A DNA stretch of 28,017 nucleotides from the IMG/VR virus record IMGVR_UViG_3300021964_000391, positions 1 to 28,017 of that record, one strand, 5' to 3'. The position numbers were made by a program, and so were the translations under genes. The number at the start of each line of letters is the position of its first letter. The first letter of the stretch is position 1. Under the pieces are notes generated by a model. It had not been told where the DNA came from. It did no database searches and saw only the letters and a list, made by a program, of their open reading frames with translations. Shown one piece after another: positions 1 through 28,017 of this stretch. The stretch is from a virus.

Positions 1-258
1 TGCGGTTCCGTTACCGCCAACGATTGTGAGTTGATTACCAACTCCTACCCAAATGTCCTGAGTGTTGTTTGCTGGTACAAGCATTGGAACACTATTAGCA
101 ACATTGCCGTCATTGTATAGAAACACACTTGCATTGCTGGTCGGCTTTGCGGCTAGTCTAACTTGGGCTGTAACACTGTTTGTGCCTGTGGAGATTCTAG
201 CTTTATCTGTTGTCCACACAGTGTTAGCAATAGCACCCGAATATACTGTTACTGCCAT
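1..258 (-). CDS. Small phage protein of unknown function, 3' part missing
   Basis: The reading frame is open from the ATG at 256-258 to the left edge, giving 86 residues with no stop, so the C-terminus lies outside the window. The start MAVTVYSGAIANTVW is preceded by AAGGA nine bases upstream, and the stop of the upstream gene is only three bases away, so the two are probably co-transcribed and translationally linked. The visible part is rich in Thr, Ser, Val, Asn and Gly, has no Cys, and shows no membrane segment; it looks like beta-structure, as in small virion decoration or fibre-like proteins. I do not recognise the family, and a structural role is inferred only from composition and position. 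Confidence 0.6.
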   Translation of the reverse strand, partial: MAVTVYSGAIANTVWTTDKARISTGTNSVTAQVRLAAKPTSNASVFLYNDGNVANSVPMLVPANNTQDIWVGVGNQLTIVGGNGTA

Positions 259-261
259 TGA

Positions 262-1560
262 TTATTTTCCTTTTAATATTTTGCTTACTGGTTTTTTGCT
301 CCACATTCTGCAACTCCAGTAACCTGCTTTTGTGCGATCCTTTTTGTCTGCACAGTTATGACGAGCACGGAAGTTCTTACGAGCTTCTGGATTGTCTCTG
401 CGTATCTGCATGTTTGGATCACCAAAGTTTACTTTCTTTACGTTTCCTGTTTTAGGATCCCGCACATAAACTTTGTATTTCTTAACATCACCACTCATTG
501 GCTTGCCAAGTTTAACTTCACGTCCTTGGTACTCTGCTTCGCCAATTCTTTTGGCTGCTATAGCGTTCTGCTTAGCCTTCATATCTGCCATATCTGCTCC
601 AAGATCAGAGATTGTGCTTTGAACTTCGGGATCATTCCAGTTTCCAACCGTAGTCATCTGCTCAATGTCAGTGATATTCCCTTGTTTGGTAATATTACTA
701 TAGTTTCCTGATCCTGATGCAATGTTTTTGTCCATCTTTTTTAGTAGTGCATCCATGGCTGCCTGTTGCGATGCTGGTGTAGCTTCATTGTTAATTTGTT
801 TTTCTAGTTTATCTAAGAATTTACCTTGTTGTTTTGCTAAATCCTGGTCAACAGTTTTATCATTTGGATGAACTGCCTTTCCAATAGAAGTTGCTAGTGA
901 AGTTAAACCTTTGGTAATTGGTCCCATAACTTTACTGTTGTAACCAGATATAGGACCTGGCTTGGCAAAAATGTTACGGTCATCAGCATCCTTTTTGGCT
1001 TTATCCCAATCGATATGATCTTCATTGAATCCTTTGCTGGCCATAAGTGAATCTATGCTAGCAACAAAATCTCCAACTTCGGCGCTTGGGCCTGGGCCAG
1101 AAGATCCTGCACTACTGCTTGCTGCAGAACCAGCCACTGCACCAGCACCTGCACCGGTAGCAAGGTCGCCCTTTCCAGATTTTTTAGGTGTTTTTGCACC
1201 ATCCTTTTTAAGTTTATCAATAACATCATCTGCTTGAGCTTTACCAAACTTAGCTGCAACAACGTCCCATATCTTTTTCAATCTTGTTGCTGCCATTACT
1301 TCACTACCCAAAGCCGCAAGACCTCCTGCAACACCTGGATTTTCATTGAGTGAATCGTCATCGTCAATATATTGGCAACCGCAGTGTTCCATAACGTTGA
1401 GGGCAAATTCATCTGCTTCAAGAATAACCAACTCGTGGTTGTGATACATCACAGGCATTTCCACTGCTAGTTCTTCATTAACCACCGCGGTAAAAATGTC
1501 GCCTGTTACAGCAAACTCACTGCGTCTTTGGCTTTCTGTGATATACTTCTTTAGACTCAT
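262..1560 (-). CDS. Virion-associated protein of unknown role with conserved basic, cysteine-containing C-terminus
   Basis: This 432-residue protein starts in an ATGA overlap with the stop of the upstream gene. Residues about 1-110 hold an acidic domain with MEHCGCQYIDDDD. Residues about 110-165 are a Lys/Ala/Gly/Ser-rich linker. The middle is Lys/Ala/Gln-rich and probably helical. The C-terminal 85 residues are compact and basic, with VYVRDPKTGNVKKVNFGDPN, FRARHNC and YWSCRMW. I have a memory of this tail in several marine T4-type phage structural proteins, but its function is not known to me. A segment ATPASQQAAMD near residue 260 also occurs in the next gene upstream. RIGEA in the C-terminal half resembles a T4-type prohead protease site ([IL]xE before A/G), which is speculative. 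Probably a head-internal or packaging-associated virion protein. Confidence 0.7.
   Translation of the reverse strand: MSLKKYITESQRRSEFAVTGDIFTAVVNEELAVEMPVMYHNHELVILEADEFALNVMEHCGCQYIDDDDSLNENPGVAGGLAALGSEVMAATRLKKIWDVVAAKFGKAQADDVIDKLKKDGAKTPKKSGKGDLATGAGAGAVAGSAASSSAGSSGPGPSAEVGDFVASIDSLMASKGFNEDHIDWDKAKKDADDRNIFAKPGPISGYNSKVMGPITKGLTSLATSIGKAVHPNDKTVDQDLAKQQGKFLDKLEKQINNEATPASQQAAMDALLKKMDKNIASGSGNYSNITKQGNITDIEQMTTVGNWNDPEVQSTISDLGADMADMKAKQNAIAAKRIGEAEYQGREVKLGKPMSGDVKKYKVYVRDPKTGNVKKVNFGDPNMQIRRDNPEARKNFRARHNCADKKDRTKAGYWSCRMWSKKPVSKILKGK
751..786. repeat. 36-base direct repeat, copy 1
   Basis: This stretch differs from 2766-2801 by a single base (cctg versus cttg). Both copies are in frame within two adjacent genes and code for EATPASQQAAMD on the minus strand; weaker similarity continues into the following codons (KKMDKNI versus KNMDQNI). 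Confidence 0.85.
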
Positions 1561-3716
1561 TTGCTCTTAAACTCCTTGTATAGTGTTTCTAAATGACTTT
1601 TAACGTCTTCGCCTTCGCTTACTTGCTGGCTCATGTTAAGTGTGTCTTTGCCAATGCCTGTCATTGCCATTGGGTTGTCGCCTGGATTGTTTGGATTGAT
1701 CTGACGCTTAGGACCGTTTAGTCCACCTGAGATGCTGTTGATCAAATAGTGCATGTCATAGGTTACACCGTTGTCTGCACTGTTTGCTTCGTCTGCTTCA
1801 CAAGCAACTTCCATAAAGTTTTCTCCCATTGGATCCATGCAATCATATGGACAATCCATGTGCTCCGGCTTGCCTTGCTCGTCACCGCAGTGCTTGCAAA
1901 CTTTCTTTGTCATTGGCTTTGGTGGTACCGCGGCAAGTTGTAGCAGTTGTGCTAGTGCCATTGCGTCTTCACCGCTAGCATTTACGTTAACGCTTGGTTC
2001 GCCTTCATCGCTTGCACTGATGTTTACACTCATACCTTCAGTGATCATGTTGTCAACACGGCTCTTGTATCCTTCGTACACACTTGCATTTTTGTAAATG
2101 CCTTCGCCGCCTGCACTTGTAGCAACTGCACCGGCTGTTGTAGTTTCTTCAACTGGTGGTTCAACATCATCAGCATCAACTTCTTCATCGTCTTCCACAC
2201 TCTTCATGTAGTCACGAGCTGTGTCAAGATAGTCCATTGCTTTGGTAATCTTGCTCTGTACCCATTCTGGAAGATTGTCATCGCTATCAATGATGTCTTG
2301 TAGTTCTTGTGCGGCATCATGCACTACGTCGAGTTGATTGTCAGCCATTTCGCCTTCTTCATCATACTCGTCTTTGTTGTAGTCTTCGCTCATTGCTTTT
2401 TCGTCGCTGGTATCACCAGTAACTTTGTAAGTCTTACCGTCTACTTCAAACGAATCCTTACCTGCTTTGATAGCGTCTAATCTTGCTTTAGTAAAGTCGT
2501 TGCCTTCTTCTACTTGTGCTTCGTCGATATCAGTGTCAAATTTGAGATCTGCAACAGAAGTTTCAATGTCTTTAACAGCATCATAATCACTGCGATTTTT
2601 CATTTGATATACATTGCTTCCGCCACGTGGACTACTATCAAGTGATCCAATTTTACCCATTCCGTCTTTTGCTTGATCTGGACCAATACCAATTACCTTT
2701 TGATTGCCTCTCCATGGATTGTTCTTCATACGATCTATATTTTGATCCATGTTTTTAAATGCTTTATCCATGGCTGCTTGTTGCGATGCTGGTGTAGCTT
2801 CTTCAACATCTTGTTCTTCGAGAGCTTCAGGATAAAATTCCTCAAGTTCTTTTTTAAGTGCCATAGCATCCTTTGGTGACATTTTGCTTGCCATTTTGTT
2901 ATATTCGCCTTGAATATTTTCATCAGCAAAGTCATGTTTGTCAAAAAAGTATTCACGAGCTTGATCTAAACTTACAGCTTCTTTGACTTCTACGTCTTCT
3001 AATTTCATGTCTTGTTTTCCCAGTTGTTTGAGCACGTCGCGAACCATGTTGCTCACGTCGCTGGTACCAAGATCTCCACCCTCGTGGAACTCGGCAACGC
3101 TTTCTATAGCGTCGTTTAAATCTAGTATATCTACTTCACGCACCAATGCACCAAAGTTCTTGGCTCTCATCATACGCTGTGTGATTGCACTAGCAATATC
3201 TTCTACGCTAGCACCATCGTAATCATCTTCCATTGCTTCGCTTGTGGCTTTTTTTGCAGGGAAGTCAGCGCGGATGTAATCCATCATTTTGTCAAGGATT
3301 AGTTCTTGATCATCGTCTGGGTGTCCACCAATCTCTTGCGAAGCGTTAGCATACATATTCTCAACAAATTTGCGAACAGCGTCGCCATATTGACCAATTT
3401 GTGCATCGGCTAGCATTTCATAACCTTCGTCGCCTGCCGCAACAACAGCATCCATAAACTTTTCAACTTCTGGAGCAACTGCTTCGGTCACTTTACCAAA
3501 GCCTGTCTTTGCACGAATAGCAAAAGCAATCTGCTTCATCTTGGTGTTGGGTTCACTGCCTGCTTCGTGTGGGCCACTCTTTTTAAGAGCATTGTACATT
3601 TTGCGTAGTTCTGCAACAGTCTTGTCTGCGTATTCACCTGTTGCTTTTATGTCTGCGTCGCCTTTCCACTTTTCTTCTAGATTGTCTAGGCTTTCTAAGA
3701 TGCTGTAGATATTCAT
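1557..3716 (-). CDS. Large acidic phage protein of unknown function with a zinc-ribbon-like Cys cluster
   Basis: This 719-residue protein is strongly acidic. The start has a strong ribosome-binding site (AAGGAAGG) just upstream. Residues about 25-78 form a basic helical module with KTVAELRKMYNALKKSGPH and AFAIRAKTGFGKV, a segment I associate with marine phage proteins of unknown role. The middle is Asp/Glu-rich and largely helical. ATPASQQAAMD near residue 307 is shared with the downstream gene. C607, C610, C622 and C626 (CKHC then CPYDC) could bind one zinc ion. The C-terminus carries NGPKRQINPNNPGDNP and ends in a charged helix. The gene ends in an ATGA overlap with the next gene, so the two are coupled. 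Function is unknown; a virion-internal or scaffold-like role would fit the composition and neighbours. Confidence 0.7.
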   Translation of the reverse strand: MNIYSILESLDNLEEKWKGDADIKATGEYADKTVAELRKMYNALKKSGPHEAGSEPNTKMKQIAFAIRAKTGFGKVTEAVAPEVEKFMDAVVAAGDEGYEMLADAQIGQYGDAVRKFVENMYANASQEIGGHPDDDQELILDKMMDYIRADFPAKKATSEAMEDDYDGASVEDIASAITQRMMRAKNFGALVREVDILDLNDAIESVAEFHEGGDLGTSDVSNMVRDVLKQLGKQDMKLEDVEVKEAVSLDQAREYFFDKHDFADENIQGEYNKMASKMSPKDAMALKKELEEFYPEALEEQDVEEATPASQQAAMDKAFKNMDQNIDRMKNNPWRGNQKVIGIGPDQAKDGMGKIGSLDSSPRGGSNVYQMKNRSDYDAVKDIETSVADLKFDTDIDEAQVEEGNDFTKARLDAIKAGKDSFEVDGKTYKVTGDTSDEKAMSEDYNKDEYDEEGEMADNQLDVVHDAAQELQDIIDSDDNLPEWVQSKITKAMDYLDTARDYMKSVEDDEEVDADDVEPPVEETTTAGAVATSAGGEGIYKNASVYEGYKSRVDNMITEGMSVNISASDEGEPSVNVNASGEDAMALAQLLQLAAVPPKPMTKKVCKHCGDEQGKPEHMDCPYDCMDPMGENFMEVACEADEANSADNGVTYDMHYLINSISGGLNGPKRQINPNNPGDNPMAMTGIGKDTLNMSQQVSEGEDVKSHLETLYKEFKSK
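2766..2801. repeat. 36-base direct repeat, copy 2
   Basis: Partner of 751-786, 35 of 36 bases identical, inside the 719-residue protein gene. Its presence in the same frame in both genes suggests a shared peptide module or past recombination between neighbours. Confidence 0.85.
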
Positions 3717-3726
3717 TTTCCTTCCT

Positions 3727-4329
3727 TTATCTCGCGAAACTCTTTACTTCAGGGATTTCATTTTGCTTGCTCATTGGACTTTCATTATTCATTGGAAAAT
3801 CACTTGTGGTTTTAGCGGCCGGGGTTTTGCCACCTGCAATAGTAAAATCACTCTTGTATTCGTTTTGTACAACAATACGATGCTCGTCTGGTGCAGCACT
3901 GTAATCATCGCTTAATTCTTTTTGCTCTGCGTTTGGTTCTGGATAATCAGTGTCAGCAAGTACGCTTTCAGGTTGATCTTCGTAACCCTTGCGTTCTTGA
4001 TCCAACTTCTCAGCATACTCACGTGGTTGCATGAGCATGCGGTTTGGATCCATGCCCAGCAACTCGCAAATTTGACGCATGCCGATCTCTGTTGCTGGAT
4101 AGTTAAACGAAACGTCCATGTGTGTTAGGCGCTCGTTTTCAAACGCCGGAAAGTCAGGCAGTGTTTTCATAACTGGAGTTGACTTCTTCTCGCTCATCTT
4201 GATTACATCAAATTGAGCCATACTTTTTTCCAATTGATTCATCTGTTCTGCGGTGACGTCACCTGCAATTTTAATACGATAATCAAAGGTTTGTTTGGTT
4301 TCCACCAAATATTGTGCAAAATTCTTCAT
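3727..4329 (-). CDS. Phage protein of unknown function, 200 residues
   Basis: The ATG at 4327-4329 follows an AGGGG ribosome-binding site. Residues 1-110 look folded: KQTFDYRIKIAGDVTAEQMN suggests a small alpha/beta domain, and a second segment contains HMDVSFNYPATEIGMRQICE. The C-terminal 90 residues are polar, rich in Glu, Asp, Ser, Pro and Lys, and probably disordered. There is no signal peptide or membrane segment. The gene lies between the gp16-like gene (16 bases upstream) and the 719-residue protein (10 bases downstream) on the same strand, which suggests a virion or packaging-related function. A late-promoter-like GCTAAATA overlaps the stop of the upstream gene. I do not recognise the family with certainty. 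Confidence 0.65.
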   Translation of the reverse strand: MKNFAQYLVETKQTFDYRIKIAGDVTAEQMNQLEKSMAQFDVIKMSEKKSTPVMKTLPDFPAFENERLTHMDVSFNYPATEIGMRQICELLGMDPNRMLMQPREYAEKLDQERKGYEDQPESVLADTDYPEPNAEQKELSDDYSAAPDEHRIVVQNEYKSDFTIAGGKTPAAKTTSDFPMNNESPMSKQNEIPEVKSFAR

Positions 4330-4345
4330 TGTTTTCCCCTATATG

Positions 4346-4822
4346 CTATTTAGCATCTTTGTCTAACAAACGCTTGAGTAGTTCGTTTCTGTCCAGCACC
4401 ATACCCGTTCCAGTCTCCGCATCAGCATCAGGATCTTTGTTCATTTGATCCATGCGCAGTTTCTTGAGTTGCAGGTCAATCATTTTGAGTTTCTTGTTTA
4501 CTTTGGCATTCTTTGCTGTGATAGCATGTCCAAGCATGCTACTGGCTGTGTTGAATATTTCACTGGCCCATCTGCTGTCCACATTCATGCCAAGATCCAT
4601 AAGATCGTCGAATGTTTTGGTTGCTTTTTCAGCAAGCTCATCCATTTCACGGTCACTGCTTTCTAAGCCACGTACTTGTGGCAGTGCGGCATTGATTTTG
4701 TCCAGTTCACTGAGTGCATTGGTGTACTCAGGAATGTCGTCAGCAGTGCTGACTTCTTGTTTTGGTTCTTCTGTTTCTTCCTGTTGCGGTAGATCAAACA
4801 GTTCTTCAAGTTTCTTTGTCAT
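4346..4822 (-). CDS. gp16: Small terminase subunit, T4 gp16-like
   Basis: This 158-residue protein has the layout of T4-type small terminase subunits: an acidic flexible N-terminus (residues 1-45, many Glu/Gln), a central pair of helices (about 55-125, with FDDLMDLGMNVDSRWASEIF and a Lys-rich helix NKKLKMIDLQLKKLR) and a short acidic tail. T4 gp16 is of similar size and works in the nucleus-free cytoplasm of the host with the gp17 motor, selecting DNA and stimulating packaging. The gp17 gene is not in this window. No Shine-Dalgarno sequence precedes the ATG; instead a late-type GTTAAATA ends five bases before it, suggesting a leaderless late mRNA. The assignment is from domain layout and short sequence patterns, so moderately sure. 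Confidence 0.65.
   Translation of the reverse strand: MTKKLEELFDLPQQEETEEPKQEVSTADDIPEYTNALSELDKINAALPQVRGLESSDREMDELAEKATKTFDDLMDLGMNVDSRWASEIFNTASSMLGHAITAKNAKVNKKLKMIDLQLKKLRMDQMNKDPDADAETGTGMVLDRNELLKRLLDKDAK
4347..4354 (-). promoter_or_regulatory. Possible late-type octamer GCTAAATA before the 3727-4329 gene
   Basis: It has the TAAATA core and lies inside the perfect 14-base palindrome ATGCTATTTAGCAT (4343-4356), which also holds the gp16 stop codon. The predicted start near 4341 leaves a 12-base leader with AGGGG. The start base would be T rather than a purine, which weakens the case. Confidence 0.35.
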
Positions 4823-4827
4823 ACTGA

Positions 4828-4835
4828 TATTTAAC
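4828..4835 (-). promoter_or_regulatory. Late-type promoter octamer GTTAAATA for gp16
   Basis: It agrees with the T4 late consensus TATAAATA at six of eight bases, including the TAAATA core. It ends five bases before the gp16 ATG; as T4 late octamers lie about -13 to -6, transcription would begin at the A of the ATG. It is half of the 16-base palindrome at 4827-4842. Confidence 0.5.
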
Positions 4836-4841
4836 TAAATA
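4834..4841 (+). promoter_or_regulatory. Late-type promoter octamer ACTAAATA for the 4863 gene
   Basis: The other half of the palindrome at 4827-4842, pointing right. The predicted start near 4847 would give a 16-base leader, the same length as predicted for gp19. The leader has only a weak ribosome-binding site (CGG). Confidence 0.45.
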
Positions 4842-4862
4842 TACGCAACAAACGGTAATAAT

Positions 4863-6413
4863 ATGAGACTTATCTTAGACACCCTCGAACAACTACAAGA
4901 AAGTGTAGGCCTAGCAAACAGACAACCCGGAACCAGTTTTAAAAATCCAGCAGGAGAAGAACTGTTTTTCCAGAGTGTTGACTTTTATCCCGATGGCGGT
5001 GGAGAATACAAAGACACTGACGAAATGTTATCTGCTGTTGAGCTGTTATCCAGTAGGATAGGCATACAGCCTACAGACATTGAATGGATGAATACTAGCA
5101 CCGCACAAAGCCGGGCATTTGGTCTTGCACACTTTGTTGATGCTGAGAACAAGGATGTGTACATGGGCAGATACATGCAGAAGATCAGTCCAATCAAAGT
5201 ACAAAACAGTTTTCCAAACGTAGGTTTGCCAGGTGGCTACAGATTACAAACTGCTGTGGCTCAAAAAGAAGCCGCAGGGTACAAGCCAACTGATGTGTTA
5301 ACCAAGTTAGATGATCTGCGTCCAGAAGAAGTGGCACAACAAATTGTTGCCAAGTTTGGTGAGGATAGTGATGAGGCTCGTGCAGTAGCAATCTTTATGG
5401 CGGAAGATTTTCCAATGAGTATTCCACAAGGTGATATGATTTACACAGCATTCACCAACTACTTTTGTGAACTGCTTCAGCCAATGGCGTTGGTCATGGG
5501 TAAAAAGTTAGGCAACGAAGCAGATGCTCGTAAAGCAGAATCAGAGTTTTTAAGTGAAGGCGGATTCTCAAGTTGCACTATCAGTTATGGTGCTACAAAA
5601 ACAGGTGGACTCACTGACAGCGTACTGATTAACAGTGCCGGCCAAACCATGGGTGTTAGCAGTAAAGCAGAAGGTGGTGCCAAGGCCAGTGCGAAAAACC
5701 TAAAGGACAAGATTGTAGAAATGCAAAAGAGTCCAGAGGGCAAGCAGGTACTAGAGCGTCACAAAGAAACAGTAAGTGTAATTGAAACAGTCACTGAAGG
5801 TAGTACACCAGGACCACTAAACATGGGTGTTATTGCAGGTATCATTACTCCAGAAGAGAAAGAGCAAATCCTTGCTATTAAGAATGTCCCTCCTGGAGAA
5901 GAAGTGTTAGGCAACGGTAGACTCAGTGACAAACTCGAAGACATGTATCGTGGCAGAAAGGCTCGTGATCCAAGTGTGGTTATACCATTCTTCCATATTC
6001 GTGCAGTTATTGCAAACATGGTTGCAAAGTATGTGAATGAAAACACAGACTTCAGTGAAGCAGCCGCTGAGATACTCAACTGGGGTGCGTTCATACAACT
6101 TAACACCACAGGATCTAGTGCCAATGGCGAAATAAAACTTAATCCTTTTGACACCATATATCCTAGCAAAGCAATTACCAGTGTGCAACTGAGTGCAGAC
6201 AAAACATTCTACAGCACAGGTAGCAAGGGTAACTTTGTGTTCAAGATTGGACTTAATGGTGGTACTGTGCCCGATGACGATACAGAAGTAACAAAGGTAG
6301 ATACCAAGCCTGATGTGGATATTACAAAACAGCGTAGTGATATAAAAGCGGCTCCTACTGCAAGTTCTGAACCTTTGGACGATAAGGCACTGGGAAGAAA
6401 GCGTAGGAATTAA
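4863..6413 (+). CDS. Conserved-looking phage protein of unknown function, 516 residues
   Basis: The gene stands alone on the plus strand, diverging from gp16 and converging on gp4, where the two stop codons overlap by four bases. An ACTAAATA octamer at 4834-4841 would start transcription about 16 bases before the ATG. The N-terminal 140 residues include a Gly-rich stretch (YPDGGGEYKD) and GLAHFVDAENKDVYMGRYMQ, which reads like a beta-sheet core. Residues 240-276 contain SYGATKTGGLTDSVLI followed by GVSSKAEGGAKAS. The spacing from D252 to the S-S-K at 266-268 is reminiscent of the PD-(D/E)XK nuclease core, but the usual Glu/Gln is replaced, so nuclease activity is only a suggestion. The last 60 residues are polar and probably disordered. 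I do not recognise the family. Confidence 0.7.
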   Translation: MRLILDTLEQLQESVGLANRQPGTSFKNPAGEELFFQSVDFYPDGGGEYKDTDEMLSAVELLSSRIGIQPTDIEWMNTSTAQSRAFGLAHFVDAENKDVYMGRYMQKISPIKVQNSFPNVGLPGGYRLQTAVAQKEAAGYKPTDVLTKLDDLRPEEVAQQIVAKFGEDSDEARAVAIFMAEDFPMSIPQGDMIYTAFTNYFCELLQPMALVMGKKLGNEADARKAESEFLSEGGFSSCTISYGATKTGGLTDSVLINSAGQTMGVSSKAEGGAKASAKNLKDKIVEMQKSPEGKQVLERHKETVSVIETVTEGSTPGPLNMGVIAGIITPEEKEQILAIKNVPPGEEVLGNGRLSDKLEDMYRGRKARDPSVVIPFFHIRAVIANMVAKYVNENTDFSEAAAEILNWGAFIQLNTTGSSANGEIKLNPFDTIYPSKAITSVQLSADKTFYSTGSKGNFVFKIGLNGGTVPDDDTEVTKVDTKPDVDITKQRSDIKAAPTASSEPLDDKALGRKRRN

Positions 6414-6853
6414 CGACGGCGTTTACTTCCGCCTTGTCTAAATATGTCGTCTTCTGTGATGACCCTAAACGCTATGCCCTGTTGCTTGCACCAAGCCTGA
6501 GCTGCTTCCCACTTTGCATGGTTCACTGCTACTACCGCACGTTGTGCGTTGTTCTGCTTGCTTTCTGCAATGCTTTGACCTTTGGGCTTGATTTCTATAA
6601 GTTCTGTTACAACACGATTGTTTCTGTTGCGATACTGTATTAGAAAGTCAGGCACATAGGTTGTGCGTTGTCCTTTGATGGGATTGTAGTACGGTATGCG
6701 TACACTTTCACTAGCCCACTTTACAATGTGTTCATTCATGTCGCAGAATCTCATAAAAGCGTGTTCCCAACCACTGCGATATCTTGGACTGCCGGTTCCC
6801 ACATATTTCTGTGGATTCATTATTGTGTACAATCCGTTGGCAAACTTTTTCAT
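6410..6853 (-). CDS. gp4: Head completion nuclease, T4 gp4-like
   Basis: The 147 residues match the T4 gp4 (also called gp50/4) head-completion family in order of motifs: NPQKYVG, then YRSGWEHAFMRFCDMN, then IVKWASESVRIPYYNPIKGQ, then YVPDFLIQY and ELIEIKPK. E30, D69, E87 and K89 fit the TnsA-like PD-(D/E)XK nuclease core (PDF on one strand, EIK on the next). In T4 this protein acts after DNA packaging to prepare filled heads for tail joining. The gene starts in an ATGA overlap with the upstream gene and follows the tail tube genes. The extreme C-terminus is basic (GGSKRRR). Family assignment is firm; the exact reaction is not established by sequence alone. Confidence 0.88.
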   Translation of the reverse strand: MKKFANGLYTIMNPQKYVGTGSPRYRSGWEHAFMRFCDMNEHIVKWASESVRIPYYNPIKGQRTTYVPDFLIQYRNRNNRVVTELIEIKPKGQSIAESKQNNAQRAVVAVNHAKWEAAQAWCKQQGIAFRVITEDDIFRQGGSKRRR

Positions 6854-7215
6854 TCTACTACATTTCTGGCTGCATTGATATTTGGTGTTATCGTTGTGTT
6901 TACACCAATCAATGTACTATTACTTCTTATATTGTTTAGATAATAACTGAACAATTTGGTTACACTAATAGTATCCTGTCCTTTGATTTCTTCAAATAGA
7001 CCTTCTACCGTGGTGTTACTGTTTGCAGCAATTTGAAACATTGTATATGTAAAGTTTCTTGCTATTGCTTCATTTGAAAACGCTTTGTTGAAATAGCTGA
7101 ATATCACATCATAGGTATTTGCATCAGCAGGAGGACGACTCTGGAGATTGTAAAAATCTTCAAATGCTCTTGCGGTGGGATCAACTTTAGGATTTGGGTA
7201 ATTTACACTAGGCAT
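6850..7215 (-). CDS. Small phage protein of unknown function between tail-tube-type gene and gp4
   Basis: This 121-residue protein has AGGA nine bases before its ATG and begins three bases after the stop of the 501-residue tube-like gene, so it belongs to the gp19-to-gp4 operon. Residues 10-95 are mostly helical, with FEDFYNLQSRPPADANTYDV and AIARNFTYTMFQIAANSN. The tail (ITPNINAARNVVE) is Asn/Thr-rich. There is no Cys, signal peptide or membrane segment. I have an impression of similar small proteins in other marine T4-type phages at the same place, but I cannot attach a function. Its constant company with tail genes would suggest a tail or baseplate role. Confidence 0.65.
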   Translation of the reverse strand: MPSVNYPNPKVDPTARAFEDFYNLQSRPPADANTYDVIFSYFNKAFSNEAIARNFTYTMFQIAANSNTTVEGLFEEIKGQDTISVTKLFSYYLNNIRSNSTLIGVNTTITPNINAARNVVE

Positions 7216-7218
7216 ATT

Positions 7219-8724
7219 TTATTGTCCTGTATCTGGCACTGCTGTGATTTTTGGGTAAACATATGGTGTTGTTATTCCATTGTCACTGTTTGGTTTTGCA
7301 TTAGTATCAGGACTAACTTGCTGTCCACTTGGAGTAATCAATGGCTGATTGGTATTGGTACTTCCTGCTACCACTGGAGCTGATTCTTCTTGGCTTAGAG
7401 GATAAGGTTGTTGTCCATTATTATAAATTGGAACAGCGGTTTGCGTTTGTGTATTTGCAGTGCTTGTGGCCACAGGCAAATCTGTTGCTGCCTTAGGTGT
7501 TGACACTGTACTGCCTTCAGGAATGGCCGCAATTCCTGTACCTACACCGCCTACAACTGAAGAATTAGCACCAGCAGATGGACTCTTCAAAAAGTCAGTG
7601 ACTGTACTTGTAGGAGTATTTACTACACTTTGCCCAACTTTGGTAATTTGACCTAATAGAACATCTGTAACTATTTGCTTGCCTTCTTCTTTTGCGACTG
7701 ATTTGAGTTTTCCGCCCTTAAAGGTTTCGTATGCAGTTCCAGCCTTTTGTACTGCACCAATAAGTCCGCCTACAGTTCCTGCATTTAAATCTTTGTATAT
7801 TCCGCCAATAACATCTATCAATCCACCTTGTCCTAAAATTGTTGCTACACTTCCTGGTCGATATAGATCACTCTTTCTACGATCATAATGTGCTCCATCA
7901 CCAAAGCCTGGAACTCCTTTACTGCTACCACTTGGTCCATCAAGTGGCGGAACACTGCCTTCATAATACTTTACAGTTTCATAACCAATGGTCATGGTAT
8001 TTTGCATAATGCCATCACCCTCAGCATAATCGTATGTATCATGTTCAAAATTGGTGATCAAAGGATTTATTAGAACATAAGCAGCAAAACGTTGTTGGTT
8101 GAATCCAAAAACTGTAATATCTCTAAAGAATGCAGGTTTGCCATTTGTAAAAGGATCTAAATTTTGACTTTTATCAGAGTACGCTTCGCCTACATAACCC
8201 CAATCATTTGCTTCACGTGTCTGGGCATAGATGTCGCGATCATTGTACGCAAAACGATCTGGATTGCCTGTGCCACGATCTCCCATAACTCCATTTGTAG
8301 AACCAGGATTCCAATAGTTTTGACTTGGGTCTTTGTAATAATAACTGTAGTAGTTGTACCAAAGATTTCTTACATAATCCCCAGCATCGTCATGGAAAGC
8401 AAGTTGTACTGGTTCGTAGTTTATCATTGATTGTACAAGTCTTTTTCGATTGTATTGATTTAAGGTATCAACAGTGAACCGATACTTTGGGAGTTGTACA
8501 TTTTTTACTGTAAGGCTGATAATGTTTGAATCTGCACGATTACCAAACACTTCCGCCAGTCCAGGGATTTCTTGATAGTTGATGTTAAAGAAAGTGTGGA
8601 AGAGGAACTTTTGTCTAGGGGCAAGTTCATAGCCGTTCGATCTAAACGTTTTACTTGCGTGAGTGTAGTCACGTAGGGTATCGCCTCCAAGAAACCCCTT
8701 TAAAAAGTCCTCTCCAAATGACAT
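7219..8724 (-). CDS. Tail-tube-like or tube-baseplate junction protein (gp48/gp54 class), tentative
   Basis: The 501-residue protein starts three bases after gp19 on the same strand. Residues about 35-260 look like a tube-type fold: FNINYQEIPGLAEVFGN, VKNVQLPKYRF, DTLNQYNRKRLVQSMINYEP, then LAFHDDAGDYVRNLWYNYYS and QNTMTIGYETVKYYEG. In T4 the gp48 and gp54 proteins are relatives of gp19 that cap the baseplate and start tube growth, so this may be one of them. Residues 150-200 (Tyr/Asp/Gly-rich) look like an insertion. The C-terminal 180 residues are Thr/Ser/Pro/Gln/Val-rich, low in complexity and probably flexible, longer than in T4 gp54 (about 320 residues). Virion structural role is fairly sure; which T4 protein it equals is not. 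Confidence 0.7.
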   Translation of the reverse strand: MSFGEDFLKGFLGGDTLRDYTHASKTFRSNGYELAPRQKFLFHTFFNINYQEIPGLAEVFGNRADSNIISLTVKNVQLPKYRFTVDTLNQYNRKRLVQSMINYEPVQLAFHDDAGDYVRNLWYNYYSYYYKDPSQNYWNPGSTNGVMGDRGTGNPDRFAYNDRDIYAQTREANDWGYVGEAYSDKSQNLDPFTNGKPAFFRDITVFGFNQQRFAAYVLINPLITNFEHDTYDYAEGDGIMQNTMTIGYETVKYYEGSVPPLDGPSGSSKGVPGFGDGAHYDRRKSDLYRPGSVATILGQGGLIDVIGGIYKDLNAGTVGGLIGAVQKAGTAYETFKGGKLKSVAKEEGKQIVTDVLLGQITKVGQSVVNTPTSTVTDFLKSPSAGANSSVVGGVGTGIAAIPEGSTVSTPKAATDLPVATSTANTQTQTAVPIYNNGQQPYPLSQEESAPVVAGSTNTNQPLITPSGQQVSPDTNAKPNSDNGITTPYVYPKITAVPDTGQ

Positions 8725-8726
8725 GA

Positions 8727-9344
8727 TTAGCCTGTTACAACGTCACCTACTGTTCTGCCAACCGTAGCACCTACTCCAGTGCCAATTGGTGTTTGTAGAG
8801 CGTTGTCATAACGTAGTGTTAACGCAATAGTGACTGGGTTGTCATCGTTGTAATCAACACCACCGTAATCTACCTGGCTCAAGTAACAACCATACAGTTC
8901 CCAAGTTTCGAGCACTGTTGGTACGCTTGCACCATTTCCGCCATCTAGTATTTCGCAACGAGTAATAAACTTATAATCGATGCCACTAGCAGCACTTGCT
9001 TGTTCTGCAAAATCAACTTGCTTCTGTAGTTGTTCGCCAACTAGTTTTGCTACTTCTCCGCCAGCGTCATCACGTAGATTGCAGGTTACTGCTTGCCACT
9101 CATGACGTCCAGCTAGATAAATTCTGCTGTTGTAAACTGGAAGAGTAATTTCTCCAAATTGTACAGTTGGACGTGTGAAGTCCATTACTTGCTTTGTAAG
9201 TTCTGTCCGTGGTGAACTTACACCAAAATTTTCAAATGTTACGCGGAAGCGAAACTTGAGTTTTGGCATTAACAGACCTTGGGTGGGATTGCTTTGATCA
9301 CTAGCCAGTGGTACTGTCATTTTTGTTAAAGATGATACGGCCAT
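8727..9344 (-). CDS. gp19: Tail tube protein, T4 gp19-like
   Basis: The 205-residue product has the size and pattern of marine T4-type gp19, which stacks in rings to form the rigid inner tail tube through which DNA passes. Supporting segments are LKFRFRVTFENFGV, VMDFTRPTVQFGEITLPVYNS, YLAGRHEWQAVTCNLRDD and, near the C-terminus, WELYGCYLSQVDYGGVDY followed by VTIALTLRYDNAL, a typical closing strand. The ATG at 9342-9344 has AGGAG seven bases upstream. The gene lies downstream of gp18, as in T4, but a strong terminator and its own late-type promoter (GATAAATA at 9366-9373) separate the two, which would let tube and sheath be made at independent levels. Tube-type and baseplate genes follow directly. 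Confidence 0.9.
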   Translation of the reverse strand: MAVSSLTKMTVPLASDQSNPTQGLLMPKLKFRFRVTFENFGVSSPRTELTKQVMDFTRPTVQFGEITLPVYNSRIYLAGRHEWQAVTCNLRDDAGGEVAKLVGEQLQKQVDFAEQASAASGIDYKFITRCEILDGGNGASVPTVLETWELYGCYLSQVDYGGVDYNDDNPVTIALTLRYDNALQTPIGTGVGATVGRTVGDVVTG

Positions 9345-9365
9345 TTCGTTCTCCTATTATAATGT

Positions 9366-9373
9366 TATTTATC
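9366..9373 (-). promoter_or_regulatory. Late-type promoter octamer GATAAATA for gp19
   Basis: Seven of eight bases match TATAAATA. The predicted start at A (9360) gives a short leader containing AGGAG before the gp19 ATG. It stands just downstream of the gp18 terminator, so gp19 and the following genes form a separate late unit. Confidence 0.65.
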
Positions 9374-9390
9374 AAAAACTCAAACCAAAA

Positions 9391-9416
9391 AAAAATGGGG
9401 CCGTAGCCCCATTTTT
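9391..9416 (-). terminator. Rho-independent terminator after gp18
   Basis: A perfect 11-bp stem, AAAAATGGGGC / GCCCCATTTTT, closes a four-base loop. On the minus strand the stem is followed by four more T residues, making a run of nine. It ends gp18 transcripts 17 bases past the stop codon and insulates gp19. Confidence 0.9.
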
Positions 9417-9432
9417 AAACACTCTTGGTGTT

Positions 9433-12400
9433 TTACACAGCGCCTGAAGCTGCAATGTTTCCTGCGGCTATTTCGCCAGTGTTCTTGATACGAACTGGAA
9501 TGTAGATAAATTCTACAGCCTTAACTGGTTCAATTGCAATGTCTACATACAGTTCGTTTCTGTCGATACGAGCTGGTGTGTTGTTGCTTTCATCGCACAC
9601 TACAAGGTAATCATAGATACCACGCTTGGCAACCAAATCATTCATTAATCCTTCGATTGACTCTTTGATTTCGTTACGAGTTATTGTGTCGTTAGGTTCA
9701 AACACAAAGTTCTTACCAATTGTTTCAAGACGTCCTCTAATGAATGCAATAAGTCTAGCAACGTTGATTCGATCAAGTGCGCTATCAACGCTTGTGCTTG
9801 TCTTATTACCATAGTTTAGGATACCTGTTCCTGGGAAGAAGGTAATTGGGTTAATGTCATTTTCGTAGAGTGTGTCTCTCAATCCTTGACGAATTGCAGT
9901 TGACGTAAACTCACCTGTTGATGCATTAATATAACCCAACTGACTTGCGTTATCTACCGTACCTCTGCGTACACCAGCTGGTGCTAACCATGGGAAGCTC
10001 ACATCGTCGCTTCTTACAATAGTTCTTAGCATCATGTGACTTGGAGGTACAACCACTGTGCTTCCACTTAGGTCTGTTGTTTGCGCACTTGGGTAGAAAA
10101 TACCACAATATGCATCATGTGTAACAAGTCCTTCTTCGCCGTCAGAAGCAGCTCCATCAGCGTTTGTGGCCCAGTTTACAATAGCAGTGCCAGTATCTGC
10201 AAGTCTCATTGGTGTATCACCAATAACAAACGCAGTATTGTCTCTATCATTGTTAAGCGAAACCATATTACCCATAAGTTCTGGATATCCAGGAGTACAA
10301 ATCAAAGTAAATGCACGTTGCTCTTCACGTAGCTCTTGGCTTCCGTCGATAGCACTCTTCATTGCGGCAACAACCAATGCACGTTGTGCTTTACGTCCCA
10401 TATTTGGACTTCCGTCATTGTTCAAGCCACTAGCAGTGACCCAAGCATCTTTCTGCGTTGGAAGTGAATCATCTGGGAAATCAGTTGCATTAAAGTAGTT
10501 TATTTGGAAACTCTTTACGTTGAATCCACTACGACGTAGGTTAAACAACAAAATACCTTCTGGATATAATGTAGCATCTGGTGCATCAATATCAGTATAA
10601 CTGCTAGTCAACAAAGTCTTGATAGTTGGAATATCATCAGTAATTGGATCTGTTGTTCCGTTGCCTGCCCAACGAGCATCAGCAAATAACACACCGTCTT
10701 GTGTGGTTTGATCTGAGTTGGACAATGTTACCCATGAATCAGTGCCTTCTACACTTTGCCAACGTTTGATAATTGGATAATTTTCAAGATCACTTGTGTC
10801 AATCCAAATATCACCATAAACCAGTGCTGATTCATCACTTTGTTTTGTTGGTTCAGTAGCACTTACAATAGGTCCGTTTGGAGAACAGTTGCTCAAATTA
10901 AAGCCGCGAACATCGTTGGTTACTGTTTGGTATCCTACCCATGCTCCACCACTTTGAATCATGATGTCAACTTGGTCAGTTGCACTGTAATACCAATATG
11001 TTCCTTCTGTTGGATCTGTGCTTGGTGCTGTACCGCTTGCTGTGTAGCTATCAGTGCCGCCTAAAGCAATCCAGTTACTTAAAACGTACTGATTAGTATC
11101 AGTAACACCATTTGTCCATCCGTTACGAACGCCAGTTACAGTGGTATTAATACCTGCGTCTGCAACAGGAGTACCACTTGTGTCTTCCAATACAATCACA
11201 CCACCTTGTGTATGTGAAATTTGAATAGCTCCACTTGATGTAACGGCACATGTTGTATTCGCAACGTTTGCCGCAGTAAATGCTTCAGCAAAATCAGCGG
11301 CTGTTGTGCCACCTAGTGTTGCAGTAACAGCAGTTGTTAGTGATGTACTGTTCTTGGCACTTGCTCGGATGGTAAATGTTTCAAGACTTGTGAATGTAGG
11401 ACTTGTGTCGTCACCAGTAATAATAGTTGCACCAGTTGCAAGTCTTTCGAATAGTTTGTATGTAAATGTTTCATTCTCTGTAACGTCATACTTTGCATAT
11501 ACGCTTTCTGCGGCAATTGCCGAACCACCATTTGAAGGATCAAGGAACTTGTTTGCGCTTTGATCATTTTCATAAGATGGAACAGTTACAGTGTTAAACA
11601 AACCTGTTGCCGAATCATACTGTTTAACGACAAGATTTGCACCAAGGTTTACATTGGTTGTTTTACCCCATACACTTCCAGTTGGATGTGGCTGGCTATC
11701 AGTTGTTCTCCACTGTGGGTTAGTGTAGTGTGGGCTTTGCTGTACCAATGGTGCATAATAAATGCGAGGTGTAATCCCTACATCAGTAAGAATTGTACCT
11801 GTTCCAGTAGTAATATCAACAATACCGTTACCATCATTAGTTGACCCATCGTTGGTAGCATTTCCGTTGATGTAAATGTAAAGTTTACCGCTTACTGCCT
11901 TACCAAATACACCTGTAATTCCTGCATCGTTAATATCAATTGCTAGGCTTGCAACTGTTGTACCAGTTGCTGTAACAAGTGTGTCGTTCAGGTAAATGCT
12001 GTGACCAATAGTAATAGTTGGGTTAGTTTCTGTACCAGTAGCAGTTGGCCAACTAAGTTTCCAACTATCGCTTCCTGCTTGTACCCAAGTGTTTGCGGCT
12101 ACTTGTTCAGTATCTCCAGCAGTTGCAGTAGTGGTCAACCCTGAGCTCTTAAAATACAAAGGATTATTTACATTTGTTGCAACAACTGCATAATCGCCAA
12201 TACTTCCAATACTTGCTTTAGGCACACCACCTGTAAGATCTGATGTGCTAGTAATTACCGTAGGGACTTTGTTGGTGAAAACATTGGTTGACGAGCTCCA
12301 CTCAAACACACCCCATGTTGTTTCGTCTGTGTCCATCCACCATGCACCATCAGTTGCTGCACCAGTTGGACGAGTAAGACTTGCAGTAAGTTCTGCAAGA

Positions 12401-12744
12401 TCAATGTTAGCTCTTTGTACATAAGCTCTGTTGCTCACTCCAAGAACTGAATAGGCGGCTAACAATCCGTATTCATTGAGTTCATAACCATTGATCTGTG
12501 TACCTGCTGAAGTACTATAGAAGAATGGATTACCAAACGTTGCTGACAAGTCTCTCTGGCTTGTAATAAGGTAGACGTCATTTGCGTTGGCTGCTGTGGT
12601 ACCAGCGGCAGTGCCGGTGCCACTTCCGCTCACCTTGTTTTCTGCTGTTGCAATCAAGATGTACGGTACTGTATTTGTTGCGGCTGGTAGATAGTTACTC
12701 TCGTCAACTACGGTAACTTCTACGCCTGGTGATACTAGTGCCAT
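9433..12744 (-). CDS. gp18: Contractile tail sheath protein, T4 gp18-like, enlarged
   Basis: The 1103-residue product starts with the usual sheath opening (MALVSPGVEVTVVDES, a Pro-Gly-Val strand that links neighbouring subunits). The last 400 residues are the conserved sheath core: LTSSYTDIDAPDATLYPEGI, FTLICTPGYPELMG, SHMMLRTIVRSDDVSFPWLA, GLRDTLYENDINPI, FIRGRLETIGKNFVFEPN and VKAVEFIYIPVRI. T4 gp18 has 659 residues, so over 400 are extra. They fall around residues 110-690, which is rich in Thr, Asn, Gly and Val, and would form surface-exposed domains. Within this insert, near residues 126, 577 and 640, are short Trp-rich hairpin modules (for example TEGTYWYYSATDQVDIMIQS then GGAW). It forms the outer layer that contracts to drive the tube into the cell. 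A terminator follows the gene. Confidence 0.92.
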   Translation of the reverse strand: MALVSPGVEVTVVDESNYLPAATNTVPYILIATAENKVSGSGTGTAAGTTAANANDVYLITSQRDLSATFGNPFFYSTSAGTQINGYELNEYGLLAAYSVLGVSNRAYVQRANIDLAELTASLTRPTGAATDGAWWMDTDETTWGVFEWSSSTNVFTNKVPTVITSTSDLTGGVPKASIGSIGDYAVVATNVNNPLYFKSSGLTTTATAGDTEQVAANTWVQAGSDSWKLSWPTATGTETNPTITIGHSIYLNDTLVTATGTTVASLAIDINDAGITGVFGKAVSGKLYIYINGNATNDGSTNDGNGIVDITTGTGTILTDVGITPRIYYAPLVQQSPHYTNPQWRTTDSQPHPTGSVWGKTTNVNLGANLVVKQYDSATGLFNTVTVPSYENDQSANKFLDPSNGGSAIAAESVYAKYDVTENETFTYKLFERLATGATIITGDDTSPTFTSLETFTIRASAKNSTSLTTAVTATLGGTTAADFAEAFTAANVANTTCAVTSSGAIQISHTQGGVIVLEDTSGTPVADAGINTTVTGVRNGWTNGVTDTNQYVLSNWIALGGTDSYTASGTAPSTDPTEGTYWYYSATDQVDIMIQSGGAWVGYQTVTNDVRGFNLSNCSPNGPIVSATEPTKQSDESALVYGDIWIDTSDLENYPIIKRWQSVEGTDSWVTLSNSDQTTQDGVLFADARWAGNGTTDPITDDIPTIKTLLTSSYTDIDAPDATLYPEGILLFNLRRSGFNVKSFQINYFNATDFPDDSLPTQKDAWVTASGLNNDGSPNMGRKAQRALVVAAMKSAIDGSQELREEQRAFTLICTPGYPELMGNMVSLNNDRDNTAFVIGDTPMRLADTGTAIVNWATNADGAASDGEEGLVTHDAYCGIFYPSAQTTDLSGSTVVVPPSHMMLRTIVRSDDVSFPWLAPAGVRRGTVDNASQLGYINASTGEFTSTAIRQGLRDTLYENDINPITFFPGTGILNYGNKTSTSVDSALDRINVARLIAFIRGRLETIGKNFVFEPNDTITRNEIKESIEGLMNDLVAKRGIYDYLVVCDESNNTPARIDRNELYVDIAIEPVKAVEFIYIPVRIKNTGEIAAGNIAASGAV

Positions 12745-12754
12745 AATTTTTTCC

Positions 12755-12774
12755 TTTGTAAAAATTCTTACAAA
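12755..12774 (-). promoter_or_regulatory. Leader hairpin before gp18
   Basis: Arms TTTGTAA and TTACAAA (7 bp, AT-rich) with a six-base loop directly follow the late octamer. The 3' arm overlaps the AAAGGA ribosome-binding site. A transcript from the octamer would lack most of the 5' arm; a read-through transcript would contain all of it. Confidence 0.45.
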
Positions 12775-12782
12775 TATTTATC
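12775..12782 (-). promoter_or_regulatory. Late-type promoter octamer GATAAATA for gp18
   Basis: Identical to the gp19 octamer. The predicted start near 12769 falls within the 5' arm of the small hairpin at 12755-12774, leaving a leader with AAAGGA before the ATG. Confidence 0.65.
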
Positions 12783-12825
12783 GTATCCTCCGAAATAATT
12801 ACGGTTACACTGCCCTTTGCAAAGG

Positions 12826-12833
12826 TATAAGTA
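12826..12833 (+). promoter_or_regulatory. Late-type promoter octamer TATAAGTA for the HNH-like gene
   Basis: Seven of eight bases match TATAAATA. It ends five bases before the ATG at 12839, so the predicted first base of the mRNA is the A of the start codon. An AAAGG further upstream would not be transcribed from it. Confidence 0.5.
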
Positions 12834-12838
12834 AGTGT

Positions 12839-13183
12839 ATGAAAAGACCGCTTTGTATAGCCTGTAATCGCAATTTAGCCGCAGTGAATTACATCAAAGA
12901 AGAAGTAGTACATTATCGCACTAGATGTGATAGTTGTATACGAAAGAATCGACATGAAAAAGTTGCTACACCAAGATGGGCATTATCAGGTTACCAGAAA
13001 AAAATGACTTGCGATCGTTGCGGATTTAGAGCAAAAAGTGGCGGACAAATACTTGTCTACCACTTAGACGGTAACCTATCTAACAGCAACTTGTTAAACT
13101 TAAAAAGTGTTTGTCTAAATTGCAGTGTTGAGGTTATAAGATTAGACTTACCTTGGAAGGTGGGAGATCTCAGCGAAGATTAG
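12839..13183 (+). CDS. Small zinc-binding protein with HNH-like motif
   Basis: The 114-residue protein carries four Cys pairs: C6/C9, C30/C33, C58/C61 and C92/C95, enough for two zinc sites. The C-terminal half reads CDRCGF, then YHLDGNLSNSNLLNLKS and CLNC, which matches the zinc-framed HNH nuclease pattern (H75, D77, N79, N87), although the first catalytic His is preceded by Tyr rather than a second His or Asp. It could be a homing-type or packaging-related HNH nuclease, or a DNA-binding zinc protein that lost activity. It stands alone on the plus strand, divergent from gp18, and its stop overlaps that of the DUF3310 gene by four bases. A late-type TATAAGTA ends five bases before the ATG, so the mRNA may be leaderless. 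Confidence 0.72.
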   Translation: MKRPLCIACNRNLAAVNYIKEEVVHYRTRCDSCIRKNRHEKVATPRWALSGYQKKMTCDRCGFRAKSGGQILVYHLDGNLSNSNLLNLKSVCLNCSVEVIRLDLPWKVGDLSED

Positions 13184-13455
13184 CGTTCGTGTAGATCATG
13201 AACATACAGTTCAATCAATGCATAGTGCAAAACCTTCATTAAATCTTTGCGATTGTATCCGTCTTTCTTGCCGTAGCGTTGGGCATACTTCATCACATTA
13301 CCAATACAAAAACCATCTCCATGACCTGCATCAATGATAAACTCTGTAGCTTGGTACTTGTTTAGGCTGTAGTGTTCGCCATAGGTTGCATCTACATACT
13401 GTTGGAACTCTTTGATCAGTTCGCCTTCGTTATACTTGTAGTTGATTTTGCTCAT
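13180..13455 (-). CDS. DUF3310-type small protein (SaV-like)
   Basis: The 91-residue protein has the pattern of DUF3310 phage proteins: YQATEFIIDAGHGDGFCIGN, then VMKYAQRYGKKDGYNRKDLM, then KVLHYALIELYVHDL. In that family the GN..KY..R.GKK....DL.K..HY order is diagnostic, and some members have been called nucleotide-kinase-like without clear proof. The gene starts in an ATGA overlap with the exonuclease gene upstream, so the two are translated together, which hints at a shared part in DNA or nucleotide metabolism. It ends convergently with the HNH-like gene. Biochemical function is not known to me. Confidence 0.78.
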   Translation of the reverse strand: MSKINYKYNEGELIKEFQQYVDATYGEHYSLNKYQATEFIIDAGHGDGFCIGNVMKYAQRYGKKDGYNRKDLMKVLHYALIELYVHDLHER

Positions 13456-13976
13456 TTAATTTTCGTCACTCCTAGGTGTTTCAGTGTTGCTTGCAGTTTC
13501 AGTATCTGTTGCTGACAGTCATCCAATGCGTGATGGCTCACAGGTTGTTTGGGCAAATCTGGCCATAAACTGTAAACTGTTCTTGCATCACGTACCTTGT
13601 AATACTTCCAAGGCAGGCTCATGTCGTAGCTTTTGTATGCATGTTCAATGATGTTCATATCAAAGGTTGGGCCATTTGCCCACACAAAGTCGCTGTTCCA
13701 AATAATTGGATGCATTTCTTCAAGTGCTTGCTTGAGGCTTATACGACCATCTTCGGCAAAGGCTTCTTCTCTTGCCTCAGGCGGTTGGTTTGCCCACCAT
13801 TGTAGTGTACCATCTTCAATATTGCGGTCAGGCTGGCTGTCAGGATCAATGCGAGCATAGTAGTGTCTATCATACCAGCCGTCAGCAAACGGATCAAAGG
13901 TTTGCATTGCAATCGTAAGGATACAAGCACTTGGGCCAGTGCCTATAGTTTCAATATCAATCATTATATCAGCCAT
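13452..13976 (-). CDS. 3'-5' exonuclease, DEDDh family (DexA/RNase T-like)
   Basis: The 174 residues contain the DEDDh exonuclease motifs in order: DIETIG at D7/E9 (Exo I), NGPTFDMNII with D106 (Exo II) and SHHALDDC with H148 and D153 (Exo III, H-x4-D). These four acidic residues bind two metal ions and cut single nucleotides from a 3' end of DNA or RNA. T4 DexA has this activity on DNA, but the protein here is shorter and also resembles the phage/Rv2179c-like exonuclease branch, so the substrate is open. There is no convincing Shine-Dalgarno sequence; ATG at 13964 (MIDIETIG) is an alternative start that keeps the active site. Coupled with the DUF3310 gene by an ATGA overlap. Confidence 0.88.
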   Translation of the reverse strand: MADIMIDIETIGTGPSACILTIAMQTFDPFADGWYDRHYYARIDPDSQPDRNIEDGTLQWWANQPPEAREEAFAEDGRISLKQALEEMHPIIWNSDFVWANGPTFDMNIIEHAYKSYDMSLPWKYYKVRDARTVYSLWPDLPKQPVSHHALDDCQQQILKLQATLKHLGVTKIK

Positions 13977-13999
13977 ACAGAAAGTATAAGGCTAAGAAT

Positions 14000-14590
14000 C
14001 TATTTTGTCAACTTTTTTGGTTTACTTGGTTTCTTTGTGCTCTTGCTTACCATGCGTACTATTTTGGTCTTCGGAGAAGATTGTTGTTTTTTAGTAAGGG
14101 CATTTAAACGAGCAAGAATTTTACTTGCAGGATTTACACGTTTTGTTTTCTTTGCTTTCCGAGCTTGACGTACTTTTGTAGTTGCACGAGTGCGTTTCAT
14201 ACGAGCAGCTTTTTCAATATCTTTTGGTGTGCTACAAACCTTAGGATCTGGCACAATGCGTCCGGCTTTAGGGCCACTAGCACAACGATACTTTAACTTG
14301 ATTTGTTTGCCACTTCGGCTCCAGATCATCTTGTGTTCGTCGAGTTGGTCCTCGAACAATTGATTTAGATCGTCTAAGTAAAATACACCGTAACGACCGC
14401 GACGTTTTTCAAACTCCCATGTGTTGTCATCCATTTCATAACCGTCCCAAGCGCCATCATCTAGAATAGCGATTGCTTCTGATGGATCTGTTTGATTAAT
14501 CCAAAGCTCTACATCATTGGTTTTTTTAACCAACTTGTATCCGGTTGTATCAACCTTACCAGCTTCAACTACAAACTCTTCGAAACGCAT
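14000..14590 (-). CDS. Phage protein of unknown function with basic C-terminal module
   Basis: The start is placed at the ATG that overlaps the gp13 stop by one base (TAATG), giving 196 residues (MRFEEFVVEAGK); an in-frame ATG at 14605 would add five residues. Residues 1-100 are acidic, with LDDGAWDGYEMDDNTWEFEK and YGVFYLDDLNQLFEDQL. Residues 105-196 are extremely basic: KLKYRCASGPKAGRIVPDP, VCSTPKDIEKAARMKRTRAT and NPASKILARLNALTK. I recall this C-terminal module, with two conserved Cys, in several unrelated-looking marine phage proteins, where it may bind DNA; that is inference. It lies between gp13 and the exonuclease in one operon. Confidence 0.7.
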   Translation of the reverse strand: MRFEEFVVEAGKVDTTGYKLVKKTNDVELWINQTDPSEAIAILDDGAWDGYEMDDNTWEFEKRRGRYGVFYLDDLNQLFEDQLDEHKMIWSRSGKQIKLKYRCASGPKAGRIVPDPKVCSTPKDIEKAARMKRTRATTKVRQARKAKKTKRVNPASKILARLNALTKKQQSSPKTKIVRMVSKSTKKPSKPKKLTK

Positions 14591-15354
14591 TATCCAATTA
14601 CCCAAGTAAGTGGCTGTGATCCATCTACAAAGTTTTTAAGGTCTTCAATCTTTGCATCCATAATTGATTGTCCTTCTGCCTTCATTGCCGCGCCGTTAAG
14701 CGACGTTCCTGATTGAGGTCCAGCAATAGTTGCAAATTTTTCACGAGCTTCACCAATAATAACTTTACAGGCACCAACCATATAATCCTTGAACCACTGA
14801 CTAGTGCTTACATCAGTGAGCAGGTGTATTTCAGGACGTAGATTGTAGGTCCAAAGCAGAACTGTTTCGCCAGTTCCACGTACATCGCGAATCAATTGAA
14901 GTTGTTTAGTAGCAGGGTTGAACGTATAGTTTACAAATCCACCGAACATCCTGGCAGCAAGTTCAACATATTGTGTATAAAAATCATATGATGCTAGACC
15001 GCCAGCATAGTTGTAATTTAAAAGATATGTATTAAGGGTTGCACTGCTAAAAGGATCAAAACTTGTGCTATATGGCCCTTGCATGTTACCAATGGTACGC
15101 CTGAAGATCTGCCTTACACTTTGTATTTCTTGTGGTAATGTATAGATGTGTTGGTCTTCTACCAATTCAAGAAAAGCATAGCTTTCTTCATAGGCATTTG
15201 TAGCACGTTGTCTATAAATGCCTAGCGTTTTTTGATATGCAGCTTCATAATGTTCAGGGTCGAGTTCAATATCAATGATACCGTCACCTAACTGATAGCG
15301 CACATAGTCAATGGTGTTGTTTTTTAAACCTTCTAGTGTTGTTTGATCTGACAT
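14590..15354 (-). CDS. gp13: Neck protein, T4 gp13-like
   Basis: The 254-residue product has the pattern of T4-type gp13: LKNNTIDYVRYQLGDGIIDI near the start, LDPEHYEAAYQKTLGIYRQR, VEDQHIYTLPQEIQSVRQIF, and WFKDYMVGACKVIIGEAREK in the C-terminal half. In T4 a ring of gp13 seals the filled head and joins it to gp14 and the tail. The ATG touches a 10-bp hairpin whose loop is the Shine-Dalgarno sequence, with a late-type octamer just upstream. In T4-type phages gene 13 is normally followed by gene 14 on the same strand; here gp14 is over 2 kb away on the opposite strand. An unknown protein follows in a TAATG overlap. Confidence 0.82.
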   Translation of the reverse strand: MSDQTTLEGLKNNTIDYVRYQLGDGIIDIELDPEHYEAAYQKTLGIYRQRATNAYEESYAFLELVEDQHIYTLPQEIQSVRQIFRRTIGNMQGPYSTSFDPFSSATLNTYLLNYNYAGGLASYDFYTQYVELAARMFGGFVNYTFNPATKQLQLIRDVRGTGETVLLWTYNLRPEIHLLTDVSTSQWFKDYMVGACKVIIGEAREKFATIAGPQSGTSLNGAAMKAEGQSIMDAKIEDLKNFVDGSQPLTWVIG

Positions 15355-15380
15355 ACAAGAGCGTCCTTTCCGCTCTTGTA
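15354..15380 (-). promoter_or_regulatory. Hairpin with Shine-Dalgarno loop before gp13
   Basis: On the minus strand a perfect 10-bp stem, TACAAGAGCG / CGCTCTTGTA, closes the seven-base loop GAAAGGA, which is the ribosome-binding site. The last stem base is the A of the gp13 ATG. In the full fold the spacer between the binding site and the ATG is entirely paired, which should hinder initiation. Confidence 0.7.
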
Positions 15381-15386
15381 TTTATT
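15379..15386 (-). promoter_or_regulatory. Late-type promoter octamer AATAAATA for gp13
   Basis: Seven of eight bases match TATAAATA. The predicted start near 15373 is inside the 5' arm of the adjacent hairpin, so late mRNA would begin about GCGGAAAGGA and keep only three bases of that arm. Confidence 0.6.
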
Positions 15387-16565
15387 TTAATGTGCCTTTA
15401 AGATGATGATATGTTCGTTGCCACGACCGTTAAATTTGATGTCCATAGCCTTGATGTCATTGAAGTTCTTACGAGCCGCAGGCTTGCCTACACCTGTTAT
15501 AAGTTTTATTTGCTCTGCTGGTTTACGCAGTGTTTTCATAACAGTTTTAGCAGTGTCGAGGCCAACAATACTACTTCCTTTAACTGTAAACACTTTAGAG
15601 TATTCATCTGCTACAACATGAATCAGTTTACGAGTCTTGGTGTTGTACAACCATGCTTCGCTAGCATCCACAAGTTTAGTTGGACTCTCGCTTTTAAGGT
15701 TAAGTTCTGCAAATTCCTTGCAGAACTTGAATGTTTTAACCAACTGTGCAGGTGTTTTCTTCTTGATTGCTCTCGGCTTGCGAGTTGCTTTCTTCAGCTG
15801 TATATAGTTGTCGCAGTCTGCTACACTCTGCTCTAAGAACTTGATAAAGTTACGCACCTGGATTTTGCCAAGATGGCTATACCCTTCTTTTAATTGATCA
15901 CACTTGCCCTCTTGTACTTCCTGCATTTCTTCCAACATAAACTGCAATGGATTGCGAATGATATCAATAGCTTGTGCAGGTGCTTCATGGATACGAAGTT
16001 GTTCCATTACACTAAACTTTTCGGGGTTTTTGTATTCACCCTCTACAAAGTCGTCGATAACTTGTTCAACATACCCGCCAATGGTTGCGGCCTTGTCACG
16101 CATATAGTCTTGAACACTTCGTTGGGGCTTTTTATCTTCTGCTTTTGCCTCTTCTTCTTTGGCTGGACGAATTTTTCTCAACACAGAATCAATATTGTCT
16201 TTAAGACTTTCACTAACAGGGCGAATATCGCCTACTGTACCTTCAAGGCTTTGCCAATATTCAGGGTGTTCGGGATGTAAGTCTGGCATACCTTTACGCA
16301 AACAAACAGCATAGATGATGCTAGAACTTAATCCGTCTGACCCAACAGTTTTAATATCACGGATTTGATCAGCTTTGTAGCCAATGTCTTTCATCCAAAG
16401 ATATAAGTCTTTAATCAAGTCTGAAATCTTGTAAGTTTCATAATAATAACGCACGGCCATGTTACGGAAGGCATGGAACTCTGCTCCGCTCATATCTAGT
16501 GCGCCTTCAAAACTAGGATCTAGTTGTGCGCCTTTGGGTTTGCGTGTTGCCTTTTTTACCGCCAT
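15387..16565 (-). CDS. Phage protein of unknown function, 392 residues
   Basis: I choose the ATG at 16563-16565 (MAVKKATRKPKG) because AGGAG lies seven bases upstream at 16573-16577 and a predicted transcript start is near 16587; the ATG at 16584-16586 would then lie at or before the mRNA end. Residues about 20-110 are helical (AFRNMAVRYYYETYKISDLI). Residues 130-150 are charged (RPAKEEEAKAEDKKPQ). Residues 160-250 hold helices with FMLEEMQEVQEGKCD. A basic motif KKATRKP occurs twice, at the N-terminus and near residue 260, the second followed by a Lys-rich linker. The C-terminal 110 residues look like a folded alpha/beta domain (AWLYNTKTRKLIHVVADEYS). No known domain is recognised. It is the first gene of the leftward operon leading to gp13. 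Confidence 0.72.
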   Translation of the reverse strand: MAVKKATRKPKGAQLDPSFEGALDMSGAEFHAFRNMAVRYYYETYKISDLIKDLYLWMKDIGYKADQIRDIKTVGSDGLSSSIIYAVCLRKGMPDLHPEHPEYWQSLEGTVGDIRPVSESLKDNIDSVLRKIRPAKEEEAKAEDKKPQRSVQDYMRDKAATIGGYVEQVIDDFVEGEYKNPEKFSVMEQLRIHEAPAQAIDIIRNPLQFMLEEMQEVQEGKCDQLKEGYSHLGKIQVRNFIKFLEQSVADCDNYIQLKKATRKPRAIKKKTPAQLVKTFKFCKEFAELNLKSESPTKLVDASEAWLYNTKTRKLIHVVADEYSKVFTVKGSSIVGLDTAKTVMKTLRKPAEQIKLITGVGKPAARKNFNDIKAMDIKFNGRGNEHIIILKAH

Positions 16566-16593
16566 GTATCTACTCCTGTCATTCAACTTTTAC

Positions 16594-16622
16594 ATAGTAA
16601 TGTAGTTTTTAGTTTAGGTCAA
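16594..16622 (-). promoter_or_regulatory. Sigma70-type promoter for the leftward operon
   Basis: On the minus strand TTGACC (16617-16622) and TACTAT (16594-16599) are 17 bases apart. The predicted start near 16587 lies just before AGGAG and the chosen ATG at 16565. The -10 box matches TATAAT at four positions, so this is weaker than its rightward partner. Confidence 0.5.
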
Positions 16623-16663
16623 CCTAAAATTTTTCTAGCCAAAATGCAAAAAAAGGTTGACCT
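16616..16663. repeat. Inverted pair AGGTCAACCT / AGGTTGACCT over both -35 boxes
   Basis: Two 10-base sites (16616-16625 and 16654-16663) are exact reverse complements separated by 28 bases. Each has the near-palindromic form AGGT-NN-ACCT and covers the TTGACC -35 box of one of the two divergent promoters. A partial third copy, AGGTTAAC, lies just past the rightward -10 box. This could be a repressor or activator operator. Confidence 0.65.
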
Positions 16664-16684
16664 GTAGGCTAGTTGTGCTATTAT
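16657..16684 (+). promoter_or_regulatory. Sigma70-type promoter for the small early genes
   Basis: TTGACC (16657-16662) and TATTAT (16679-16684) are 16 bases apart, each with five of six consensus bases. AT-rich tracts upstream could act as an UP element. The predicted start near 16691 gives a leader of about 29 bases with GGAG. This resembles a host-polymerase early promoter. Confidence 0.7.
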
Positions 16685-16719
16685 ATATGTATAGGTTAAC
16701 AAAACGGAGCTAGAACGTT

Positions 16720-17166
16720 ATGTCAAACACTAAAGCAATTATCCCAACTCGCGAAGAACTTTGTGACTACATTTATTATCGTCACAAGGATGCTTATGGC
16801 GTTAAAGGTCGTTTTTACGACTTCGATGCTATGAGCTATGCGGAGCTTGAAGCAGAGGCGGTCCGTCTCGACGAGGCTGCTATTGAGCAAGAAGCTCATG
16901 AACGCCGCTGTGATGCTGAGGCTATCATAGAGTTCCGTGCAAATATCCGCCGTGTGCGTGACATTTGCGGTTGTGACCGTGATAGCGCAATTCGGTACAT
17001 GCTGGACGAATTCCGTGGCGAGTATGACGCAGGGTACGTTTGTTTTGTACTGCGTCTTCCTTACAGCATGGAGAAGTACATTGAGCCTCGCTTGGCGGAG
17101 CTCAATGACAGTGCTCCTGAAGAGGAGTTTGTTGAAGCGTATGATGACCTGGAGGTGGCGGCATGA
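16720..17166 (+). CDS. Acidic early-type phage protein of unknown function
   Basis: This 148-residue protein is the first gene after a strong sigma70-like promoter (TTGACC, 16 bases, TATTAT), with GGAG ten bases before the ATG. It is acidic and helical, with AELEAEAVRLDEAAIEQEAH and a Cys-containing segment RVRDICGCDRDSAIRYML, followed by a more hydrophobic strand YVCFVLRLP. There is no signal peptide or membrane segment. Codon use (CGT/CGC, GCG, GAG, GTC) and base composition look richer in GC than the AT-rich neighbours. A host-type promoter and small acidic product fit an early host-takeover or DNA-mimic protein, but that is inference. It ends in an ATGA overlap with the next small gene. 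Confidence 0.7.
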   Translation: MSNTKAIIPTREELCDYIYYRHKDAYGVKGRFYDFDAMSYAELEAEAVRLDEAAIEQEAHERRCDAEAIIEFRANIRRVRDICGCDRDSAIRYMLDEFRGEYDAGYVCFVLRLPYSMEKYIEPRLAELNDSAPEEEFVEAYDDLEVAA

Positions 17167-17288
17167 TCCGTTTTTGGTTGGTGGATAAGGACGGTAATGT
17201 TGTATTCAACACCGTCGACAAGCAGGAAGCATATGAGTATCAGAACCGGCGTCGCCCAGACACGGTACTGAAGATGGTGCGTGTATGA
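17163..17288 (+). CDS. Small protein of unknown function, 41 residues
   Basis: The frame opens at an ATG overlapping the preceding stop (ATGA) and reads MIRFWLVDKDGNVVFNTVDK and so on for 41 residues, ending at a TGA that again overlaps the next ATG. GGAGG (17152-17156) lies six bases before the start, inside the preceding gene, as a good ribosome-binding site. The product looks like a small beta-strand/helix fold (strand WLVDKDGNVVF, then a polar helix EAYEYQNRRR). No family is recognised. The coupled start and stop, the good Shine-Dalgarno sequence and the tight fit between two other frames are the reasons to call it real. Confidence 0.62.
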   Translation: MIRFWLVDKDGNVVFNTVDKQEAYEYQNRRRPDTVLKMVRV

Positions 17289-17461
17289 AAGAAGCATTCT
17301 TAGACGCAGTTATGATGCTGTGTTGGTTTCAGTTTGTGCTACTTGTAGCATTTAGATTCTTTCACAACGTTCCGCATCCTGCATTTTTGCTTGCAACAGC
17401 ATGCGCAGGCATTGGATTTGTACTACTGGTACGCAAGGTACGCAAAAGCATTTATGCATAG
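17285..17461 (+). CDS. Small membrane protein with two predicted transmembrane segments
   Basis: The 58-residue frame starts in an ATGA overlap with the 41-residue gene. It has two hydrophobic stretches, AVMMLCWFQFVLLVAFRFF (about residues 8-26) and AFLLATACAGIGFVLLV (about 33-49), joined by a short His/Pro turn (HNVPHP), and ends with a basic tail VRKVRKSIYA. This topology would place both ends on the same side of the inner membrane, most likely the cytoplasm because of the basic tail. Class II holins have two membrane segments and a charged tail, but so do many other small phage membrane proteins, and no endolysin gene is beside it. It lies directly upstream of gp14. Confidence 0.62.
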   Translation: MKEAFLDAVMMLCWFQFVLLVAFRFFHNVPHPAFLLATACAGIGFVLLVRKVRKSIYA

Positions 17462-17472
17462 GTAGACAAAGC

Positions 17473-17480
17473 GGTAAATA
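17473..17480 (+). promoter_or_regulatory. Late-type promoter octamer GGTAAATA for gp14
   Basis: It has the TAAATA core (six of eight bases). The predicted start is A at 17486, so the late mRNA would begin AAAGGATTAGCTG before the ATG and lack five of the seven bases of the hairpin's 5' arm. Confidence 0.5.
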
Positions 17481-17498
17481 CAGCTAAAGGATTAGCTG
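17481..17498 (+). promoter_or_regulatory. Hairpin with Shine-Dalgarno tetraloop before gp14
   Basis: A perfect 7-bp stem, CAGCTAA / TTAGCTG, closes the tetraloop AGGA, which is the ribosome-binding site; the ATG of gp14 begins at the very next base. The layout repeats that found at gp13, with unrelated stem sequence. Confidence 0.72.
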
Positions 17499-18824
17499 AT
17501 GCCGCGTTTGTCACTGTACAGCCCTCAAAGGCGTAACGATTACAAATTTTTAGATAGAACCATTGCCGAAATGTATCAAGTCGGCGGTGTTGACATGTAT
17601 ATTCACAAATATCTTGGACCAATTCCACACGGAGATGATTCAAGCAGTGAAAACAGTGGAACACAAGATGCAACACAACCTGCTTACAGCAGTGAAAATC
17701 CATTGTTTATTGAAGACCTGTTTTTGCTAGAAAACCGTGACAGAGCATACAGCCAAGACATTTACCAAATGCGAGGCGTGTACAACCAGCAAGATATTGA
17801 TTTTGATCTTACACAATTTGGGTTGTTTTTAGCAAACGACACATTGTTTATTACGTTCCACTATAACAACATGATTGACACCATTGGTAGAAAACTTATG
17901 AGTGGTGATGTTTTAGAACTTCCAAACTTACGAGATTTTCATCCATTAGATGCAAGTATACCAAAGGCAATTCCAAAATACTACGTGATTCAAGATGGTG
18001 CGTTTGGCAGTGAAGGATTCAGTCAAACTTGGTTACCTCATCTATGGCGTGTAAAAGCAACTCCTTTAGTAGGTGCTCAAGAATACAATGACATTCTTAA
18101 CAAGCCATTTGCAACGGATAATATATGGGATAATGGTAACTTCTATCCCAAGAATAGCATTGTGCTAGATGGTGCTACTTACTATCAAGCTCTTATTGAC
18201 GTGCCAGTGGGCACTGAAATTACAAATACAACCTACTGGAGTGTGTATACTCCACTTAGCGAGCTAGCAACATTTGGCACAGTTACCAAAGATAGAGAAC
18301 TTAACGATGCAATTATTACACAAGCAGAGTTTGAAGTTCCTGAAAGTGGTTACAACACACAAAAATTCTACATTCAACCAACCAACGAGGATGGCACACC
18401 AGCAGATCCTGCAGGTTATGATGCAAGTCAAACTGACATCACAGTTGATACAACAAATATTGATGTAGATCAACAACCAGTTAGTCCACGAGCAAATGGA
18501 TACACAGTTGGTTACTTAACTGGAGATGGAATAGCACCCAATGGTTTAAATGTTACACCAGGTGTTAGTTTCCCATCAAATCCAGCAGAAGGAGATTTTG
18601 CATTGCGTTTAGACTACTTCCCAAATCGCTTGTTTAGATTCAATGGAGGACGTTGGGTGAAAATTGAAGACGATGTTAGAACTGATCTTACACACGGACC
18701 AGCTGACCAAACACAACGTAGTTTGTTTGTTAATAACACAAACGAAACTGCAACAGAGGATAGAGGCAATATACCTGAACGTCAAGCCTTGAGTAAGTTG
18801 CTTAAACCAGAGGCAGATAATTAA
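17499..18824 (+). CDS. gp14: Neck protein, T4 gp14-like, with extended C-terminus
   Basis: The 441-residue product resembles marine T4-type gp14: RRNDYKFLDRTIAEMYQVGG and VDMYIHKYLGP at the start, IYQMRGVYNQQDIDFDLTQF, then FHYNNMIDTIGRKLMSGDVL followed by ELPNLRDFHPLD, and PKYYVIQDGAFGSEGFSQTW. With gp13 it forms the neck that closes the head and accepts the tail. T4 gp14 has about 256 residues; the extra part here includes an inserted YYQALIDVPVGTEITNTTYW module and a late module near residues 360-388 (NPAEGDFALRLDYFPNRLFR followed by FNGGRWV). The ATG follows directly on a hairpin with AGGA in its loop. The stop overlaps the gp15 start (TAATG), so the two are coupled. Confidence 0.8.
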   Translation: MPRLSLYSPQRRNDYKFLDRTIAEMYQVGGVDMYIHKYLGPIPHGDDSSSENSGTQDATQPAYSSENPLFIEDLFLLENRDRAYSQDIYQMRGVYNQQDIDFDLTQFGLFLANDTLFITFHYNNMIDTIGRKLMSGDVLELPNLRDFHPLDASIPKAIPKYYVIQDGAFGSEGFSQTWLPHLWRVKATPLVGAQEYNDILNKPFATDNIWDNGNFYPKNSIVLDGATYYQALIDVPVGTEITNTTYWSVYTPLSELATFGTVTKDRELNDAIITQAEFEVPESGYNTQKFYIQPTNEDGTPADPAGYDASQTDITVDTTNIDVDQQPVSPRANGYTVGYLTGDGIAPNGLNVTPGVSFPSNPAEGDFALRLDYFPNRLFRFNGGRWVKIEDDVRTDLTHGPADQTQRSLFVNNTNETATEDRGNIPERQALSKLLKPEADN

Positions 18825-20221
18825 TGACTCAACAGTTTTTCTATGATGATCAGATACGAAGATTCTTACTTCAATTTACAAGAGTATTTTCTGGGTTTCA
18901 GGTAGAATATGGTCGTGATGCAGAAGGCACAAAGACACTATATGGTGTGCCTGTACGTTACGGTGACAGTACTCGACAAGCACAAACTGTGTTGCAAAAC
19001 AACAGTGCTAACAGTTTGCCAAGCACACCGTTGATTACATTTTATGTAACACAACTTGAATATGCTCGAGCAAGAATACAAGATCCAACCTTTGTTAATA
19101 AAACCAGTGTTAGACAACGAGTTTGGGATCCTGTAACTGAAAGTTATGAAACAACACAAGGAAATGCATTCACAATCGAGCGTTTAATGCCAGTGCCTTA
19201 TGATTTAGAAGTCACTTGCGACATTTGGACTAGTAACACAAATCAAAAACTTCAACTGCTAGAACAAATTTTGACATTGTTTAATCCTAGTCTTGAACTG
19301 CAAAGCACAGACAACTTTTTAGATTGGACAAGTTTAAGTTACATTGAACTACGTCGTACAAATTGGTCGTCAAGAACAATCCCAATGGGTACAGACGATT
19401 CTATTGACATAGCAACACTGGTTTTCAGAATGCCAATTTGGATATCACCTCCTGCAAAAGTTAAGAAACTTGGCGTGGTACAAAAAATTGTTGCTAGTGT
19501 GTTTGATGCTCAAGGCGACTATAACAATGCGATATACGACAACGATCTTCTACTAGGTACAAGACAAAAATTTACTCCATTTGATTACAACGTTTTGTTG
19601 CTAGGTAACCAACTTCAGGTGCTTAAACCATCTGCTGTTGTACCTGGACTTGACGGTGTTGATGTACCTACACAACCATCAAGCAACTTGCTGTGGCACA
19701 CTGTTATTGATTCATATGGTGAATTACGCAATGGTATTAGTCAGATTAGGTTAACTAATCAGTTTGATGACTCTGAAATTATAGGCACCGTGGCATACCA
19801 TCCAAGCGATGATAGATTTTTGCTGTTTACTGTAGACGCAGATACTATCCCAACAAATACACTTGGTGCAATTACTGCTATTGTAGACCCATTGAGAAAA
19901 GGGCCTGGTGCTGGATTACCAGCGGCTGCTTCCGGACAAAGATATTTGTTTATTGAAGCAACCGGTACAGTTGATGATGGAAATGCTGAAGCATGGCGAG
20001 GTGTAGATGGACCAACAGGAACTCCATTGGTTGCAAAAGCAAATGATATTGTAGAATATGATGGGCAACGGTGGAATGTTGTTTTTGATAGTAGTAATCT
20101 AAGTGACACACAGTATGTTACAAACACAACCACTGGTTTACAGTATCGTTGGTCTGGAGGCGAGTGGTTAAAGAGCATTGATGGTGTATATGTTGGCGGT
20201 GAATGGAGTTTTGTTCCATGA
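18824..20221 (+). CDS. gp15: Tail sheath terminator/stabiliser, T4 gp15-like, with C-terminal extension
   Basis: The N-terminal 225 residues match the gp15 pattern: FFYDDQIRRFLLQFTRVFSG, VPVRYGDSTRQAQTVLQNNS, MPVPYDLEVTCDIWTSNTNQ, KLQLLEQILTLFNPSLELQ and LVFRMPIWISPPAKVKKLGV. In T4 a gp15 hexamer caps tube and sheath and joins the tail to the neck. T4 gp15 has 272 residues; here about 190 more follow, ending in Trp/Gly hairpin modules (VEYDGQRWNVVFD, and TTTGLQYRWSGGEW near residues 427-447) like those in gp14 and the sheath. These would decorate the neck surface. The gene overlaps gp14 by one base and the Nudix gene by four (ATGA). Confidence 0.82.
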   Translation: MTQQFFYDDQIRRFLLQFTRVFSGFQVEYGRDAEGTKTLYGVPVRYGDSTRQAQTVLQNNSANSLPSTPLITFYVTQLEYARARIQDPTFVNKTSVRQRVWDPVTESYETTQGNAFTIERLMPVPYDLEVTCDIWTSNTNQKLQLLEQILTLFNPSLELQSTDNFLDWTSLSYIELRRTNWSSRTIPMGTDDSIDIATLVFRMPIWISPPAKVKKLGVVQKIVASVFDAQGDYNNAIYDNDLLLGTRQKFTPFDYNVLLLGNQLQVLKPSAVVPGLDGVDVPTQPSSNLLWHTVIDSYGELRNGISQIRLTNQFDDSEIIGTVAYHPSDDRFLLFTVDADTIPTNTLGAITAIVDPLRKGPGAGLPAAASGQRYLFIEATGTVDDGNAEAWRGVDGPTGTPLVAKANDIVEYDGQRWNVVFDSSNLSDTQYVTNTTTGLQYRWSGGEWLKSIDGVYVGGEWSFVP

Positions 20222-20634
20222 TCGACGCTGTAGGAGTTTGGTTTTACAGCGTTAAAACAGATAGATATCTTTACCTACTTCGTAACGATAAAAAGAATCC
20301 AAATACATGGGGATTAGCCGGCGGCAAATCTGAATCATCAGAAACATTGTATGATACCATACACAGAGAATGCAACGAAGAGCTTGGCTACTTTCCTGAA
20401 TATATAAAACTCGTACCTATAGAAAAATACACAAGTCCTGATAACAAATTCTGTTATCATACATTTTTTTGTGTAGTTGCAGATGAATTCACGCCAAATT
20501 TAAATGAAGAACATGACGGTTATTGCTGGATCAAAAGTGGCATATGGCCAAAGCCTTTACACCCTGGACTTTATAGCACAGTAAAATTTGATGAAGTAAT
20601 GAATAAAATACAGACAGTTCAGAACAATATCTAA
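20218..20634 (+). CDS. Nudix hydrolase
   Basis: The start is set at the ATG that overlaps the gp15 stop (ATGA), giving 138 residues; an in-frame ATG 15 bases upstream lies inside gp15. A perfect Nudix box is present: G-x5-E-x7-R-E-C-x-E-E-x-G-Y, from GKSESSET through RECNEELGY, where the two Glu pairs bind Mg2+. The fold continues with YHTFFCVVADEF and HDGYCWIKSG. Such enzymes split nucleoside diphosphates linked to another group X (for example oxidised dNTPs, ADP-ribose, NAD-type or capped RNA ends). T4 NudE is a known phage member, but the substrate here cannot be read from sequence. Placement behind neck genes is unusual. Its stop overlaps the convergent oxygenase-like gene. Confidence 0.9.
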   Translation: MIDAVGVWFYSVKTDRYLYLLRNDKKNPNTWGLAGGKSESSETLYDTIHRECNEELGYFPEYIKLVPIEKYTSPDNKFCYHTFFCVVADEFTPNLNEEHDGYCWIKSGIWPKPLHPGLYSTVKFDEVMNKIQTVQNNI

Positions 20635-21227
20635 TCAGCAGCATCAAAGAAGAACATGTGCCATAGTCTTGCGTTTTCAGCATTGTATCCAAAGTAACCT
20701 TGAGCCGCGTGTATTTGCCCGCCATCAAAAAGCACTAGTCTGTTGAACACATTTGCGTACACATCCATTTGTTCATAAGGTGTTCCATCTATAAAACAAT
20801 TTTGATCGAATGCATCCATTATATTAGGATCGCTTTTGTGATATACTTTGCTTTTCTTATGACGATATGTTCCTGTCCCGCACTCAGGAGGAGCATCGGG
20901 TGATAGATAAATCATACCAGCCCATCGCTGTAGGTCATTGTGCCAAACCAGTGGATCGCCGGCTTTGTTCCACTGAAATCTACCATTCATACCATACTCT
21001 TCCCATTTTATAATTGGCGATCCAAGTATTTCTTGGAAGGCTTCTTTGATTCCAGGAAACAAAAACTGCTCAGTGGTGCGTCTGCCGATGTAGTATTCGT
21101 TTTCTACAAACTCCTGCTGTAGTGCATACTCACGTACAGCCATGGGATCATAATAAAAGTTGTCCACAACAATAGCACGTTTGTTTTTCTTTTCGTAGTT
21201 TGGTGCAAAACGTAGGCTTTGTATCAT
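20631..21227 (-). CDS. 2OG-Fe(II) oxygenase-like protein (DUF6445 type)
   Basis: The 198-residue protein has the iron-binding triad of 2-oxoglutarate/Fe(II) oxygenases: H96 and D98 in VWHNDLQRWAGMIYLSP (H-x-D) and H173 in FDGGQIHAAQGYFG, with R187 in NARLWHMFFF placed to hold 2-oxoglutarate. The layout (short N-terminal region, ...YDPMAVREYA..., HNDLQRWAGMIYL, late DGGQIHA) fits the DUF6445 group of small oxygenase-like proteins often found in marine phages. Such enzymes hydroxylate proteins, nucleic acids or small molecules; the substrate is unknown. It starts in an ATGA overlap with the methyltransferase-radical SAM gene, so it belongs to the fibre cassette and may act on the same target. 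Confidence 0.8.
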   Translation of the reverse strand: MIQSLRFAPNYEKKNKRAIVVDNFYYDPMAVREYALQQEFVENEYYIGRRTTEQFLFPGIKEAFQEILGSPIIKWEEYGMNGRFQWNKAGDPLVWHNDLQRWAGMIYLSPDAPPECGTGTYRHKKSKVYHKSDPNIMDAFDQNCFIDGTPYEQMDVYANVFNRLVLFDGGQIHAAQGYFGYNAENARLWHMFFFDAAD

Positions 21228-23494
21228 ACTCCGTACTCTTCACGTTCCTTTTGAATAAATGGGTGATCTAAACGCACAGCGTTCTCACAGTATTTACAAA
21301 GATCAAACACACTGTATGGCTTAGGTACAACGTCAACATAGTCTTGTTCGTACAAGTTTCCTGTTATTTCAGCAAGTCCGTAGTCCATACAACACAAACT
21401 TACATCTCCGTTAGGTAACAATATATTGTGATACAATCTTTCATCACAGCCACATGTCATTGTAACATCACCATGGAACACACTGTTAAACTTGTTGTTA
21501 AGCAGTTCTGGTTTCAGTATGGTTTCGCCGATTAAGTTTCCTGCTCTACTCCACATGTTGTAACTAGGAGCACTAGGAAACACATGACGTACATCTTCGT
21601 GAACATCTCCAGCCATTACCATTGTGGTAAAGTTTTGTATTTCGTGCTGTATCTTGCCCATGTGTTCAATGAACTCAACATACTTTTTAGTAATAGGATG
21701 TTTTGCTTTGCGTTCTTGATCAGGCAAGTGTAAGGTAAAGTTACCGTTTGGAGCACCCGCAAATGGAATGTGCTTGATGCGCTCAATGTCCTCAATGCTC
21801 ATGCCAACGCCAGTTGTAAAGATACTCACAGGGTGTCCTGTATCATGTGCATACAGTACCATTTCTGTACACTCACTGTGCATCCAGGGCTCAACAAAAC
21901 CTGCAAAGGTAATACGCACATCCTGTGGTATTTTGTCTACTGCTCGCTTATAATCGTCAAGACTCATCCTACGCTCACCAGTGTAAACTTTTGTGAGTGT
22001 ACGTTGTGGACAAAACACACAATCAACTACACAACCTTTTTCTGGAATGATTGTGGTAATTTCCATCGTAGGAGCAATACTTGCCTTCCATGGTTCTGCT
22101 GTGTAATCTGTAGCAATCACAGCAGGTGCTTCTGGAGCACTCAGTCCTTTAGCGTCAACAAACTTTTCTACGTGTTGCTGATTTGGAGTAGTTTTTCTGT
22201 TATCAATATAAATTGTAATGGTTCTGTAGTAGTCTATAAACCAATCAGTCCACAAATCATGCTTAATATCAACTTCGTCAAAACTGTACACTTCGTGATT
22301 TGGGAACTCCTTAAGATATGTATCACGGAAGTGTCTAAACTTTGCTTCAAGGTTAGGATCGGTTAAATGCCACTCGCCTACAATGTAATCTACATTGTCT
22401 TTGACCCACTGCATGTTTTCGTCATTAAAGACGCTGTATTCTCCGCCTTCGCAATCAATTTTAAAGAAGTTGATGCGTTTAATGTTATTGTCTTCCACAA
22501 AAGAATCCCAACGCATAGTTCGCACTGGCTTTGCGTTTGCTTCTTCTTGTGTTTCTACAAAATTTTCGTTAAACAGACCTCTTTGTATTTCAATACCATT
22601 CTTATCGCCTATTGCTTTGTTAATATGAAAAACTCCAGGGTATGAAGTATTCTTCTTAAGAGTGTCATACAAAGGCAAATGAGGCTCAAAACAGTATACT
22701 CGACTAGGATTTTGATCCTTAATGCGATAGGTGAATGGGCCGCAACTTGCACCCATATCAACAACTACATCTCCGGGTTTTACGTCTACGAATTTTTGAT
22801 ACACATTATTGTGGAAAACTTCTCTTTCCACAATCTCCTTAAACCATTCATTTTGTGCTGCTGGCCCCCAATTGAACTCCTGCCATCTGTTACCGCTCAT
22901 TCCTGCAATTCTCTCATAGTTGTCGATTGTAACCTTACGATAATGATCATCTAAATCATAGTTATCTAATAAATCTCGGAAAATGTTTTTAGCATCTTCA
23001 CATAATCCGCACCACCAGGCACAATGTGCTTGTTGAAAAACAACCGCATATTTGCCTGGAAAATCTACATCTGTTCTTAGAGTTGGACCATCAAAATCAC
23101 AAACTTCTAAGGCTTGACACATAAGCATGTAGCCGTCAAACCATTTTCCTGGTTCATCGCCGGTGGCTTCAATATGCTTACTAAGTTTTAAATAAGCTTC
23201 AGGACGGGTAGGAAACAATGCTATTGCATGCTTTAGCATACCCCAAGTGCTTAATCCCCGGCTGCCTTGACTTTCAAAACACATGCTTGCTCGTACTAAA
23301 CATTCATACTTTAGCAAACGATCATCTGTTCTTTCTGCACATCTGATATAAAAACTTACTGCACTTGCAGTCTGTCCTATACCGTGATAATATACTGCTA
23401 ACGCCCAATTACGTTCTGGATCGTTGGGATCTTCAATATAAGGATACAATAGATCTAGTAGATCATTTTCTTTATAGGTATCGCTCAGGTTCAT
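21224..23494 (-). CDS. TPR-like / FkbM methyltransferase / radical SAM-SPASM fusion protein
   Basis: This 756-residue protein joins three parts. Residues 1-210 are a helical repeat (TPR-like, with ALAVYYHGIGQTASAVSFYI). Residues about 225-430 are an FkbM-type SAM methyltransferase: the SAM loop VVDMGASCGPFT (244-255), VYCFEPHLPLYDTL, and FFKIDCEGGEYSVF. Residues about 475-680 are a radical SAM domain with C488, C492 and C495 (CxxxCxxC) to hold a 4Fe-4S cluster. Residues 680-745 look like a SPASM domain, with C681, C683, C701, C702, C733 and C736. FkbM enzymes usually O-methylate sugars or small molecules; SPASM proteins often modify peptides. The start has AGGA five bases upstream and lies 23 bases inside the upstream gene. 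The frame is intact, so the fusion appears genuine. Confidence 0.85.
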   Translation of the reverse strand: MNLSDTYKENDLLDLLYPYIEDPNDPERNWALAVYYHGIGQTASAVSFYIRCAERTDDRLLKYECLVRASMCFESQGSRGLSTWGMLKHAIALFPTRPEAYLKLSKHIEATGDEPGKWFDGYMLMCQALEVCDFDGPTLRTDVDFPGKYAVVFQQAHCAWWCGLCEDAKNIFRDLLDNYDLDDHYRKVTIDNYERIAGMSGNRWQEFNWGPAAQNEWFKEIVEREVFHNNVYQKFVDVKPGDVVVDMGASCGPFTYRIKDQNPSRVYCFEPHLPLYDTLKKNTSYPGVFHINKAIGDKNGIEIQRGLFNENFVETQEEANAKPVRTMRWDSFVEDNNIKRINFFKIDCEGGEYSVFNDENMQWVKDNVDYIVGEWHLTDPNLEAKFRHFRDTYLKEFPNHEVYSFDEVDIKHDLWTDWFIDYYRTITIYIDNRKTTPNQQHVEKFVDAKGLSAPEAPAVIATDYTAEPWKASIAPTMEITTIIPEKGCVVDCVFCPQRTLTKVYTGERRMSLDDYKRAVDKIPQDVRITFAGFVEPWMHSECTEMVLYAHDTGHPVSIFTTGVGMSIEDIERIKHIPFAGAPNGNFTLHLPDQERKAKHPITKKYVEFIEHMGKIQHEIQNFTTMVMAGDVHEDVRHVFPSAPSYNMWSRAGNLIGETILKPELLNNKFNSVFHGDVTMTCGCDERLYHNILLPNGDVSLCCMDYGLAEITGNLYEQDYVDVVPKPYSVFDLCKYCENAVRLDHPFIQKEREEYGV

Positions 23495-24482
23495 AGTTTC
23501 CTACTAAAAAGTTTTGTATTGCTTGTTTGCTTATTCTTAGAATATAAGATGCATTGTCTTGCCATCCAAAAGTAATAAGCATATCAGATTCGCTGTAGTC
23601 ACACATGCCAACACTAAATTCAACATGTCCATTCATGATACTAAAGTCTTTGCTTACATTCACAAGATTAAAGTCATTGTCCCACTTTAAAAACTGATGT
23701 CTATAGATTGCATCCTTGCGTCCAACATCACTTTTAAACAAATTTACAGTATGTATCAGTGCAAAATACCCGTCATCCACAGTCATAACCTGTGATCCTC
23801 CACGTGGAGCAGCAGTCAACGGTTGCTCTAACTCACTTCTACTAACATAATAAGTTTTGTTGTCATTGATACAGTATCTTACGCACTCTCCAGGATTGCT
23901 CCATTTTACAAAGTGAAAAGGTTTGTCAAGTAAAGGCATCCAATTTTTTTCGCAATAACTATCAGGATGTCCTTCTGGCAAGGGAATTCTGTACCTTTCA
24001 GTTTCAACAACTTGTGTTTCTTGTATATCAATTTTACTTAACTCCATACGTCCTTCGCCGTGCGGGGTTGTATCTCTTCGCACACCTGTAATCCAAAAAT
24101 CTCCATCCCAGTTTACTAATCTTGCATCTTCAAGCCCAACGAAATCCCAAAGTGGTTCATATGTGTCAAATTTACTTGTATCAATCTTGTTCCAGCGCGA
24201 TATTTCAAGGTGTTCGTTGAGCTCAATGTAGTAGTTCCAGGTACGAAGATGAATATCGTTTTCAGGATGAATATATGTTAATGGTCCCCATGGATGTTGA
24301 AACAGTTTCTTCTCACTGTGATAAAAAGTATAGTTTACACTGCGGAGAATCACCATAATTTTTCCATTGTGGTTGTACACGCTAGGGTTCATTAGTCCTA
24401 GTCCGTTGTGTTCTTCTGAAGGGATAATTAGAGGATGGATACTTCCTCCATTTTCAATAGCGTATTTTACAAAATTTTCCAT
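23472..24482 (-). CDS. GH130-like five-bladed beta-propeller glycan enzyme
   Basis: The 336 residues read as a beta-propeller: repeated short strands with aromatic turns, MNPSVYNHNGKIMVILRSVN near residue 31, GLEDARLV at 116-123 and WMPLLDKPFHFVKW later. GLEDARL and the NPS segment correspond to conserved positions in GH130 mannoside phosphorylases and related glycoside hydrolases, where the Asp of the ExDxR-like site is catalytic. Whether this protein cuts, builds or only binds a glycan cannot be said; related proteins in phages are sometimes labelled glycosyltransferases. The ATG has CAGG six bases upstream, right at the foot of a 12-bp hairpin. It is the first gene after the fibre gene, and it overlaps the next gene by 23 bases. 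Confidence 0.65.
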   Translation of the reverse strand: MENFVKYAIENGGSIHPLIIPSEEHNGLGLMNPSVYNHNGKIMVILRSVNYTFYHSEKKLFQHPWGPLTYIHPENDIHLRTWNYYIELNEHLEISRWNKIDTSKFDTYEPLWDFVGLEDARLVNWDGDFWITGVRRDTTPHGEGRMELSKIDIQETQVVETERYRIPLPEGHPDSYCEKNWMPLLDKPFHFVKWSNPGECVRYCINDNKTYYVSRSELEQPLTAAPRGGSQVMTVDDGYFALIHTVNLFKSDVGRKDAIYRHQFLKWDNDFNLVNVSKDFSIMNGHVEFSVGMCDYSESDMLITFGWQDNASYILRISKQAIQNFLVGNYEPERYL

Positions 24483-24490
24483 TTAGTACC

Positions 24491-24524
24491 TGATGTGTTA
24501 TACAACATAGTATATAACACATCA
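24491..24524 (-). promoter_or_regulatory. Intercistronic hairpin between fibre gene and GH130-like gene
   Basis: Perfect 12-bp arms TGATGTGTTATA / TATAACACATCA enclose a 10-base loop. No T run follows, so a simple terminator is unlikely. On the minus strand the 3' arm ends in CA directly before the GG of the CAGG ribosome-binding site of the GH130-like gene. It may limit translation of the enzyme genes, act as a processing or stabilising element for fibre mRNA, or be a protein-binding site. Confidence 0.6.
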
Positions 24525-24542
24525 CGTTCTAGTCAATGAAAT

Positions 24543-27500
24543 TTATGTCCTACCAATTACTACTTCGATGTAGCCTGGCTCGTCGGTGTCTTTGTCTTCT
24601 AGACTCTTACCAACCAGTGTTCCTGGTGCTGGGTTATTGTTTACCATTGCATGCCCTGGAATGTCTGAGCTTACAAGGATGTCACCTTTAGCAACAGGTC
24701 CTACCACTTTACATGGCACCCGTCCTGTTAGTGCAATAGCAGTAGAATGTAAGTCATCAAGTTCACAATTCATTAGGAATGCAGGATCTGTTGAAACTAC
24801 CCCAGCAACTTTAGTATCGTTTGCAGTTGTACTTTCAGTAATTTCATTTTCGCCTCCAAACACAACAACAGTGCCTGGCTCGTAGTCAGCATCACCAACA
24901 TATCTTTCCGCTAAGTCAGCATATTTTGCAGAACTTGCTAAAGTAGTGGTGTTACCAACCGTTAAAGTATCTGTACTTGGACGATAGTAGAAGTTTGTAC
25001 TTGCTTTAGCAGTTTGTGCTGTGCCTGGTTGTGAAATGAATACAATTTCAAAGTTTGCAACTGTTGTGGTATCGTTAGTGGCATTAATACTGGTACTAGG
25101 GCCAGCAATACCTTGGATACCTTGTGTACCAGTTGTACCCTGAGTACCAGTAGTTCCTTGAGAACCAGTTGTACCTTGTGTGCCTGTAGTTCCTTGAGTA
25201 CCAGTTGTACCTTGTGCTCCTGTTACACCTTGAGTACCTTGAGCACCTGTTGTGCCTTGGGCACCAGTTGCACCTTGTGTGCCTGTTGCACCCTGTGTAC
25301 CTGTTGTACCTTGTGCTCCTGTTGTACCTTGGGCGCCTGTAATACCTTGGATGCCTTGTGTACCTGTAGTACCTTGTGTACCTGTTGCACCTTGTGTGCC
25401 TGTTGCACCTTGTGTGCCTGTAGTTCCTTGAGCACCTGTTACGCCTTGGATGCCTTGTGTTCCTTGGGCGCCAGTAGCACCCTGTGTACCTGTAGTACCT
25501 TGGGCACCTGTTACGCCTTGAATGCCTTGAGTACCAGTAGTTCCTTGTGTGCCTGTTGCACCTTGTGTACCTGTAGTTCCTTGAGTACCAGTTGTACCTT
25601 GTGCTCCTGTAATACCTTGGATGCCCTGTGTACCTGTAGTACCTTGTGCTCCTGTTGCACCTTGTGTGCCTGTGGTGCCTTGTGTGCCAGTTGTGCCTTG
25701 ACTACCCGTATCACCTTTGTCACCAGTTCTAGCAAATGTAATAATTAATTCTTCACCAGCACTAAATGATGTTGCTGGTCCGCTAACATAACTACATGAT
25801 ACGTTAAAGTATCCTGTTAGCTCAGTTGCCGCACTGATTGTAAAAATAGCATAGTCAGTTGCGTCTAACTTGTTGCTTACACGGAAGTGACCTTTAATTG
25901 TACTTGTAGAATCATCAATTGTGCGTAAGAAACTTTGTATGTCGGTACCACTTTGATCAGTGTCGTCAATGTACATTGCAGTTGCTGAACTGATTGTGGC
26001 ATTGTTAAACTTGAGTTCTCCAGGTCCTGGGTCACTATTTGATGTATTAGTATCAAAATCATATTCAAATGTAGCACCACCAAAGTTACCTTCGGCACCT
26101 TGTGTACCAGTTGTACCTTGTACACCTTGGATACCCTGGATGCCTTGGATGCCTTGTGTGCCTTGAGCACCTGTTACACCTTGAATGCCCTGTGTTCCTT
26201 GGGCACCTGTTGTGCCTTGTGTACCTGTAGTGCCTTGGGCACCTGTTACGCCTTGAATTCCTTGGGCACCTGTAGTACCTTGTGCTCCAGTGACACCTTG
26301 AATTCCTTGTGTGCCTTGTGCTCCAGTTGTACCTTGTGTACCTGTTGTTCCCTGGGCTCCTGTTACGCCTTGGATGCCTTGTGTACCTTGAGCGCCAGTA
26401 GTACCCTGTGTACCTGTTGTGCCTTGTGTGCCTTGAGCGCCAGTTGTACCCTGTATGCCTTGTGTGCCTTGAGCGCCAGTAGTACCCTGTATGCCTTGTG
26501 TGCCTTGTGCTCCGGTCCTAGCAAAAGTAATAACACAATCTTCAGTATTGCTCGGAATAGCACCTGATACTGGTGATACTGCAACTTGTAACCATCCTGT
26601 GTTGTCAGTAACTGCTCCATCAACGCTTAATATTGCATAAGTTGTATCACTGTTTGTATTACTTTGAATGGTGATCTGTCCACGATCACTGGTAGTAGAT
26701 GAATCGTCCCATGTAGCTATGTAATCAGAAACATCTGCACCTTCTCTTGTGGTGGCATCAATAGCCATTGCAGTAATAGAACCAAATGTTGCATTGTTTA
26801 ATCTAAACTTACCAGCACCTGGGTCTGCCATGGTTGTTGTTGTGTCAAAAGTATATCCTAAACCACTTCTGTCACCTTGAGATCCTTGTACGCCTTGGAT
26901 GCCCTGTGTGCCTTGAGCGCCAGTTGTGCCTTGTGTACCTGTTGTACCTTGGGCACCGGTTACACCTTGAATGCCTTGTGTGCCTTGGGCACCTGTTGTG
27001 CCTTGTGTACCTGTAGTTCCTTGAGCGCCTGTTACACCTTGTATTCCTTGTGTTCCTTGTGCGCCAGTAGCACCTTGAGTACCAACAGTACCTTGTGCTC
27101 CGGTTGTGCCTTGAGTACCAACAGTACCTTGTGCTCCAGTTGTGCCTTGTGTACCTGTAGTTCCTTGAGCACCAGTTATGCCTTGTATTCCTTGTGTGCC
27201 TTGAGCGCCTGTTGTGCCTTGTGCGCCAGTAGCACCCTGGGTACCTGTTGTGCCTTGAGCCCCGGTTGTACCCTGGATACCTTGTGTACCTTGAGCGCCT
27301 GTTGTGCCTTGCGCACCGGTAGTACCTTGCAATCCACTTACAGTTGTAGGATCAGTGAATGCAACAGTACCAGCACCATTGGTAGCAAGAACGAAACCGT
27401 TTGTACCGTCTGCTGTTGGAAGATTGTATTGGCCTGTAACTGCTAAAGTTGCACCAGTAACAGTGCCAGTTGCACTTAGGTTTCCTGCACTCGCATTTCC

Positions 27501-28017
27501 TGTTGCAGTAAAGGCACCAGTTATGTCTAATCCACCACTGCTTAATAATGATACTGTGCTACCGCCAATGTTACCGCGAATGTTACCGCCACTTGCAATG
27601 ACACGCATCTCACTGGTACCGTTTGCAATAGCTGCCGCATCTCCAATGCCAGTTAGTTGACTACCGTCACCAATGAAGTAACCACTTGTAACTTCAATGT
27701 TACCAGTGGTGCTTGTAATATTGCCAGTACTTGTTATGCTAGTGTTCGCTGTGACTGTGCCTGCTTCTAAAGCACCCGACCCAAGATCTAAACTACTACC
27801 GGTTGCCGCACCAATGTCTGGAGTTGTAAGTGGCGCACTTGCTTTAATACGCAGTGTATCAGCATTGATTTCCAGTGTGCTGTCGTCTACGTTTACACTG
27901 AATGTTGTACCTGTGAGTGCTAAACCATCACCTGCACTGTAAACCTGTGTGCTAGCAAATTGTGTATAAGTTAGTTCAGTGACACCGATAATTATCTCAC
28001 CTGCAGGTGAACTGAGT
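24543..28017 (-). CDS. Collagen-like tail fibre protein, 5' end outside window
   Basis: The frame stays open to the right edge, about 136 codons beyond the first internal ATG at 27608, so the N-terminus is missing and 1157 residues are visible. The visible N-terminal part carries [12 protein letters not shown], a common fibre motif. Three collagen-like blocks of Gly-x-y triplets (mostly [12 protein letters not shown]; no Pro) alternate with two copies of a homologous domain of about 120 residues that ends in ITFARTG. The C-terminal 130 residues hold a globular domain with [20 protein letters not shown] and [20 protein letters not shown], a tip domain I recall from marine phage fibres, perhaps related to self-cleaving G2-type chaperone domains. 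It most likely binds the host surface. Downstream enzyme genes may modify it. Confidence 0.85.
25100..25728 (-). repeat. Collagen-like repeat block 3 in fibre gene
   Basis: Nine-base units coding Gly-x-Gln/Thr triplets (for example GGT ACT CAA type codons) repeat through this block, varied at third positions. It runs from [14 protein letters not shown] to GIQGIAGPS and is the block nearest the C-terminal tip domain. Confidence 0.9.
26090..26516 (-). repeat. Collagen-like repeat block 2 in fibre gene
   Basis: A shorter run of the same Gly-x-y units, bounded on both sides by copies of the 120-residue spacer domain. [13 protein letters not shown] near its C-terminal end is the most uniform part and a likely place for slippage or recombination. 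Confidence 0.88.
26876..27335 (-). repeat. Collagen-like repeat block 1 in fibre gene
   Basis: The most N-terminal Gly-x-y block, from [14 protein letters not shown] to [11 protein letters not shown]. Units such as [19 protein letters not shown] recur almost unchanged in all three blocks, so block length could vary between relatives by recombination. Confidence 0.88.

Follow-up and report, generated by a model that had tools for sequence, protein, structure and literature searches.

A predicted late-only translation switch in the leader of a neck-protein gene of an uncultivated jumbo T4-type phage

The leader of a gp14-like virion protein gene in an uncultivated jumbo T4-type phage is likely to act in cis as a T4-like switch that confines translation to the late mRNA. 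The gene lies on a 28-kb fragment of the phage genome (28,017 nucleotides, the whole stretch of DNA analysed, hereafter denoted the window), whose nearest relatives are IMG/VR contigs, some of them longer than 300 kb. Judged by the gp14-like protein, the nearest cultured phages are Agrobacterium phage Atu_ph07, Pseudomonas phage PA5oct and their kin; a search of named phages with the DNA of the whole region gave no match. The 'gp14' label derives from gene order, the next gene being gp15-like (T4-gp15_tss, PF16724), and profile comparison detected no homology of the gp14-like protein to T4 gp14 (hhalign probability 0.4).

In the proposed mechanism two stems are involved, the 5′ arm of the outer lying upstream of the predicted late transcription start and that of the inner extending across it. 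RNA initiated at an early promoter at 16657 would read through three small genes, contain both arms and fold, with AGGA presented in a tetraloop and the start codon locked in stems, an arrangement to which the 30S subunit would bind poorly. RNA from the late promoter, starting at about 17486 if T4 geometry applies, would lack the 5′ arms and be open, and expression of the gp14-like gene would thus be strictly late. The features concerned are:

16657..16684, + strand: early sigma-70-type promoter, TTGACC-16-TATTAT, directed towards gp14 (promoter scan, 10/12)
16594..16622, − strand: divergent early promoter, TTGACC-17-TACTAT (promoter scan)
16720..17461, + strand: three small genes (148, 41 and 58 aa) separating gp14 from the early promoter (ORFs)
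17465..17476, + strand: 5′ arm of the outer stem, GACAAAGCGGTA, overlapping the late motif (fold, pair probabilities)
17473..17480, + strand: late-promoter-like motif GGTAAATA of the gp14-like gene (TAAATA conserved in place, motif profile)
17481..17498, + strand: inner hairpin, CAGCTAA / AGGA loop (Shine-Dalgarno, SD) / TTAGCTG (sequence, predicted fold, relatives)
17486, + strand: predicted late start (+1), inside the 5′ arm and six bases past the motif (T4 late promoter geometry)
17499..18824, + strand: gp14-like virion protein gene, 441 aa (phrog_11591, E 6e-86)
17500..17512, + strand: 3′ arm of the outer stem, TGCCGCGTTTGTC, with G17506 bulged (fold, pair probabilities)

The gp14-like and gp13-like leaders of the window

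Re-reading of the sequence bore out an earlier sequence-only reading, which had described the octamer GGTAAATA, a perfect 7-bp stem with an AGGA loop and an ATG following without a gap: the inner arms occupy 17481–17487 and 17492–17498, the loop 17488–17491, and the start codon begins at 17499. The outer stem had been overlooked; it joins codons 1–5 to the "GG" in the promoter motif, its 3′ arm spanning the start codon and codons 2–5, and its 5′ arm (17465..17476) is identical in sequence in the nearest relatives (L003–L008). Pair probabilities in the outer stem are 0.65–1.0, and those of the leader remain high with 111 to 501 bases of context. In the predicted fold of the long RNA the start codon and its flanks are paired, with the SD itself in the loop.

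The long leader (17462–17540) has a predicted free energy of −27.9 kcal/mol (z −3.97; matched by 0/200 shuffles), whereas RNA starting at 17486 reaches only −7.7 kcal/mol (z +1.39) and folds less well than shuffled versions of itself. Opening the ribosome-binding site (RBS) would cost 19.4 kcal/mol in the long RNA versus 7.4 kcal/mol in the late RNA, with 1/200 shuffles as high. The inner hairpin alone is worth −7.7 kcal/mol, and its arms vary yet pair in relatives; a perfect stem of at least 7 bp around a given AGGA is expected in about 0.1% of random leaders. Hairpins that carry the SD in the loop and touch the ATG number three in the window (gp14, 15381–15353 on the − strand, and an AT-only case at 12766 on the − strand), against a shuffle mean of 0.00. 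For any start between +2 and +10, the hairpin is predicted to be unable to form in late-promoter RNA.

The late motif of the family is [C/G]ATAAATA, the base before TAAATA being A in 84%, C in 12% and G in 4%, and GGTAAATA deviates from it. The frequency of GGTAAATA alone is not significant in the window (0.82 expected), and neither TAAATA nor TATAAATA (one mismatch allowed) is over-represented there as a raw pattern, so the motif was judged by position: TAAATA sits just upstream of the gp14 start codon in nearly all gp14 relatives, and it is this conserved placement that makes GGTAAATA credible as a promoter. The GG of the window motif, where relatives have CA or GA, may be explained by the outer stem. 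A gp55-like late sigma factor (phrog_234) is encoded in 9/10 of the relatives' records, the window being a 28-kb fragment only. The early promoter that had been placed at 16657 is present (TTGACC-16-TATTAT, 10/12), although sites resembling promoters are collectively about as frequent as chance predicts; the type of this promoter suggests that the unit upstream of gp14 is early. The first of the small genes (148 aa) belongs to phrog_21968, of unassigned function.

These genes form part of an early-gene island (15387–17461) that runs rightward into the gp14-like gene and leftward into a gp13-like gene, where a second hairpin would act likewise:

15387..16586, − strand: 399-aa gene (phrog_11903, function unassigned), upstream of the gp13-like gene and co-directional with it
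15379..15386, − strand: late motif AATAAATA of the gp13-like gene
15353..15381, − strand: second hairpin, ATACAAGAGCG / GAAAGGA loop (SD) / CGCTCTTGTAT, 11 bp, −17.1 kcal/mol
14590..15354, − strand: gp13-like head-tail adaptor gene, 254 aa (phrog_211, E 1e-27)

Comparison of the gp13-like protein with T4 gp13 gave an hhalign probability of 92 (E 8e-7). The stem of the second hairpin includes the AT of the gp13-like ATG, and in relatives of this gene the arms vary while pairing is kept (14/21 clusters).

Three further features of the window were noted. A perfect 10-bp hairpin with AAGG in its loop lies at 15700–15730, within the coding region of the 399-aa gene. At 12744–12782 (− strand), a gene with a tail-sheath C-terminal domain, the late motif GATAAATA and a divergent upstream gene carries the AT-only hairpin (7 bp, AAAGGA in the loop), which would lie inside the predicted late RNA, a geometry opposite to that of the switch. 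A 1021-aa protein encoded at 24543–27608 (− strand) contains ten collagen-repeat stretches (PF01391, E 2e-77).

Leader structure and the direction of the upstream gene

A starting sample of 80 relatives found by gp14 similarity and 120 stretches, almost exclusively gp14 homologues, retrieved with a promoter-plus-start pattern, yielded the hypothesis that leaders are strongly structured where the upstream gene is co-directional and unstructured where it is divergent. Upstream gene direction was called from ORFs and a simple codon score; a divergent neighbour is usually marked by GTCAA, the reverse of early TTGAC. The comparative set held about 390 gp14-region loci in 163 clusters; test clusters were formed at 85% gp14 identity from three further searches. 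For each leader we computed the free energy needed to open positions −14..+10 in RNA spanning −80..+30. This value was compared with those of 200 versions in which the sequence 5′ of +1 had been shuffled, and the same energy was computed for RNA that begins six bases past TAAATA.

The RBS is buried in the long RNA in 22/30 co-directional clusters versus 4/100 divergent ones; as the pattern search required TAAATA and the held-out queries bore hairpins, these proportions are not population estimates, and the test lies in the contrast between orientations. At p ≤ 0.05 the counts were 11/14 versus 1/65 in the first cluster set (Fisher 5e-10) and 11/16 versus 3/35 in the held-out clusters (2e-5), p values that overstate independence because independent contrasts are few: the gp14 tree shows 7–8 orientation changes, and of 7 phylogenetically independent pairs about 5.4 are for and 0.5 against (median p 0.125). 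The late RNA is open in both groups (co-directional versus divergent, 2.4 versus 3.1 kcal/mol in the first set and 2.8 versus 4.2 kcal/mol in the held-out set), and the result is independent of the exact start site.

Eight of the 30 co-directional clusters miss p 0.05, several still with visible stems; the L009 clade (16/200) and L026 (12/200) come close, and L263 shows nothing. In L026, a close relative that shares the upstream gene, the SD-in-loop hairpin has been lost and only a weaker alternative pairing remains. In the leader of L427 the RBS is strongly paired (TTGCTAATCCT to AGGATTTAGCAA, with a single bulge) despite an upstream gene called as divergent; this leader may hide an uncalled small gene on the + strand.

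A genome-wide scan of late-motif genes in the window and five relatives' records found 14/78 co-directional genes (about 4 expected) and 2/13 divergent genes at p ≤ 0.05. There is thus an excess, but the element is not on every late gene, and the orientation groups do not clearly differ at that scale. Both divergent matches come from a single palindrome (G001:C1:132720-132780, in L207), which two divergent genes share between facing late motifs.

Among relatives, the stems keep their pairing through changes in both arms, and the SD stays in the loop, which answers the check for compensatory changes that the sequence-only reading had proposed. For gp14, the window's CAGCTAA-AGGA-TTAGCTG becomes CAGTTAA with a G-U pair in L006, CATACAG-AGGAATA-CTGTATG in L009 and ATACAGTAA-GAAGGA-TTACTGTAT in L015, and reaches 10 bp in L017; the gp13-like leaders include GGGGGC-AAGGA-GCCCCC (L499), GGGA-loop-TCCC (L464) and CTGT-loop-ACAG (L495). 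Other lineages have a different geometry: the 3′ arm carries the SD, the late motif falls within the loop or close to it, and the stems measure 16 bp (L319), 14 (L258), 12 (L179) and 11 (L199). Exchanging the segments upstream of +1 between clusters lowered the opening energy of co-directional leaders from 13.5 kcal/mol (native) to 7.7 ± 0.6 kcal/mol and left divergent ones unchanged (5.9 native versus 6.1). MAFFT alignment of the gp13-like leaders leaves the 3′ arms unaligned, so pair counts were dropped in favour of swapping halves; among SD-in-loop leaders, none of 1000 swapped combinations was as stable as the native ones, in either the gp14 or the gp13-like set.

On balance, we lean towards a general rule for jumbo T4-type phages: where an early gene arrives in line upstream, the late leader would repeatedly evolve a hairpin confined to the upstream RNA, from unrelated sequences, and genes with a divergent neighbour would stay unstructured. 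In the latter the late motif is often so close to the start codon that the late mRNA would be leaderless. Late motifs 4–7 bases before the ATG, with no SD, were seen in the gp14 leaders L030–L080, genome-wide in G001, G004 and G007, and in the window at 4822 (− strand), and the distance from TAAATA to the start peaks sharply at 5 (24 cases). Under T4 spacing this distance would place +1 at the A of the ATG, so that many late mRNAs may be leaderless.

Alternative readings of the hairpins

Translational coupling, in which the hairpin shuts off gp14 unless ribosomes reach the upstream stop and open it, is an improbable account of the leaders. The upstream stop (17459–17461) does lie three bases ahead of the outer stem, ribosomes terminating there could partly unfold the leader, and in gp13-like genes the upstream stop is often the TAA of TAAATA (TGG TAA in L467, L473, L475 and others), so that stop and promoter overlap. 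Coupling would, however, permit early translation of structural genes, and it leaves unexplained both why the structure is absent from the late RNA and why the late motif is found within the loop or next to the 5′ arm. The inner stem of the window leader, moreover, begins 20 bases past the stop, which from known footprints would be beyond most of the reach of a terminating ribosome.

We also think it quite improbable that the hairpins are terminators or 3′-end stabilisers of the upstream early genes that overlap the gp14 start for want of space. Such elements would likewise be expected only with a co-directional upstream gene; the 15353–15381 hairpin does receive a terminator-like score, though for the opposite strand, and in the gp13-like relative L480 a GC-rich hairpin carrying the SD is followed by TTTTTT, which could be a terminator and an RBS switch together. 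The gp14 leaders nonetheless have no U-tract, the longest T run in −15..+12 being 1–3 in 28/30 co-directional clusters and no longer than in divergent ones; the stems are mostly AT-rich, the structured leaders listed hold the SD in the loop or 3′ arm, and a terminator scan of the + strand from 17325 to 17499 found none.

A DNA-level dyad, the inverted repeat being a protein-binding site at the late promoter and not an RNA element, is very unlikely. In the window and many relatives the repeat does overlap the region where the promoter melts, but the arms often contain G-T (G-U) pairs (L006, L011, L025, L258, L319, L320), have no motif in common and enclose loops of very different lengths, and most divergent late promoters have no repeat. 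Short AT-rich leaders fold easily, and for a single case chance stands at about 0.1%, yet a palindrome devoid of function is scarcely credible in view of the second copy in the window, the pairing kept through many arm sequences and the swap tests.

Relation to known late switches

The switch proposed in the sequence-only reading is supported by the kept pairing, the link to co-directional upstream genes, the absence of the hairpin from the predicted late RNA, and T4 controls. In T4 e, soc, 49 and I-TevI, the RBS is covered by a hairpin in the early RNA, the 5′ part of which is absent from the late RNA (PMC3014915, PMC2988022). Our opening-energy measure gave 15.5 kcal/mol for the long and 2.6 kcal/mol for the late RNA of e (2/200 shuffles), 13.5 versus 0.4 kcal/mol for I-TevII (0/200) and, more weakly, 16.7 versus 3.6 kcal/mol for 49 (14/200); e, I-TevII and, less strongly, 49 share the signature of the window leader.

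If the orientation rule is true, gene orientation predicts leader structure across the group, with divergent neighbours as a built-in control group and many unrelated arm sequences to compare. So far the T4 switch has been known from isolated examples, namely e, soc, 49 and homing endonucleases; in the phages compared here it appears to occur widely and to have arisen anew many times, the recurrent problem being early read-through into late structural genes and its predictor the direction of the upstream gene. How late proteins are kept late without terminators, amid interleaved early and late genes, becomes testable by comparison, and the hairpin offers a sequence signature by which late genes, and places where early genes have inserted, could be sought in uncultivated phages.

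The mechanism itself is already known from T4 e, 49 and I-TevI; the jumbo myophage setting, the neck genes, the SD-in-loop geometry and the orientation dependence are new. Excerpts of a published account of the jumbo phages CBB and GAP32 describe an ATAAATA late motif upstream of structural genes together with a gp55-like factor (PMC5259590); the motif, its place before structural genes and the gp55-like sigma are shared with the relatives studied here, and leader hairpins, unlike here, are not mentioned in those excerpts. The I-TevI, I-TevII, segB and Aeh1 mobE hairpins (PMC2988022) show the same arrangement of promoter and hairpin, but they control mobile endonucleases inside early or middle units, whereas here the genes are structural. 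The likeness is closest to T4 e, soc and 49 (PMC3014915), in which the late gene follows early genes of the same strand, the long early RNA folds back over SD and start, and the position of the late promoter leaves the 5′ arm out of the late RNA. In the window, too, the late promoter motif lies immediately upstream of the RBS, the gene follows an early-type unit on the same strand, and the long RNA is predicted to fold over the SD and start in a way that late-promoter RNA cannot. The differences from e, soc and 49 are that the genes here encode neck proteins of uncultivated jumbo myophages, known from sequence and predicted folds, and that, with the start codon paired in a helix, the SD of the window leader is predicted to sit in a loop, compared with its position in the helix in T4 e; in L319, L258, L179 and L199 it occupies the 3′ arm, which is T4's own geometry.
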